The notes under the pieces are model-generated. The model saw nothing but the letters and a program-made list of their open reading frames with translations. It was not told the DNA's origin and searched no databases. DNA of 64,000 bases from Thermococcus peptonophilus (GTDB lineage: Archaea > Methanobacteriota_B > Thermococci > Thermococcales > Thermococcaceae), in NCBI RefSeq assembly GCF_001592435.1, contig NZ_CP014750.1, positions 1,612,001 to 1,676,000 of the forward strand, given 5' to 3'. The position numbers and the translations under genes are program-made. Positions 1 through 64,000 of this stretch are shown here, piece by piece (within the stretch, counting starts at the first letter, position 1; each line of letters opens with the position of its first letter).

Positions 1-1
1 A

Positions 2-499
2 TACGGAAAGGGCCTCTTCACTTTCTTGAAGGGGCCAAAGGAGAGGCTTTTCGATGTGGCGAGGGCTTATCCTAGGGAGTTTTTGAGGGGATTCTTTGAT
101 AGCGAGGGAACTGTCGGCTATAGCTCTAATTCTGCTAAATCAAACTTGTTTGTTAGCGCTGCAAACTACGACTTGGATGTTCTTGAACTATGCTCGGAGT
201 TGCTGGATGAGTTGGACATTCACTCCAAGATATACCTTAGGTCACCAAAGGGAACTCCTGTCAAAATACGTGGTAAATGGTATGAATACAAACAAGATTT
301 GTATGAAATCCGTGTTTATCGGAGAAAAAGCGTGTTAAACTACTACCTCCAGGTAGGGTTCACAATCCAGAGAAGGCAACAAAAGCTGGCACAAGCCCTT
401 TATGAGTTGGGACTACTTAATGAACAAACACAAACATCAATATACAAAAATGGCCTGGTAGCGGGGGGAGGATTTGAACCTCCGACCTCCGGGTTATGA
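2..499 (+). CDS. LAGLIDADG homing endonuclease-like protein, C-terminal part (5' end outside window)
   Basis: The frame is open to the left edge, so the gene starts outside the window. About 15 residues past a possible internal TTG at 26 lies FLRGFFDSEG, a good match to a LAGLIDADG motif (helix ending in an acidic catalytic residue and Gly). It is followed by the alternating strand/helix pattern of such domains, with a basic strand segment near IRGKWYEYKQ. The domain appears to end near LYELGLLNE (about base 425). Beyond about base 455 the frame reads through the 3' half of the tRNA gene on the other strand, giving the peptide GGGFEPPTSGL, a well-known artefact of translating a tRNA. So the true stop has been lost or the ORF has been joined to the tRNA by an insertion. 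It could be a free-standing endonuclease, or the remains of an intein or of an integrated element. Function is inferred from the motif only. Confidence 0.6.
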   Translation, partial: YGKGLFTFLKGPKERLFDVARAYPREFLRGFFDSEGTVGYSSNSAKSNLFVSAANYDLDVLELCSELLDELDIHSKIYLRSPKGTPVKIRGKWYEYKQDLYEIRVYRRKSVLNYYLQVGFTIQRRQQKLAQALYELGLLNEQTQTSIYKNGLVAGGGFEPPTSGL

Positions 500-533
500 G
501 CCCGGCGGGCACTCCTAGCTGCCCCACCCCGCT
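456..533 (-). tRNA. tRNA-Met(CAT), probably the initiator
   Basis: On the minus strand the gene begins AGCGGGGTGGGGCAGC at 533 and ends CCCCGCTACCA at 456, so the 3' CCA is encoded. The seven-base acceptor stem pairs fully and begins with an A-U pair. The anticodon CAT is complementary to 496-498. It sits on a stem closed by three G-C pairs (GGGCTCATAACCC), the feature that marks initiator rather than elongator tRNA-Met. The T arm GGTTCAAATCC is at 470-480. The 3' end faces the LAGLIDADG-like ORF, a usual arrangement where an element has integrated at a tRNA 3' end. Confidence 0.93.
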
Positions 534-565
534 GCTCGACCCGTTAGTTAGTGAACCGGAGAGGG

Positions 566-574
566 TTTATAAAT
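566..574 (+). promoter_or_regulatory. TATA box for the phosphomevalonate dehydratase genes (may also serve tRNA-Met)
   Basis: TTTATAAAT preceded by purines (GAGGG, BRE-like) lies about 55 bases before the ATG at 627. The element is nearly symmetrical and sits about 35 bases upstream of the tRNA-Met 5' end on the other strand, so it may serve both directions. Confidence 0.55.
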
Positions 575-626
575 TTTGCGGAGGCGGTTTTATAACGTTC
601 TCAGGCCTAATTATATCGGTGGTAGA

Positions 627-1787
627 ATGTACCTGACGAAGGAGGAGGAGCTTATTCTGGCCGGAGAGTACGGCTATGCACTGCAGAAGGCAATGGAGAT
701 ACTCGTGGCTTTGGGAGACATCTACGGTGCAGACAGACTCATACCGATCAAGAGCGCCCAGGTTGCAGGGGTCTCTTACAAAAACATTGGTGATGCTGGA
801 ATTGAGTTCCTGAGGGACTTTGTAGAGGCCGGATCAAAGGTCAGCGTTTACACAACTCTCAACCCGGCAGGAATAGGCGACGACGAGTTCATGGAAAAGC
901 AGATGGAAGTCCTTGAGCTTTACAGAAAAATGGGCATCGAGGTCACATCCACCTGCACCCCCTACTACGGCGCAAACCTCCCCAAGTTCGGGGATCATGT
1001 AGCCTGGAGCGAAAGCTCCGCCGTCAGCTTTGCAAACTCAATTCTGGGGGCAAGAACTAACCGAGAAGGCGGTCCCTCAAGCCTTGCCGCGGCAATAGTC
1101 GGTAAAACTCCAAACTACGGGTTGCATCTTGATGAAAACAGAAAAGCAACTGTGGTGGTGGAAGTTCAGGCCAAGGTGAAGAGTTTTGCCGACTACTCAG
1201 CTCTCGGTTACCACCTTGGTAAAACCCTCGGAAACGATGTCCCCTATTTCAAAAACCTGAAGCCAGAGAAGACCGAGTTCCTCAAGGAGCTTGGAGCGGC
1301 GATGGCCGCTACCGGCTCGATAGCACTCTACCACGTCGAGGGAGAGACTCCAGAGTACAGGGACGCTATAGCCGACAAGCTGGAGACGATAACCGTCGAG
1401 GACTCTGATCTAAAAGCCGTTAGAGAATCCTTCCAGGACGACTGGAGCGAAATAGGCATGATCCTTGTAGGCTGTCCCCACGCTTCCCTACCAGAGGTCA
1501 AAGAAATAGCAGAACTCCTGAGAATGCGGGGGAAGCCCCTAAAGATACCCTTGTTTATTACAGCAAGCAGGGCAGTGAAGGCTCTGGCGGATGCCCTTGG
1601 CTACACGGAAACAATCGAACGCTACAACGGGAAGATCATACCTGATTCATGCTTCGTCGTCTCTCCGATAAAGGGCTGGTACAGTGGAATAGCCACAAAC
1701 AGCGGCAAGTCAGCCTTCTACTTCCGCTCCTTCGGCTTCAGCGTGAGGCTTGACGACGTCGAGAACCTGATAAAGGAGGCCCCGTGA
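627..1787 (+). CDS. phosphomevalonate dehydratase large subunit (AcnX catalytic domain)
   Basis: 386 residues. This is the DUF521/aconitase X catalytic subunit. In archaea it works with the swivel-domain subunit encoded next door to dehydrate (R)-5-phosphomevalonate to trans-anhydromevalonate 5-phosphate, a step of the archaeal modified mevalonate route to isoprenoid lipids. Characteristic segments are NLNPAG-like TLNPAGIG, STCTPYYG, SAVSFANSILGARTNREGG and, near the end, a VGCPHASL cysteine and a DSCFVVSP cysteine; cysteines at these places hold a labile 4Fe-4S cluster in the family. The ATG at 627 is preferred over an upstream TTG (576): it follows GGTGGTAG and leaves a normal family length. 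The small-subunit gene follows at 1798. That the pair acts in the mevalonate pathway, and not as another AcnX enzyme, is inference from the lineage. Confidence 0.88.
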   Translation: MYLTKEEELILAGEYGYALQKAMEILVALGDIYGADRLIPIKSAQVAGVSYKNIGDAGIEFLRDFVEAGSKVSVYTTLNPAGIGDDEFMEKQMEVLELYRKMGIEVTSTCTPYYGANLPKFGDHVAWSESSAVSFANSILGARTNREGGPSSLAAAIVGKTPNYGLHLDENRKATVVVEVQAKVKSFADYSALGYHLGKTLGNDVPYFKNLKPEKTEFLKELGAAMAATGSIALYHVEGETPEYRDAIADKLETITVEDSDLKAVRESFQDDWSEIGMILVGCPHASLPEVKEIAELLRMRGKPLKIPLFITASRAVKALADALGYTETIERYNGKIIPDSCFVVSPIKGWYSGIATNSGKSAFYFRSFGFSVRLDDVENLIKEAP

Positions 1788-1797
1788 GGTGGTTGCG

Positions 1798-2199
1798 ATG
1801 AAGCTCAAGGGCAGGAGAATCGTTGGTGGTAAAGCCGAGGGAGAGGTAATAGTCTCCAGGAAGCCCCTCTCCTTCCTCGGCGGCGTTGATCCGGAAACTG
1901 GCATTGTCACCGACGCAGAGAGTGACATCAGAGGACAGAGCATAGCAGGTAAGATACTCGTCTTTCCTCGGGGTAAGGGCTCCACCGTTGGCTCCTATGT
2001 TATCTATGCCCTCAAGAAGAACAACAGAGCGCCGAGAGCGATAATCGTCGAAGAAGCCGAGACCATAGTCGCAACGGGTGCAATAATTGCAGGCATACCG
2101 ATGGTTGACGACGTTGACGTCTCGAAGCTCAGGCCAGGGATGAAAGTCCGTGTCGATGCCGACAGCGGCGAGGTCGAAATCCTTGAGGATAAGGAGTAG
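1798..2199 (+). CDS. phosphomevalonate dehydratase small subunit (AcnX swivel domain)
   Basis: 133 residues, the DUF126/AcnX swivel domain, partner of the preceding large subunit. The segment FPRGKGSTVGSYVIY is the family signature: a serine/Gly-rich loop that contributes to the phosphomevalonate site. The ATG at 1798 is chosen because GAGGTGG at 1786-1792 is well spaced for it; a GTG at 1789 in the same frame lies inside that ribosome binding site. Only about ten bases separate the two genes, so they are co-transcribed and presumably co-translated into a heterodimer. Confidence 0.88.
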   Translation: MKLKGRRIVGGKAEGEVIVSRKPLSFLGGVDPETGIVTDAESDIRGQSIAGKILVFPRGKGSTVGSYVIYALKKNNRAPRAIIVEEAETIVATGAIIAGIPMVDDVDVSKLRPGMKVRVDADSGEVEILEDKE

Positions 2200-2238
2200 G
2201 TTTTTAACTCTTCCCTCAATTTTCTTCCGGGAAGTCAA

Positions 2239-3543
2239 ATGCCGAGGGGAATATACGAGTGTGTAAACTGCGGCCACAGGGAGGTTCTGGATTCCACGGA
2301 ACCCGTGCTTGAGGGGGCCTGTCCCAAGTGCGGCGGCGACATGATACTGGTTGGCTATGCTGTAGGGGGGACAGAGGCCCCAGACATCCGTTCTGAAGAA
2401 TTGGGCACCCCTGGCCCAGAAGAGAAGGAAATCCGTCCAGAAGTCCTAAGAGAGTTACCCCACGGTCTCCCTCCAGAGGTGGAGGCAAAGCTGAATGAGT
2501 TCTATTCCCTCAGGTTTCACGGCTTTGACGGACACGTTGCAGTCTTTGAGGTTCTTGACATCTACGAAAAAAACTTTGAGAAAGTCCTCAGGGAGCTTGG
2601 GAACCTCGGCTACTGGGCAGCCCTTAAGAAAAGGGACGGCAGAGTCGTGCTGTTCGTCTTTCCGGCGGGAAAGATACCCCCCGACAACCCCTGGCTGCCT
2701 TGGCTCTTCCTCGTGCTTACAATACTCTCGACGTTCTTCGCTGGCTACTACTTGGCGCTCAACTACATTGCCACCCTTGACCACTACGGCCTTCCGGGCC
2801 TTAGAAATCCCTACATAATCGCGCTATCCTTCTCGGTCAGCGTGATGGCCATCATAGGCACCCACGAGCTCGGCCACAAGATAGCGGCCACCTACCACGG
2901 CGTCAAGGCGACGATGCCCTACTTCATACCATTTCCCAACATCCTCGGGACGTTGGGTGCGGTAATCAGGGTAAAGTCCCCTCTGCCGACCAGAAACGCC
3001 GCCATAGACCTCGGAGTCAGCGGGCCGATAGCAGGCTTTGTAGTCGCCGTGCCAGTGACGGTGCTCGGCCTAAAGCTCTCCGTACTGGTACCTGCGAGCC
3101 TGGTGCCATCAACGGAGGGAGGTATCTACTTCGGAACCAACCTGCTCTTCGAGGCCCTCCAAAGGCTGGTACTTAACGTACAGGGCGACTACGTGATTTT
3201 CCTTCATCCCGTGGCCATAGCAGGCTGGGTTGGAATACTGGTGACGTTTCTCAACTTAATCCCGGTTGCCCAGCTCGACGGCGGCCACATCCTGAGGGCG
3301 TTCATCAGCGAAAAGGCCCACAAGATGATAACCTACGCCGTGGCCCTGCTCCTCGTTGGGATGAGCTATCTCTGGAGTGGTTGGCTGATATGGGCTATAC
3401 TCATAATCTTCATAGGCTCCGCTGGAAACCCCGGGGCGCTCGACGAAGTTAGTCCTGTTTCAAAGGGCAGAATAGTTCTGGCTCTGGTTGCTCTGATAAT
3501 ATTCGTGATTACAGCAACTCCAAGGCCGCTCTGGACGGCTTAG
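2239..3543 (+). CDS. site-2 protease family (M50) membrane metalloprotease with N-terminal zinc ribbon
   Basis: 434 residues. An N-terminal zinc ribbon (CVNCGH near residue 8, CPKCGG near 29) is followed by a soluble region to about residue 150 and then by several membrane segments. The zinc site HELGH is at residues 209-213 and the second metal motif LDGGH near 346-350; both are complete, so an active intramembrane protease is expected. Family members cut membrane-anchored regulators or signal-peptide remnants; the substrate here is unknown. It follows the mevalonate genes by about 40 bases and may share their transcript. The zinc ribbon fusion could recruit a partner protein. Confidence 0.85.
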   Translation: MPRGIYECVNCGHREVLDSTEPVLEGACPKCGGDMILVGYAVGGTEAPDIRSEELGTPGPEEKEIRPEVLRELPHGLPPEVEAKLNEFYSLRFHGFDGHVAVFEVLDIYEKNFEKVLRELGNLGYWAALKKRDGRVVLFVFPAGKIPPDNPWLPWLFLVLTILSTFFAGYYLALNYIATLDHYGLPGLRNPYIIALSFSVSVMAIIGTHELGHKIAATYHGVKATMPYFIPFPNILGTLGAVIRVKSPLPTRNAAIDLGVSGPIAGFVVAVPVTVLGLKLSVLVPASLVPSTEGGIYFGTNLLFEALQRLVLNVQGDYVIFLHPVAIAGWVGILVTFLNLIPVAQLDGGHILRAFISEKAHKMITYAVALLLVGMSYLWSGWLIWAILIIFIGSAGNPGALDEVSPVSKGRIVLALVALIIFVITATPRPLWTA

Positions 3544-3551
3544 CCTTTCAA

Positions 3552-4103
3552 TTATTTTTCCTTTAGTATCTGCTGGATGTCGTAGTATATAGAGTCCCTC
3601 GATACTCCGAACATTCTGGCTAGCTCCGAGATGTTCAGCACTTTCGGGTTGTAGTTGAACTCCCTCAGAACACGCTCAAGGAGATGCCTCCTCTCTCCAG
3701 TGGTGAATTCGCTGAAGTTTTTCCTCCCAATGGGAACGTTGTAAACGGCAACAGCGACGCCGTAGGCCCTCCTCGTGACGGGAGTTACGTACGTGCCGAC
3801 CTCGAAGTCCACAACCTCGGCGTTCTTCGGCAGCTTCGAGTTGAGAAGCTCTAGGGCTTTGTTGAGGGCATCGGCCCTGTTCTTACCTGTTGAATGTTCT
3901 GCAATGATGCCCTTTAACATGTCTTTCTCATCATCTATGAGCACCGTAACCCTGAGGTTCATAAAAGCTCCAAAGCTCAGGGAAATCTTTGCGGATGATA
4001 TGAACCCATGGGTTGATTTGAGGGCCTTATTTGATAGTTCAACCACAGTACTTGTACAATCTTCAACATTGGCTGATTCATGTTGGAAATTAAGCAACCT
4101 CAT
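3552..4103 (-). CDS. helix-turn-helix regulator-like protein, divergent from pilin genes
   Basis: 183 residues. The last ~35 residues (ISELARMFGVSRDSIYYDIQ) form a clear helix-turn-helix of the site-specific recombinase/sigma type. The central region, with HSTGKNRADALNKALELL and strands around VTRRAYGVAVAVYNV, looks like an alpha-beta ligand or dimerisation domain; it faintly resembles the LeuA C-terminal regulatory domain, but I would not rely on that. The ATG at 4103 has a strong upstream GGTGGTGG. The gene is divergent from the class III signal-peptide gene at 4224, with 120 bases between them, so control of that gene and of itself is plausible. Ligand and targets are unknown. Confidence 0.6.
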   Translation of the reverse strand: MRLLNFQHESANVEDCTSTVVELSNKALKSTHGFISSAKISLSFGAFMNLRVTVLIDDEKDMLKGIIAEHSTGKNRADALNKALELLNSKLPKNAEVVDFEVGTYVTPVTRRAYGVAVAVYNVPIGRKNFSEFTTGERRHLLERVLREFNYNPKVLNISELARMFGVSRDSIYYDIQQILKEK

Positions 4104-4163
4104 GCCACCACCCCTGCTGATTGCCCAATATTGAAGGCCTCACCCTCAAATTTGGGTAGAAAG

Positions 4164-4173
4164 CTATATAAGG
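4164..4173 (+). promoter_or_regulatory. TATA box of the class III pilin-like genes
   Basis: CTATATAAGG, preceded by GTAGAAAG, lies about 50 bases upstream of the ATG at 4224, within the divergent region shared with the helix-turn-helix gene. A GGAGGTG ribosome binding site precedes the start codon. Confidence 0.65.
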
Positions 4174-4223
4174 GTTTTTGAATTGAAAAATAGAATGAAG
4201 TAACTCTTCGGAGGTGTTGTGAA

Positions 4224-4598
4224 ATGTTCAGACTCAAGAGGAGGAAGGGCCAGGGTGCCATCGAGTACCTCTTCATGATCGCGGCCGCCCTGGTTATAAT
4301 CCTGATAGCTGTGAGGTACGTCAGCCAGAGCGGAAGCCAGGCCAGCCAGCAGGGAAACCTTGCGCAGCTCCAGAGCCAAGTTGAGACAATAAAAGCCCAA
4401 CTTCAGGCCCAGAACAAGGATCTCACTTCAATAACCATACCTTACAATGCAACTACTGGTAAATATGATCCAAATGGTGGGTCCACAGCTACCTTTGATA
4501 ACCTCTATAAGGATTGCATGAAAGAATCAAATACCATCTCTGCTCTTACTAGTGAGCAGTCATGCCAGATTATCATTGATTGGTGGAACAGCCAGTGA
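4224..4598 (+). CDS. class III signal-peptide (type IV pilin-like) protein
   Basis: 124 residues. The N-terminus is a short basic leader (RLKRRKG) followed by QGAIEYLFMI and a hydrophobic helix of about 20 residues. This is the class III archaeal prepilin signal (Q-x-x-x-E core), cut by a FlaK/PibD or EppA-type peptidase. The remainder is a small secreted domain rich in Gln, Ser and Thr, with cysteines near DCMKESN and QSCQIII that could form a disulfide. It is probably a subunit of a pilus or other cell-surface filament. A second prepilin follows at 4653. Confidence 0.82.
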   Translation: MFRLKRRKGQGAIEYLFMIAAALVIILIAVRYVSQSGSQASQQGNLAQLQSQVETIKAQLQAQNKDLTSITIPYNATTGKYDPNGGSTATFDNLYKDCMKESNTISALTSEQSCQIIIDWWNSQ

Positions 4599-4652
4599 TC
4601 TTTGTTCCTCTTGTTTTTCTTAATTTCTTGTTTTTAAGTTGGGGGGTTGACA

Positions 4653-5048
4653 ATGAAGGCACAGTCTTCTCTCGAATACCTCTTCATGCTCGTCGCGATG
4701 TTTGTGCTCGTTCTTGGAACGCTTTTCGCCTATAATCAGGGTGTCCTTCCTCATACTATTCAAACCGGCGAGCAAGTCAGTTCTCTTTCCCTCCAGAACT
4801 CTGCCCAGTACATCATTGTCCAGTTCAATGCGACCGGGACTTGGGAAAACATCAAATCCAAGGCCGTTTCCATCTCGACCTCGAACGGCAAGACCACCTG
4901 CACAGTCCAGGGTACTTCTTACTCCGGCGATTACTCAGGTGTGATCAACTACGACACAAACGGAAGGAACCTGGGACAGATTTATGACGACTGCATGGAT
5001 GGCAACGATGAGGCGTGCAAGGTCATAATATGTGCACTGGGAAGCTGA
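4653..5048 (+). CDS. second class III signal-peptide (pilin-like) protein
   Basis: 131 residues starting at ATG 4653, preceded by GGGGGG; an in-frame TTG six bases earlier is less likely. The leader MKAQSSLEYLFML fits the class III prepilin consensus (Q-x-S-x-E) better than the preceding gene does. The secreted part has cysteines near KTTCTVQG, DDCMDGNDEACK and VIICALGS. It shares the DDCMDGN/KDCMKES pattern near the C-terminus with the preceding pilin, so the two are probably diverged duplicates. Major and minor subunits of one filament is a reasonable inference. Confidence 0.8.
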   Translation: MKAQSSLEYLFMLVAMFVLVLGTLFAYNQGVLPHTIQTGEQVSSLSLQNSAQYIIVQFNATGTWENIKSKAVSISTSNGKTTCTVQGTSYSGDYSGVINYDTNGRNLGQIYDDCMDGNDEACKVIICALGS

Positions 5049-5100
5049 TCCGTGCAAAACCTTATTAATTCTCCTCCCAAATTCCCGTAAGGTGGTGACA

Positions 5101-5661
5101 ATGGCGTTCCTCTCATTCGGCTCCAAAAAGGGTAAAGTCCAGAAGATGTTGGAGGAGAGTCAGTTCGACCTACTGCTCGAGGATGCGGTAAAGAACAAAA
5201 AAATCAGAGAAGCCCTCTTCGAACTGCTTTCTTCAAACAATCCAGGTATTGTCGGAGATGCCCTCCTGACGATAACAAACCTCGTTGAGAGCAACCCTGA
5301 TGTTGTCAAGGGGCATTTCAACGAGGACACCTTCAAAAAAATCCTGGGCCTTATAGAATCAAGAAACCCCTACGTCAGGGAGAACGCGATGACGCTAGCT
5401 TACGCTGTCGTTAAAACATACCTGGACCTTCTCAACAAATATCGGGCCTGGATAGTTGATGAGCTCGGTAAACAGCTCGAAACTGGAGACAAAAACCAGA
5501 AGGGATTCGCCCTCATGATCATAGGTGAACTTGGCCTGAGCGAGCTGTCGGACAAGGTCAGGGAATTCGTGGACGTCGAGGACAAGGTGATACTGCCCTT
5601 TGAGGGCAAGAAGTGGGTCAAGCTCGGAGATATAGCGAAGGAAGCTCTTGAAAAGCTTTGA
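5101..5661 (+). CDS. HEAT-repeat-like cytosolic protein, function unknown
   Basis: 186 residues, entirely helical in appearance, with repeating units such as REALFELLSSNNPGIVGDAL, NLVESNPDVVKGHF and IESRNPYVRENAMTLAYAV, resembling HEAT/ARM repeats. There are no membrane segments or catalytic motifs. ATG 5101 follows AAGGTGGTGAC. It follows the pilin genes and overlaps the ribosome binding site of the BofA-like gene, so it may be part of the same transcript. Scaffolding is the usual role of such repeats; nothing here fixes the partner. Confidence 0.6.
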   Translation: MAFLSFGSKKGKVQKMLEESQFDLLLEDAVKNKKIREALFELLSSNNPGIVGDALLTITNLVESNPDVVKGHFNEDTFKKILGLIESRNPYVRENAMTLAYAVVKTYLDLLNKYRAWIVDELGKQLETGDKNQKGFALMIIGELGLSELSDKVREFVDVEDKVILPFEGKKWVKLGDIAKEALEKL

Positions 5662-5671
5662 GGTGGGAAAA

Positions 5672-5908
5672 ATGCTGGAGCTTTTAATACTTCTTTTCCT
5701 CTTCATGGCGGTTGGATGGATTGTCATCAAGCTGACCCTGGCAATAATCAAGTGGCTGGCTCTGAACACGATAGCAGGTCTGCTGATAATCGGCCTCCTC
5801 AACTTCCTTGGCATAACTCACGTCCAGCTCAACCTCCTGAACCTTCTCATAGTGGCAATCGGCGGAATCCCTGGGGTTTTCATAGTCATCCTGCTCTCCC
5901 TTCTGTAG
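5672..5908 (+). CDS. BofA-like small membrane protein
   Basis: 78 residues, almost wholly hydrophobic: a first membrane helix, a short amphipathic link (IKWLALNTIAGLLIIGLLN), then a Gly-rich C-terminal helix with IGGIPGVFIVILL. That layout and the NTIAG and GIPG motifs match the pro-sigmaK processing inhibitor (BofA) family, common in archaea where no sigma factor exists. In Bacillus, BofA holds back a site-2 protease; an M50 protease lies 2 kb upstream here, but a functional link is only a suggestion. Starts ten bases after the preceding stop. Confidence 0.65.
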   Translation: MLELLILLFLFMAVGWIVIKLTLAIIKWLALNTIAGLLIIGLLNFLGITHVQLNLLNLLIVAIGGIPGVFIVILLSLL

Positions 5909-5916
5909 CTCCAAAC

Positions 5917-5926
5917 CTTTATAAAG
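5917..5926 (+). promoter_or_regulatory. TATA box of the release factor gene
   Basis: CTTTATAAAG lies about 50 bases before the aRF1 start and just downstream of the BofA-like stop, so aRF1 probably has its own promoter. Confidence 0.6.
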
Positions 5927-5972
5927 ACCCTTTTCGTGCCTATTTCAGCGAGAGAAGTTAGGGGTGATGCTC

Positions 5973-7220
5973 ATGTCTCACAAGTCTGCCGAGATGTATG
6001 AACTCAAGAAGAAGGTTGAGGAACTGAAGAGCTATCGAGGTCGTGCAACCGAGCTCGTAAGCCTCTACATTCCTGCCGGCTACGATATAAACAAGGTCAT
6101 GCAGCAGCTTAGGGAGGAGTATGGAACCGCTCAGAACATCAAGAGCAAGTCAACTCGAAAGAACGTCCTCGGCGCACTCGAAAGGGCAATGCAGCACCTC
6201 AAGCTCTACAGGCAGACTCCCGAGAACGGTCTGGCCCTTTTCGTTGGAAACGTGAGCGAGCAGGAAGGTGTGAGCGACATAAAGCTCTGGGCGATAGTTC
6301 CACCCGAGCCGCTCAACGTCAGGCTCTATCGATGTGACCAGACCTTTGTCACCGAGCCCCTTGAGGAGATGCTCCGCGTTAAGGACGCCTACGGCCTTAT
6401 AACCGTCGAGAAGAACGAGGCAACAATTGGTCTCCTCCGCGGGAAGAGGATCGAGGTCATAGACGAGCTTACTTCCAACGTCCCCGGAAAGACCCGCGCC
6501 GGTGGTCAGTCCGCGAGACGTTACGAGAGGATTCGCGAGCAGGAGACCCACGAGTTTATGAAGAGGATTGGGGAGCACGCCAACAAGGCCTTCTTGCCCC
6601 TCCTTGAGAAGGGCGAGCTTAAGGGCATAATCATCGGTGGCCCGGGTCCGACAAAGGAGGAGTTCGTTGAGGGGGACTACCTCCACCACGAGCTGAAAAA
6701 GAAGATAATCGGTGTTGTGGACATCAGCTATCACGGCGAATACGGCCTCAGGGAGCTTGTTGAGAAGGCCAGCGACATCCTCAAGGATCACGAGGCAGTT
6801 AAAGAGCGCCAGCTCATCCAGGAGTTCTTCAGGCACCTCGTAAAGGACACAGGCCTGATAGCCTACGGCGAGAAGGAGGTTAGGATGGCTCTTGAGCTCG
6901 GGGCAGTTGACAAGCTCCTCATCAGCGAGGGCTACGACAAGGTTCGCGTCAGGGCGAAGTGCAACAACTGCGGCTGGGAGGAGCTCAAGACCATGAGTGA
7001 GCAGGAGTTCCACGTTTACAAGAAGCAGTTGACCCACTGTCCCAAGTGCGGAAGCCAGAACATAACCTTTGAGAAGTGGGACGTGGCGGAAGAACTAATA
7101 AAAATGGCAGAGGAAAGCGGAGCGGACGTGGAGATTATCTCCCTCGATACTGAGGAAGGCCAGCAGTTCTACAAGGCCTTCGGCGGCCTTGGCGCGATCC
7201 TGAGGTACAAGATTCACTGA
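5973..7220 (+). CDS. prf1: peptide chain release factor aRF1
   Basis: 415 residues, the usual aRF1 length. It reads all three stop codons and triggers peptide release on the ribosome. Visible motifs are the stop-codon recognition loop TAQNIKS (about 53-59, the NIKS motif), YRCDQTF (about 119-125, the YxCxxxF motif) and the catalytic GGQ at about 177-179. A C-terminal zinc-ribbon-like insert has CNNCGW and CPKCGS. GTG 5964 and ATG 5967 are in frame, but ATG 5973 is best placed behind GGGGTGAT. The 3' end overlaps the convergent DapA-family gene by seven bases. Confidence 0.96.
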
Positions 7221-8104
7221 TGGCTTCCAAGCACCTCTGCCAGCAGAGCTTTTATCTTTTCCTCGACTTCCCTTCCGTCCATCACATAAGGCGGCCTGAG
7301 GACGGGCTTTATCGAAAATCCCCTGGCTTTCATCGCGAGCTTTATGGCTGAGCCGAACGAGGAAGCCAAGTCGTAGACTTTTGAAATCTTTGCGAGCTTT
7401 CTTGAGTACTCGAAGGCCTCCTCAAAGCGCTTCTCGTTGAAGGCCTTGTAAAGGCGGAGGTGAAGCTCCGGAGCGAAGTTGGCACACGCCATCACCCCAC
7501 CGTCGCCGCCGAGGATCAGCGTGTTGAGGAGGTGCTGGTCGAGGCCGGTGAAGACCGCGAAGTCTTTTCTTTCCTCCTTCACATCAAGAATAACGTCCCT
7601 TATGTAGTTCACGCTGTCTATAGTGGCCTTGATGCCGGCAATGCTTGGATACTCAAGGGCGAGGCGTTTGACGAGTGGAACACTCAGCGAGTTCGCACAG
7701 ACGGGGATGTTGTAGAGTATAATGGGAATATCCGTTTTCTCGGCGACCGTTGAGTAGTGCTTAAATAGGGCTTCCTCGTTGAGGGGGCAGTAATACGGGG
7801 GAGCTATCACGACGTAGTCCGCGCCAATGTCCTGGGCGTGCTTTGTAAGTTCAACTACCTCAAACATGTTCGATGATGTTGCCCCCACGAGATAGAATGC
7901 CGAAGTTACGAGTTCCCTGCCTTTCTCGGCCAAAAACTTCCTTTCCTCCTTGCTGAGGCTTGTGAACTCTCCGGTTGTCGCGTTTATGAATATCCCGTGA
8001 ACTCCAACCTTCTGGAGGTAGTCGAGGTGCTCCTCAAGGGCTGAGACGTCTATTGAATAATCCTCGTTGAAAGGAGTAACAAGTGGGACTATAACACCGT
8101 GCAT
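7214..8104 (-). CDS. dihydrodipicolinate synthase/N-acetylneuraminate lyase (DapA) family aldolase
   Basis: 296 residues, full-length TIM-barrel. Motifs are the N-terminal [10 protein letters not shown], the phosphate/carboxylate loop TTGEFTSLS, the tyrosine of ILYNIP and the Schiff-base lysine of AGIKAT. The DapA glycine-rich segment around [17 protein letters not shown] is present. The substrate cannot be told from this; Thermococcales members may act as 2-keto-3-deoxy acid aldolases, and no other lysine-synthesis gene lies nearby. The ATG at 8104 follows GGTGATCCT. Confidence 0.85.
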
Positions 8105-8214
8105 AGGATCACCGGGGGGATTACGTCAAAGGGGGTATTTTAGGGTTGGGGTTAAGGATGGTAAACTGAGCGGACTTCTGAGTGGACACAGTCAAAAGAA
8201 GACAAAAATGGAAA

Positions 8215-11014
<2,800 letters not shown>

Positions 11015-11018
<4 letters not shown>

Positions 11019-11737
11019 AGGCTCTGAAGATTATCGGTGCAATCCTGGCGGTGGTGGTCATGTTTTCCATCCTAACAGCGGCCACAATGGATGAATCCCG
11101 AACCCTTGTGCCGTTCGCGGCCCCCGACAGATGGAGCCCCAAAGGGACACAGGTGAATATCATATCCTACGGCCCCATAAAGGTGAGGTACACCGTAACG
11201 GAGTACTCATACACCGGATTCGCTCGCGACATCGAGAACCTCTCGCGGCTGGCAGGTGTGGGTGTGTCCCTGAAAGAGGGAGTTGTGGGATACGTGGCTG
11301 TTGTAGATCTTTCGTCTGTTCCATCAACGGTGCTCCCACTGGTCCGCGGGAAGGTGGAAGAAGAAGTCGATAGGCTCATTGAGGATGAAGTTTTCTCTAT
11401 GGCGGGGGAACTGGGGCTGGAACCTCTGGAAAAGTACACCTCAGGAGAAGACATTGTGTGGCGATTCTCGTTCCCCCTAGAGCTCCCAGGAGTGTTAGGT
11501 GAAAACACTATAAAAGAAGAACTGCCAGTATACGTAAGGACACGTAGGGTGTGGCATGGAAAGACACTGGTGGTAGCTCTTGTGGCGTATCCCAACGGCA
11601 TTCTCGAAGTATCGGGAGGAAAGCACTCCTTTGGAAGCCTGTCGGTTTCTATAACAGCCAGGATACGCCTGGAATACTCTGACGAGGCTGAGGACTTTCT
11701 CCAATGGGCGAGCAATGTCGAGCTCAAAGAAGCATGA
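11015..11737 (+). CDS. exported or membrane-anchored protein, distant paralogue of the preceding lipoprotein
   Basis: 240 residues with an N-terminal hydrophobic helix (about 5-24) but no lipobox cysteine. Its overall plan mirrors the preceding protein: about 60 residues, then GY.AVVDLSSVPS matching VGWIDTSDVPA, then VRGKVEEEVDRLIEDEVFSM matching the IEKEIKNAL...MLDEMGL helix, then parallel strands ending in an acidic tail. ATG overlaps the upstream stop (ATGA). No function can be assigned. Confidence 0.6.
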
Positions 11738-11784
11738 CCAACATTTTAAAACTTCTTTACACTAACTTACTTGGGGGTGGTAGA

Positions 11785-12063
11785 ATGAAGCACCACGTTG
11801 GTGAGCACAAGGCCAGGAAGGGCCTCATAAGGATAGAGTTCGACGAAAAGGACGGAAAGGCCGAAAACGTCAGGATAACAGGGGATTTCTTCATTCATCC
11901 GGAGGAGACGATTCATGAACTAGAAAGCAGGCTTGAAGGGCACAAGCTTGAAGAGCTGGAAGGGATAATAGATGAGTTCTTCGCCATGAGGCTCGACGTC
12001 GAGATGCCCTACATAAACGTCGAGGACTTCAAGATAGCACTGAAAAAGGCCCTCGAAGGGTGA
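11785..12063 (+). CDS. lipoate-protein ligase accessory/C-terminal domain protein
   Basis: 92 residues. GLIRIEFDEKDGKAENVRIT, GDFFIHPEE and the following helices match the small C-terminal domain of bacterial lipoate-protein ligase A, which in several archaea is a separate polypeptide working with the catalytic subunit. The catalytic partner is not in this window. ATG 11785 follows GGGGGTGG. A TATA-like TTTTAAAACTT lies upstream at about 11743-11753. Confidence 0.72.
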   Translation: MKHHVGEHKARKGLIRIEFDEKDGKAENVRITGDFFIHPEETIHELESRLEGHKLEELEGIIDEFFAMRLDVEMPYINVEDFKIALKKALEG

Positions 12064-12620
12064 ATCACGTGGGTAGAATCGCTAGATATTTTCTTTACCT
12101 GCTGATGGTGTTCTTTGTCGGCATAGCCATGGGTTTAATTTACTCATTGCTCCAGCCTGAGAAGGCTGTAGAATACATGAAAACGATCGCCCAGCAGTTG
12201 GGTAGTCTCTCCAAGAGTCCGTTCAAGAATTTCATTACTATATTCGTCCACAACTCATGGGTTGCCCTTCTTACACTAATTTCCGGTCTTTTTTTCGGGA
12301 TTGGGCCTGCGATACTCGTGATGACCAACGGCTTTGTTGTGGGCCTTGTTGTTGGAGTTCTGTGGGAAAACGGTATGCCTCCGCGGACTCTGGTTCTCGG
12401 CCTGACACCTCACGGGATATTTGAGATACCCGCGTTTATACTGGCGGGGGTAGCGGGAGTATGCTGGTATAAGAAAATCGTAGAAGATAAGGACAGAGGT
12501 AGGGGCTTCAAGGAAGGTGCATCCTTCGCCCTCAGGATGTATGGGGTGGTCCTTGCAATGCTCTTAGTCGCCGCGTTTATCGAGGCTTACATAACCCCCA
12601 ACGTTGCCAGCCTCGGGTGA
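12060..12620 (+). CDS. SpoIIM/DUF95-family membrane protein
   Basis: 186 residues with about five membrane segments. The segment LGLTPHGIFEIPAFILAG is the signature of the stage II sporulation protein M (DUF95) family, found in many non-sporulating archaea with unknown role. Start is GTG 12060 overlapping the previous stop (GTGA), so it is translationally coupled to the lipoate-ligase-like gene; GTG 12069 is an alternative. Its last 57 bases overlap the convergent DUF354 gene. Confidence 0.75.
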   Translation: MNHVGRIARYFLYLLMVFFVGIAMGLIYSLLQPEKAVEYMKTIAQQLGSLSKSPFKNFITIFVHNSWVALLTLISGLFFGIGPAILVMTNGFVVGLVVGVLWENGMPPRTLVLGLTPHGIFEIPAFILAGVAGVCWYKKIVEDKDRGRGFKEGASFALRMYGVVLAMLLVAAFIEAYITPNVASLG

Positions 12621-13667
12621 GACGAGAAAGGTTCCCTCGGTTTCGTAGGTTTCTATCTCCTTCAGGATTACTTCCATTGGGTCCTCAAGCCCTGAGACAA
12701 CGCTCCGGATGTAGCTCCTGTAACTGCCGTTCATTTCTATCATGCGTTCCGCCATTCTGGCAACTTCCAGGGGATCCGTTGAATGAAATTTCACCCCAAG
12801 CTCAACGAGCCACCGCGTAACGGCAAGCAGTTTTCCGGGGTAAGTGGAGATCGTTGGAGTTCCAAGTGCTATTGCCTCCCTGTTCATTGTTCCCCCTGCT
12901 CCAATCATCAGTCTTGCGTAGTAGAGGAGGCTCAGGCTGTCCACGGGCTTTTCTGGCATTATGACATTGCCAAAGCGCTCAAAGCGCTTTCTCTGCTCTT
13001 CAGTTCTCGGGAACAGAACTATTGGGATGTCTGGAAGAAGGGGTATAATGTCCTCAAGAATGCTCTTTATGTCGCCGTTGAAGTAGTTGGCCTTTATGGG
13101 TTCAGTACGCATAACAATGTACCCGTTGCGCCTCACCCCAAGCTCCTTCAGGACTTTTCTCTCGGGCTTAAAGCCGTAGAGGTGGGCCAGTTCGGAGAAC
13201 CCGTTAACGGGTCTCATGCCGTTCGGGTCTGCACCGCACTTGATGAGGTCGTAGGCGTCAATCGCCTTGGGGTACAGGAGCAGTTTTGTGAACGGGGCTA
13301 TGAGCTTGTTCTGGCCAACCGCGGTCTCGTTGTCAACGAAGCCTATGCTGGGTATCTGAAGACCAAAGGCAACCCTTGGAGCTTCTGCGGAGTGCTTGTA
13401 AATCGCCAAGTCGGGCTTTTCCTCTATTATGAGCTTGCTGAGTTTGTAAACCCTCTCTGAGCTTGCCAGAAGTTTTCCTTCAAGAGTGGCCCCACCGTGC
13501 TTCCCGACGACATAGTAGTCAAAGCCAAGCATATCGAGAATTCCGGTCAGGCCATCAAACTCCCTCGTGGTGATTATAACTTCGTAACCAGACCTTTCAA
13601 GCTCCCGTATCGGGCCCTTGAAAAAGTGAGCGTGAGGTGCGTTGGTTATATCCACCCAGACCTTCAT
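12564..13667 (-). CDS. DUF354 family protein (UDP-GlcNAc 2-epimerase/glycosyltransferase-like fold)
   Basis: 367 residues. MKVWVDITNAPHAHFFKGP at the N-terminus, the central YKHSAEAPRVAFGL and FVDNETAV segments, and GAGGTMNREAIALGTPT are typical of DUF354, a GT-B-fold family related to UDP-N-acetylglucosamine 2-epimerase. The activity is not established; a role in surface-glycan synthesis fits the neighbouring wecC/wecB genes, which are divergent from it. ATG 13667 is used, as the upstream TTG at 13703 adds 12 atypical residues and overlaps the TATA-like CCTTATAATG at about 13701-13710. Confidence 0.78.
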   Translation of the reverse strand: MKVWVDITNAPHAHFFKGPIRELERSGYEVIITTREFDGLTGILDMLGFDYYVVGKHGGATLEGKLLASSERVYKLSKLIIEEKPDLAIYKHSAEAPRVAFGLQIPSIGFVDNETAVGQNKLIAPFTKLLLYPKAIDAYDLIKCGADPNGMRPVNGFSELAHLYGFKPERKVLKELGVRRNGYIVMRTEPIKANYFNGDIKSILEDIIPLLPDIPIVLFPRTEEQRKRFERFGNVIMPEKPVDSLSLLYYARLMIGAGGTMNREAIALGTPTISTYPGKLLAVTRWLVELGVKFHSTDPLEVARMAERMIEMNGSYRSYIRSVVSGLEDPMEVILKEIETYETEGTFLVSPEAGNVGGYVSLDKRGD

Positions 13668-13960
13668 TCTATCACCATCCAATAACTGGACGCCTTTGTC
13701 CATTATAAGGGTTTCCGAAAAACCGTTTTGAAGGCGTTTTTTTATGTGTTCCCAAACTTCGCTTTTAATTAGAAAAGCTTTCTAACCATTTCTTTCGATG
13801 AAATAGGCCGTTAAATGTCTCTTCCCAAGTACAGTCAAAATCAGCTCAGATTTTTGAGAAGTATAGATAGCTAACCAACTTCTCACACCCTAAAACATTT
13901 TCACAACCATTGGCTGGAAAAGGCTTTTATCCCGTCCAAGATAGCTTCCCCAGGTGGTAG

Positions 13961-15226
13961 ATGGTGAAGGAAATAGCTGTAATCGGGCTCGGATACATTG
14001 GGCTGCCGACCGCGATAATGTTCGCAAATGCGGGGTTTAAGGTCACTGGTTATGAGATAAGGGAAGACGTTGTTAGGAGCATAAACTCCGGAAAGGCTCA
14101 CATAATAGAGCCCGATATAGACGAACTCCTAAAAAAGGCTGTCTCAAGCGGCAACCTGAGAGCAACCTCCGACCCTGAAGAAATAAGGGACAAGGACGCC
14201 TACATAATCTGCGTCCAGACCCCCCTAAAGGAGGACAAAACCCCTGATCTGAGCTACCTTGAAAGCGCCGTTAGAACCGTCGCGGAGCGGATGAAAAAAG
14301 GCTCTCTTGTCGTGATAGAGAGCACAGTCCCTCCGCTGACTACGGTCAAAATGGCGAAGCTCATCGAGGAGATAACGGGCCTTAAGGCAGGTGAGGATTT
14401 CTACATGGTGCACGCGCCCGAGAGAGTAATGCCGGGCAGAATATTCAAGGAGCTTGTCTACAACTCCAGAATCTTCGGAGGGATAACCCCAGAGAGTGCG
14501 GAGATAGCTGAAAAGCTCTACTGCTCCTTTGTGAAGGGACGGACTTTCAAGACCAGCTCCACTGTGAGCGAAGTCGTGAAGCTCATGGAGAACACCTTCC
14601 GCGATGTGAACATCGCTCTGGCGAACGAGTTCGCCTTCATCGCCCACCAGTACGGGATAAACGTCTTTGAGGCAATAGAGCTAGCCAACACACACCCGCG
14701 TGTGAACATTCACCTTCCCGGAATCGGTGTGGGGGGGCACTGCCTTCCGAAGGATCCACACCTCCTCCTCTGGCCGGCCAAGGAAGATTTTGGCCTTATA
14801 AGAACTGCCAGGGAGATAAACGACTCAATGCCGCTCTTCACGAAAGACCTTCTGTTCTCCGCGTTTAAACAGCTTAATATTCCACCTGAAAAGGCAGTGG
14901 TTGCCGTCCTTGGGCTGGCTTACAAGGGAAACAGCGACGACACGAGAAACTCCCCTGCCATAGCTTTCATAGACGCTATAAAGGACGACGTCGGGGAAGT
15001 CAGAAGCTACGACCCGTTTGTTGGTGGAAGTGCTGAGAGCTTGGAGGAGGCTCTGAGCGGTGCCGATGCTGCAGTTATTGCCACTGACCACACGGCCTTT
15101 AAGAACCTCGACTGGGAGGAACTCGGGAAGCTTATGCGGACGAAGATTCTGATAGACGGCAGGCATGTCGTAGATAGACCCCCAAGAGGCTTCCTCTTTA
15201 AGGGCATAGGGAGGGGTGAGTATTGA
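13961..15226 (+). CDS. wecC: UDP-N-acetyl-D-mannosaminuronate dehydrogenase
   Basis: 421 residues. Oxidises UDP-ManNAc to UDP-ManNAcA with two NAD+. The NAD-binding motif GLGYIGLP is at about 9-16; the central segment contains the catalytic lysine region and HLPGIGVGGHCLPKDP with the catalytic cysteine at about 261; the C-terminal UDP-binding domain has LGLAYKGNSDDTRNSP. ATG 13961 follows CAGGTGGTAG. A TATA-like GGCTTTTATC is at about 13922-13931. The downstream epimerase gene supplies the substrate and overlaps by four bases. WbpO/other nucleotide-sugar dehydrogenases are alternatives, but the pairing with wecB favours this call. Confidence 0.88.
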   Translation: MVKEIAVIGLGYIGLPTAIMFANAGFKVTGYEIREDVVRSINSGKAHIIEPDIDELLKKAVSSGNLRATSDPEEIRDKDAYIICVQTPLKEDKTPDLSYLESAVRTVAERMKKGSLVVIESTVPPLTTVKMAKLIEEITGLKAGEDFYMVHAPERVMPGRIFKELVYNSRIFGGITPESAEIAEKLYCSFVKGRTFKTSSTVSEVVKLMENTFRDVNIALANEFAFIAHQYGINVFEAIELANTHPRVNIHLPGIGVGGHCLPKDPHLLLWPAKEDFGLIRTAREINDSMPLFTKDLLFSAFKQLNIPPEKAVVAVLGLAYKGNSDDTRNSPAIAFIDAIKDDVGEVRSYDPFVGGSAESLEEALSGADAAVIATDHTAFKNLDWEELGKLMRTKILIDGRHVVDRPPRGFLFKGIGRGEY

Positions 15227-16356
15227 AACCAGCTCTCGTGTTTGGAACCAGACCCGAAATCATCAAGCTGGCCCCTGTCGTTAGGGCCTTCCTCGAAATG
15301 GGGATTAAGCCGCTCCTCATTCATACCGGCCAGCACTACGACTACGAAATGAGCAGGATTTTTCTTGAGGAGCTTGAGCTTCCACCTATAGATTACCACC
15401 TTGAAGTTGGCTCTGGGACGCAGGCAGAGCAGACAGGGAAGGCCATGGTTAAAATCGAGAAAGTCCTGATGGACGAGAGACCCGACGTTACTTTAGTACA
15501 GGGCGACACGAACACTGTTCTTGCGGGTGCTCTGGCGAGCGTGAAGCTGAAGATACCCGTCGCCCACGTCGAGGCTGGGCTGAGGAGCTTTGATCGAACG
15601 ATGCCCGAGGAGATAAACAGAATCCTCGCTGACCATGCGAGCGAAGTCCTTTTTCCGCCTACTGATGAGGCCAGGAAAAACCTCGAACGGGAGGGCATAA
15701 CGGAAAACGTCTACGTCGTTGGGAACACGATAGTTGACGCCGTACTTCAAAACTCCCTGGTGGCGGAGAAAAAGAGCGACGTCCTTGAAAGGCTCGGCAT
15801 GAAGCCCAAAGAGTACATCCTCATAACAGCCCACCGCGCCGAGAACACCGACAGCAGGGAGAACCTTACCAGGCTTGTTGAAATCCTTGAAAGTCTTCCA
15901 ATGATGGCCGTTTACCCTATCCATCCGAGAACAGAGGGCAGGCTCAAGAGGTTTGGCCTCTGGGAACGGGTTACTGCGATAGAGAACCTTGTAATCACCA
16001 AACCCCTCGGCTACCTCGACTTCCTGAGGCTGGAGAAGAACGCCTTCGCCGTAATGACAGACTCAGGAGGGGTTCAGGAGGAAACGATAATTCTCGACGT
16101 ACCCTGCCTGACCCTCCGCTACAATACTGAAAGGCCGGAAACGGTCAAAGCAGGCGGCAATATCTTAGTGGGCCTCGAAAGGGAGAGAGTTCTTCACTAC
16201 CTGCAAAAGCTGATTGAGGACAGGGACTTCTATGAGAAAATGGCGAAGGCACCGAATCCCTTTGGAGATGGAAAAGCAGGAGAGAGGATTGCAAAAATAC
16301 TGCTTGAACTCTATGAAAAGGGGGAGCTGAAGGTTAAAAGCTCTCGTTTTATCTGA
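15223..16356 (+). CDS. wecB: UDP-N-acetylglucosamine 2-epimerase (non-hydrolysing)
   Basis: 377 residues. Converts UDP-GlcNAc to UDP-ManNAc, the substrate of the preceding dehydrogenase. Motifs are GTRPEIIKLAPV at the start, HTGQHYDYEMS, VQGDTNTVLAGAL, HVEAGLRS, RAENTDSRENL and TDSGGVQEE, all typical of WecB. The start is TTG 15223 overlapping the wecC stop (TTGA); no ATG fits. The product probably enters N-glycan or other surface polysaccharide. Confidence 0.92.
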   Translation: MKPALVFGTRPEIIKLAPVVRAFLEMGIKPLLIHTGQHYDYEMSRIFLEELELPPIDYHLEVGSGTQAEQTGKAMVKIEKVLMDERPDVTLVQGDTNTVLAGALASVKLKIPVAHVEAGLRSFDRTMPEEINRILADHASEVLFPPTDEARKNLEREGITENVYVVGNTIVDAVLQNSLVAEKKSDVLERLGMKPKEYILITAHRAENTDSRENLTRLVEILESLPMMAVYPIHPRTEGRLKRFGLWERVTAIENLVITKPLGYLDFLRLEKNAFAVMTDSGGVQEETIILDVPCLTLRYNTERPETVKAGGNILVGLERERVLHYLQKLIEDRDFYEKMAKAPNPFGDGKAGERIAKILLELYEKGELKVKSSRFI

Positions 16357-17035
16357 TTATTCATTTTCATCGCTTTTCAAGAACTGGTCGAACTCGTTGG
16401 CGACCTCGCTGCTATCATCTCGTAGGGGTCATCACTTTTGAGCATACCAACGCTTGCCTTTAGGTTCCACCAGTAAGCAACGGCTGTTGTCTGATCCATA
16501 ATTTTTAGGCTGTTCAACCGTCTGATGCTTCTCTGGATCAGATTTTCAGAAGCTTTGTCTATTTCGTCTTCGGAGAGAGGTATTCCCTTGTTTATAGCTT
16601 CAATCACTGACTTAGCATCGCCGGGATAGGAGTAATACAGGATGCCCGAGACTCTGTAAGTCTTTTTAAGGAGTCTGTTGTCCACACCAACTAGTGGGAA
16701 GTATGCTATTACAACCCTCCCTTTAAGGTCGTAATTTATGATGTCACCAACACAATTGGGGTTAAGTTGTGGACCTTTGCAACCTCTGTTATTGACCGTT
16801 CAATAGCTTGCCCGTAGGGTTCTGGGGCCAGTACTGATATGTAAACAACTTTGGGGTTCTCAGGTGCTTCTTTCCACTCATTACCGGATGCAGAAGTTAG
16901 TGTGACACCGCCGTGATAAGTTCCCCCGGAGTACTCCGCAAGCACTGAAGACTCGTTTGCAATGGCAGAGCCAAGTATTAGAATAAACAAGAACGCAACC
17001 CCGAGTAAAAAGTATGCAAAGATCCTTGGTCCCAT
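16357..17035 (-). pseudogene. membrane-anchored protein gene interrupted by two frameshifts
   Basis: Three consecutive frames on the minus strand read as one protein of about 225 residues. Frame 1 (17035 down to about 16750) gives an N-terminal membrane anchor and a secreted region ending VHNLTPIV. Frame 2 continues as GDIINYDLKGRVVIAYFP and runs through LKKTYRVSGILYYSYPGDAK to SDDPYE (about 16425). Frame 3 gives SSEVANEFDQFLKSDENE and a TAA at 16357, one base past the wecB stop. Both shifts are equivalent to one missing base, near 16750 and near 16415. Without them, stops appear immediately. It is a decayed gene or carries two sequencing errors. No family recognised. Confidence 0.6.
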
Positions 17036-17108
17036 TTTATCGCCCTGTGGAAAATTATAACATAGATTTTAAAAGTGTTTCCATCACTAGCAAGAGTTAA
17101 AAAGAAGC

Positions 17109-17666
17109 TTACTGGTCATCTCCAAATATAGAGTCGAGATAGTTCTCGGTTGATTTGGTGATGTTCTGAACCTTTTCTAGGGCATCCTCCAGTAGCTGTC
17201 CCAGTCCGTTTTGAGTTTCGTTGTTGTCTGTGCCGATTTTGAATATCCCAAGAAACTTTTCTATTATTGACTTTGAGGTCTCGGTCGAGTTTTCGACTAC
17301 TTTCAGCGTGTCGTTGTATACGCTGTACGCGTAGTCGGAGCTGAGGGCGGTGTTTCCCACGTACCAGTCGGTTGGGTCTAGGACTTCCTTAATGACTGTT
17401 TCATTTATCTGGTCTACAGTGTACACCCCAGATTCCAGAAGTTGGGTGCGCTCTAGATTCTCCACGTCGGTCTGGTTGCCAGCGGGGTTCAGCTGGGATA
17501 TGTTGCTTCTCCCACCATTGATAGTCTTGACGAGCTTGTCCTGATCTTGGAGGGGGTTGGTGATTCCATTGAGCACGTTGGAGATAGAGCCAAGTGCAGA
17601 CATTACATTAGTGTACACCATTATGAGCAAAATTAACATAACTATCGAAATTATGGCCTTTTTCAT
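17109..17666 (-). CDS. secreted or membrane-anchored protein, function unknown
   Basis: 185 residues. MKKAIISIVMLILLIMVYTN is an uncleaved anchor or signal peptide. The rest is hydrophilic, with many N-x-S/T sequons (about NIS, NQT, NET, NDT, NST, NIT) consistent with an N-glycosylated extracellular protein, and helical stretches near the C-terminus. No family recognised. ATG 17666 follows GGTGAGGGGA; an in-frame GTG at 17675 lies within that site. It lies just upstream of the broken membrane-protein gene on the same strand and may have been co-expressed with it. Confidence 0.55.
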   Translation of the reverse strand: MKKAIISIVMLILLIMVYTNVMSALGSISNVLNGITNPLQDQDKLVKTINGGRSNISQLNPAGNQTDVENLERTQLLESGVYTVDQINETVIKEVLDPTDWYVGNTALSSDYAYSVYNDTLKVVENSTETSKSIIEKFLGIFKIGTDNNETQNGLGQLLEDALEKVQNITKSTENYLDSIFGDDQ

Positions 17667-17819
17667 TCCCCTCACCTAATTGTAATTAAACCTTTCATTG
17701 TATTTAAAGATTATCCTGTTAGATAGGTATTTTGTTAAAAATTTTACAAACGTTTGTCCAGTTAGTTTGGATTGTTCACAATGTTACAAATTTTGTTCGG
17801 AATTTTGGAATATCCTGAA

Positions 17820-19133
17820 CTACACTGGAGTTCCGATGTATATCCCGTGCCTCGTCCTCACTATTCTAACCCTTATCCTGTCCCCGACTTCCGCTCGAGT
17901 ATTAATGACTTCGATGAGCCTGTTTCTAGCTTTTGCTATCATCTCTCCCTCTATCCTGCCCGGAAGAACCACCTCAGCTTTAATGATCTCCCCAGGCCTG
18001 AAGGCGAGTGGGATAAACTCTCTTTTCTCCATTCCAAAGTGCTCGGGCTTTAAGACGAGAGGTTTCATCCCAGTCTTTTTTTCAAGTTCCCTCAGCCAGG
18101 CGTAGAACTCTTTGAAGGGCTTGACCCTGGCTATGACAGGGTTTCGGCCGAACTTGTAAGGAATGTAGTTCTGAAAACCCAACGCTGGCCAGCGCTTTCC
18201 GGCACCGATCTTCTTGGCGAACTCTATGAAGTCTTCAGCCTCGTCGTCATTCACACCAAAAATTATGACCGGCGCAATGAGAACGTCTATCCCAGCGTTT
18301 ACAAGAGCCTCTGTCATGTCTAGGACGTGCTGGAGGTCGTAGCTTTTCATCCCCATAAGCATCTTTGCCTTGTCAGGGTCGAGGGAGTGAATTGAGAGGT
18401 TTACCCTATCAAGTCCCGCCTCTGCCAGCTCTTCAACGAGCTTGTCGTTCAGGAGTGTTCCATTGCTCTGCATGGAGATTACCGAAACGTTTGGATGCTC
18501 GCGGAGGGCCTGGACGAGCTCTACCCGGAAGGGATAGATGAGAGGTTCACCCTGACCGTCGAGGTGGGCCTCGAGACCTTTTCCTTTTATTCGAGCAACT
18601 TCGTCGAACCACTTCATAAGGTAGTCAATGTCAACGACATAGTCGAGCTTCCTCGTCCTCGAATACGGCCCCTCATCAACGGAACAGAAAACGCAGCTTA
18701 GGTTGCAGCCGCTCACTCCCCTGACTTGGATTAGGTTAGTCCCCCTATCAATAAGCCCGAATGCATTGTAGCCGAGGAGAGGAACATCGAGCCCCTCGTG
18801 GATGTAGAGAACCTTCCTCTTCGTGTACCTGTTCCTGAGGAGCGCCCCGAGGTTGTTCTGGATGTAGATCGCAATGTACTTCTCAATTCCGGGGTAATCG
18901 GTGTCTATGAAAAGCCTCCCCTCTTTCACAACAAGTTCGGGAGTTATGCGATACTTACGCTTGATAACCTTAACGAGCTCTTTTTTGTCAAAGTCCGCGT
19001 AAAGTGTCTCCCTCCACACCAGCCTTATGCTCTCGCCAACATCTTCAAAGGTCACGTGAGGCAGTGAGACTTCAATCATGTCCGTGGGTTTCTTTCCAGC
19101 TTTTAAAAATCCGACGATGGAGGTTTTATCCAT
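17820..19133 (-). CDS. radical SAM protein with C-terminal TRAM-like domain
   Basis: 437 residues. After an N-terminal domain of about 130 residues, VSGCNLSCVFCSVDEG carries the CxxxCxxC motif that holds the 4Fe-4S cluster. GQGEPLIYP and SIHSLDPDKAKMLMG are the usual GGE and later radical SAM elements. The last ~60 residues (IKAEVVLPGRIEGEMIAKAR onward, with VGDRIRVRIVRTRHGIY) look like a TRAM/OB-fold RNA-binding domain, as in methylthiotransferases, but the extra cluster-binding UPF0004 domain is absent. An RNA or protein modification is likely; the substrate is unknown. ATG 19133 is chosen; TATA-like TTTAAAAATT lies just before it, leaving a very short leader, so the start is somewhat uncertain. 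Confidence 0.72.
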   Translation of the reverse strand: MDKTSIVGFLKAGKKPTDMIEVSLPHVTFEDVGESIRLVWRETLYADFDKKELVKVIKRKYRITPELVVKEGRLFIDTDYPGIEKYIAIYIQNNLGALLRNRYTKRKVLYIHEGLDVPLLGYNAFGLIDRGTNLIQVRGVSGCNLSCVFCSVDEGPYSRTRKLDYVVDIDYLMKWFDEVARIKGKGLEAHLDGQGEPLIYPFRVELVQALREHPNVSVISMQSNGTLLNDKLVEELAEAGLDRVNLSIHSLDPDKAKMLMGMKSYDLQHVLDMTEALVNAGIDVLIAPVIIFGVNDDEAEDFIEFAKKIGAGKRWPALGFQNYIPYKFGRNPVIARVKPFKEFYAWLRELEKKTGMKPLVLKPEHFGMEKREFIPLAFRPGEIIKAEVVLPGRIEGEMIAKARNRLIEVINTRAEVGDRIRVRIVRTRHGIYIGTPV

Positions 19134-19238
19134 CCTCAAAATTTTTAAACCCTTTGGATTGTCATTATGCGGGCATGGAAACATTTTAATATTAATGATG
19201 CAAAAAGTCTAATGATGAACTTAAGTGGGTGATTAGAT

Positions 19239-19739
19239 ATGTGGGGACGGATCGAACACTACTTTGATGAATATCCTGTGAGGAAACTTATAGCAAAAAC
19301 CCTTCTGAAGTACGGTCTCAGGGTCTCTGACGACATGAAGATAAAAGCTGGGGACATTGAAGTCCCGTATACCAAGATAGCCAAGGCCCTCGATGTTGAC
19401 AGGAGAGTAGTTAAAGAGACGGTTGGAATGATACTCAAGATACCGGAGCTGAGAGACATATACACGAACCTTGAGCCGACAGTTCACATGAAGTATGTCG
19501 GCAGGCACGTCGGTTATGGCGTCATCGAGATAGAACCCGAACCCAGGGCAGTAGGAATACTCGCGAAGATAGCTCAGAAGATAGCGGAGCACGACATAAA
19601 CATCATACAGGTAGTCGCCGAAGACCCTGAACTTTACCCCGAGGCGACTCTCACGATAATCACCGAGAGACCCGTACCTGGGGACTTAATCAACGAGCTC
19701 TCCAAGCTCGAAGGTGTCAAGAGAATATCCATCTATTAG
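19239..19739 (+). CDS. ACT-domain regulator of amino acid metabolism (COG2061-like)
   Basis: 166 residues. An N-terminal winged-helix-like region (about 5-75: VRKLIAKTLLKYGLRVSDD, YTKIAKALDVDRRVVKETV) is followed by an ACT domain (about 90-166: GYGVIEIEPEPRAVGILAKI, INIIQVVAEDPELYPEATLT). ACT domains bind amino acids and the pairing suggests an amino-acid-responsive transcription factor. It is divergent from the radical SAM gene with about 105 bases between them. Target genes are unknown. Confidence 0.75.
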   Translation: MWGRIEHYFDEYPVRKLIAKTLLKYGLRVSDDMKIKAGDIEVPYTKIAKALDVDRRVVKETVGMILKIPELRDIYTNLEPTVHMKYVGRHVGYGVIEIEPEPRAVGILAKIAQKIAEHDINIIQVVAEDPELYPEATLTIITERPVPGDLINELSKLEGVKRISIY

Positions 19740-19875
19740 TCGAAGTTTCTGCTTCTTTTACTATTCTCATTCTAAGATTTTTAGAAGATTTTTGGGAGCT
19801 TTTCAACGAGAAGGAACTTTGATGCCCGCTTTTTTGGACTGCTGGACAAATTAGATACTCCCATTTTAACCAAAA

Positions 19876-19927
19876 GTTCTAAACCTTTGTTCTTTGCAGA
19901 TAACGTTTATAAGGTATCGTTAGAAAC
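19876..19927 (+). promoter_or_regulatory. mbx operon promoter with two SurR-type sites
   Basis: GTTCTAAAC at 19876-19884 and GTTAGAAAC at 19919-19927 both match the SurR consensus GTTn3AAC. Between them is the TATA box TTTATAAGG at 19906-19914; the second site begins five bases after it, where a bound protein would block the initiation complex. SurR is the sulfur-responsive redox regulator of Thermococcales, reported to control hydrogenase and mbx genes in P. furiosus. An inverted repeat with arms AGCAGT and ACTGCT (19936-19952, loop CCAGA) lies near the expected transcript start. Confidence 0.75.
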
Positions 19928-19975
19928 CCTCGGTTAGCAGTCCAGAACTGCTGAGGCTCTCTGGAGGGTTGATGA

Positions 19976-20509
19976 ATGGAGGAAGCGAGTAAAGTTAGCA
20001 GGTACCTCTATACCCTGATAATCCTGTTTTTGATATGGCTGGCACTAACTGCAAGTCTAGACGAACAGGAGCTGATCTTCGGCTTCGTTCTCTCGGCAAT
20101 AGTGGCGGCGATGACCTACCCAATATTCACCACGAGGGGACTGGCGAACCTCCACCCAAAGAGGGTCGCCTACGCGATAGCCTACGCGCCCTACTTCCTC
20201 TGGGCGATGATCATGGCCAACCTCGACGTTGCCTACAGGGTTCTCCACCCCAAGAGGCCGATAAGGCCGGGAATAGTTCACTGCAAGACCATCCTCAAGA
20301 CAAACCCAGGAAAGCTCTCCCTGGCAAACTCGATAACCCTCACGCCTGGAACGATAACCCTCGACGTAGATGGAGACGACTACTTCATCCACTGGATATG
20401 GGTTCCGGACGAGGTTCTCCATGCTGAAAGCGAGGAGGTTCACGTTGAGAAGGCCTCCGAGAACATCACAAGACCCTTTGAAAAATTCCTGAAGGTGATC
20501 TTCGGATGA
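19976..20509 (+). CDS. mbxA: membrane-bound sulfane reductase subunit, MrpE-like
   Basis: 177 residues, with two to three N-terminal membrane segments and a soluble C-terminal part containing NSITLTPGTITLDVDGD, the signature of the MrpE/MnhE antiporter subunit. First gene of a 13-gene run whose order (E, F, G, D, B, C, D, D, H, B, C, D, I type subunits) is that of the P. furiosus mbx operon. It forms part of the membrane sodium-translocating arm. ATG 19976 follows GGAGGGTTGATG; neighbours overlap by four bases, so the operon is translationally coupled. Confidence 0.85.
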   Translation: MEEASKVSRYLYTLIILFLIWLALTASLDEQELIFGFVLSAIVAAMTYPIFTTRGLANLHPKRVAYAIAYAPYFLWAMIMANLDVAYRVLHPKRPIRPGIVHCKTILKTNPGKLSLANSITLTPGTITLDVDGDDYFIHWIWVPDEVLHAESEEVHVEKASENITRPFEKFLKVIFG

Positions 20510-20760
20510 TAGGGGTAGGTGTTTACCTGGCACTCATAGCTATAGCAACCCTGCTCAGCATGTACCGCTTCATGGTCGGCCCAACGACTCCAGACAGGCT
20601 GGTGGCAGTGGACATAATGACCACGATAACAACGGGACTGATGGTGCTCTTTGCACTCTACTACAAGCGCATCATCTTCCTTGACGTCGCCCTGGTGTAC
20701 GCCATGCTCGCCTTCGGCGGCGTTATAGCCTTCGCACGCTACATGGAGGGAGGGCTATGA
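20506..20760 (+). CDS. mbxB: membrane-bound sulfane reductase subunit, MrpF-like
   Basis: 84 residues with three membrane helices; RFMVGPTTPDRLVAVD and the AFGGVIAFARYMEGG tail are typical of MrpF/MnhF. Overlaps both neighbours by four bases (ATGA). Part of the antiporter-like membrane module that couples sulfane reduction to ion transport. Confidence 0.85.
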   Translation: MIGVGVYLALIAIATLLSMYRFMVGPTTPDRLVAVDIMTTITTGLMVLFALYYKRIIFLDVALVYAMLAFGGVIAFARYMEGGL

Positions 20761-21149
20761 ACGCGCTCGCGGCCCTTGGTGAAGTTCTCGTGCTCATAGG
20801 AACGTTCTTCTACTTCCTCTCGACGCTCGGTCTCATCAGGATGCCGGATGTTTACAACAGGATGCAGACGTCAACGAAGAGCGCCACGCTCGGGTCCCTC
20901 GGCGTCATAATAGGCGTCGGCATCTGGGCCGTTGGAAACGGCCTCTCATGGGCGTGGCTCGTGAAGGCTACAGTTATCGCGGTGTTCCTTCTCCTGACCA
21001 ACCCGATAAGTGCACACGCCCTCATAAGGGCTGCCTACAAGAGTGGAATACCCCTCTGGCACGGAAGCGTTGTCGACAAGTACCGCGAGCACATAGAGGC
21101 CAAGGAAAAAGTTGAAACCGAAGCCCCACAGGAGGGTGGTGAGGAATGA
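20757..21149 (+). CDS. mbxC: membrane-bound sulfane reductase subunit, MrpG-like
   Basis: 130 residues, three membrane helices; LIRMPDVYNRMQTSTKSATLG is the hallmark of MrpG/MnhG. A charged C-terminal tail of about 25 residues (EAKEKVETEAPQEGGEE) faces the cytoplasm. Start ATG overlaps the mbxB stop, and its own stop overlaps the next start. Confidence 0.86.
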   Translation: MNALAALGEVLVLIGTFFYFLSTLGLIRMPDVYNRMQTSTKSATLGSLGVIIGVGIWAVGNGLSWAWLVKATVIAVFLLLTNPISAHALIRAAYKSGIPLWHGSVVDKYREHIEAKEKVETEAPQEGGEE

Positions 21150-21430
21150 ACTGCGTAGCCTGTATCGAGTACATAGTAGTTGCCCTCATGGTCATATCGG
21201 CGATACTGGCAGTGGAGTGGAGAGACCTGCTCGCTGCTGCAGTTGGCATGGCCGCGGTGAGCCTGTTTGCGTCAATTCTGTTCTTCATGCTCCAGGCTCC
21301 GGACGTTGCAATGACCGAAGCGGCCATAGGTGCCGCACTGAGCGGTGCGATAGTTATCTTCGCAGTTAAGAGGACCCAGCGCTTTGAGACCGAGGAAGAG
21401 GAGAAGCCAGGGTGGTGGGTGAGATGGTGA
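21146..21430 (+). CDS. mbxD: membrane-bound sulfane reductase subunit, MbhD/MrpA-middle-like
   Basis: 94 residues, three membrane helices; ALMVISAILAVEWRDLLAAAV and FFMLQAPDVAMTEAAIGAAL match the DUF4040/MbhD domain, corresponding to a C-terminal segment of MrpA. The C-terminus is short and charged. Coupled to both neighbours by overlaps. Confidence 0.8.
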   Translation: MNCVACIEYIVVALMVISAILAVEWRDLLAAAVGMAAVSLFASILFFMLQAPDVAMTEAAIGAALSGAIVIFAVKRTQRFETEEEEKPGWWVRW

Positions 21431-22140
21431 GCATACTGAAGAGGTCGCTCGCGATAATCTCAATCCTGATAATAGGCTACTGGCTGGCCCAGGGCCTTGC
21501 TGGAGTTCCCTTCGGCGAGGACAAGATGCTTGTTGGTCACTACTACCTTCAGCACGTTAAAGAACAGACCGGTGCTGTAAACGCGGTAACTGCAATAGTC
21601 GTCAACTACCGTGGTTTCGATACCCTCGGTGAGGTAACCGTTCTCTTCATAGCCTCAACGGGCGTAGGAGCTCTCCTCTGGAGGAAGAAGAGGGGGAGGA
21701 CTGCTAGGACTGAAGGTTCAGTAGTCCTCACAACGGGCGTGGAACTTCTCTTCCCGTTCATAGTCATGTTCGGTGCCTACATCTTCATTCACGGACACCT
21801 CACACCGGGTGGAGGTTTCCCAGGCGGAGCGACGATGGCTACAGCTTTCCTGCTGCTCTACATGGCGTTCACAATCTACGAGATACCCCACAAAGCCTTT
21901 GAAAAAGTCGAAGGCATCGCCGGAATGAGCTACGTCCTCGTCGGCCTCATCGGCCTTGCAATCGGCGGCTACTTCCTCTTTGACTGGATATGGCAGACCT
22001 GGCACTGGGGCAGTGACAACATCGGACGGCTCTTCAGCGGCGGCTTCATACCGGTAATCTACACGATAATCGGCATCAAAGTCGGAACGGAGCTCAGCGG
22101 CATCGTTGACAACATGCTTAAGGAGGAGGTGAGAGAATGA
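21424..22140 (+). CDS. mbxF: membrane-bound sulfane reductase subunit, MbhE-MrpB fusion
   Basis: 238 residues. The first ~90 residues (VNYRGFDTLGEVTVLFIAST) correspond to MbhE/the end of MrpA, and the rest (FGAYIFIHGHLTPGGGFPGG, a conserved MrpB element) to MrpB/MbhF. In the related hydrogenase operons these are two genes; here, as in P. furiosus mbx, they are fused, which is why the lettering skips E. ATG 21424 follows GGTGGTGG; an in-frame GTG at 21412 lies in that site. Confidence 0.83.
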   Translation: MVSILKRSLAIISILIIGYWLAQGLAGVPFGEDKMLVGHYYLQHVKEQTGAVNAVTAIVVNYRGFDTLGEVTVLFIASTGVGALLWRKKRGRTARTEGSVVLTTGVELLFPFIVMFGAYIFIHGHLTPGGGFPGGATMATAFLLLYMAFTIYEIPHKAFEKVEGIAGMSYVLVGLIGLAIGGYFLFDWIWQTWHWGSDNIGRLFSGGFIPVIYTIIGIKVGTELSGIVDNMLKEEVRE

Positions 22141-22481
22141 TCTCAGTCTACTACTTCGGCGCGATAGCACTGGTTCTCGTGGGCCTCTACGGCGTCCTGG
22201 TCAAGAAGAACCTCATGAAGATACTCATCAGCCTGAGCATCATGGAGACCGGCGTCAACCTTCTCCTGATAAGCATTGGCTATGTTTCAGGAAAGAGCGC
22301 GCCCATCCTGAGCGAGGGCGTGAAGTGGAACCAGGCTGTTGACCCAATCCCGCAGGCCCTCGTCCTCACTGCAATAGTTATTGGTGTTGCTACAACGGCT
22401 ATGGCCCTCAGCGCAGCCATCCTGATCTATGAGAAATACGGAACCCTTAACGTTGAGGAAATAAGGAGGTTGAGAGGATGA
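22137..22481 (+). CDS. mbxG: membrane-bound sulfane reductase subunit, MrpC/NuoK-like
   Basis: 114 residues, three membrane helices; LMKILISLSIMETGVNLLLI and DPIPQALVLTAIVIGVATTA are the conserved elements of MrpC/NuoK, including the membrane glutamate in METG. Overlaps mbxF and mbxH by four bases each. Confidence 0.87.
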   Translation: MISVYYFGAIALVLVGLYGVLVKKNLMKILISLSIMETGVNLLLISIGYVSGKSAPILSEGVKWNQAVDPIPQALVLTAIVIGVATTAMALSAAILIYEKYGTLNVEEIRRLRG

Positions 22482-23965
22482 ACGGGCAGTACGCTTCACT
22501 CCTCATCGCTTTACCGCTTATCAGCGCCTTCTTCGTTCCGCTGATAAAGGGACTTGGAAGAAAGGTCGTGATGGCCTACCTAGTGCTCATAACTGCACTC
22601 CAGACTGCAATAGCCGGATGGGTGGCAAACGAAGTCTACTCCACAGGAAAGCCGATAATCGTTATGGCCGGCGGCTGGAAACCGCCAGTCGGCATCAACC
22701 TCTACATCGGCCATTTTGCGGCGCTCTTCGTGCTTATAATAGCAGTAATCAGCTTTTTCATGGCGTTCTTCAGCTTCAAAGCCGTCACCGTTGAGCCAGT
22801 TGACAAGTACGCAATGCTCTTCCTCCTGCTGATGCTCGGTGCAACCGGAATGATAGTCACCGGGGATATCTTCAATCTCTTCGTCTTCATGGAGATAACA
22901 TCAATAACCGCCTACGCCCTCACCGCCTACAACAAGACCGGCGAGGCGGCCGAGGCATCAATGAAGTACATCGTCCTCGGCGGAATAGGTTCGAGCTTCT
23001 TCCTCATCGGCGTTGCCCTCATCTACGGAGCGACCGGAACGCTTAACATGGCCCACCTCGCCCAGCTCGCTGGAGCTATTGATCCAACGGTTGCCCAGGT
23101 CGGCCTCGCGCTGATAATCTTCGGCTTGGCTGTTGAGGCTGAACTGTTCCCGCTCAACGCCTGGGCGCCGGATGCCTATCAGGCCGCACCGCACCCGATA
23201 ACCGTCATGTTCTCTGCCCTCGTCGTCAAGGCAGGTCTCTACGCAATAGCCAGGCTCCTCTACATACTCCAGAACGCAAACGGATGGAGCGGTGTCCTCA
23301 AGCTTGTTATAATAATGGCCACTTTGACCGTAGTAGTTGCCGAGTTCTCGGCACTGAGGCAGAAGGACGTCAAGAGGATGATAGCCTACTCATCTATCAG
23401 TCAGGTGGGAATGATAGCCTTTGCCCTCGCCCTTGGCACACAGGCCGGTGTTGACGCGGGAGTCTTTCACATGGTCAACCACGCCATCGTTAAGGCCCTT
23501 CTCTTCCTCACAGTCGGATACGTCGGAGTTGCCCTCGGAGGGACTGCCATCGAGAATTTCCGGGGACTTGGTAAGAGAATGCCACTTACCGCTCTGACGC
23601 TCACAATAGGCTCTTTGGCTGCAGTCGGAATACCGCTCTTCAACATCTTCTGGAGCAAGGTCAGGATACTCCTTGCCGGTGTCGAGGCGGGCTACTCTTG
23701 GAGCGTTGCCCTCATCCTCGGCGCCAGTGTCGTTGAGGCCGTTTATTACCTCAGGTTGATCCATACGATGTGGTTCGTTGAAGGCGGCGAGAGGGTCAGG
23801 GAGAACTTTGTCATTGGGGTCATAGCACTCTTCCTCGCAGCGCTGATAATAGCCATAGGTGTTTACCCGAACGACATCTGGACCATAGTCCAGAAGGCGG
23901 GACAGGACGTCTTCAACGTGGCCAACTACATCAAGAACGTTCCTCTCATGGGGGTGGGAGCATGA
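22478..23965 (+). CDS. mbxH: membrane-bound sulfane reductase subunit, MrpD/NuoN-like ion pump
   Basis: 495 residues with about 14 membrane helices. Conserved ion-path elements are FVFMEITSITAYALTAY (helix with key glutamate), NAWAPDAYQAAPHPITVMFS, the broken helix with FSALVVKAGLYAIAR, and LRQKDVKRMIAYSSISQVG. It forms one ion-translocating channel of the complex. A second, longer homologue follows at once. Confidence 0.9.
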   Translation: MNGQYASLLIALPLISAFFVPLIKGLGRKVVMAYLVLITALQTAIAGWVANEVYSTGKPIIVMAGGWKPPVGINLYIGHFAALFVLIIAVISFFMAFFSFKAVTVEPVDKYAMLFLLLMLGATGMIVTGDIFNLFVFMEITSITAYALTAYNKTGEAAEASMKYIVLGGIGSSFFLIGVALIYGATGTLNMAHLAQLAGAIDPTVAQVGLALIIFGLAVEAELFPLNAWAPDAYQAAPHPITVMFSALVVKAGLYAIARLLYILQNANGWSGVLKLVIIMATLTVVVAEFSALRQKDVKRMIAYSSISQVGMIAFALALGTQAGVDAGVFHMVNHAIVKALLFLTVGYVGVALGGTAIENFRGLGKRMPLTALTLTIGSLAAVGIPLFNIFWSKVRILLAGVEAGYSWSVALILGASVVEAVYYLRLIHTMWFVEGGERVRENFVIGVIALFLAALIIAIGVYPNDIWTIVQKAGQDVFNVANYIKNVPLMGVGA

Positions 23966-25812
23966 ACGAGATACCGATTATCCTCTTTACTCCTCTCCTT
24001 GCTGGAGTACTTGCCTGGCTGATAAACGTGAAGGGAGCCCGTGAGCTTATCGGAGTCATCGGCGCGGCCACTCCGCTCGCCCTCCTCGCCAAGCTCTACT
24101 CACCCATCGTCAGTAACCCGAACAACCCACTAACCTACAAGCTGACAGTAAGCGGCTTTAACCTGACATTCAAAATGGGCATGCTGAACTGGTACTTCGC
24201 GGTTATAGCCTCCCTAGTCGGCCTGGCAATGGCATTCGGAATGGTCTCAACGAGCAAGAACGGCTACGACTGGCTCTTCGCTCTCATAAGCTACACGGGC
24301 GTCCTCGGTGTCTTCCTCAGCTGGGACTTCATAAGCTTCTTCCTGCTCTGGGAGCTGATGACCTTCGCCAGCTTCATGATGGTGCTCAAGAGGAACAGGC
24401 ACGAGTCACTCAAGTATTTCGTCCTGAGCGTCATCGGAGCCTATGCTATGCTCCTGGCAATAGCGCTCATCTACGCCAAGACTGGGGCACTCGACTTTGA
24501 CTCGATAAGACAGGCCCTCTACATGGACGCGATGCTCGGCTCAATCAGCAAGGGCGAGACCGCTCTAATATTTGTCCTGTTCCTCACCGCGTTCGGCGTT
24601 AAGGCCGGTGCCTGGCCGCTCCACGTCTGGGCACCAGGAGCGTACAGCGAGACTGACCAGAGCTACACAGCTTTCTTCAGCGGTGCCCTCAGCAAGGCCG
24701 GAGTCTATGGGTTCCTGCTCCTCTACATCCTGATGGGTGCCAAGCTCTACTACGCCCTTGGAACCTTCCATGGCCACCTCACCTTCGCGTACATAATAGC
24801 GTGGATAGGAGCTATAACGGTCGTCGTCGCCAGCTTCCTCGCGGTTCTTCAGGAGGACATAAGGAAGCTCTTTGCATACTCATCCGTTGGTCAGGTCGGG
24901 TACATCCTCCTTGCCTTCGGACTTGGCACGGGCCTTGGCTTCGCTGGAGGTCTCTTCCATGTCCTCAGCCACGCGGTCTTCAAGGGCCTCTTCTGGCTCG
25001 TCACAGCCGCTATAATCCTCCAGACCGGCAAGACTGAGTTCAAGGACTTCGGCGGATTAGCTGAGAAGATGCCCTTTACCTTCGCTATGGGGCTCATAGC
25101 AGTCCTCAGTCTCGCAGGAATACCACCTATGGCTGGTTTCGCCAGCAAGTGGCTGATATACGAGGCCGCTATCAGCGCCCACATGCCCCTCGTGGCTGGA
25201 GCTATATTCCTCGGAAGTGCGCTGGCTTTTGCCTACGTCGTCAGGTTCCTCTACGCGGTGTGGTTCGGCCAGAGGCCGAGCGACCTTGAAGATGTGAAGG
25301 AAGCCCCTCTACCGCTCCTCATAGCGATGGCAATACTGGCAATCCCGAACATCGTCTTCGGAATAGCTCCGGGACTTGTCACGAACTACCTCAACAAGGC
25401 CCTTGGAGGACAGATTGTGGGCGGCAACTACTACAAGCTCGTTACTCAGACAGGAACCTACAACGCCCTGACCGTTGCTCTCCTGCTCGTGGTTGGCCTG
25501 GCCATAGCGGGCCTCATCTACATCTACGGGGCTAAGGCCAGAAAGATACCTGTTACGAACACCTACCAGTCTGGTAACCCAGTAACGGAGGAGTTCAACC
25601 TCAGCATAAGGAGGAACTTCTACCTCCCGCTCAAAGAAGCCTTAGCGTTCTGGCTCAGGTACAGCTTTGACAGGTTCTACGAGAGGATTGCCCAGCTCAG
25701 CGAGGACTTTGCCGATGCTCTTAGAGAGGGCTTCTACAACGGAAATGTGCAGGCCTACTCCTGGTACCTGGCAGTAATACTCCTAATCCTTGCACTTTGG
25801 GGGGTGCTGTGA
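23962..25812 (+). CDS. mbxH': membrane-bound sulfane reductase second ion-pump subunit (MbxH')
   Basis: 616 residues, again a MrpA/NuoL-type channel: FLLWELMTFASFMMVLKRN, HVWAPGAYSETDQSYTAFFS, LQEDIRKLFAYSSVGQVGY and FASKWLIYEAAISAH. A C-terminal extension (after about 520) contains NTYQSGNPVTEEFNLSIRRN and a final membrane helix, as in NuoL-like lateral helix subunits. The presence of two such channels in tandem distinguishes the sulfane reductase from the Mbh hydrogenase, which has one. Confidence 0.9.
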   Translation: MNEIPIILFTPLLAGVLAWLINVKGARELIGVIGAATPLALLAKLYSPIVSNPNNPLTYKLTVSGFNLTFKMGMLNWYFAVIASLVGLAMAFGMVSTSKNGYDWLFALISYTGVLGVFLSWDFISFFLLWELMTFASFMMVLKRNRHESLKYFVLSVIGAYAMLLAIALIYAKTGALDFDSIRQALYMDAMLGSISKGETALIFVLFLTAFGVKAGAWPLHVWAPGAYSETDQSYTAFFSGALSKAGVYGFLLLYILMGAKLYYALGTFHGHLTFAYIIAWIGAITVVVASFLAVLQEDIRKLFAYSSVGQVGYILLAFGLGTGLGFAGGLFHVLSHAVFKGLFWLVTAAIILQTGKTEFKDFGGLAEKMPFTFAMGLIAVLSLAGIPPMAGFASKWLIYEAAISAHMPLVAGAIFLGSALAFAYVVRFLYAVWFGQRPSDLEDVKEAPLPLLIAMAILAIPNIVFGIAPGLVTNYLNKALGGQIVGGNYYKLVTQTGTYNALTVALLLVVGLAIAGLIYIYGAKARKIPVTNTYQSGNPVTEEFNLSIRRNFYLPLKEALAFWLRYSFDRFYERIAQLSEDFADALREGFYNGNVQAYSWYLAVILLILALWGVL

Positions 25813-26712
25813 ATGATTGAGGTGAACTGGAAACTCATACTCGAGACGATTGGGATACTCATCTACGCGACCTTCATGGGCTTCATCTTCATGGGTATCG
25901 AGAGAAAGGCGATGGCGAGGATACAGAGAAGGGTAGGTCCACCCCTCTGGCAACCGATCATAGATACGCTCAAACTGCTCGGCAAGAAGGAGAGCGTCAG
26001 CCACGGCTTCATCTACGACTTCGGTCCTGTGTTTGCACTTGGGGCAACTATAGCGGCACTCCTCTTCATACCGATAGCGAACTTCCAGCTCTTCAGCACC
26101 AACGCTGACCTCATCGTCGTTGCCTACCTCCTTGAGGTTCCAATGCTCGGAATAATGCTCGGTGCCATGAGTTCAGGTAACCCCTATTCAGCGGTCGGTG
26201 TCCAGCGTGGGCTCCTCACCATGGTGGCCATGCAGCTTCCCTACGGTCTGGCCCTGATAGCCCTCATCCAGCACTGGGGGACTTTCAAGCTGAACGAGAT
26301 AGTTGCCCTCCAACAGGCTCACGGGTGGAGTATAACGGTTCCAGCACTGCTCCTTGCTCTGATAGTCTTCGACATAGTCTTCCAGGCGTTCCTCGGTCTC
26401 GAGCCCTTTGACATCATAACGGCGCCAGCGGAAATCTCCATGGGTCCGATGGTCGAGTACGGAGGAAAGCATGCGGCCCTGCTCTTCACCCAGCACGCGG
26501 TTCAGCTCTTTGCTGAGACAGCATTCTTTGCCGTGCTCTTCCTCGGTGGGGCGAGCAACCTCCTCGAGCTCCTCATAAAGCAGATAGTGGTGCTCTTCAT
26601 AGCCATCTTCGTGGCCAGCATCTACCCGAGGTTCACAATTGACCAAGCCGCCAAGTTCTTCTGGAAGTGGCCTACTATAATTGGAATAATAGCAGTCCTC
26701 CTGACAATGTGA
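25813..26712 (+). CDS. mbxM: membrane-bound sulfane reductase subunit, NuoH-like
   Basis: 299 residues, eight membrane helices. ERKAMARIQRRVGPPLWQP is the conserved NuoH loop at the quinone-site position; GLEPFDIITAPAEISMGPMVEYGG and YPRFTIDQAAKFFWKW are further NuoH elements. It links the hydrophilic redox arm to the membrane arm. It begins directly after the mbxH' stop. Confidence 0.9.
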   Translation: MIEVNWKLILETIGILIYATFMGFIFMGIERKAMARIQRRVGPPLWQPIIDTLKLLGKKESVSHGFIYDFGPVFALGATIAALLFIPIANFQLFSTNADLIVVAYLLEVPMLGIMLGAMSSGNPYSAVGVQRGLLTMVAMQLPYGLALIALIQHWGTFKLNEIVALQQAHGWSITVPALLLALIVFDIVFQAFLGLEPFDIITAPAEISMGPMVEYGGKHAALLFTQHAVQLFAETAFFAVLFLGGASNLLELLIKQIVVLFIAIFVASIYPRFTIDQAAKFFWKWPTIIGIIAVLLTM

Positions 26713-26722
26713 GGTGATGGTA

Positions 26723-27313
26723 ATGGGTGAGATGCAGAACGGTGATGTTATACACTACGAACTGAAGGAGTTTCAGGTCTTTGAGCCCCTCTTCAGGTGG
26801 GCGAGAAAGAAGAGCCTCTGGATAGTGGCCTTCTGTACCGGGTGCGGTGGTATAGAGATGCCGCCGTTAGCTACTGCCAGGTACGACTTTGAGCGCTTTG
26901 GAATAATGCCGAATCCCTCACCAAGGATGGCAGACCTATTCCTAATCACGGGCTACGTCACACCAAAGACCCTCAAGAGGATAATCATAACATACGAGAT
27001 GATGCCCGACCCGAAGTACGTCCTCGCCCACGGCTCCTGCCCAATAAACGGCGGAGTCTACTGGGACTCCTACAACGTGGTTAAACAGCTCGACAAGTAC
27101 ATACCAGTTGACGTCGCCATAGCCGGCTGTATGCCAAGGCCGGAAGCGGTCATGGACGGAATAACCACTATCATGAAGAAGATAGAAGATGGAACCGCAG
27201 ACGGCTGGAAGCGCTATAGGGAGAACTACGAATGGTACAGGAAGAACCAGGATGAGCTGTTCGGCGAAGGGTGGCGTGAGAAGGACGCGAGGAGGTGGTT
27301 GGCATGGATATGA
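26723..27313 (+). CDS. mbxJ: membrane-bound sulfane reductase subunit, NuoB-like 4Fe-4S protein
   Basis: 196 residues. The cysteines of the proximal 4Fe-4S cluster are seen in FCTGCGGIEM, GSCPINGG and AGCMPRPE. The start is ATG 26723 behind GAGGTGAT; in-frame GTG 26714 and ATG 26717 lie in the binding site. It passes electrons from the ferredoxin-like MbxN to the MbxL active site. Confidence 0.91.
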   Translation: MGEMQNGDVIHYELKEFQVFEPLFRWARKKSLWIVAFCTGCGGIEMPPLATARYDFERFGIMPNPSPRMADLFLITGYVTPKTLKRIIITYEMMPDPKYVLAHGSCPINGGVYWDSYNVVKQLDKYIPVDVAIAGCMPRPEAVMDGITTIMKKIEDGTADGWKRYRENYEWYRKNQDELFGEGWREKDARRWLAWI

Positions 27314-27891
27314 ACGAGAAGCCAAAAGTTGAGGAGAAAGTCCAGGAGGAGGCAACCATGGAGGAAAAACCAACCCTGCCCAACACCAAGGAAGGAAAGC
27401 TCGTAAAGGCGCTCCTTGAGAAAGCTCCATACGCTCAGGGAGAGGTGATCCGCGAGAGGCGCGTTAAGTTCACCGTTCCGGCTGATAGAATACACGAGTT
27501 CCTTGAGCTCGCAAGTGAAACCTTTGAGATGCTCATGCAGATAAGCGTCGTTGACTGGCTCAAAGAGGGTCAGTTTGAGGTAACCTATCAGCTCTGGAGC
27601 GTGAGCGAGAGCGTCCACGCCTTCGTGAAGACGAGGATCCCGAGGGATGGTGCAAAGCTCCCGACGGTCATGGACATCTGGCCTGTAGCGGAGACCTACG
27701 AGAGGGAAGCGCATGAGTTCTTTGGAATAATCTTCGAGGGTAACCCGAGACTTGGTCCCTTCATCCTCGAGCCGAGGGAGTACGAGAAGCACCCGCTCAG
27801 GAAGGACTTTAACATGCTCTCCTATGTTAAGGCAATCTACGGTGAGGACTTCGACAGGTATGATGAGAGCAAGACCAACTACGTGATATGA
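27304..27891 (+). CDS. mbxK: membrane-bound sulfane reductase subunit, NuoC-like
   Basis: 195 residues. A charged N-terminal extension of about 35 residues (KPKVEEKVQEEATMEEK) precedes the NuoC domain with VMDIWPVAETYEREAHEFFG, the family signature. ATG 27304 follows GGAGGTGG; overlaps the mbxJ stop by ten bases. Structural subunit of the hydrophilic arm. Confidence 0.9.
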   Translation: MDMNEKPKVEEKVQEEATMEEKPTLPNTKEGKLVKALLEKAPYAQGEVIRERRVKFTVPADRIHEFLELASETFEMLMQISVVDWLKEGQFEVTYQLWSVSESVHAFVKTRIPRDGAKLPTVMDIWPVAETYEREAHEFFGIIFEGNPRLGPFILEPREYEKHPLRKDFNMLSYVKAIYGEDFDRYDESKTNYVI

Positions 27892-27901
27892 GGTGATTAT
27901 C

Positions 27902-29086
27902 ATGGCTAACCTTGAAGTTCCAAAGGAGTTGAGGGAAGAGGCGAAGGCCCACGACATGTACCTTCACCCAATAGACAAGGACACCTATGAGCTGTTCTTC
28001 GGTCCACAGCACATGGCAACCGAGAACTTCAGCATAATCCTCAAGATGGATGGCAACAGGGTCGAAAAAGCGATTGTCAATCCCGGATTCCTCCACAGGG
28101 GTTTCGAGAAGCTCGCCGAGCAGAGGCCATACTTCACCAACATTGCCCTGCTTCTCCGTATCTGTGTTCCGGAGAGCGACGTTCCTGAGAACATCTACTC
28201 GATGGCCGTTGATGAAATAGTCGGCTGGGAAGTCCCTGATAGAGCAATCTGGATAAGGAACGTCGTCCTCGAGATGGCGAGGATGGCCGCGTGGATGTTC
28301 TGGATAATGGGCTTTGGAAACGAGATAGGCCTCTATACCGCCGGCCAGTGGGCCGCTGCCTACCGTGAGAGGTTCATGCGCCTCTTCGAGGAGCTTACAG
28401 GGGGCAGGGTCTACCACATCTACACCGTGCCAGGTGGCGTGAGAAGGGACATACCAGGAGACAGGTGGCTCCGTCAGCTCAGGGACACCGTCGAGTACCT
28501 TAAGGGCAAGCTCAAGGACTTCGACGAGATACTCTTCGACAACTACATCATGTTTGAGAGGACTGAGGGAGTAGGTGTCATGGATAAAAAGTTCGCCCTC
28601 AAGCACGCCGTAACCGGGCCGAACCTCAGGGCAGTCGGCGTTCCCTACGACGTCAGAAAGGACGACCCGTACTACCTTTACGATCAGCTTGACTTTGAGG
28701 TTCCGGTACTCAAGGAGGGAGACAGCCTCGCGAGGGTTCTCGTCAGGAGGTACGAGATGGAGCAGGACCTCTATATACTCGAACAGCTCCTCGACATGGG
28801 GCCGCCGAGCGGGCCGTACATGGTTCAGGATGCTCGCCTTAAGGCCCTCCCGAGGTTCAAGCCTCCAGCGGGAGAAGCCTACGCCCACGTTGAATCAACT
28901 AAGGGTGACTTTGGGGCTTTTGTGGTCAGCGACGGAACCCACAAGCCTTACCGCGTCCACGTTCGCGGCCCAAGTCAGAGCCACGGTGTAACAGTGCTTG
29001 AAGAACTATTGAAGGGAGCGCGCCTCGCTGATGTCCCGGTCATATTGAAGACCCTTGACAACTGCCCGCCGGATATAGACAGGTGA
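27902..29086 (+). CDS. mbxL: membrane-bound sulfane reductase catalytic subunit, NuoD/large-subunit-like
   Basis: 394 residues, homologous to the large subunit of group 4 NiFe hydrogenases. The four nickel-ligand cysteines of hydrogenases are reduced to one of each pair: LLRICVPESD near residue 85 instead of CxxC, and DNCPPDIDR at the C-terminus instead of CxxC. This is what is known for MbxL, which does not make hydrogen but reduces sulfane sulfur with electrons from ferredoxin. Conserved elements HRGFEKLAEQRPY and YTVPGGVRRDIPGD remain. ATG 27902 follows GAGGTGAT. Confidence 0.92.
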   Translation: MANLEVPKELREEAKAHDMYLHPIDKDTYELFFGPQHMATENFSIILKMDGNRVEKAIVNPGFLHRGFEKLAEQRPYFTNIALLLRICVPESDVPENIYSMAVDEIVGWEVPDRAIWIRNVVLEMARMAAWMFWIMGFGNEIGLYTAGQWAAAYRERFMRLFEELTGGRVYHIYTVPGGVRRDIPGDRWLRQLRDTVEYLKGKLKDFDEILFDNYIMFERTEGVGVMDKKFALKHAVTGPNLRAVGVPYDVRKDDPYYLYDQLDFEVPVLKEGDSLARVLVRRYEMEQDLYILEQLLDMGPPSGPYMVQDARLKALPRFKPPAGEAYAHVESTKGDFGAFVVSDGTHKPYRVHVRGPSQSHGVTVLEELLKGARLADVPVILKTLDNCPPDIDR

Positions 29087-29091
29087 TGGAA

Positions 29092-29745
29092 ATGCCCGCG
29101 AGAGTCGTTGGTGAGGAAAAGGTCAAGATCAAGAAGTCCTTCATCAAGCCCTGGATGGGCATCAAGTACCTATTCAAGAAGCCGGTCACGATAAAGATAC
29201 CCTATGAGAAGATCGAACCCGCTCCAAAGTACAGGGGCTTCCACACTCTCGACTGGAAGAAGTGCGTTGGCTGTAACTTCTGCGGCCAGATATGCCCGGC
29301 CAGGGCAATAGAGATGACTTGGATCGAGGGAGAGAAGAGACCGCACCCGAAGGTGGACTACGGCAGGTGTACATTCTGCCAGTTCTGTGTCGACGTCTGT
29401 CCGACTGGAGCGCTCGGCTTCAGCGAGAACTACTACCTGACCACCGGCGGCCTTGAAGAGGATCTGGAGCTCTACGACTGGGTCCCCATCGACCCGAAGA
29501 AGATGAAGGAGCTGAACGAGAAGTTCAACGACTACCGCTTCCCTGTCGAGAGGATACAGTTCAACAAGGAGACGAGGGAGGTCACCTACTATCTCCGTGA
29601 CGGCTCGACAATCCAGTTCAAGATACTCGGCTACGGACTCAGGCCACCTAAGCCGCCTGCAAAGCCTGCGGCCAAACCTGCGGAAAAGAATGAGACAAAG
29701 CCCGCTGAGAAGAAGAAGGAACCTAAGGCCGAAGAGAAGAAGTGA
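29092..29745 (+). CDS. mbxN: membrane-bound sulfane reductase subunit, NuoI-like 2x[4Fe-4S] ferredoxin protein
   Basis: 217 residues. Two 4Fe-4S motifs: CVGCNFCGQICP and CTFCQFCVDVCP. A low-complexity C-terminal tail rich in Pro, Lys, Ala and Glu (about residues 185-217) follows the fold. It accepts electrons from reduced ferredoxin. Last gene of the operon; a T-rich stretch (TTTCTTTTTATC at 29749-29760) just after the stop may end transcription. In-frame ATG 29086 is an alternative start. Confidence 0.9.
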   Translation: MPARVVGEEKVKIKKSFIKPWMGIKYLFKKPVTIKIPYEKIEPAPKYRGFHTLDWKKCVGCNFCGQICPARAIEMTWIEGEKRPHPKVDYGRCTFCQFCVDVCPTGALGFSENYYLTTGGLEEDLELYDWVPIDPKKMKELNEKFNDYRFPVERIQFNKETREVTYYLRDGSTIQFKILGYGLRPPKPPAKPAAKPAEKNETKPAEKKKEPKAEEKK

Positions 29746-29835
29746 GGTGTTTCTTTTTATCTCCCCACCTTCAATTCTCACAACTTCTGGCGATAGTATT
29801 TTTAAGTTTCGTCTCGTATTAACACCGGTGGTCTC

Positions 29836-30438
29836 ATGCCCGTTGATTTGAGAACCGAAAAGACACTCGGCCTTGTCGGCTCAATCCTGACCCTGCTGGG
29901 CGGTCTGAGTGATGGAGCAATAAGAACCGGCTCGGTCGTTGTGTTCTCAAACTTGGTGTCTCTTATCGGTTTCATTTTTGTGCTTATGGCACTCCACGGC
30001 ATCAGCACCAAGCTGAACGACGAGAGACCTTTCAAGTACTACCTGTACTCGGTAATAGTAGTGATTGGTGGTCTGATAGTTTTCGCTATTTTGCTTGTCG
30101 CCGGAATCATTTCGGCGTTTGCAACAGATGAGGCAGGAATAATCGGAGGATTCGCGAGCATCGGTCTGGGGTTTGCTGTATTAATAGGCCTAATTATTCT
30201 CTCAGTGTACTATCAGATCCAGGCCTGGCGCGCGACCTACGAGATAACCGGCGTTGAGGAGTTCAACCAGGTCGCCACGTTCCTCAAGTGGGGTGCGATA
30301 ACCCTGATAATCCTCGTCGGCGTCCTTCTGCTCTTGATAGCAGAAGTATTCCAGATAATTGCCTTCTCAAGGCTTCCGGATGAGATAGAACCAAAGGATC
30401 AGAAGCCAGAGTACGATACCGGGGTGGTCGTTTATTGA
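29836..30438 (+). CDS. DUF996 family membrane protein
   Basis: 200 residues with five membrane helices; EKTLGLVGSILTLLG and ITGVEEFNQVATFLKWGAIT, with the ELF-like end replaced by VFQIIAFSRLPDEI, match DUF996, a family of archaeal integral membrane proteins of unknown role. TATA-like AGTATTTTTAAG lies at about 29797-29808. It stands alone between mbxN and a convergent permease gene. Confidence 0.72.
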   Translation: MPVDLRTEKTLGLVGSILTLLGGLSDGAIRTGSVVVFSNLVSLIGFIFVLMALHGISTKLNDERPFKYYLYSVIVVIGGLIVFAILLVAGIISAFATDEAGIIGGFASIGLGFAVLIGLIILSVYYQIQAWRATYEITGVEEFNQVATFLKWGAITLIILVGVLLLLIAEVFQIIAFSRLPDEIEPKDQKPEYDTGVVVY

Positions 30439-30487
30439 GCTTTCCTTCTTTTCCGGCTTTTAGATTGATAAAGATATGGAAGAGAGA

Positions 30488-31789
30488 TTAGAGAATCCTC
30501 TCCAGGATTATCGCCGTTATCGCTCCAACTGCCATTCCTGACTCGAGTATACTGGAGATTATTCTTGGTAGAGCGTGGAACAGACTCTCGGGGAGCTGAG
30601 GTGCGCCAAGGCCCGCTATCAGCGCCGCTGCCAGAATGAGGACGTTCCTGTCAGTGAACTCCACCTTTTCCTTTATCAGCCTAAGGCCAGTGACGCTTAT
30701 CATCCCGTAGAGTGCCAGGGTCAGGCCGCCGAGCACTGGGGCCGGCATGGAGGCTAGTAATCCAGCGAACTTCGGGAACAGGGAGAGGAATATCAGTATC
30801 ACGGCCCCAACCTGAACCACGTGCCTGCTGCCCACTTTCGTTAAAGCGACTACACCGATGTTTTCGGAATAGCTCGTTGTTCCGCAGGCGCCAAGGAAGC
30901 CAGCTATTGAGCACGCCAGTCCTTCCGCTCCTATGCCCCTTCCAATGTGCTTCTCCGTTATCTCCGCACCCGTTACGGTCGCTATGGCGTGGTAGTCACC
31001 GACGCTCTCGATTATGCTGACCATGAATGCGAAGAGCAGTATGACTATTGCTGCTGTATCAAAGACCGGCGCTCCCCACGGAAACGGCTTGGGGACGTTG
31101 AGAATAGGAAGGCTTTCGATGAGGCTGAAGTTGGTAAGCCCGAGTGGAATGCTGATCAGGCAACCTACAGCCGCGCCCACGACCACTGGCGTGGCCTTCA
31201 AGCTTCCCTTTGCTTTGAGTGCCACGAAGACCGTCGTGAGAAACGTAACCGTGGCTACGAGCACGGCTTTCCAGACGTTTGTGCCGTTTGGGTCTGCGTA
31301 CGCGTTGAAGAAGTTCATCAGCGCAACGTTGGCGAGGCTGAAGCCTATGAGGGTTATTGTTACTCCCGTGACGAGTGGTGTGAAGAGTTTTCTGATCTTT
31401 CCGATGATGCCGAGCCAGCCCACAAGCCCTTCTATCAGCCCGCCGACTATCAGTGCACCTTGAACGGCAGCCATGCCGATGGTCGAGCCTATCGATATCA
31501 GCCCGGGAATGAAGGCGAAGCTCGAGCCCTGAACTATCGGATAGCGGGTTCCAATGATAGTCTGGAGAAGCGTCGCTATGCCCATAGCGAGGAGAACCGC
31601 CTGTATCATCATGGCTATCTGGTCTCCGCTGAGCCCAACTGCTCCGCCGACGACCAGCGGCACTGTAACTGTGGCTCCAAACATTGCAAGGACGTGCTGA
31701 AGCCCAAAAACGAAAGCCTTCGCAGGCTCGACCTTTTCCTCTATTCCAACTTTCAGAACCGGCTTCTCTACAACTTCGACTTTCTCCAT
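30488..31789 (-). CDS. uracil/xanthine permease (NCS2/UraA family)
   Basis: 433 residues with about 14 membrane segments. GLQHVLAMFGATVTVPLVVG at the N-terminus, the QGSSFAFIPG loop, ESVGDYHAIATVTG with the substrate-binding glutamate, and GGLTLALYGMISVTGLRLI are typical of UraA-like nucleobase:cation symporters. A long C-terminal region continues to ILERIL. The substrate (uracil versus xanthine) cannot be resolved. The start is ATG 31789; no purine or pyrimidine gene adjoins it. Confidence 0.88.
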   Translation of the reverse strand: MEKVEVVEKPVLKVGIEEKVEPAKAFVFGLQHVLAMFGATVTVPLVVGGAVGLSGDQIAMMIQAVLLAMGIATLLQTIIGTRYPIVQGSSFAFIPGLISIGSTIGMAAVQGALIVGGLIEGLVGWLGIIGKIRKLFTPLVTGVTITLIGFSLANVALMNFFNAYADPNGTNVWKAVLVATVTFLTTVFVALKAKGSLKATPVVVGAAVGCLISIPLGLTNFSLIESLPILNVPKPFPWGAPVFDTAAIVILLFAFMVSIIESVGDYHAIATVTGAEITEKHIGRGIGAEGLACSIAGFLGACGTTSYSENIGVVALTKVGSRHVVQVGAVILIFLSLFPKFAGLLASMPAPVLGGLTLALYGMISVTGLRLIKEKVEFTDRNVLILAAALIAGLGAPQLPESLFHALPRIISSILESGMAVGAITAIILERIL

Positions 31790-31865
31790 TAAAGCCCGCT
31801 CAGGCTGTGTTGGTTTTTGTTTAAAAAGTTTTCGGATGTAGCAAGAATAAACAAGAAATTGTTAA

Positions 31866-33197
31866 TTACCATCCCTGCACTTTCTCAATGACTTCATCAG
31901 GTACGCGACCTTCTTCAACGTCCTCTATTGCCTCCTCGAGCTTGTCTAATCCCTCATCAAGCACTTCTTCCTCGATGGTCAAGGGTGGCTCTATCCTCAG
32001 GACGTTGCCCTGGAGGAAGGCAACTATAAGGCCCAGCTCGTAGGCTCTCCAGACAACCTTTTTGGCCTCATCGTATGCCCTTTCCTTTGTTTCTCTATCC
32101 TTCACGAGGTCAACGCCCAGCATGAGGCCCAGTCCGCGGACATCGCCTATCAGCTCGTGCTTCTTTTTCATTCTTCTCAGTTTTTTCTTTGCCCTCTCTC
32201 CAAGTATCTCAGCCCTTTTGAGCAGATTTTTCTCTTCTATCTCTTCGATCACCGCCAGGGCGGCGGCGCTAGCTACCGGGTTGCCCGACATTGTGAACGC
32301 ATGCCCCAGCGGTGGTAGTGAGTCCATGATCTCTTTCCTCCCAACTATTGCGCTTATGGGCAGTCCGCCGCCCAGGGGCTTTGCGAGGGTTATGATGTCG
32401 GGCTCGACGCCGAAGTGCTCTATGGCGAACCATTTTCCAGTCCTTCCTAGGCCGCTCTGGACTTCATCAACGACGAGCAGTATGCCGTGCTCATCAAGTA
32501 TCCTTTTGACTTTCTTGAAGTAGTTTTCAGGTGGCACCACCATTCCCGCGTCGCCCTGTATTGCCTCTGCTATCAGCGCGGCAGTTCCCTCGGCGTGTAC
32601 CTCTCCTTCAAATTTCTCCTTCATGAAGGAGACGCACTCCATCCTGCATTTTCCGGGTTCTTTTCCAAAAGGACAGCGGTAGCAGTTTGGAAAAGGTATG
32701 AAGTGGACATCGCTGAGCTGTCCGACCTTCGCACGGACTTCAAAGTCAAGACCGGTAACGCTCATTGCACCATAGGTGGAACCGTAGTAGCTCCTGAGGT
32801 AACCGATAATCGAACGCCTGCCGGTGTAGGCCCTGGCGAACTTTATCGCGCCGTCGTTTGCGTCGCTCCCGCTCAGGCCAAGGGCAACCTTTGCTTCATC
32901 AATCGGTGCTATCTCCCTCAGCTTCTCGGCGAGAAGAAGAGGCTCGACCGGGAAGCCATAAATGAAGGTGAAGTGGAGTAGCCTGTCTGCGGTTTTCTTC
33001 ACCGCCTCAACGACCCGGGGGTTGTTGTGTCCAACGTTCTGGACGGCGGCATCTGCGAGGAAGTCTATGTACTTTCTCCCTTCAATGTCCCACACGAGGG
33101 CGTTTTCAGCCCGGTATGGAACAATGGGTACATAAGTAACGTGGGACGCCCTGGAAATGACCCGTGAATATCTCTCAACGACCTCTTCAGGAGTCAT
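31866..33197 (-). CDS. class III PLP-dependent aminotransferase or amino acid racemase
   Basis: 443 residues. Fold type I PLP enzyme: [19 protein letters not shown], the [13 protein letters not shown] stretch with the PLP-contacting aspartate, and the Schiff-base lysine in [10 protein letters not shown]. An insert with three cysteines ([18 protein letters not shown], about 175-195) is unusual for transaminases and seen in Thermococcales members of this group. Some of those are ornithine aminotransferases and others broad-substrate amino acid racemases; which this is cannot be told. ATG 33197 follows AGGTGAG. A divergent Lrp-type gene at 33319 probably controls it. Confidence 0.83.
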
Positions 33198-33318
33198 GCA
33201 GGTTCTCACCTAAGTATTATATGCGTTTGAAACTAATAGCATTTTCGCCTTAAAATTGCGAATTCATTGGAAAGACTTATAAAATTGATACGAAATTAGT
33301 AAATAGGGGGAGATGATT

Positions 33319-33780
33319 ATGATGAACACGGAAGAGCTCGACTCACTTGATAAGTCTATACTTCGGATCCTTCAGGAGGACGGTCGGGCGAGCTACTCCG
33401 AGATCGCACGGAGAATAGGAGTTCCAGAATCCACCGTCAGGCTCAGGGTCAAGAAGCTCCTGGAGAGAGGGATTATACGAAAGTTTGCGGCTCTAATAAA
33501 TCCGTTTAAGGCAGGCTACTCCATAGTGGCCTTCATCGCGGTCGACACAGAGCCGGGCAAAGTGAAGGAGGCCGCGGAGAAGCTCAGCAAACTACCTGAA
33601 GTCGATGTCCTTGGCATCGCCACGGGAGCGCACGACATACTGATGCAGGTCACTGTCAGGGATTTGAAGGAGCTTGAGGACTTCCTTATCGAGAAGCTAG
33701 GGAGCATAGATGGGATAAAGAGCACGGAGACCTCAATACTAACCAGTGTCAGGAAGTGGGGCTACGCGAGGGTGTTCTAA
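33319..33780 (+). CDS. Lrp/AsnC family transcriptional regulator
   Basis: 153 residues. N-terminal helix-turn-helix (LDKSILRILQEDGRASYSEI, RRIGVPESTVRLRVKKL) and a C-terminal RAM/ACT-like domain (SIVAFIAVDTEPGKVKEAAE, VLGIATGAHDILMQVTV) typical of Lrp proteins that bind amino acids. Several in-frame ATG codons (33313, 33319, 33322) follow GGGGGAGA; 33319 is the best spaced. Its position, divergent from the amino acid aminotransferase/racemase with 121 bases between, points to control of that gene. Confidence 0.88.
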   Translation: MMNTEELDSLDKSILRILQEDGRASYSEIARRIGVPESTVRLRVKKLLERGIIRKFAALINPFKAGYSIVAFIAVDTEPGKVKEAAEKLSKLPEVDVLGIATGAHDILMQVTVRDLKELEDFLIEKLGSIDGIKSTETSILTSVRKWGYARVF

Positions 33781-34509
33781 TTAAACCGAGCCTCCCATGA
33801 GAACCCACACTCCAATTCCGATCAGCAGTATTCCGGCGACGACTGAAAGCTCCCTGCTGTGCCTGACGAGGGCCTGGGAGAAGCGCTTGCTCTCCGAAAT
33901 GCTTCCCATAGTGAGCAGTATCAGAACGAGTGGCAGGACAAAGATGATGTTGTAGAGGGCTAGAAGCAGGAATGCAAGCGCCCTGCTGCCATGGGATATA
34001 ATAGTTGCGTAGACGAGATAACTTCCCGCAGAGCATGGCAGTAATGTGGTCGAGACCACGACACCGAGGAAGAAAGAGCTCAGAAAAGTTGCCTCTGTAC
34101 TAAACATCTTCCTCCTAATGCCCTTCTTATCCGCTATCCTTGACTTTTCCATGATACCAGTAACAATGGTGTAGACTCCAAACGCTATTGCCAGGAAGCC
34201 TGCGAACCAGAGAGGGATGTACTGCCCGAGGTACAGGAGGCCGACTCCGAGAAGGTAGTATGAGATATAGACAGCCAGGATGAACGCGGAGCCAACGATG
34301 TAAAGCTGCTTCTTCTCAACATTTCTAACTGACAGCGCTATCAAGAGCATCGTGTATATCACAAAGGTACAGGGGTTTATAGAGTCGCTCATTGAGAGGG
34401 CGTAGAACTGGGGAATGAACCCTGGAATCCCTAGCAGGTACAGCGCAAGTGCGCTGATTCCAAAGGACAGCCCCAGAATCACTAACAACAGCTTGATTTC
34501 CCCCCTCAT
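33781..34509 (-). CDS. CcdA/DsbD-like membrane thiol transporter
   Basis: 242 residues, six to seven membrane helices. The paired cysteines needed to pass electrons across the membrane are present in SINPCTF (helix 1) and LLPCSAG (helix 4), as in CcdA. It probably carries reducing power outward to the thioredoxin-like lipoprotein encoded immediately upstream on the same strand. The stop falls directly against the convergent Lrp stop. Confidence 0.85.
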   Translation of the reverse strand: MRGEIKLLLVILGLSFGISALALYLLGIPGFIPQFYALSMSDSINPCTFVIYTMLLIALSVRNVEKKQLYIVGSAFILAVYISYYLLGVGLLYLGQYIPLWFAGFLAIAFGVYTIVTGIMEKSRIADKKGIRRKMFSTEATFLSSFFLGVVVSTTLLPCSAGSYLVYATIISHGSRALAFLLLALYNIIFVLPLVLILLTMGSISESKRFSQALVRHSRELSVVAGILLIGIGVWVLMGGSV

Positions 34510-34573
34510 AATGATATGCTCGCAACGGTCCTTTTTCTTGGTTTCTAAAACAAAAAGTTGAGAACAAGAGGTT

Positions 34574-35170
34574 TCAACCTGTTGAGTTCGATTTCAGCTT
34601 CTCCAGAACGCTCTGAACATCAACACCTCTGTGTTCCACGAAAATCGTTCGGAGGGCATCGATGAGGGCAGAATACCGCGGATCATTGCGTGGGAGGAGG
34701 TATATCTGGCCCTGGACGACCATTATCACCCCGTTTTCTTTCATTGCGGTGGCTATTATCTCAGGGGTGGCGTTTACCTTGAACTCTCCTTCAAAAATTG
34801 CCTGAAGGCTGTCGTTGTAGACTATGGCTATTGCTGGAACCCCGGTTATTCCCGTCAACTGGTTGAGCTGCCGGAAGAGTTCCATGTTGGTTTCGTTGTC
34901 AATAAGCTCGTAGTACGTTAGGGCGTCTTCCCCATAGACGCTGGGAATTTGAGTCTTCATATTCCTGCAGTGGGGGCAGGTCTTTGCTCCGTACATGTAA
35001 AAGTGTATCTGATCAAGGTATATCTTCGTTCCATTTACATCCACGTATTTTGGAGATTCCGTGGACGTCTGGCTGGATGTATTTGAATCCGAACCCAGAC
35101 AGGCGGAAGCAAATCCCACCAAGACCAGGAGCATCAACAGTATTCCAGTTTTTTTCACCTTTACCACCAT
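34574..35170 (-). CDS. thioredoxin-fold lipoprotein
   Basis: About 198 residues. A lipoprotein signal with lipobox GFASAC is followed by a Ser/Thr-rich linker and a thioredoxin fold with the active site KTCPHCRNM and the cis-proline motif TGVPAIAI. It is a cell-surface disulfide reductase/isomerase. ATG 35170 is used; GTG 35158 behind GGTGG would give a shorter, more typical signal peptide. It is separated by 64 bases from the CcdA-like gene; a thiol relay is the natural inference. Confidence 0.82.
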   Translation of the reverse strand: MVVKVKKTGILLMLLVLVGFASACLGSDSNTSSQTSTESPKYVDVNGTKIYLDQIHFYMYGAKTCPHCRNMKTQIPSVYGEDALTYYELIDNETNMELFRQLNQLTGITGVPAIAIVYNDSLQAIFEGEFKVNATPEIIATAMKENGVIMVVQGQIYLLPRNDPRYSALIDALRTIFVEHRGVDVQSVLEKLKSNSTG

Positions 35171-35188
35171 TATTAGCTCGGGAAAGAT

Positions 35189-35197
35189 GTTATAAAC
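35189..35197 (+). promoter_or_regulatory. TATA box upstream of the TPR-like gene
   Basis: GTTATAAAC lies about 35 bases before the ATG at 35228, in the short region divergent from the thioredoxin lipoprotein gene. This gives a very short 5' leader containing GCGGGGGA as ribosome binding site. Confidence 0.5.
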
Positions 35198-35227
35198 TTT
35201 GGGCATTAATAATTGCGGGGGACTCCC

Positions 35228-35692
35228 ATGCAGGAATGGTACCGCTCACGGGCGCTTTACGATGGGGTCATGAAGCTCGTGAAGGCTCACAGATTTGATG
35301 AGGCCCTTGAACTCGTTGAAAAGATTCCAGATAACAAGGTCAAGTCAATGGCCCTGAACCAGATCGTGGTTGAGCTCGTCAAAGCTGGAGAGGATTATTC
35401 CGGGGCACTCACCAGAGCGGTAGAGGCCGCCATGAACGTTACTGGCCAGGATGAGAGTACCAAGACGCTGATGGGGCTGGCTTTTGACCTCCTTGAGCTG
35501 GAGAAGATTGAGGACGCCCTGAAAATAGCCGAGTACATCTCCGACCTATCAAACAGGGCAAAGGTCGAGGCAGAAGTTGCCCTGAAGCTGGCCGAGAAAG
35601 GTGAGATTGCACGGGCCATGAAGATAATAGAGAACATCCTCGATGAGGACGTTAAGACCTGGGCGACTTCAAGGCTTGCGAACAAGCTTTAA
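35228..35692 (+). CDS. TPR-like helical repeat protein
   Basis: 154 residues, all helical: FDEALELVEKIPDNKVKSMA, LLELEKIEDALKIAEYISDL and GEIARAMKIIENILDEDVK are three related helix pairs in tandem. Cytosolic, no membrane segments. Thermococcales carry several such short TPR-like proteins; another lies at 59844-60677 in this window. Role unknown, protein-protein interaction expected. A T-rich run CTTTCTTTTTTC at 35693-35704 probably ends the transcript. Confidence 0.65.
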   Translation: MQEWYRSRALYDGVMKLVKAHRFDEALELVEKIPDNKVKSMALNQIVVELVKAGEDYSGALTRAVEAAMNVTGQDESTKTLMGLAFDLLELEKIEDALKIAEYISDLSNRAKVEAEVALKLAEKGEIARAMKIIENILDEDVKTWATSRLANKL

Positions 35693-35792
35693 CTTTCTTT
35701 TTTCAAAGATCAGCGTTCAACCGGGTGAATTTTACAAGAATCCCTCCATAAGGCTTTTTTAGGGCTTTCCTTTTCTGGGCTGGGTGAGAAAA

Positions 35793-36044
35793 ATGAACGG
35801 TGGAGAGGTAATCGGACTTCTTGGAATGCTCCTGCTGGTGAGCGCGTGGGTTCCCCAGACATGGGAAACGGTAAAAACGAGGAAGTGCCCTCTCAACATG
35901 AAGTTCATAGTAATCTACGTTACGGCAGCGACCCTGCTGACAATATACTCCTGGATAATAGGCGACTGGATATTCTTCACGCTGAACTTCCTCTCGGCTT
36001 TTCAGAGCGCCATAAACCTCGCGGTAAAGCTGATGGAAAAGTAA
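35793..36044 (+). CDS. SemiSWEET/PQ-loop membrane protein
   Basis: 83 residues with three membrane helices. The first ends with SAWVPQTWETVKTRKC, the PQ-loop motif; the third contains LNFLSAFQSAINL. One three-helix half is the SemiSWEET form, which works as a dimer and moves sugars or related small solutes. ATG 35793 follows GGGTGAG. Confidence 0.75.
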   Translation: MNGGEVIGLLGMLLLVSAWVPQTWETVKTRKCPLNMKFIVIYVTAATLLTIYSWIIGDWIFFTLNFLSAFQSAINLAVKLMEK

Positions 36045-36046
36045 CT

Positions 36047-36595
36047 TTACTTCCTCTCGTAGAGCCCAACGACCTCTCCCCAGGCTATTACATGGCCTTC
36101 CATGGCTTTTTCTAACTCTTTTCTTGATGAGCCGGGTTCGAGTTTGAGTTCCGTGTCGAGGGCGTAGACCTTGAAGTGGTAGTGGTGGACCCCGTGACCT
36201 CTCGGCGGACAGGGACCGTTGTAGCCTATCCTCCCGAAGTCGTTCTTCCCTTGTATGATGTGTATCGGCTCGTCAGTCTCGGTCTTTTTGGGTATCCAGG
36301 AGGGTATCTCCCCAACGGGCGGAATGTTCCAGGCTATCCAGTGGGTGAAGGTTCCAGCGGGTGCATCGGGATCATCAACGATGATGGCCAAACTTCTGGT
36401 ATCGGGCGGAATGTTAGCGATGTAAATCGGCGGGTTTATATCGTCACCTTCACAGGTGTATTCCTTCGGTATGAACTCTCCGTCATGGAAGACGGAGCCT
36501 ACCTCGAGGGTTTTCTCCATTTTCTCGCCCCCTCCTGAGAGGCATCCGGAAGCGACGACCAGCAAGGCCAGGAGCAGTGGGAGCAACGTCCTCAT
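36047..36595 (-). CDS. PEBP family (YbhB/YbcL-like) lipoprotein
   Basis: 182 residues. An N-terminal signal with lipobox VVASGC anchors it outside the cell. The rest is the phosphatidylethanolamine-binding protein fold: IVDDPDAPAGTFTHWIAWNI and CPPRGHGVHHYHFKVYALD are the two conserved ligand-pocket segments. Bacterial/archaeal members are of unclear role. ATG 36595 is used; the frame stays open upstream but that stretch overlaps the divergent SDR gene. Confidence 0.83.
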   Translation of the reverse strand: MRTLLPLLLALLVVASGCLSGGGEKMEKTLEVGSVFHDGEFIPKEYTCEGDDINPPIYIANIPPDTRSLAIIVDDPDAPAGTFTHWIAWNIPPVGEIPSWIPKKTETDEPIHIIQGKNDFGRIGYNGPCPPRGHGVHHYHFKVYALDTELKLEPGSSRKELEKAMEGHVIAWGEVVGLYERK

Positions 36596-36664
36596 GATCT
36601 CGGTTGGGGTATTGAAGGTAAAAAGGTTTTTGGGGTGGAATACCGAAATTTCTACGGTGATACT

Positions 36665-37387
36665 ATGGAGCTGGCTGGAAATGTTGCCCTCGTCACAGGT
36701 GCTTCCCGCGGAATTGGGAGAGCCATAGCCGTGGCCCTCGCGAGGAAGGGAGCGAAAGTGGCAATAAACTACGCCCACGACGAAGAGGGGGCCAGAGAGA
36801 CCGAGAGACTCTGCAGGGAGGCTGGGGCAGAGGCGATGATTGTAAAGGCCGACGTCAGGAACAGGGAAGAAGTCAGAGCTATGGTGGAGAAGATCGTCGA
36901 GCGCTTCGGCGGGATAGACATCCTCGTCAACAACGCGGGAATACTCGGAAAGGCACTGACACCGATGGAGGTAACGGATGAGGACTGGGACAACGTTCTT
37001 GGAGTCAACCTCAAGGGAGCCTTCATTGTCACGCAGGAGGTTCTTAGGTACATGAAGAAGGGCAAGATCGTAAACATAGCCTCGATAGCGGGAAAGGACG
37101 GCGGAACCGTCGGGCCACACTACGCGGCCTCGAAGGGTGGGCTGATAGCGATGACTTTTAACCTCGCGAGGCATCTAGCTCCAAACATACTCGTGAACGC
37201 GGTTGCACCGGGTCCGGTGGATACCGGACTGATAAGCCCCGAGATAAAGGAGAAGCTCAGAAGGCTTTCCCTAACGGGTGAAATAGCGAAGCCCGAGGAG
37301 ATTGCCCACGCGGTTATCTTCCTCCTCGAAAACGACCACATAACCGGTGAGGTTATAGACGTCAACGGTGGCAGGCTGATGGATTAG
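36665..37387 (+). CDS. short-chain dehydrogenase/reductase (FabG-like)
   Basis: 240 residues, classical SDR. Cofactor motif TGASRGIGRA (about 11-20), NNAGI, and the catalytic Ser-Tyr-Lys set seen as IASIAG and HYAASKGGL. The C-terminal VIDVNGGRLMD is usual for the FabG subgroup. Thermococcales lack fatty-acid synthesis, so the substrate is more likely a sugar, alcohol or oxo-acid; not determinable here. ATG 36665 follows GGTGATACT. Confidence 0.87.
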   Translation: MELAGNVALVTGASRGIGRAIAVALARKGAKVAINYAHDEEGARETERLCREAGAEAMIVKADVRNREEVRAMVEKIVERFGGIDILVNNAGILGKALTPMEVTDEDWDNVLGVNLKGAFIVTQEVLRYMKKGKIVNIASIAGKDGGTVGPHYAASKGGLIAMTFNLARHLAPNILVNAVAPGPVDTGLISPEIKEKLRRLSLTGEIAKPEEIAHAVIFLLENDHITGEVIDVNGGRLMD

Positions 37388-37513
37388 TACATTACTGAAT
37401 ATGATAGGTATTGGTTGATTACGTTTTGTTTCAACTTTTGTGTAAAGGTGTTATCGAAACATTTAAATTTTCATTTTAAATTTTTCTGTTAACCAGAAAC
37501 GGAGGTGGTAGCT

Positions 37514-38156
37514 ATGCCCAGTGTTGAAAAAATTTGGAATAGCGTACGGTTTGGGGAGACTGTGATCGTAGAGCATGATTCTCTAACATCTCCGGCGCTT
37601 GGCCTCTATTATGCTCTCAAGTGGGCAAAAAAACAAGGGGTACCGGATTGTTATCGAAGATATTTTGGACACACTTTACCTGCACAGGGTTCACCTAAAA
37701 TTGTCGGGGCTCGATGTATCCATTCTGGACGACGTACCGGTAATCAAAGAGGGAGGACATCAAAATATCGGCAAGATAATCAAGTACATCAAGCTCAGCA
37801 AAGATTATGTGATTTGGTCTAGGGAATACAACGAAGTTTTTAGCTCTGTTCTAATGGGAGGGAGGCTCATTGATATCATTCTTGGGCTTGAAAAACTGTT
37901 TTTGCTGTCCAATTTCAGGGAGGTTGTGAACGTAGTCAATGCCATTCTAACTTACACTGGGGATGAGCGCAGAATTGCATTGTATTTCCTCAATAAGGAC
38001 TTAATAGAAGACAATAAGCATTTTGTCCTACCCCTTGTTGAGGAAATAGCGACCACCGTGGTTAGGGTTTCAAAGGAGGATGAAGGATTCGTGATGTCCG
38101 TCGTTAAGTCGATGAACAGGAATCTTGAAGGTGCGACATTTACGGTCAAGTCCTAA
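37514..38156 (+). pseudogene. DUF257-like protein gene with one frameshift
   Basis: Starts at ATG 37514 behind GGAGGTGG and reads EKIWNSVRFGETVIVEHDSL, LYYALKWAKKQG, then runs into a spurious frame. The next frame takes over at YRIVIEDILDTLYLHRVHLK and continues to VKS at 38156, giving about 213 residues when joined. One extra base in the run GGGG at 37637-37640 explains the shift. The joined protein resembles DUF257, a Thermococcales family with a RecA/KaiC-like core fold and unknown function. Either a pseudogene, a sequencing error, or slippage at the neighbouring A7 run. TATA-like CATTTAAATT lies at about 37460-37469. Confidence 0.7.
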
Positions 38157-38222
38157 TCCAAGAGCCCATAGAAGGGCATAAACGATTTTAACATCTTATT
38201 CATACTCTCTTCTGTGGGCAAG

Positions 38223-38684
38223 ATGCGCGTGGTGTGGGAGAAGGAAATTCCAGCGGGGAGGATAACCGTCTCGCCGAGGCCTGTTTGGAAGTGCAGGGTC
38301 TGCCCGATGTATGGAAAGAGACCGGGCTGTCCGCCATACGCTCCCGACTGGAAGGAAACTAAAGAGTGGGCCAGATCCTTCAAAAAGGCCCTTCTAGTGA
38401 AGTTTGAAATCGACATGAACGACTTCGAAAACGAGAAGAGGAAGGTTCTCCTATGGCTTTTGAAGAAGGAGGCAGAGCTCTTTAAGCAGGGAAAGCTCTA
38501 CGTGATGGCCCTTTTTCCGGGCAACTGCAATCTCTGCGACGACTGTCCCTTTGAGCGCGGTGAGCCCTGCAGGATGCCTGAGAAGGTGAGGCCGAGCATA
38601 GACGCGATCGGGATTGAGATAAGCTCGCTGGTTGAGATAGACTTCTCGGAAAGCGTCCTCTACGGGATGGTGATGGTCGAATGA
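38223..38684 (+). CDS. DUF2284 predicted metal-binding protein
   Basis: 153 residues, cysteine-rich. Cysteines occur as WKCRVCPMYGKRPGCPPYAP near the N-terminus and GNCNLCDDCPFERGEPCRMP towards the end, the pattern of DUF2284 predicted metal- or iron-sulfur-binding proteins. ATG 38223 is used (an in-frame GTG at 38214 is possible). The stop overlaps the CARF-like gene start (ATGA), so translation is coupled. A functional role with the CARF/PIN genes is suggested only by this arrangement. Confidence 0.75.
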   Translation: MRVVWEKEIPAGRITVSPRPVWKCRVCPMYGKRPGCPPYAPDWKETKEWARSFKKALLVKFEIDMNDFENEKRKVLLWLLKKEAELFKQGKLYVMALFPGNCNLCDDCPFERGEPCRMPEKVRPSIDAIGIEISSLVEIDFSESVLYGMVMVE

Positions 38685-39154
38685 GCGTTCACATAGCACT
38701 CCTTGGAAGGACGCCCTGGGCGCTGGTGAACACATATTACGCCTCGGTAATGAAGGGAGAGCGCCCGAAGGAGGTTTACATCGTAACCGAGAGAAGATAC
38801 TCCCACAACCTGCCGAAAATAACCGAGGCAATAAAGACAATCTCCGAAGCTTATGGATTTTCTCCCGAAGTGAAGACGCTTATCATACCCGATGATGACT
38901 TCAAGGAGGCAGATAGAGTTCTGAAAAACCTCTTCTTCGAGCTGAAGGAGAAGGGCAGTGATATCGTCCTCAACATGACCTCAGGGAGGAAGGCGCTGGT
39001 TGCCGCCGCGATAATCCACAGTATGGAGTCCAACGTCTGGGAGATACTCTACATGGCTCTCCTTGATGTTCAGTTTCCGAACAGACCTTACATGATGCTC
39101 CCAAAACACATGCAGGTTCTCAAGAACTTCCTGGGTGACGGGAATGATGGGTGA
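38681..39154 (+). CDS. stand-alone CARF-like (CRISPR-associated Rossmann fold) protein
   Basis: 157 residues. The N-terminal strand and loop HIALLGRTPWALVNTYYASV with PKEVYIVTE, and the later strand and loop DIVLNMTSGRKALVAAAI, match the two conserved elements of CARF-domain proteins (first: a short G-x-S/T-P loop after strand 1; second: the N-x-T-S/G-G-R/T-K loop) that bind cyclic oligoadenylate. No effector domain is fused; the protein ends shortly after the Rossmann core. The next gene, overlapping, encodes a PIN-domain protein, a plausible effector. Recognition is by motif, so a related SMODS-type sensor is also possible. Confidence 0.68.
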   Translation: MSVHIALLGRTPWALVNTYYASVMKGERPKEVYIVTERRYSHNLPKITEAIKTISEAYGFSPEVKTLIIPDDDFKEADRVLKNLFFELKEKGSDIVLNMTSGRKALVAAAIIHSMESNVWEILYMALLDVQFPNRPYMMLPKHMQVLKNFLGDGNDG

Positions 39155-40124
39155 GGTGGTTATTGAAAAGCCTGAACTTCAGATACTCATCAACCTCCTC
39201 CAGGAACGGGAGAAAATCCGGGTGGGGTTTCCACTCTATGGCACGCTTCTCTTTACAGCTAGTCCCATGGAGAAGGGCTATCTGCTGGAAGTCAAGGCCG
39301 AAAAGCGGGACTTCCACGTCAGGCATCCAGAGCTTCCTTCTTACTCCGACTTCTACGAGGCGTTTATCTCCTCGGGGGTGATCACGTACGACAACATAGA
39401 AGACTTTAAGGAAATGCTGGAGCTGTACCGCATCCTCAGAAAAGGAGTTGTGTTTTCTCCCGACACCAACATCTTCTACCACCGCTTTATATCCAGCTAT
39501 CGGCCTCTCGATGGCTACCAGATCGTCGTCGCCGAGGACGTCAAAAACGAGATAGAGAGTGCCATGAACTACAAGTACCGCTCAAACTACCTCCACGAGA
39601 TTATGAGCACAGTCAAAAACGGTCATCTCCTGCGTGAGCTGAGTAACAGGAGGACGAAGAAGGCCAGAAAAGCCGCTTACATAGCCCTAAAGGAGTTTGA
39701 GGCCCTTAGAGACAGAATAATCGTTGTTGAGCGCTATGGAGAGGGTCACAACAACGACGAGCGCATAGTGAAGACCCTCAAGCACTACGACGAGATGAGC
39801 CCGGTGATGGTGGTCTTTCTGACGGCTGACCTTGCCATAACCGACGTCGCCAGAATAGAGGGTCTCGAATACTTCTACTTTGAATATCCAACTGCAAGGC
39901 TCGGTACCCATGAGGTCTCCGCCTACCAGCTCAGGACGCTCATCTTCAACCTCGCGGCGGTTTTTGGGCTGGTTGGGGTTAACGGGACGCTGGTTTACGG
40001 CGAGTTCGGAGGGAAGAAAAGGCTGAACGAGCTCAAACTTATCTTCAGAGAGGAGGAGCTTCAAAGAGAGTTTCTCTTCCATCTGAACCTGTGCAGGAAG
40101 CTGGAGAAAATTATGAAAGGTTAA
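39144..40124 (+). CDS. PIN-domain nuclease-like protein with novel N-terminal domain
   Basis: About 326 residues. Residues 1-100 form an alpha/beta domain I do not recognise. A PIN domain follows, with the usual acidic residues: FSPDTNIFYHRF (first Asp, about 106), VAEDVKNEIESAM (Glu), GHNNDERIVKTL (Asp/Glu) and FLTADLAITDVA (last Asp). So a metal-dependent RNase is likely. The C-terminal ~70 residues include helices ending in FHLNLCRKLEKIM. Start ATG 39144 (or 39147) overlaps the CARF-like gene by eleven bases. Co-translation with a CARF-like protein is the main clue to function. Confidence 0.75.
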   Translation: MMGEVVIEKPELQILINLLQEREKIRVGFPLYGTLLFTASPMEKGYLLEVKAEKRDFHVRHPELPSYSDFYEAFISSGVITYDNIEDFKEMLELYRILRKGVVFSPDTNIFYHRFISSYRPLDGYQIVVAEDVKNEIESAMNYKYRSNYLHEIMSTVKNGHLLRELSNRRTKKARKAAYIALKEFEALRDRIIVVERYGEGHNNDERIVKTLKHYDEMSPVMVVFLTADLAITDVARIEGLEYFYFEYPTARLGTHEVSAYQLRTLIFNLAAVFGLVGVNGTLVYGEFGGKKRLNELKLIFREEELQREFLFHLNLCRKLEKIMKG

Positions 40125-40801
40125 CCAACAACAAGCCCGCCGGTTGCAAGCTCTTCGCCGTTTCTCCCCTTAACTATGAAGGTGTAGTTTCCAGCATCGT
40201 TCACGTGAGCGAGCAGAGTGAACCCGTCTACTGTTCCCAGTTTAATGGTCTCCCCGGGATGTTTATCAAGTTCGGACTTTTTGGCTGTGAACCTTGCAAG
40301 GGATTTCTCTTTGACTTTTGCAGTCAACTGCCCGGAGTACTGTTTTCCAGAGTACTCAATGACTACCGAAACATCCGGGTAAACAGGCACGTAGGTCTCT
40401 CCGGAAACGGGTTTGCCGTTGATGAGAACTTCAAACTCTTTCGGCCCAAACGGCGGCACGATTTTCAGGAGATACAGTGTAATGCTCGCCTGGGGCTTGC
40501 CGTTATCATTCACAACTTCAATCTCGAAGGAGTATAGGGTTGTGTTGCTCTTCTCAAAGTACTCCCTGACGTCCTCGGCTAGTGATGCTGGAACGCTGAG
40601 CTGGCCTGAGAACGTGCCGTTGAGTCTCAACATGAGTGTGCGGTCTTGGATAGAGGACATGCTGGTGTTCTTAACACTCGTGCTCGTGGGTGTGTTTGCA
40701 GTGTTCGGGCCTTTTGAACATCCCGCCGAGATTACCACTAAAGCTACCGCGATGAGTACGAGGATTGTCTCGCTTGTTGACTTCCAATCTTTAGTTCGCA
40801 T
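40121..40801 (-). CDS. exported lipoprotein, function unknown
   Basis: 226 residues. Signal peptide and lipobox VVISAGC (cysteine about 28), then a Thr/Ser-rich linker and an extracellular beta-rich domain of about 150 residues (strands such as RLNGTFSGQLSVPASLAED, KQYSGQLTAKVKEKS). The two strand groups repeat the phrase SGQL, so it may contain two copies of one fold. Its 3' end overlaps the PIN gene by four bases, convergent. ATG 40801 follows GGTGATAAC. No family recognised. Confidence 0.6.
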   Translation of the reverse strand: MRTKDWKSTSETILVLIAVALVVISAGCSKGPNTANTPTSTSVKNTSMSSIQDRTLMLRLNGTFSGQLSVPASLAEDVREYFEKSNTTLYSFEIEVVNDNGKPQASITLYLLKIVPPFGPKEFEVLINGKPVSGETYVPVYPDVSVVIEYSGKQYSGQLTAKVKEKSLARFTAKKSELDKHPGETIKLGTVDGFTLLAHVNDAGNYTFIVKGRNGEELATGGLVVG

Positions 40802-40917
40802 TGTTATCACCATACATTGAAGTAATAGTTAGACCATAAAAAGTTTTTGGCGTCCTCTGGCCCGTGATGGGTTTCTGACTTTAATCATCAGAGAAGGAGG
40901 TAGAAAGAAGGAAAGGC

Positions 40918-42240
40918 TCACTGCAGCATGCCCTCAAGCTTCTCAACGAACTGGATGCTCCTCTTTATGTCGGCGAAGTACTCCTTGGCCCTCTCGACGT
41001 GCTCCTTCTCGACCCTGCCGCCTCTAGCCAGGACGCTCGCGGGGGCGAGGAGCTGGACGGCGTAGCGCAGGCTGGTCTTCTCGCCGAGCTCCGCGAGGTA
41101 CTCTATTGCCTCCTCGCTGACCTCTATCTTCTCCTCCTTCGCCCTTATCTTGACTATCTCCCTGATCTCCTCCCTCTTGTACGGCTCGGTGTTGATTATG
41201 AGGAGCCTGTCCAGCATGTCAATCGGAATTCCGTGCGGTGCCTCGATGTCGGTGCCCCTTATCTTCGTTCTGCCCCTGTTGGTGGCCAGGATGAGTATTG
41301 GCGCGAGCTCGCTCTCCATGGCCCTAGCGAGGAAAGAGAACGCCTCGATGTCGAGCATGTGGACCTCGTCTATGAAGAGGACACCAGGAACGAGGGTTGC
41401 CCTGCCTTCCTCGATCCACTTCTTCACGGTCTCGTCAACCCTCTGCCTAACCTCGTCGCTTATCTCCGCACCGGTACTGAAGAGCAGGCCGAAGATGTTG
41501 CCCCTGGCATTGGCAACGTCGAGGTCGTGCAGGGTGACCGTGTAGGTGAACTCCTTGATCTTCAGAACTGGCCCGCTCGGGAGGCTGACCTTCCTCTTGA
41601 AGAAGAGGCCCTCTTCCTCCTTCGTGGTTCCTACTTTCGATATTCTACCCGTCTCAGCGTCTATCTGGATAACGTCGCCCTCCTCGACGCCCATCTCCAT
41701 GAGCTGGTAGGCTATCTCTCTTCCCGCCCTTATCGTCTTCTCGTCGTCCTTCGTGCGGAGGGTTATGATGACGCTCTCCGGAATCTCGACGTACGGGTTG
41801 AAGGGGTGCCTCGTCTTCCTGACCTCGATGGACTTCACTTCACCCTCATAGACCTTCCTCTCCTCGCTTATCCTGACGCCTATGGCCCTCCTCATGGCCT
41901 GCTTGAGGAACTCTGTCTTGTTGACTTCCGCGGAGTAAATCTCACTGCCCGCTATCTGGACGAAGGGGACGTCTTCACCGAGTTCTCTCGCTATGCCCAT
42001 GGCTATTGCCGTTTTACCACTTCCAGTTGGGCCTACGAGGAGAATCCCCTTTCCCGCGAGCTTACCGCGCTTTATGAGCTCAACGGCTATTCCTGCTGCT
42101 TCCCTCGCCTTTATCTGTCCGACCATTCCGTCGGCCATGAACTTCGCCTTTCCGTTCTCGTCGAGGCCGAGGCCCCTTATGTGGGAGTGCATTCCAATCC
42201 TCTCGAAGCTCTTGGTAGCTACCTCCTCGATCACTGGCAT
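40918..42240 (-). CDS. TIP49 (RuvB-like) family AAA+ ATPase
   Basis: 440 residues. RuvBL/TIP49-type AAA+ protein: Walker A GPTGSGKT at about 69-76, an inserted OB-like domain (about 120-240, VKSIEVRKTRHPFNPYVEIP), Walker B LFIDEVHML near 290, sensor LATNRGRTKIRGTD, and the arginine-rich C-terminal domain with TSLRYAVQLL. Eukaryotic homologues act as hexameric helicases/chaperones in chromatin remodelling and snoRNP assembly; the archaeal role is not settled. Promoter TATA-like AATTTTTAAG at about 42287-42296. ATG 42240 follows GGGGGTGAG. Confidence 0.92.
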   Translation of the reverse strand: MPVIEEVATKSFERIGMHSHIRGLGLDENGKAKFMADGMVGQIKAREAAGIAVELIKRGKLAGKGILLVGPTGSGKTAIAMGIARELGEDVPFVQIAGSEIYSAEVNKTEFLKQAMRRAIGVRISEERKVYEGEVKSIEVRKTRHPFNPYVEIPESVIITLRTKDDEKTIRAGREIAYQLMEMGVEEGDVIQIDAETGRISKVGTTKEEEGLFFKRKVSLPSGPVLKIKEFTYTVTLHDLDVANARGNIFGLLFSTGAEISDEVRQRVDETVKKWIEEGRATLVPGVLFIDEVHMLDIEAFSFLARAMESELAPILILATNRGRTKIRGTDIEAPHGIPIDMLDRLLIINTEPYKREEIREIVKIRAKEEKIEVSEEAIEYLAELGEKTSLRYAVQLLAPASVLARGGRVEKEHVERAKEYFADIKRSIQFVEKLEGMLQ

Positions 42241-42291
42241 TTTCTCACCCCCAGTTCCTTTAGAATACCAAAGGTTACTAAAAGAGGGGAC

Positions 42292-42486
42292 TTAAAAATT
42301 TGACGGAGGCTCAGGCCGTCGATCCCGGGCATCCTTCACCCCAAAGGCCAATCTCATCATTGCCGAAATTGCGTTTTCTCTTGGTGTTAAAGTTTTTGCG
42401 GACGTTGTTCTCTTCAGCATGGATGCGCTCTTCAGAAACGTGTTGTAGAACTGCCGCATAGCGAGAATAACGGAAGCTTTCCACAC
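42292..42486 (-). other. short open frame between CRISPR array and TIP49, possibly a gene remnant
   Basis: On the minus strand about 64 codons are open from the edge of the first CRISPR repeat to a TAA at 42292 (segments RQFYNTFLKSASMLKRTTSA, LTPRENAISAMMRLAFGVKD). The plus strand is also open over the same bases (LIIAEIAFSLGVKVFADVV). Neither frame has a convincing ribosome binding site or recognisable family, so this may be the end of a degraded gene or chance. Confidence 0.2.
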
Positions 42487-44204
42487 GACTACGTTCTACG
42501 GAAACAGAACTACAAGGGGTGATTTCAGTGGTTGGCGGTGAGACAACTTTCCACACGACTACGTTCTACGGAAACAAGGAAAACCAAGAGCTCAAGGATC
42601 TTGTCGATCGCCTCTTTCCACACGACTACGTTCTACGGAAACGGCACGACGATCTAAGCCCGAGCATCATCAGCGAGTGCTTTCCACACGACTACGTTCT
42701 ACGGAAACAGCGCGGACGAAACCCCTCATAGCCGTCCCTCCAGTGCTTCTTTCCACACGACTACGTTCTACGGAAACGCTACTGCTCGCGTCGACTGTCT
42801 CAAGCAGGCCACCAGCTTTCCACACGACTACGTTCTACGGAAACCCGGCTCTAGTCAACTTGACAAACACAACACCAGCAGCTTTCCACACGACTACGTT
42901 CTACGGAAACCCCTCATCGTCGAGCGCCGCGAAGAGTATTTCCAGACCCTCTTTCCACACGACTACGTTCTACGGAAACTGCATTTTTGAGTTTGTCAGT
43001 CAGGCCTGCAGAAGCACTTTCCACACGACTACGTTCTACGGAAACCTCAATAGAAATCGCGGCACTCAGTATAACCCACATAACTTTCCACACGACTACG
43101 TTCTACGGAAACGTATTGCATCCATCACGAAGTCCGCGACGTCCCTGTAGCTTTCCACACGACTACGTTCTACGGAAACGAGGCGGTATTACCACAAGCA
43201 GGAGCCCAATTAGCACTTTCCACACGACTACGTTCTACGGAAACCTGCTGGTCAACGGTCGCGGCGAGGTCGGCTATGGCGAGCTGGCTTTCCACACGAC
43301 TACGTTCTACGGAAACCGGTCTCTGGCGTCAGCGTGCCGTGCTCCTGGAGAACTTTCCACACGACTACGTTCTACGGAAACATAGACCGCGACCTGGCCG
43401 TTCCACTGGAGTTCCAAGGTACTTTCCACACGACTACGTTCTACGGAAACGTCGGATCGTAGGTTCTCAGCAACTCAACAGCCTGCTCTTTCCACACGAC
43501 TACGTTCTACGGAAACGCTCGCAGAACCCTCGACACCAACGCCCCTAACAACCTTTCCACACGACTACGTTCTACGGAAACTTGTAGAAGGGTTCACTTG
43601 GGGGTGGGGTCTCTGGTGAATGGTCTTTCCACACGACTACGTTCTACGGAAACCAGTACCGCTGGCATTCGTAGTGCTCGTTGAACTCTTCGACTTTCCA
43701 CACGACTACGTTCTACGGAAACTCGGGGAGTGTCAGGGTGATGATGGCCTCGTTGCCGCCCTTCCCTTTCCACACGACTACGTTCTACGGAAACGTCGCA
43801 AAGAAGGCCCGCGAGCTCGGTTTCTCGAAGATCTTTCCACACGACTACGTTCTACGGAAACTAGCGGAGTGATTGACGTTGAGTTCAAGAAGAAGGTCGC
43901 TTTCCACACGACTACGTTCTACGGAAACCTTGTGAAGCGCCGTCCGAAAACGGCCACTCTTGAGAAGTTTGTCTTTCCACACGACTACGTTCTACGGAAA
44001 CTCGTTTCCTCAACGGCCTCGTTTACGTCCTCCCTCTTATGACTTTCCACACGACTACGTTCTACGGAAACGCCGCGCTTCTGGCTGATCAGGTTCAGGT
44101 ACTCGCGGCTTTCCACACGACTACGTTCTACGGAAACCTCCCGAGATGTCTATTTTATCCCCAACGTAGAGCGTACTTTCCACACGACTACGTTCTACGG
44201 AAAC
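42477..44204 (-). CRISPR. CRISPR array, 26 repeats and 25 spacers, transcribed leftwards
   Basis: A 29-base repeat occurs 26 times without a mismatch that I could see. On the plus strand it begins CTTTCCACACGACTACG and ends TCTACGGAAAC; first copy 42477-42505, last 44176-44204. Spacers are 36-44 bases. In Thermococcales the transcribed repeat begins GTTTCC and ends GGAAAG, giving an 8-base 5' tag ending in GGAAAG, so this array is transcribed on the minus strand with its leader on the right. No cas gene lies in the window, so processing and interference must rely on Cas proteins encoded elsewhere. Several spacers contain good coding sense, for example those around 43795 and 43862, as expected for captured mobile DNA. 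Confidence 0.98.
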
Positions 44205-44706
44205 TCTTCACTTCTTTTCTCTGATTGGCAAACAAAGTGATTCCCCAACTCCTATTTAAGGCTTTCTTTGGGAACCCGTAGCACTGCACGTCCTTTATAA
44301 ATCTAACACAAAAATAAAGGAGCATCCCGGGGCTTTCTACTGTCCCTCATAAGATTAACTTCAGTTCTATCGCCAATTCAAAAAATCGAAGGCCTAATAC
44401 AAAGAATCAAACCCCTAAATCATAGCAAAATTTAAAGTCCTTGCGATTTGGCCCTGCTTACCTATTCAAACTCGCCACATAACCGTTCAGCGGGCTTTTG
44501 AGAAGTTTTTAGCTTTTTTCTTATGAATGACTACATTTTGCAGAAAATTACCACTTATGTGATAAACAGAAACCAAAAGCGATAATGCGCTCTTTTTTGA
44601 GTCTTCTATGGTCTGATGTTTGTCTAATGGCTTATTTTGGCTAGAGCCTGCCATATATAATGGATAAAAAGAACAATCATAGTTTTTTGGAAACCCGGTA
44701 GCACGA
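44205..44706 (-). promoter_or_regulatory. CRISPR leader
   Basis: 502 bases without a gene, AT-rich, between the last repeat and queE. On the minus strand a TATA-like CTTAAATAGG (complement of 44251-44260) stands about 50 bases before the first repeat, suitable to start the CRISPR transcript close to 44225. An imperfect 15-16-base motif occurs twice, GTGCTACGGGTTCCC (44270-44284) and GTGCTACCGGGTTTCC (44689-44704). Another TATA-like CCATATATAATGG is at about 44650-44662. Confidence 0.75.
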
Positions 44707-45468
44707 TCAAAGCACGTTCAGGTACTTGTGGACCTGGAAGCTGAGGCCGACGTTCTTCCTGCCCATTATTCTTGCTGCCTCGCGGTAGAGCTCCATGAGC
44801 TTCGCCTGGGGGATATCTATGGGTTCCCTCGGCTGGATGACGAGAGGAGCGAGGTCCTTTAGGAGCGATGCGTACCATCGGACGTTCTCCACCTTAGTCT
44901 CGCTCGTGACGACAAGTTTTGCATAGGTCTTCGCCCCACCTTCCTTCAGGATTCTGATGCTCTCAACCTCCCTGAGGACGAGGCCGTTCCAGTCTTCAGT
45001 CGCCCTCGCGCTCTCGTCCTTTATGTCCACGCTCGCATAATCGGTCAGCGGCGCTACCTCTTTGATCAGCTCTGGAAGGCCGCCGTGGGTCTCTAGGAAG
45101 TTATCGAAGCCGAGCTCTTTCATCCTCTCCATCAGGGTCTTGAGGGCCTTCACCTGAAGGGTCGGCTCTCCACCGGTGTAGCTTATGGAGTGTATGTCTC
45201 CAGTATCGAGCCTCAGAACGGCATTAACGACCTCTTCAACGCTCGCAGGGTTAGGCCTGTATTCAAATCTCCCTGTGAAGGGCTCGACCTCGTACCTCCA
45301 GCGGGAAACCCGGGAGGCGTCTATGTATTCCTTTGAGTCGCACCAGAGGCAGTGAAGATCGCAGCCGGCGAAGCGGACGAAAATCTGCCTCCTTCCGAAG
45401 GCAGAACCTTCGACGCTCCCTCCTTCTCCCTGCCAGCTGTTGAAGACCTCCGCCATTATCACCCTCAT
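44707..45468 (-). CDS. queE: 7-carboxy-7-deazaguanine synthase (radical SAM)
   Basis: 253 residues. Radical SAM enzyme making 7-carboxy-7-deazaguanine, precursor of archaeosine in archaeal tRNA. The cluster motif is seen in AGCDLHCLWCDSKEY; SWQGEG near the start, ISYTGGEPTLQ and LETHGGLPE are conserved in QueE. ATG 45468 follows GAGGTGTC. A small unknown gene precedes it by nine bases on the same strand, so the two are co-transcribed. No other archaeosine gene lies in the window. Confidence 0.9.
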   Translation of the reverse strand: MRVIMAEVFNSWQGEGGSVEGSAFGRRQIFVRFAGCDLHCLWCDSKEYIDASRVSRWRYEVEPFTGRFEYRPNPASVEEVVNAVLRLDTGDIHSISYTGGEPTLQVKALKTLMERMKELGFDNFLETHGGLPELIKEVAPLTDYASVDIKDESARATEDWNGLVLREVESIRILKEGGAKTYAKLVVTSETKVENVRWYASLLKDLAPLVIQPREPIDIPQAKLMELYREAARIMGRKNVGLSFQVHKYLNVL

Positions 45469-45477
45469 TCTGACACC

Positions 45478-45738
45478 TCACAGCTCTTCAACGTCAATTC
45501 CCTTTACCTTTTCGCTGATGAACCCCTCAAGTATCTCCACCCTCACTTCTCTCTCCTCGCCGGTCATGTCTGCCATGAGCTTCACTGCCCTGGCGAAGTC
45601 CCATAGCCTTCTCTTCGCGGCATTTTCAACAACCTCTGCCATCACTATGAGCTCCTTCTCCTTGGGATGGGCACCCATCCACTCAATCACTTTTTTGGCG
45701 TCTTCCTCGGTAAAGACGCCCCTCTTCTTGAACAGCAT
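45478..45738 (-). CDS. small helical protein, function unknown
   Basis: 86 residues, predicted helical (FTEEDAKKVIEWMGAHPKEK, LWDFARAVKLMADMTGEERE). No family recognised. ATG 45738 follows GGTGGTTGCC. Ends nine bases before queE, so it is likely in the same operon; whether it helps deazaguanine synthesis is unknown. Confidence 0.55.
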   Translation of the reverse strand: MLFKKRGVFTEEDAKKVIEWMGAHPKEKELIVMAEVVENAAKRRLWDFARAVKLMADMTGEEREVRVEILEGFISEKVKGIDVEEL

Positions 45739-45798
45739 GGCAACCACCAAAGCTTTAGTTGTTTAATCCAGCAATTACATAATCACATAATTGGGCAA

Positions 45799-46299
45799 TC
45801 AGATATACCTGAGCAGGACTTCAGCGGCCTCATCTAAAAGCTCCTTTTCCTCGCCCTCGAGGATTCCTGCAAGGTAATGGAGCGCGTGAACGTCTATGAT
45901 TATGTACGCCGTGTTCCTGTCGAGACCGAGGGAGTATGCATCGTAAAAGACCCTCCTCTCGCCCAATGCCTCGTTCATCAGCTCGACGTACGCGTTTATC
46001 TCTTCAACCGTCAGCTCATCCCACTTGCTCTCCATCTCGTCAAAGTATTCCTCAAGCGTCCGTATCTTTTCGAGGTCGAGCTTAAGCATGCCTTCTACGA
46101 ATGGAAACTCGCCGACGCGGAAGACCTTGACGTCTTCATTGTCCTCTATAGCTATATAGTCCCACAGGACGACGCCTTTGATGGGATTGTGGCCGTATCT
46201 GCTCGCGAGATACGAAAAGCGCTCAAGGGCAAAGTCAATGTCGTCTATAAACTTCTCTTCATCCTCAAAATGGACTATCTTGCTCACAGTCCCGGTCAT
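45799..46299 (-). CDS. acidic protein of unknown function
   Basis: 166 residues, strongly acidic, mixed alpha/beta (GTVSKIVHFEDEEKFIDDID, VVLWDYIAIEDNEDVKVFRV). No family recognised, no membrane segment. ATG 46299 follows GGTGCGAGG. A TATA-like CCCTTATAAC on the minus strand at about 46331-46340 is its likely promoter. It precedes the small gene and queE by 60 bases on the same strand. Confidence 0.55.
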   Translation of the reverse strand: MTGTVSKIVHFEDEEKFIDDIDFALERFSYLASRYGHNPIKGVVLWDYIAIEDNEDVKVFRVGEFPFVEGMLKLDLEKIRTLEEYFDEMESKWDELTVEEINAYVELMNEALGERRVFYDAYSLGLDRNTAYIIIDVHALHYLAGILEGEEKELLDEAAEVLLRYI

Positions 46300-46382
46300 G
46301 CCTCGCACCGGTGGGAGAAGGGCTGGAGGGGTTATAAGGGTTTGGAATGGGCAAGCCTTTTATTTGGTCGCGCGATAACCCC

Positions 46383-46453
46383 AAGTGCCCGACGAGTATT
46401 GGGTTGCGATGACGTCGGGACCCCCAGGGGGGCGACATCCCCACTGCCCCCCT
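46383..46453 (+). ncRNA. candidate GC-rich structured RNA
   Basis: About 70 bases, far more GC-rich than its surroundings, with two perfect seven-pair stems: CCCGACG (46388-46394) with CGTCGGG (46413-46419), and GGGGGGC (46427-46433) with GCCCCCC (46446-46452). A GATGA sequence sits at the base of the first loop and a GACA after the first strand of the second stem. A TATA-like CCTTTTATTT at 46356-46365 is about 20-28 bases upstream. GC-rich intergenic hairpins in hyperthermophiles are often guide or other small RNAs; H/ACA-like is possible, but no class is assigned. Confidence 0.4.
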
Positions 46454-46463
46454 TTGAAGTAAG

Positions 46464-46472
46464 GTTTATAAG
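46464..46472 (+). promoter_or_regulatory. TATA box of the DUF357-DUF555 genes
   Basis: GTTTATAAG, about 40 bases before the GTG start at 46505 and after the GC-rich hairpins. Confidence 0.55.
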
Positions 46473-46504
46473 AGACTTGTAAAAGGTCTGACGAGGCGAG
46501 ACCG

Positions 46505-46792
46505 GTGGGGCGTGAGATAACGGATGAGAAGCTTCAGAAGTATTTCAAAATAACCGAAGAGGCCCTTGAGAGGCTTGAAATAGCCGTCCACGAGAAGAGC
46601 CTTCTCATGAGCGTCGCCCGCGACTTTTTGACCATGGCGAGGAGCTATTTTGAGGACGCCAGGTACTACTACGAGAGGGGCGACTACGTGACCGCTTTCG
46701 CCGCTCTCAATTATGCCCACGGGTTTATTGACGCTGGAGTGAGGCTTGGAGTGTTTAAGGGTGAAGACGACAGGCTTTTTGCCTTTGGGTGA
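46505..46792 (+). CDS. DUF357 family protein
   Basis: 95 residues, helical. [20 protein letters not shown] followed by [18 protein letters not shown] is the signature of DUF357, an archaeal family resembling a HEPN/TPR-like helical bundle, function unknown. The start is GTG 46505; no in-frame ATG is available at the N-terminus. The stop overlaps the ribosome binding region of the DUF555 gene, so the two are coupled. Confidence 0.75.
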
Positions 46793-46797
46793 TGGAA

Positions 46798-47193
46798 ATG
46801 GGAGACTACGTGGTCGTTCTTGAGGCACCGATAATCGTGAAGGACGTTGAGACGAGCGAAGACGCTATAAACGTCGCAGTGAGCAAGGTCACCAAGGCCC
46901 TCAACAAGGAGAAGCTCGACTTTGTGCGGGTGGAGATAGGCTACTCCCAGTGTCCCGTCTGCGGGGCGCACTTCGAGAGTGCCTTCGTCATAGGAAGCGT
47001 CGGCCTTGTCGGGATGTACCTGACGCTCAAGGTCTATAACGCCCAGAGCATCGAGCACGCCGAGAGGATTGCCAAGGCCGTGGTGGGTAAGGCTCTAAAG
47101 AAGGTTCCTCTGAAGGTGTTTGAAATAAGAGAGCTTGACCACGACGGAGAAAACGGGATTGAGGCAGAGGAACTGAGTGGGGAGGACACTTGA
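46798..47193 (+). CDS. DUF555/UPF0212 family protein
   Basis: 131 residues. MGDYVVVLEAPIIVKDVETS and YSQCPVCGAHFESAFVIG with a CxxC match UPF0212, an archaeal family of unknown role that might bind a metal. ATG 46798 follows GGGTGATGG; in-frame GTG 46789 and ATG 46792 overlap the upstream stop. Second gene of a two-gene operon with DUF357, a pair kept together in many archaea. Confidence 0.8.
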   Translation: MGDYVVVLEAPIIVKDVETSEDAINVAVSKVTKALNKEKLDFVRVEIGYSQCPVCGAHFESAFVIGSVGLVGMYLTLKVYNAQSIEHAERIAKAVVGKALKKVPLKVFEIRELDHDGENGIEAEELSGEDT

Positions 47194-47201
47194 CATCGTA
47201 G

Positions 47202-49780
<2,579 letters not shown>

Positions 49781-49838
49781 ACCACCACCGATGGGAGTAA
49801 TGGGGAAGACTTAAAAATCTTTTGAAGACCCAGAAAAG

Positions 49839-49848
49839 CTTATAAACG
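49839..49848 (+). promoter_or_regulatory. TATA box of the ribosomal protein S8e gene
   Basis: GCTTATAAAC preceded by AGAAAA, about 55 bases before the ATG at 49897. Confidence 0.6.
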
Positions 49849-49896
49849 AACTACCCGAAGTGGCGTTGGGTTCATAAGCTAATTGAGGTGAGTGTA

Positions 49897-50289
49897 ATGG
49901 CTATCTGGCAGGGAAGATCACTCAAGAAACCCTCAGGTGGTAGGATCATCCTCGCGAGGAAGAAGAGAAAGAGGGAGCTCGGAAGGGAGCCGGCCAACAC
50001 CAAGGTCGGCGAGGACAGGGAGAAGAGGAAGATCATCAGGACTTACGGCGGCAACAGGAAGGTCCGCCTCGTTGAGGCCCTCTACGCAAATGTCTTCGAG
50101 GGCGGAAAGGGCAAGAAGGTCAAGATACTCAACGTCGTCGAGAACCCGGCCAACAGGCAGTACGCGAGGAGAAACATCATCACCAAGGGCGCGATAATCG
50201 AGACGGAGATTGGAAAGGCAATCGTCACCAGCAGGCCGGGCCAGGACGGAGTCGTTAACGCCGTCCTTATCAAGGAAGAGAACGCCTGA
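49897..50289 (+). CDS. rps8e: ribosomal protein S8e
   Basis: 130 residues, very basic. [20 protein letters not shown] and [19 protein letters not shown] are conserved S8e elements; the protein is part of the small ribosomal subunit. ATG 49897 follows GAGGTGAG; an in-frame GTG at 49888 lies within that site. T-rich sequence after the stop (CTCTTTTCCCTCTCTCT) may end the transcript. A single-gene unit between two minus-strand genes. Confidence 0.96.
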
Positions 50290-50417
50290 ACTCTTTTCCC
50301 TCTCTCTGTATTCTGAGGCTTTCGTGTTTTCTGTTTGCATCTGTTGTAGTATTGGCCTCTTTGGTGCCCGTTATTCTCATGAAAAGAATTGAACTAAAGA
50401 AACTGGGTGAAAAGAGG

Positions 50418-51494
50418 CTAAAACGCTTCCTCCCTGAACTTTCTCAGCTCCTTTTCCATGATCTTTCTGGCGAGCTCTTCAGCCTTGGGCTTCACTATCT
50501 CGATGACCCTCTTCTTAAGCTTGTCAAGCCCTTCCCCTGTAAGGGCGGATATCCTGAGAGGTTCGAGACCCTTGGATTTAACGAACTCCTCGATCGTTTT
50601 CATACTCTCCTCGTCAGCTATGTCGGCCTTGTTCAGAACAACGATGAACGGGAACTCACCGAACTCTGAGTATATCTCCTCGAACAGGTGCATCTGCTCC
50701 TCTATCGGGAAGCCGCAGTACTCACTCGGGTCGAAGATGTAGACGATAACGTCTCCGAGATGTTTCAAAGCGAGGATTGCCTGCTTTTCAACCTCGTTCC
50801 TTTCGCTTAGAGGTCTGTCAAGTAGTCCCGGCGTGTCTATCACCTGGTATTTGAGGTAGTGCTCCTCGAACTGGCCGACGTTTATCCCCTTAGTTGTAAA
50901 CGGATAGCTCGCTACTTCTGGCTTCGCATTTGTCAGCGCCCTCAAAAGGGTGCTCTTGCCGACGTTGGGATGGCCGGCTATAACCACCGTCGGGAGCTCA
51001 AGGTCAACTACTGGGAGATCCTTCAGAACATCCCTTGCCCTGTTGAGGTACTCAAGGTCGTCGCCGATGTCTTTGAGTATGTCCGCGACCCTGCCGTAGA
51101 ACTGCCTCCTGAGCCTGGCTATCTCAATTGGATCCCTCTCGTAGCGTATCTTCTCCACGTATCTCTGTTCGAGGGTTCTTATCGTCTTTATCGCCCAGTT
51201 GACCCTTGCCAGCGAGCGGTGGAACTGGTCGCGGTCGACGAGGGTATCTACGAGCTCCTGGTAGAACTTCGGCAGGGTTGATACTCCCGGCGTTCTGTCG
51301 AGTATCTTCCTGAGGTTGTCTCTCACGACGTTGGAGACCGTCCTGACCCTAAGCTCTTCCCTCTGCCGGGCTTTGGCAACTTTTCCTCTCTGGGGGGTGA
51401 ATGCGGAAGCGGCCTTTTCGGCCCTTCTGAAGGCCTTGTCGATGAGCTCATCAGCGGTAAGGACTGTGGGCATCTTCTCAAACGGGTTCTTCAT
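50418..51494 (-). CDS. NOG1-like GTPase
   Basis: 358 residues. N-terminal helical NOG1 domain (about 1-160: FYQELVDTLVDRDQFHRSLA, RLRRQFYGRVADILKDI), then a G domain with G1 AGHPNVGKST (about 173-182), G3 IDTPGLLDRP and G4 VLNKAD, and a short C-terminal tail. Archaeal NOG1 proteins are related to the eukaryotic factor for large-subunit (60S) ribosome assembly, and a role in ribosome maturation is likely. ATG 51494 is the start. Confidence 0.9.
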   Translation of the reverse strand: MKNPFEKMPTVLTADELIDKAFRRAEKAASAFTPQRGKVAKARQREELRVRTVSNVVRDNLRKILDRTPGVSTLPKFYQELVDTLVDRDQFHRSLARVNWAIKTIRTLEQRYVEKIRYERDPIEIARLRRQFYGRVADILKDIGDDLEYLNRARDVLKDLPVVDLELPTVVIAGHPNVGKSTLLRALTNAKPEVASYPFTTKGINVGQFEEHYLKYQVIDTPGLLDRPLSERNEVEKQAILALKHLGDVIVYIFDPSEYCGFPIEEQMHLFEEIYSEFGEFPFIVVLNKADIADEESMKTIEEFVKSKGLEPLRISALTGEGLDKLKKRVIEIVKPKAEELARKIMEKELRKFREEAF

Positions 51495-51574
51495 ACTCCC
51501 ACCTCAAACTTATTTCTCGCGGGAGAAGAGTTTTTGACGGGGTTTAAAAAGGTGCCTGAAGAAGAGAAAAGGGC

Positions 51575-51787
51575 TCACGCACTCAAATCTTTGCTGACCT
51601 CGTAGGCAAAGTACGTTATCAGTAGCACGAGGAAAAGCAGTATGGCCGTCATGACCTTGCCTGCGGTTAGTCCGCTGGTGACTCCGGCCACAACCATTAG
51701 GATGAACACCACGACGAGCAGTATGCCAAGCTTTTCAAAGATTCCTTCGTACCTGTTAAGAGCATCAACTATCGCACCGAGTCCCAT
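51575..51787 (-). CDS. small two-helix membrane protein, function unknown
   Basis: 70 residues, two membrane helices (GILLVVVFILMVVAGVTS and MTAILLFLVLLITYFAYEV). ATG 51787 follows GGGGGTGG, which itself lies inside a longer reading from ATG 51802. No family recognised. It sits alone between NOG1 and the UppP-like gene. Confidence 0.5.
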   Translation of the reverse strand: MGLGAIVDALNRYEGIFEKLGILLVVVFILMVVAGVTSGLTAGKVMTAILLFLVLLITYFAYEVSKDLSA

Positions 51788-51927
51788 GGATTCCACCCCC
51801 ATCCGGGTCTTTCTCTAAACCTATCCGGTGCGGAAATATAAAAACGTATCGGAAAGCCCTTCAACCGTAAGGTTCATAGGCATGGAGCGTCTAAATATCC
51901 TTGAATGTCCTTCCGGGTGCATGGTCT

Positions 51928-52701
51928 ATGTTCCAGGGTATAGCAGACGCACTGCTTTCGGGAATACTGGTGGCACTTACGTCGTGGCTTCCCCTGTCTC
52001 CTGAAGGAAGCTTTGGCCACCTTATAGATGGCATGATTAGCTATACTGCTTTTCTTGTGCCTGCCTATGCTGGCATAATGTTCTCCGTGCTCTATCGCTA
52101 TAAGGAAAGGCTATCCAAGGAGCCGTTAATGGTCCTTCGGGGCGTCGAGACATCGGAGCTCCAGTACTTTGTGGTCGGGGTTCTCTTAACCCTCATGCTC
52201 GGCCTCCCCTTGGCGAAGCTGTTAGAGGCCCACAATACTGTCCTTGACGTTTTCAATTTGATCTTGGCAGTGCTCATAACCTTCTTCGGCCTAACCTGGC
52301 CCAGGCTTACCATTTTGAAGGGTGCAGAGAGCAAGATACCCTCCAAGCCGAGTTTTCTTGACGCGGTGCTCGCGGGAGTGTTTCAGAGTTTCTCCTCAAC
52401 TGGTGGGGTTTCAAGGGCCGGACTCGCGATACTGGCCCTTATCCTTCCAGGACACGAAGCGGAGAATGTGCTTGAATGGGGGTTTTTGATTGCCCCTGCT
52501 TACCACCTAATAAGGCTGCTTTACCTTGGTGCCTACGAGGGAGATACTTTCTTGGGTTTCATCAGTGCTGTTACAGCGTTTTTTGTTAGCCTTGGGGTTA
52601 TGGAAGTTTTGGTAAGGACAGCACAACATCTTGGAACGAAGAAGTTTTTAACGCTCTTTGGTTTAATCGGGATGTTGCTGAACCTGGGGGTGCTGATATG
52701 A
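51928..52701 (+). CDS. UppP/BacA-family undecaprenyl-diphosphatase-like membrane protein
   Basis: 257 residues, about seven membrane helices. ALTSWLPLSPEGSF corresponds to the E-W-L-P-I-S-S-T-G-H motif of BacA, and FQSFSSTGGVSRAGLAILAL, LILPG to its second conserved loop with the catalytic arginine. In bacteria BacA recycles the lipid carrier by removing a phosphate; an archaeal form could act on dolichyl diphosphate. The match is partial: the first motif has PLSPEGS instead of the usual PISSTGH. Start ATG 51928; TTG 51901 is also in frame. It overlaps the GlmU-like gene by four bases. Confidence 0.72.
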   Translation: MFQGIADALLSGILVALTSWLPLSPEGSFGHLIDGMISYTAFLVPAYAGIMFSVLYRYKERLSKEPLMVLRGVETSELQYFVVGVLLTLMLGLPLAKLLEAHNTVLDVFNLILAVLITFFGLTWPRLTILKGAESKIPSKPSFLDAVLAGVFQSFSSTGGVSRAGLAILALILPGHEAENVLEWGFLIAPAYHLIRLLYLGAYEGDTFLGFISAVTAFFVSLGVMEVLVRTAQHLGTKKFLTLFGLIGMLLNLGVLI

Positions 52702-53957
52702 AGGGTGTGATACTCGCCGCTGGTAAAGGGGAAAGACTGAGGCCGCTGACTGATGACAGGCCAAAGGTCGTTCTAAAAGTGGCAAACAGGCCGATAATAG
52801 AGTACGTGCTTGAGAACCTCGACCCGTTCGTTGACGAGTTCGTGATAATAGTCAGGTATCAGAAGGAAAAGCTGATCGAAGTCCTCAGCGATGAGTTCAA
52901 CGGCAAGCCTATAACGTACGTTGAACAGCTTCCCGGCGATGGGACTGCGAAGGCTATAGAGAGCGCGAGAGAACACATTGGGGATGAGGAGTTCATAGTG
53001 GCCAACGGGGATATCTACTTTGAGGAAGATGGTGTTAGGGAGCTCGTAGCCGTTTTCAGGAGAGAGAAGGCCGATGCAGCCCTTCTCGTTAAGCATTTTG
53101 AAGACCTGAGCCACTTTGGGAAGATCGAGGTCGAGGGGAGCTTGGTTAAGCGGGTTGCCGAAAAGCCCGGAAAAGTCCCCGGTTATGCGAACCTCGGAGT
53201 GTACATTTTCAAACCGGACGTTTTTGAGTTCATTGAGCGCACTCCTCTGAGCGAAAGGGGTGAGTACGAGATTACGGATACCATAAACCTCATGATTGAC
53301 GCCGGAAAGAGGGTTGCCTACGCCGCTTATTCCGGCTACTGGAACGACATTGGAAGGCCCTGGAACCTCCTTGAGCTGAACGAGTACCTTCTGAAGACCA
53401 ACCTGAAGCACGAGGTTAGGGGCACCGTTGAGGAGGGTGCCGTTCTCATACCGCCTGTTGAGGTGGGTGAAGGTACAGTCATAAGGAGCGGTGCCTACAT
53501 AATTGGGCCTGTGAAGATTGGGAAGAACTCACGCATCGGACCTAACTGCTTCATAAGGCCCTACACGAGCATCGGCGACAACTGCCACGTGGGCAATGCC
53601 GTCGAGGTAAAGAACTCGATAATAATGGACAACTCCAACGCGCCCCACCTGAACTACGTCGGGGACTCGATCATCGGGGAGAACTGCAACCTTGGAGCAG
53701 GAACCATAACCGCCAACCTGAGGCACGACAGGGCCAACATCAGGGTGGAAATAAAAGGAAAGCTCGAGGACAGCGGTAGGCACAAGCTCGGCGCGATAAT
53801 CGGCCACAACGTCAAGACGGGCATAAACGTTACAATCTACCCCGGCAGGAAAATAGGGAGCGGCTCTCTTATCGGGCCGGGGGTGATAGTTGACAAAAAC
53901 GTGCCTCCTAGAACTCTAGTGGTAGTAAAGCAGGAAAAAGTGGTGAGGGAGTTATGA
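52698..53957 (+). CDS. bifunctional sugar-1-phosphate nucleotidylyltransferase/acetyltransferase (GlmU-like)
   Basis: 419 residues. N-terminal nucleotidylyltransferase: LAAGKGERLRPLTDDRPK is the nucleotide-binding motif, and GNDIGRPW-like WNDIGRPWNLLELN is typical. The C-terminal half is a left-handed beta-helix of hexapeptide repeats (IGPVKIGKNSRIGPNCFIRP onward), as in enzymes that also acetylate glucosamine-1-phosphate to make UDP-GlcNAc. This would supply the substrate for wecB elsewhere in the window. Acetyltransferase activity is inferred from the repeats. Confidence 0.88.
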   Translation: MKGVILAAGKGERLRPLTDDRPKVVLKVANRPIIEYVLENLDPFVDEFVIIVRYQKEKLIEVLSDEFNGKPITYVEQLPGDGTAKAIESAREHIGDEEFIVANGDIYFEEDGVRELVAVFRREKADAALLVKHFEDLSHFGKIEVEGSLVKRVAEKPGKVPGYANLGVYIFKPDVFEFIERTPLSERGEYEITDTINLMIDAGKRVAYAAYSGYWNDIGRPWNLLELNEYLLKTNLKHEVRGTVEEGAVLIPPVEVGEGTVIRSGAYIIGPVKIGKNSRIGPNCFIRPYTSIGDNCHVGNAVEVKNSIIMDNSNAPHLNYVGDSIIGENCNLGAGTITANLRHDRANIRVEIKGKLEDSGRHKLGAIIGHNVKTGINVTIYPGRKIGSGSLIGPGVIVDKNVPPRTLVVVKQEKVVREL

Positions 53958-55090
53958 GCACTCTTTATGATTTTATCATTCCTCTTATCAATTTCATCTC
54001 ACGGTGGACACTTCTCGTAGCCTCAGTTTACCAGGCCAAAAAGACCAGGGAAAAAGGATGGGTATTGCTGTCGGCCGCATTTTTGATAGATGCTTTGGAC
54101 ATGGAGAGCTATATTATGAACCCCCTGGGTATAAAGTTCAATGAAGAAGCTTATTCCGTTGCATCAGTAGTTTCGTATTTTATATTGGCTATGTTGTTTA
54201 TGTGGGGAGCACGTCATGTTAAGTACGGAAAGACGGACTTCAAAGATGCACTTTATGCCGCGTTGTTTTCCATTGTCTCCTATGTCTGGGTCTTCTTGGT
54301 CGCAACTGACGTTGGAATATTTAACAATCCGACAGTTGTTTATTCCCTCCCGGCTCTGCTTTTTGGACTCTCAGTTATGTACTTTGGATACGTTCTTCTA
54401 GATTCAACAATGCCAAAGTCCATCGAGAGGCTGTTTCCATACGGCCTAATCCTCCTAGGTGCCCTCAACCTCACGTATCCGGTGGCAAGATTTGTTGACT
54501 GGTTTGCACCCATAGGTTTCCTTCTGGGAGCGCTGTTTAGGTTTATGGCTGCGGTCGGTGCGGTTAAGTACGTATTCTACCCTGTAAGAGCAGTTTCAGT
54601 TTGCACTGTGAGTGAACCAACAAAGGGTGCCTTTAGGTTTGGAAGCAAGCAAGAAGTTGCTCAGGCCCTAGAGGATGTGTGGTCCAAGCCCGGTACTGTT
54701 ATTATCACCAGGGAAAACATAATGGAGGCCATGAATAAGATTCACCCTGAATCGCTAGTTTTCTGGGTGACCAGAGCAAAAGAGGGCGTTATCTCTGAAA
54801 CTCCACAGATATATGCCGTAAGCCCGACTAACATGGACATACTAACTGACCTTGTGGCAAATGCCCTCCGGAAAGGATACAGAACAGTTTACATTGATTC
54901 GGTTGAGTATCTCATCATTGAGAACGGTTTTGAGCGGACTATGAAGTTCCTCCTTCACGTTAAGGATATAACACTAAATGCCAACGGCTCCATAATACTT
55001 GTAATCAGCGAAGAAACGCTCGATGAAAAACAGAAAGGGATGATAGAAAGGGAGTTTGAGCCCTTCAGGCGAGACCGAGCTTCTCGATGA
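53954..55090 (+). CDS. DUF835 family membrane protein
   Basis: 378 residues. Seven membrane helices in the first ~210 residues, then a cytosolic domain with SKPGTVIITRENIMEAMNKI, YAVSPTNMDILTDLVANALR and VYIDSVEYLIIENGF. This cytosolic domain is DUF835, a RecA/KaiC-like or receiver-like domain found in archaeal membrane proteins thought to sense or signal. It overlaps the GlmU-like gene by four bases and the convergent CBS gene by 26. Function unknown; the operon position suggests a link to surface-glycan or lipid-carrier metabolism, which is inference. Confidence 0.75.
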   Translation: MSTLYDFIIPLINFISRWTLLVASVYQAKKTREKGWVLLSAAFLIDALDMESYIMNPLGIKFNEEAYSVASVVSYFILAMLFMWGARHVKYGKTDFKDALYAALFSIVSYVWVFLVATDVGIFNNPTVVYSLPALLFGLSVMYFGYVLLDSTMPKSIERLFPYGLILLGALNLTYPVARFVDWFAPIGFLLGALFRFMAAVGAVKYVFYPVRAVSVCTVSEPTKGAFRFGSKQEVAQALEDVWSKPGTVIITRENIMEAMNKIHPESLVFWVTRAKEGVISETPQIYAVSPTNMDILTDLVANALRKGYRTVYIDSVEYLIIENGFERTMKFLLHVKDITLNANGSIILVISEETLDEKQKGMIEREFEPFRRDRASR

Positions 55091-56240
55091 AGCGCTTCGC
55101 GTACCTTAAATCTTTCTCAAGCTCGGCCTTCTGGAGGAGCTGCCTCTCTATGGCCCTGAGGGCGTCATGGACTGCCTGGATGGCACCCCATGTCTCGCCT
55201 GTGGCCACGAAAGTTCCCCTGTCCGTCACAACCCTCATCCTGGCCTGATAGAGGTGCACGCCCCTGAGCTTCTCCGGGAAGCGGCGGATGTAGAGGTAGA
55301 TTATACCCTCCTGGCCTAGGAGATCCTCGTATCCATCAACGAAGCGCCTTATATCCTGGATTATGCGCTCCCTTGTGAAGTCGCTGAGTATCGAAGCGTC
55401 ACCGCCGAGCTGGAGGTAGAACCTGGCCTCCTTCTCCGTCATCTTGGATATCGGCAGAAGGAGGTCTTTGACTGTGAGGATTCCGACGACCTTGTTGTCC
55501 TCGTTGACCACGACCAGACCGTCGATGTCGCTGTCCTTCATAGTTGCGACGGCTTCCCTTACGGTTGCGTCGGGCAGTATCGTTATGACTCCCCTTATCA
55601 TGACGTCCCTGAGGGGCATGCTGAAGGGTGGTATCTTTTCGCCTGCAACCTCCCCAGCCTGGGCCTTGAAGCGTGGCTTGATGAACCTGATTATGAGGTC
55701 GTGGAGGGTAACCAGTCCCTCAAGCTTGCCCTCGTCGTTGACTATGGGTATCCTTGAAATCGCGTGGTCGCGCATTACAGCCAGGGCCTTGGCGACGGTG
55801 TCGCTCGGCTTGAGTGTTATGACGTCCTTGGTCATGTACTCCTCCACTTTGCCCTTGCCGAACTTCTCTTGGGCAACCCTCTCGAGGACGGCCATATCGT
55901 TTACAACGCCGATTATCTCGGCTTTGCTCTCCCCAACCGGGAGCGAGCGGAGATCAACCTCAATCATGAGTTTGGCGGCCTTGCTCAGATCCTCATCGGG
56001 TTTAATAACGGGGGCGGGCTTGTAAACGTCCCTAACCTTGGCCTTGGTTGGATCCCACTTAAGGTGGGAGCGTATGATTAAGTCCTGGGTCAATACACCC
56101 TTGTACAGGTTCCCATCGAACACGAGAATAAGGTCGGGGTCTTCCTTCTCGAAGATGCCAATGGCCTCAGAAAGCGGGGCATCGATGTCGATCTTCTGGA
56201 AGTTGTCTGTCATTACCTCCTGCACCTGGATTCCGACCAT
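55065..56240 (-). CDS. four-CBS-domain protein with HPF/RaiA-like C-terminal domain
   Basis: 391 residues. Four CBS motifs in two Bateman pairs (VQEVMTDNFQKIDIDAPLSE, VRDVYKPAPVIKPDEDLS, VEEYMTKDVITLKPSDTVAK, LRDVMIRGVITILPDATVRE), which bind adenine nucleotides. The C-terminal ~115 residues (RFVDGYEDLLGQEGIIYLYI, GVHLYQARMRVVTDRGTFVA, AIQAVHDALRAIERQLLQ) resemble the ribosome hibernation factor HPF/RaiA. An adenylate-sensing ribosome-binding protein is a reasonable inference; the domain match is from memory and not certain. ATG 56240 follows GGAGGTGAC. Confidence 0.78.
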   Translation of the reverse strand: MVGIQVQEVMTDNFQKIDIDAPLSEAIGIFEKEDPDLILVFDGNLYKGVLTQDLIIRSHLKWDPTKAKVRDVYKPAPVIKPDEDLSKAAKLMIEVDLRSLPVGESKAEIIGVVNDMAVLERVAQEKFGKGKVEEYMTKDVITLKPSDTVAKALAVMRDHAISRIPIVNDEGKLEGLVTLHDLIIRFIKPRFKAQAGEVAGEKIPPFSMPLRDVMIRGVITILPDATVREAVATMKDSDIDGLVVVNEDNKVVGILTVKDLLLPISKMTEKEARFYLQLGGDASILSDFTRERIIQDIRRFVDGYEDLLGQEGIIYLYIRRFPEKLRGVHLYQARMRVVTDRGTFVATGETWGAIQAVHDALRAIERQLLQKAELEKDLRYAKRFIEKLGLA

Positions 56241-56359
56241 GCTGTCACCTCCTTTTCAGTTATTATTAGGGTGGCATATGATTTAAACCTTTGCTAGGTC
56301 CCGTGAGAATTTAAATAACATTAAGTTAATAAATCTTTCGCTTGGGGGAGGGCTAAAAC

Positions 56360-56368
56360 TTTATAAAT
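56360..56368 (+). promoter_or_regulatory. TATA box of tRNA-Ser
   Basis: TTTATAAAT lies about 28 bases before the tRNA 5' end, the usual archaeal distance. Confidence 0.6.
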
Positions 56369-56391
56369 CTTCTCATTCGAATTTCATTCGC

Positions 56392-56478
56392 GCCGGGGTA
56401 GCCTAGCCTGGGAAGGCGCGGGACTCGAGATCCCGTGGGCGTCTGCCCACCAGGGTTCAAATCCCTGCCCCGGCGCCA
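56392..56478 (+). tRNA. tRNA-Ser(CGA)
   Basis: Begins GCCGGGGTAGCC and ends CCCCGGCGCCA: full acceptor pairing, discriminator G (a serine identity feature) and encoded CCA. The anticodon loop CTCGAGA gives CGA, reading UCG codons. A long variable arm (GGGCGTCTGCCCA) makes it class II, as expected for serine. Confidence 0.95.
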
Positions 56479-56629
56479 TTCAAGGGCCTGGCCCTTCGGG
56501 TCTTTCCTCCTCTATCCCTAAATTCACCAATTATTCTTCTGCGGGTAAACTTTCACAAGGCAGGGCTTTCCTCAGTTTGGTTTGTTTAATCCTGCATGAA
56601 AAACAAAACCTGAACACAGAAAAGTTGAA

Positions 56630-57535
<906 letters not shown>

Positions 57536-57608
57536 TTAGTGTTAGGCTGCCCTTAAACCTTACGAAAAACCTTTTATTTCCCCCTCCATAGTCCAGGAAG
57601 GTGAGGGG

Positions 57609-59087
57609 ATGCTGGACTTCAGGAAGCACATCAACGTCTCCGATGACTTCTTCGTCGTTAGAAACCTCACTGGCTCAATACTTGAGGGTGTGGGAGTGGC
57701 TTACCTTGTTCCCGCACTGCTGGTGTGGGCCTATCCCGATGAGATAAAATACGTGCCCTATTTTGCCCTGCCCGGAATGGCTTCAATCCTGTTCGGGGCC
57801 TGGCTCAGCAGGCACTCCAGCAAGATTGAGGATGTAAACCTCAGACAGGCGATGGTTGCTGCTGCATTTACCTGGCTCCTCGCTTCACTCGTCAGCGTTG
57901 TCCCATTTATGAAGATCGCTCACATGCCCCTGCTGGATTCCTATTTTGAGTGCATGAGCGCTTGGACCGGGACGGGTCTTACGATGATGAGCAACCTCCA
58001 GAGCTACCCAAAGATGCTTTTGTTCTGGAGGGCGTGGATGCAGTGGCTCGGTGGTATTGGCATAGTGTTGGTGGCCCTCACCGTCCTCATTCGTCCCGGT
58101 GTTGCCGCGGCCAGGCTCTACAGGGCTGAGGCAAGGAGCGAGAGGATCCTTCCAAACCTGGTGAACACGGCCAAGGTCATATTTGAAATATACCTCGTCC
58201 TGACGCTTGTGGGTGTTTACCTCTACTATATCAACGGAATGGGTCTCTTCGATGCACTCACTCACTCCATGACCGGCCTCGGGACTGGTGGTATGAGCAC
58301 CCACGACGAGAGCATAGGATTCTTCCACAGTCCGGCTATAAACGCCGTGACGATATTCCTCATGATAATGGGCGCCGTTAATTTTACCGTTCACTACAGG
58401 GTCTTCAAGAACAGATCCCTTAAACCGTTCTTCGCGGACATTCAGGTCAGGTACATGTTCTTCTTCCTCATCCCCGCGGTTTCCCTCATCGCCTACAGTC
58501 TGGTGCAGGTTGGGGATTCCCTTGCCAACGCGCTTCAGGGCGCGGTTTTCCATGCGGTCTCAGCTATAAGCTGTACCGGATTCCAGATATCCGACCTCTC
58601 CAAGTATCCGGAGGTTGGGAAGTTTCTCCTGGCTGTGCTGATGGTAATCGGCGGCGGTGCCGGAAGCACCGCGGGTGGAATAAAGCTGATAAGGATAACT
58701 CTGATGTACGAGAGCCTTAAGTGGACCATTGAAAGCGCCATACTCCCGAAGGGCGCCGTCATCAAGAGAAAGGTCGGGAACTATGTCTTCAGTGAGGAGG
58801 ACATACAGGAGGTAATGAGCTTTACGATGACGTACGTCGCGTTCTTGCTTGCGGGAGTTCTCTACACAATGCTGAGGGTCCATGCTAACCTCGCGGATGC
58901 GCTCTTTGAAGTGGCCTCTGCCCAGGGTAACGTCGGCCTCAGCGTGGGCATAACCTCTCCAGCGATGCCGGCTGACCTTAAGTTCGTCTACATACTCCTC
59001 ATGTGGATAGGCAGGCTTGAGATATTCTCAACGCTCGTGTTCATAATAAGCGTGTTCTTCCTTCTCCCCGGGGGGCTGAGAAGGTGA
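57609..59087 (+). CDS. TrkH/KtrB-family potassium transporter
   Basis: 492 residues with about ten membrane helices. Four selectivity-filter regions are visible: SAWTGTGLTMM, SMTGLGTGGMS, AISCTGFQISD and AQGNVGLSVG. This is the pore of a Trk/Ktr potassium uptake system; a cytosolic TrkA/KTN partner is not adjacent. It overlaps the ABC ATPase gene by four bases. TATA-like CCTTTTATTT lies at about 57570-57579. Confidence 0.9.
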   Translation: MLDFRKHINVSDDFFVVRNLTGSILEGVGVAYLVPALLVWAYPDEIKYVPYFALPGMASILFGAWLSRHSSKIEDVNLRQAMVAAAFTWLLASLVSVVPFMKIAHMPLLDSYFECMSAWTGTGLTMMSNLQSYPKMLLFWRAWMQWLGGIGIVLVALTVLIRPGVAAARLYRAEARSERILPNLVNTAKVIFEIYLVLTLVGVYLYYINGMGLFDALTHSMTGLGTGGMSTHDESIGFFHSPAINAVTIFLMIMGAVNFTVHYRVFKNRSLKPFFADIQVRYMFFFLIPAVSLIAYSLVQVGDSLANALQGAVFHAVSAISCTGFQISDLSKYPEVGKFLLAVLMVIGGGAGSTAGGIKLIRITLMYESLKWTIESAILPKGAVIKRKVGNYVFSEEDIQEVMSFTMTYVAFLLAGVLYTMLRVHANLADALFEVASAQGNVGLSVGITSPAMPADLKFVYILLMWIGRLEIFSTLVFIISVFFLLPGGLRR

Positions 59088-59923
59088 AAGTTCTGGAAGT
59101 TAGAAACTTGCGTTTCCAGTACCCGCGCTCGAAAGAGCCTGCCCTCAATGGAGTAAACCTGTCAGTTAGAAAGGGAGAGATGGTCGGAATAATCGGGCCG
59201 AGCGGGAGCGGAAAATCGACGCTTGTTCTAACGTTCAACGGTATAATCCCTCACTCCATTCGGGGCGAGTTTTCGGGGGAAGTGCTTGTCAGAGATCCCT
59301 CAACGGGGGAGGAATTGAGGACTCTGGAGACCCCGGTTTCCAAACTCTCCACCATTGTTGGTCTTGTGCTACAGAACCCCGAAAGTCAGCTGTTCAACAT
59401 GACGGTTGAGGATGAAGTGGCCTTCGCCCTCGAAAACTTGGGCCTTCTAAGGGAAGAGATAGAAGAGAGGGTCAGCTGGGCGCTAGAGATAGTTGGTCTG
59501 GAAGGAAAACGGGAAGAGTTTCCACCAAACCTCAGCGGTGGGGAGAAACAGCGATTGGCTATAGCATCGGTTCTGGCCATGAAGGCGCCGATAATCGTTA
59601 TGGACGAGCCAACGTCTCAGCTCGACCCGGGGGGCAAGAAAGAAGTTGAAAACGTGATCCTTAGGCTGAGAAGAGAGGGAGTAACGGTGATAATCGTCGA
59701 ACACGATTCCCGCTTCCTCTTCAGAAATGCCGACAGAATAGTTGTGCTCAAGGACGGGGGGGTGTTCTTGGAGGGTAAGCCCAGGGAAGTCGCCAGAAGG
59801 GTCGAGGAACTTTTGGGACTTGGAGTTAAACTGCCACACTCCCTTATACTCTCCCACCGTCTTGGCCTTCCGCCGCTTCTTTCTCCAGAGGAGTTTCAGC
59901 CGAGAGTAACTCATCAACGCTGA
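59084..59923 (+). CDS. ECF-type ABC transporter ATPase, without partner genes here
   Basis: 279 residues. Walker A GPSGSGKST (about 38-46), Q-loop LVLQNPESQLF, signature NLSGGEKQRL, Walker B IIVMDEPTSQLD, and the H-loop HDSRF; the C-terminal region is typical of EcfA/CbiO ATPases. The substrate-specific and T subunits expected beside it are absent. The start GTG 59084 overlaps the trkH stop (GTGA), so it is translationally coupled to a potassium channel, an unusual pairing. Its last 80 bases overlap the convergent TPR-like gene. Confidence 0.87.
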   Translation: MKVLEVRNLRFQYPRSKEPALNGVNLSVRKGEMVGIIGPSGSGKSTLVLTFNGIIPHSIRGEFSGEVLVRDPSTGEELRTLETPVSKLSTIVGLVLQNPESQLFNMTVEDEVAFALENLGLLREEIEERVSWALEIVGLEGKREEFPPNLSGGEKQRLAIASVLAMKAPIIVMDEPTSQLDPGGKKEVENVILRLRREGVTVIIVEHDSRFLFRNADRIVVLKDGGVFLEGKPREVARRVEELLGLGVKLPHSLILSHRLGLPPLLSPEEFQPRVTHQR

Positions 59924-60677
59924 GCGGCTCCCCCATTATCTCGTGTTTAAGGTCGTAAAGTTTCAGCATCAGCTCAAATCTGGCTTCTGGGTCTTCTATT
60001 TTTTCTGCTATTTTTATCGCCGACTCTATGAGCTGGAGCGCTCTCTCCCTATTACGGCTTTCCTCGAACTGTGCCAGGTGCATCAGCGCAACCGCCCTGT
60101 GGAAGTTGCTCGTTATGTGGCTTATTATTGCAAGTGCCTTTTCGATGTCTCCCCTCTCGTAGAACACCTCTGCCAGATATGACAGGACAACATCGAGCTT
60201 TTCCGGGTCTTTTACAAATTTCATGGCATAGGCTGCTTTCTTTAGGAGGCCCGACTTGATCAGGGAAAAGAGAATGTCCCTCAGTATGTCAGGATATTGA
60301 AGGGCAAGGTTTATTGCGGCCTTTAGTGTAAAATCTCCTTCAAGCTCCGAGCCAGTGAGGTAAAACCCGATAGAAATCTCTCCTAGAAGGAGGGCGCGGT
60401 AGCGCTCGTTTTTTATCCCGTTGATGTGGGGGATAAGCTGTTTTAGGAGGGGGAGTGCCCTGAAGGATTGGCCATCTCCTTTCTCCAGCATTTGAGTTAT
60501 CTTTCTCAAAATCAGCCGTACTGCTATTACCAGGTTCTGCTCCTTCTTTAGCTCTTCAAGAAGGGCAATTGCACCGGGTATGTCATCCACTAGGAGCCTG
60601 TCTTCTATCTCTGTGAGCACCTCCGTATCGGGCCGCCCGCGCATGAAAGAACCAAAGAGCTCATCAAGCTTCCCCAT
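59844..60677 (-). CDS. TPR-like helical repeat protein
   Basis: 277 residues, almost all helical, with tandem helix pairs such as IPGAIALLEELKKEQNLVIA, LLKKAAYAMKFVKDPEKLDV, VLSYLAEVFYERGDIEKALA and ALMHLAQFEESRNRERALQL, resembling TPR/SEL1-type repeats. Cytosolic. ATG 60677 follows AAGGAGGGAG and overlaps the CYTH-domain gene by 14 bases. Role unknown; probably a scaffold. Confidence 0.65.
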   Translation of the reverse strand: MGKLDELFGSFMRGRPDTEVLTEIEDRLLVDDIPGAIALLEELKKEQNLVIAVRLILRKITQMLEKGDGQSFRALPLLKQLIPHINGIKNERYRALLLGEISIGFYLTGSELEGDFTLKAAINLALQYPDILRDILFSLIKSGLLKKAAYAMKFVKDPEKLDVVLSYLAEVFYERGDIEKALAIISHITSNFHRAVALMHLAQFEESRNRERALQLIESAIKIAEKIEDPEARFELMLKLYDLKHEIMGEPLSVDELLSAETPLEKEAAEGQDGGRV

Positions 60678-61215
60678 TTGCTCCCTCCTTCTCCAGCAGG
60701 AGTTCCAGATAGGATCTGCGTTCGAATCTCTCAACGCCGAGTTCTGTTAGTATAGCCCTCAACTTGTCTATAAGCTGTGGAACGTCTTCATTCCTCTCCG
60801 TCATCGCTTCTATCTCTATAAACTTGCCAAGTCCTTCAACATCGTCTAGGGCTATTATTATTCCCTTTTCGACGTAGTACTTCTCCCTAATCTTGGAAAC
60901 CGTGAGAACCTCCACGAATCCAAGGCTTTCGAGTATCTCGGCGTGTTTGTCAGGATCGCTTAGCGGAACTTCGATTTCCTTCCGTGTTTTTGAGTGCTCG
61001 TCAATTTTTGGTCCCTTGTACGTCATAAAAGCCTCAAAGTGGCCGTTAAACCGTCTTATTCTGATTCTGAGTGCCTCGTCGGTCTCCGAAAAGTCTCTGC
61101 ACGGATGCTGATAGTAGGTATCCTCGTGGTACTCCTTTCTTATGAACTCGAACTCTTCACGTATCCTCTGGAAGATTTCATCACTGGCATATCCCTTCAG
61201 TTCTACCTCTATCAC
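60664..61215 (-). CDS. CYTH-domain protein (class IV adenylate cyclase/thiamine-triphosphatase-like)
   Basis: 183 residues. IEVELKGYASDEIFQ carries the ExExK motif of CYTH domains; EALRIRIRRFNGHFEAFMTY and ETRKEIEVPL-like KTRKEIEVPLSD supply the basic and acidic residues that line the tunnel binding triphosphates. Members are class IV adenylate cyclases or triphosphatases; for archaea a polyphosphate/triphosphatase role is as likely as a cyclase. Middle gene of a three-gene overlapping unit with archaemetzincin upstream and TPR-like gene downstream. Confidence 0.83.
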   Translation of the reverse strand: MIEVELKGYASDEIFQRIREEFEFIRKEYHEDTYYQHPCRDFSETDEALRIRIRRFNGHFEAFMTYKGPKIDEHSKTRKEIEVPLSDPDKHAEILESLGFVEVLTVSKIREKYYVEKGIIIALDDVEGLGKFIEIEAMTERNEDVPQLIDKLRAILTELGVERFERRSYLELLLEKEGANGEA

Positions 61216-61772
61216 AAAACCACCTCCAGGTTCTGCAAGAGCTTTTGCTCACAGTTTGGACAGTAATAGGGTAGTTTGACATCCGTATCATAGACCGAGT
61301 TTGAGAAGTGCATAACACAGCGGACGTTTGGACAGTGAGAAAGCCCAAAAACGTGGCCGAGCTCGTGCATGACTTCCTTTACCGTCCTCTCTATGAGGAG
61401 CTCGTCGTTGCTTGGCTTTCCATAGAACTCAGGCCTCAGCCGGTGGATTGAGACAACGGCACTCCTCAGCTTTTCGCTTGCCACCCCAAAAACGAAGTTC
61501 ATACCCCTTTCGTAGAGGTCAACTTTTGTGATTCCAACTGCGGCCAGCGCTCCTGCCCTCCTTCCAATCTCGGAAAGCATGGGGAGAAACGCGCCACCGA
61601 GAAACTGACGCCTGAACGGGTGATATGCGGAGAGAAACAGGCTCTCGCTTAAAGGACTGCCGGCTTTAACGGGAACTCCCCTCTGTGAGTAGTAGGAATC
61701 AACGAATTCAGCCACATCCTTTATGAGCCATTCGGGGATGTAGCCAATGGGGACTATGAGTATCACGCGCAC
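61212..61772 (-). CDS. amzA: archaemetzincin (zinc metalloprotease)
   Basis: About 186 residues. The active site is HELGHVFGLSHC with CPNVRCVM, then a later C..C pair in YYCPNCEQ, together forming the archaemetzincin motif (HExxHxxGxxH followed by four cysteines that bind a second zinc). A secreted signal is absent. The start is uncertain: GTG 61772 is used, TTG 61778 and GTG 61766 are alternatives. Its stop overlaps the CYTH gene by four bases. Confidence 0.88.
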   Translation of the reverse strand: MRVILIVPIGYIPEWLIKDVAEFVDSYYSQRGVPVKAGSPLSESLFLSAYHPFRRQFLGGAFLPMLSEIGRRAGALAAVGITKVDLYERGMNFVFGVASEKLRSAVVSIHRLRPEFYGKPSNDELLIERTVKEVMHELGHVFGLSHCPNVRCVMHFSNSVYDTDVKLPYYCPNCEQKLLQNLEVVL

Positions 61773-61813
61773 ACCCAAAAGAGATTAAGAAAAGGTTGAA
61801 ATAAACCTTTTGC

Positions 61814-62854
61814 TCACGGGGTAAGATCCATCGGCTTGAGCTCCTCAAGGAAGTGCTTGGCGAACTTGATCGTGAGGTCGATGTCCCTTAGATCGGCCGT
61901 CTCGACCTGGCTGTGCATGTACCTTATCGGTATGCTGAGGACTGCCGTTGCCACGCCCTCCCTGTTGATCTGCATTATGTTGGCATCGGTTCCGGTCGGC
62001 CTCGGAGAAGCTTCGACCTGGAGCGGGATGTCGTACTTCTTGGCGACCTCATCGGCGAAGCGCCTGACCTTGGGGTGGATGTTCGGGCCGACCTCGTCCA
62101 TAACTGGTCCGCCGCCGAGCTTTGGAACGATCTTACCCTTGTCGCCAACCTGCTTGGCGAAGGTAACGTCCATCGCTATGCCGATCTCCGGGTCTATGGT
62201 GTAGGAAGCGACGCGAGCCCCCCTCAGGCCGACTTCCTCCTGGACTGAGGCAACGAAGTAGATGTCCGCCTCGTGGTTCTCAAGTGCCCTGGCAGCTTCG
62301 ATCATGGCGTAGAGACAGACGCGGTCGTCGAGATAGGGAGTAGCTATCCTGTTCTCGCTGAGCTTGGTGAAGGCTGGTGCGAACTCTCCGACGGTTCCAA
62401 CGCGGAAGCCCATTTCCTCCGCCTCTTCCTTGCTGTCTGCACCGACATCGACCACTATGGTGTCCCAGTCGGCGGCCTTCTTCCTGTCCTCCGGCTTCTG
62501 GATGTGTGGTGGGATGTGGCCGACGACGCCGTAGCGCTCGCCCATATCGGTGAAGAACCTTATCCTCTGGGCCACGAGCGTCCTCGGGTCAACTCCTCCT
62601 ATCGGGACGACGTGGAGGTAGCCCTCCTTGTCGATGTGGTTTACCATGAGACCTATCTTGTCCATGTGAGCTGCGACCATGACCTTTGGCCCGTTCCCCT
62701 TCTTGTGGGCTATGACGTTGCCGAGCTTGTCAACCTTTATCTCATCCACGTAGTCCTTCAAAGCTTCTATTACCACGTTCCTTATGCCGAGGAACTCAAA
62801 TCCAGAAACGCCAGGGGCTTCAACTATCTTCTTGAGCAGCTCTATGTCGACCAT
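61814..62854 (-). CDS. M42 family aminopeptidase (TET-type)
   Basis: 346 residues. Di-metal peptidase forming large tetrahedral complexes in archaea. Metal and catalytic residues are seen in [13 protein letters not shown] (His-x-Asp), [10 protein letters not shown] (Asp), [11 protein letters not shown] (Glu-Glu), IAMDVTFA (Asp) and IRYMHSQVE (His). Thermococcales carry several TET enzymes with different side-chain preferences; which one this is cannot be told. Probably digests peptides, suiting a peptide-fermenting organism. ATG 62854 is the start. Confidence 0.9.
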
Positions 62855-62939
62855 CTCAACCGCCTCCTTTAGATGTCCGTCTAAATGTTTTTGAATTTCT
62901 TAATAAGCTTTGCTGCCCAAAAATGTATGGGGAGAAACT

Positions 62940-64000
62940 TCAGCCCAAAATAGCCTGGAGATAGGCCTCCTCCCCTGGTTCGAGGTCGAGCTCCCAAACT
63001 ATGCCATCCTCATTCAGCGTGGCTTTGCCCTTCGTGGTCCTAACCTCCACCGCCTTTACCGGCCTCTCAAGTTTGTAGTCCTTTAGGGGCCTGAGACGCG
63101 GTGCGCGGACTTTTATGAAGTAGTACCTGTCAAGGGTTTCCTCATGGACTGTGGGCATTGCAAGAGCATAGTAAGAGGTTGCAGCTAGCAGAATACCAGA
63201 TATTACAAGGATTAAGGCCGTTTCTGCACTAATTCCAGACTTTTTAGCGGGTTCTGAACTGGGTGGGAGATATTGGGTGGTTGTAGTGGTTGGAATAGTT
63301 GTCGTCGTGTTTGATATTTTGGGCGTAGTGGACGTTTTTGTAGGGGTGGGCGGGCTGACAGTGGTAATGATAGTCTCGGCGGGGAGATACGATGCGCTTT
63401 CAGCCTTCACAATTAGTGTCCCATAGCCGACCTTTGAAAGGTTGAAGAGTGCAAAGCCAGTGGAGTTCGTTATTCCAAAATCCTTCCCTTTGGGACCCTC
63501 CACGGTTACAGTGACGTTGGGAATCGGGTTCTTCCCATCGGTGACCTGAACTATCAGCTTCTCCCCTTCCTGGATGCTGCCTATGTGGAGGGACTTTACG
63601 ACCAGCTCCTTTGAAACGATTTTTCCATCAAGGTTCAATGTGACCCGATATACTCCAGGCGTGCTCACGGAGTATGTTACTGCACCGTTGGGGTCAGTTT
63701 TTAGTTCTACTCCGTTTACAGTGACAGTGATATCTGGAACTCCCCTTCCGGAACGGTCGTAGACAAAAACCCTGATTGCACCGTGCTCGAAGCGGATTGA
63801 GTAGTTCAGCGCCCTCCTATAGACTTCAAAATTCTTTGAAACTTCCTTGTAGACCCCGCTCATGTTCGCCCAGAGCACCACAGTGTAGTTTCCGAGCGGC
63901 AGTATTTTGAACTCCAGCTTCTTTTCCCAGGGGGAGTCGGGCTTTACATAAGTTATTGTGGTCTGGTTAATTATTGTCCTGTTCCCAACTATGTAGTATC
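62940..64000 (-). CDS. surface protein with Ig-like repeats, C-terminal part (5' end outside window)
   Basis: The frame is open to the right edge, so the gene begins outside. The visible ~353 residues contain two Ig-like/carboxypeptidase-regulatory-like beta domains (GAIRVFVYDRSGRGVPDITV, LIVQVTDGKNPIPNVTVTVE), a linker rich in Thr and Pro that is probably O-glycosylated, one membrane helix (ETALILVISGILLAATSYYA) and a cytosolic tail of about 75 residues. Such proteins sit in the cell envelope with most of the mass outside. N-x-T/S sequons before the helix suggest N-glycosylation. The family cannot be named from this part. Confidence 0.75.
   Translation of the reverse strand, partial: YYIVGNRTIINQTTITYVKPDSPWEKKLEFKILPLGNYTVVLWANMSGVYKEVSKNFEVYRRALNYSIRFEHGAIRVFVYDRSGRGVPDITVTVNGVELKTDPNGAVTYSVSTPGVYRVTLNLDGKIVSKELVVKSLHIGSIQEGEKLIVQVTDGKNPIPNVTVTVEGPKGKDFGITNSTGFALFNLSKVGYGTLIVKAESASYLPAETIITTVSPPTPTKTSTTPKISNTTTTIPTTTTTQYLPPSSEPAKKSGISAETALILVISGILLAATSYYALAMPTVHEETLDRYYFIKVRAPRLRPLKDYKLERPVKAVEVRTTKGKATLNEDGIVWELDLEPGEEAYLQAILG

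Follow-up and report, generated by a model that had tools for sequence, protein, structure and literature searches.

The sRk28 RNA of the Thermococcaceae as a probable stand-alone gene, and its possible mode of action

The locus and the RNA that it carries

The window analysed here, a stretch of 64,000 nucleotides from Thermococcus peptonophilus, holds an intergenic element of 66 nucleotides (46387-46452, plus strand) between the gene of a protein that we call F0 on one side (45799-46308, minus strand) and a DUF357 gene on the other (46505-46792, plus strand). Its sequence contains two hairpins of seven pairs each, P1 and P3. The sequence-only reading of this region had pointed to two seven-pair stems and a TATA-like element as a candidate small RNA with its own promoter, and these are indeed where it had seen them. 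The features of the locus are as follows.

44707-46308, minus strand: cluster of F0 (169 aa), F2 (90 aa) and a QueE-like radical SAM gene
45799-46308, minus strand: F0, 169 aa, no assigned function, divergent, most constant neighbour of sRk28
46353-46364, plus strand: promoter, with BRE AA at 46353-46354 and TATA box TTTATT at 46359-46364
46387-46452, plus strand: sRk28 RNA, covariance model match at contig positions 1658387-1658452
46388-46394, plus strand: P1 5' strand CCCGACG, partner 46413-46419
46395-46412, plus strand: P1 loop AGTA(TT)GGGTTGCGATGA, near-invariant in the 59-sequence alignment
46401-46404, plus strand: putative pseudoknot strand GGGU, candidate partner ACCC at 46420-46423
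46408-46412, plus strand: GATGA in the P1 loop of the window sequence
46413-46419, plus strand: P1 3' strand CGTCGGG, partner 46388-46394
46420-46426, plus strand: linker ACCCCCA, including the candidate pseudoknot 3' strand ACCC (46420-46423)
46427-46433, plus strand: P3 5' strand GGGGGGC, partner 46446-46452
46439-46442, plus strand: CCCC in the P3 loop of the window sequence
46446-46452, plus strand: P3 3' strand GCCCCCC, partner 46427-46433
46465-46472, plus strand: TTTATAAG, TATA-like box of the DUF357 gene, 3' of the RNA

The RNA in its exact extent gives a better fold than 196 of 200 shuffled sequences (z -2.47); for a wider cut of 91 nt, folding was not significant (z -1.28, with 20 of 200 shuffles equally good). 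The decisive evidence that the element is real is its conservation, the covariance model finding the RNA, in a single copy each, in 76 of the 94 family genomes. A DNA search of the same 94 genomes showed the block 46386-46454 to be kept at about 85 to 97%, with the flanks mostly not kept.

The element is almost certainly the orthologue of sRk28, an RNA listed in Pyrococcus abyssi at 527697-527833 with a 5' end at 527798 (Phok 2011, PMC3124441). In a P. abyssi genome (G004) the covariance model matches at 527730-527797 on the minus strand, 1 nt from the published 5' end, and since the contig concerned has SscA at 636803, against a published start of 636804, the two coordinate frames agree. The 59 sequences behind the model include both the window copy and the G004 copy, and the latter also matches the window DNA directly (E 1.9e-15). 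The earlier claim of a small noncoding RNA is borne out by orthologue transcripts described in the sRk28 parts of two reports. In P. abyssi, Northern blots gave species of 70 and 100 nt, the RNA being scarce or absent in stationary phase (PMC3124441), and in T. kodakarensis the orthologue was detected by dRNA-seq as a growth-phase-regulated orphan transcript (Jäger 2014, PMC4247193). The element shares the sequence family, the 5' end position, the hairpins and a possible pseudoknot with the sRk28 of these accounts. The RNA itself is thus already known.

At the gathering threshold, no Rfam family matched the window element, nor did any match within six related loci that hold the RNA, and a scan of 46250-46560 at E<=10 returned only three unrelated weak matches. 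SscA/sRk33 and the Hgc RNAs are likewise conserved orphan RNAs of Thermococcales, but they belong to different families, and no Rfam model, theirs included, matches the element. sRk28 is without an Rfam model; the 59-sequence alignment and the covariance model now exist.

Covariation, loops, promoter and RNA ends

For the comparison, 86 loci were reduced to the 83 that show the structural pattern (L076, L077 and L078 dropping out), from which 59 distinct sequences were taken for the alignment. Dropping a further 8 loci as duplicates from genomes already represented gave the 75 genomes used for counts; one diverged match, in G079, is counted among the 76 genomes and left out of the 75. In the covariance search of relatives that had been suggested as a check, both stems show compensatory double changes. 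Among the 59 distinct sequences, 99.3% of cells are paired in P1 and 95.6% in P3, with column pair 7-30 of P1 being CG in 43, GC in 14 and UA in 2, and column pair 48-66 of P3 being GC in 26, CG in 24, GU in 1, other in 7 and a gap in 1. When the partners are shifted by one to three columns, pairing falls to 41-63%, against 98.0% in register. Each of three genera (g1, g2 and g3) contains more than one type of P1 pair, and the change in P1 therefore arose more than once.

The P1 loop and the linker are near-invariant in the same alignment, the only free variation in the loop being 2-4 nt between AGTA and GGG. Pairing of GGGU in the loop with ACCC in the linker is possible in 59/59 sequences, and the three variants found are all one-sided and keep the pairing. 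A pseudoknot has been proposed earlier for sRk28 (Phok 2011, PMC3124441, in its sRk28 part), and our data fit one; since the pairs are invariant apart from three one-sided changes, the pseudoknot is unproven by covariation. A contact between the loops, GUUG with CRAC, also pairs in 59/59 sequences with three one-sided changes, and is kept only as a possibility because two of its columns also belong to the pseudoknot. The sequence-only reading had considered a switch-like alternative fold possible, with GGGG pairing with the CCCC at 46439-46442, but this fold is not conserved: CCCC is found in the second loop of only 9 of 75 genomes. Used alone, RNAalifold favoured a mini-hairpin of CCCC/GGGG within the linker; it contains no double change, and we did not adopt it on account of the GC/CG swap in P3.

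In a kink-turn, sheared GA pairs stand in tandem where two helices meet, with a 3-nt bulge, and an archaeal H/ACA guide is a stem with an internal guide pocket and an ACA just 3' of the stem. The GAUGA in the loop could point to a kink-turn RNA, possibly a guide for RNA modification of the H/ACA or box C/D type, and the kink-turn, as well as membership of the H/ACA or Hgc families, had been raised for this element. Judged by eye against the definition above, the loop lacks tandem GA: beside the stem, GAUGA faces A-G-U-A instead of the required GA in all 59 sequences except L068, where it faces AGUU. The Rfam check gave no match to either family, and the only ACA (46435-46437) lies inside the loop of the second hairpin, P3, and not 3' of a stem; under the usual motif rules there is also no CUGA box D partner. 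We consider a guide or other kink-turn RNA highly improbable.

The TATA box TTTATT lies at -28 to -23 relative to 46387, and this promoter is found at fixed spacing across the 75 aligned genomes, which together with the covarying stems strengthens the claim of a small RNA. A G at +1 and a pyrimidine at -1 occur in 75/75 of them, A or T at -33 in 96% and at -27 to -24 in 99-100%, and all four positions from -27 to -24 are A or T in 74/75. The eight Pyrococcus-type genomes carry AAATAA, AGATAA, GATAAA or TTTAAT at -28 to -23. The account of P. abyssi sRk28 in Phok 2011 (PMC3124441) recognised no promoter and proposed that the RNA originates from an operon transcript, derived from a 5' UTR; in contrast, we find a promoter of fixed geometry that includes the Pyrococcus-type genomes. 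Judging from the sequence, the +1 would be G46387, at the base of P1, and the 3' end probably falls just after P3.

A leaderless micro-ORF, running from GTG at 46385 to a TAA (VPDEYWVAMTSGPPGGRHPHCPPLK), has a reading frame that is open in the window, but the alignment refutes it and leaves it next to no chance. The start is not kept, the codon being NCG in 27 of 75 genomes (with C at -1), and the frame is broken in relatives by an in-frame TAG in L007 and L084 and by element lengths of 64-70 nt.

Of the 28 loci read, most have a TATA-like box in the stretch that separates the RNA from the next gene, and in T. kodakarensis the gene downstream of sRk28 is reported to have a separate TSS and promoter (Jäger 2014, PMC4247193, in its sRk28 part). 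In the Pyrococcus-type genomes the ATG of the next gene follows P3 after about 31-35 nt, with a TTTTTAA- or TTTTAA-like box about 20-30 nt before this ATG and a T run ahead of it that ends near +100. The end of P3 and the T run near +100 would match the two transcript sizes, 70 and 100 nt. In the Thermococcus-type loci L026, L027 and L036, blocks, up to about 1 kb long, of hairpin-rich noncoding repeats begin 2-3 nt past the end of sRk28, and TTAC stands directly 3' of P3 in 18 of 75 genomes. The 3' end of the RNA is possibly an insertion hot spot.

Gene neighborhood and the preQ1 riboswitch reading

Neighbours were counted by tblastn and by strict ORF clustering. In 64 of 75 genomes F0 is found upstream of the RNA and on the other strand, and in 1 it is downstream; in L054 (G031), the RNA and F0 stand in tandem on the same strand, with F0 at +151, as opposed to the usual divergent order. 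In eight genomes, all of the Pyrococcus type, the gene after the RNA is a PP-loop gene and F0 is absent from the vicinity, and in two neither F0 nor the PP-loop gene is found within the available stretch. F0 has no Pfam or NCBIfam match, and its sequence has no match in the PDB below E 0.6; its predicted structure is confident (mean pLDDT 92.4), and comparison of this model with PDB folds gave no match at E<=0.001. F2 likewise has no match in Pfam or NCBIfam. About 2 kb from sRk28 there is a CRISPR array (42477-44204, Rfam CRISPR-DR41, 26 repeats listed).

With F0 divergent and within 110 nt of the RNA in 51 of 75 genomes, transcription of sRk28 could in principle tune F0 and thereby the F0-F2-QueE cluster, with the RNA product mattering little. 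However, in 8 of 75 genomes (Pyrococcus type) F0 is no longer linked to the RNA, and in 13 the distance is stretched, while the RNA sequence is still conserved, and the covarying stems indicate that the RNA product is required. An effect of divergent transcription is therefore improbable.

The first downstream gene of sRk28 is of at least eight different kinds. By lineage these are genes for DUF357, ribosomal L37Ae-like, topoisomerase-like, HTH, helicase-like, PP-loop and other proteins, where the names other than DUF357 and PP-loop come from reading the sequences and not from a family search. In L056, L057, L058 and L081, among others, the nearest downstream gene is convergent. Since the downstream genes vary between lineages, it is unlikely that the RNA is a cis switch for one fixed target.

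This bears directly on the reading under which sRk28 has been cited so far, that of a putative archaeal preQ1 riboswitch, a cis element in a 5' leader that senses a 7-deazaguanine, which was put forward by Phok 2011 (PMC3124441) and repeated by Jäger 2014 (PMC4247193) in their parts on sRk28. Growth-phase regulation and the possible pseudoknot speak for it, preQ1 riboswitches, like sRk28, being small RNAs that contain a hairpin and may form a pseudoknot, and it is suggestive that the divergent cluster of the window has a QueE-like gene in third place (44707-45468, minus strand; best NCBIfam match QueE, below the cut-off). No preQ1 family of Rfam matched in 46250-46560 even at E<=10. sRk28 further differs from them in having its own promoter and no constant que gene downstream: the downstream gene is mostly unrelated and has its own TATA-like box in most of the loci read, and across the 75 genomes the RNA is not consistently located in a 5' leader belonging to the queuosine pathway. 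QueE is not linked to sRk28 in Pyrococcus and in G002. Moreover, QueE is present in 74/74 high-quality genomes and sRk28 in 66/74, and that genomes without the RNA keep QueE counts against the preQ1 reading.

The neighbour in P. abyssi that has been cited as QueC does not support this reading well, as it reaches no NCBIfam cut-off. The best NCBIfam match of this Pyrococcus PP-loop protein is TtuA, with 41 bits of 450, and QueC scores 29 of 150. In Pfam, where the orthologue in L074 was used, it passes the gathering score of QueC only over 60 of 210 profile positions, namely the PP-loop part, and it also matches ThiI and others, so the QueC label is weak. Altogether, we regard a preQ1-like riboswitch in cis as very unlikely, and the cis-switch reading published for sRk28 is not supported by our comparison.

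Instead, sRk28 is very probably a stand-alone gene and not a 5' leader, as indicated by the published transcripts in two relatives, the covarying stems, the promoter of fixed geometry, the single copy and the inconstant downstream gene. sRk28 is one of the few orphan RNAs conserved across the Thermococcaceae, and since the comparison argues for a separate gene with its own promoter, searches for ligands and partners should look for a mode of action in trans.

Possible mode of action and distribution

How such an RNA might act can be outlined as follows. Transcription from G46387, at the base of P1, to just past the GC-rich P3 would give an RNA of about 66-70 nt, whose 3' end P3 may shield at high temperature. 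Through GGGU/ACCC, the invariant P1 loop would fold back, perhaps touching CRAC in the P3 loop, to form a compact pseudoknot, and the folded RNA would act in trans, most likely through binding to a protein or a small ligand during growth. Near-invariant loops on covarying stems seem typical of receptor-like RNAs, and the conserved fold suggests protein or ligand binding. For a compact receptor-type mechanism in trans, taken alone, we put the chances slightly below even, and the chain as a whole, from a stand-alone RNA dependent on growth phase to action in trans through a compact pseudoknotted fold, seems to us evenly balanced between right and wrong. A more specific version is doubtful. According to this, sRk28 would be a free-standing pseudoknot RNA from its own gene that senses a ligand or protein and acts in trans as a riboswitch-like receptor without a cis target, ancestrally paired with F0 and, in most non-Pyrococcus genomes, also with the preQ0-pathway (QueE) cluster.

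The main rival to a receptor-like fold acting in trans is antisense action, in which the invariant loop GGGUUGCGAUGA would pair with mRNAs in trans. As many as 58 of the 59 distinct sequences share these 12 nt, the exception being L050, the RNA's own genome has one perfect complement of the loop besides the RNA locus, and nine sites are found at one mismatch or fewer (own locus included) versus two for a reversed control. However, the perfect site is not at a start but midway through an ABC-permease-like reading frame, predicted pairing with the 5' regions of F0, F2, QueE and F7 was no better than for shuffled sequences, and the loop is predicted to be engaged within the RNA itself. The strong target score of F8 in Pyrococcus is an artefact, as the target window overlaps the RNA itself, and the target search gave nothing convincing. 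We therefore regard antisense action as rather unlikely.

The distribution of sRk28 is specific to the Thermococcaceae as far as tested: the covariance model finds the RNA in 66 of the 74 good-quality family genomes and gives no match in 21 other genomes of the phylum (76 of 115 overall). A wider contig scan returned 15 records, all from Thermococcus, Thermococcaceae or Thermococcales, and the viral contigs scanned gave 0 matches; as these 15 records are far fewer than the copies known here, the scan is a weak test of absence elsewhere. Phok 2011 (PMC3124441), in its part on sRk28, describes the RNA as kept in all thermococcal genomes compared except T. sibiricus. A search for missed copies, with filters off, in 16 loci that were mostly upstream of F0 plus a few others uncovered diverged, decayed or partly deleted copies at L117:96-160, L116:2476-2540, L111:2433-2491 and L076:2715-2758, of which the L076 copy is partly deleted and the L117 copy was already a weak match of the covariance search. 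These decayed or cut copies and the absence from T. sibiricus indicate that sRk28 is dispensable in some lineages. The remnants in L111 and L076 both lie upstream of F0.
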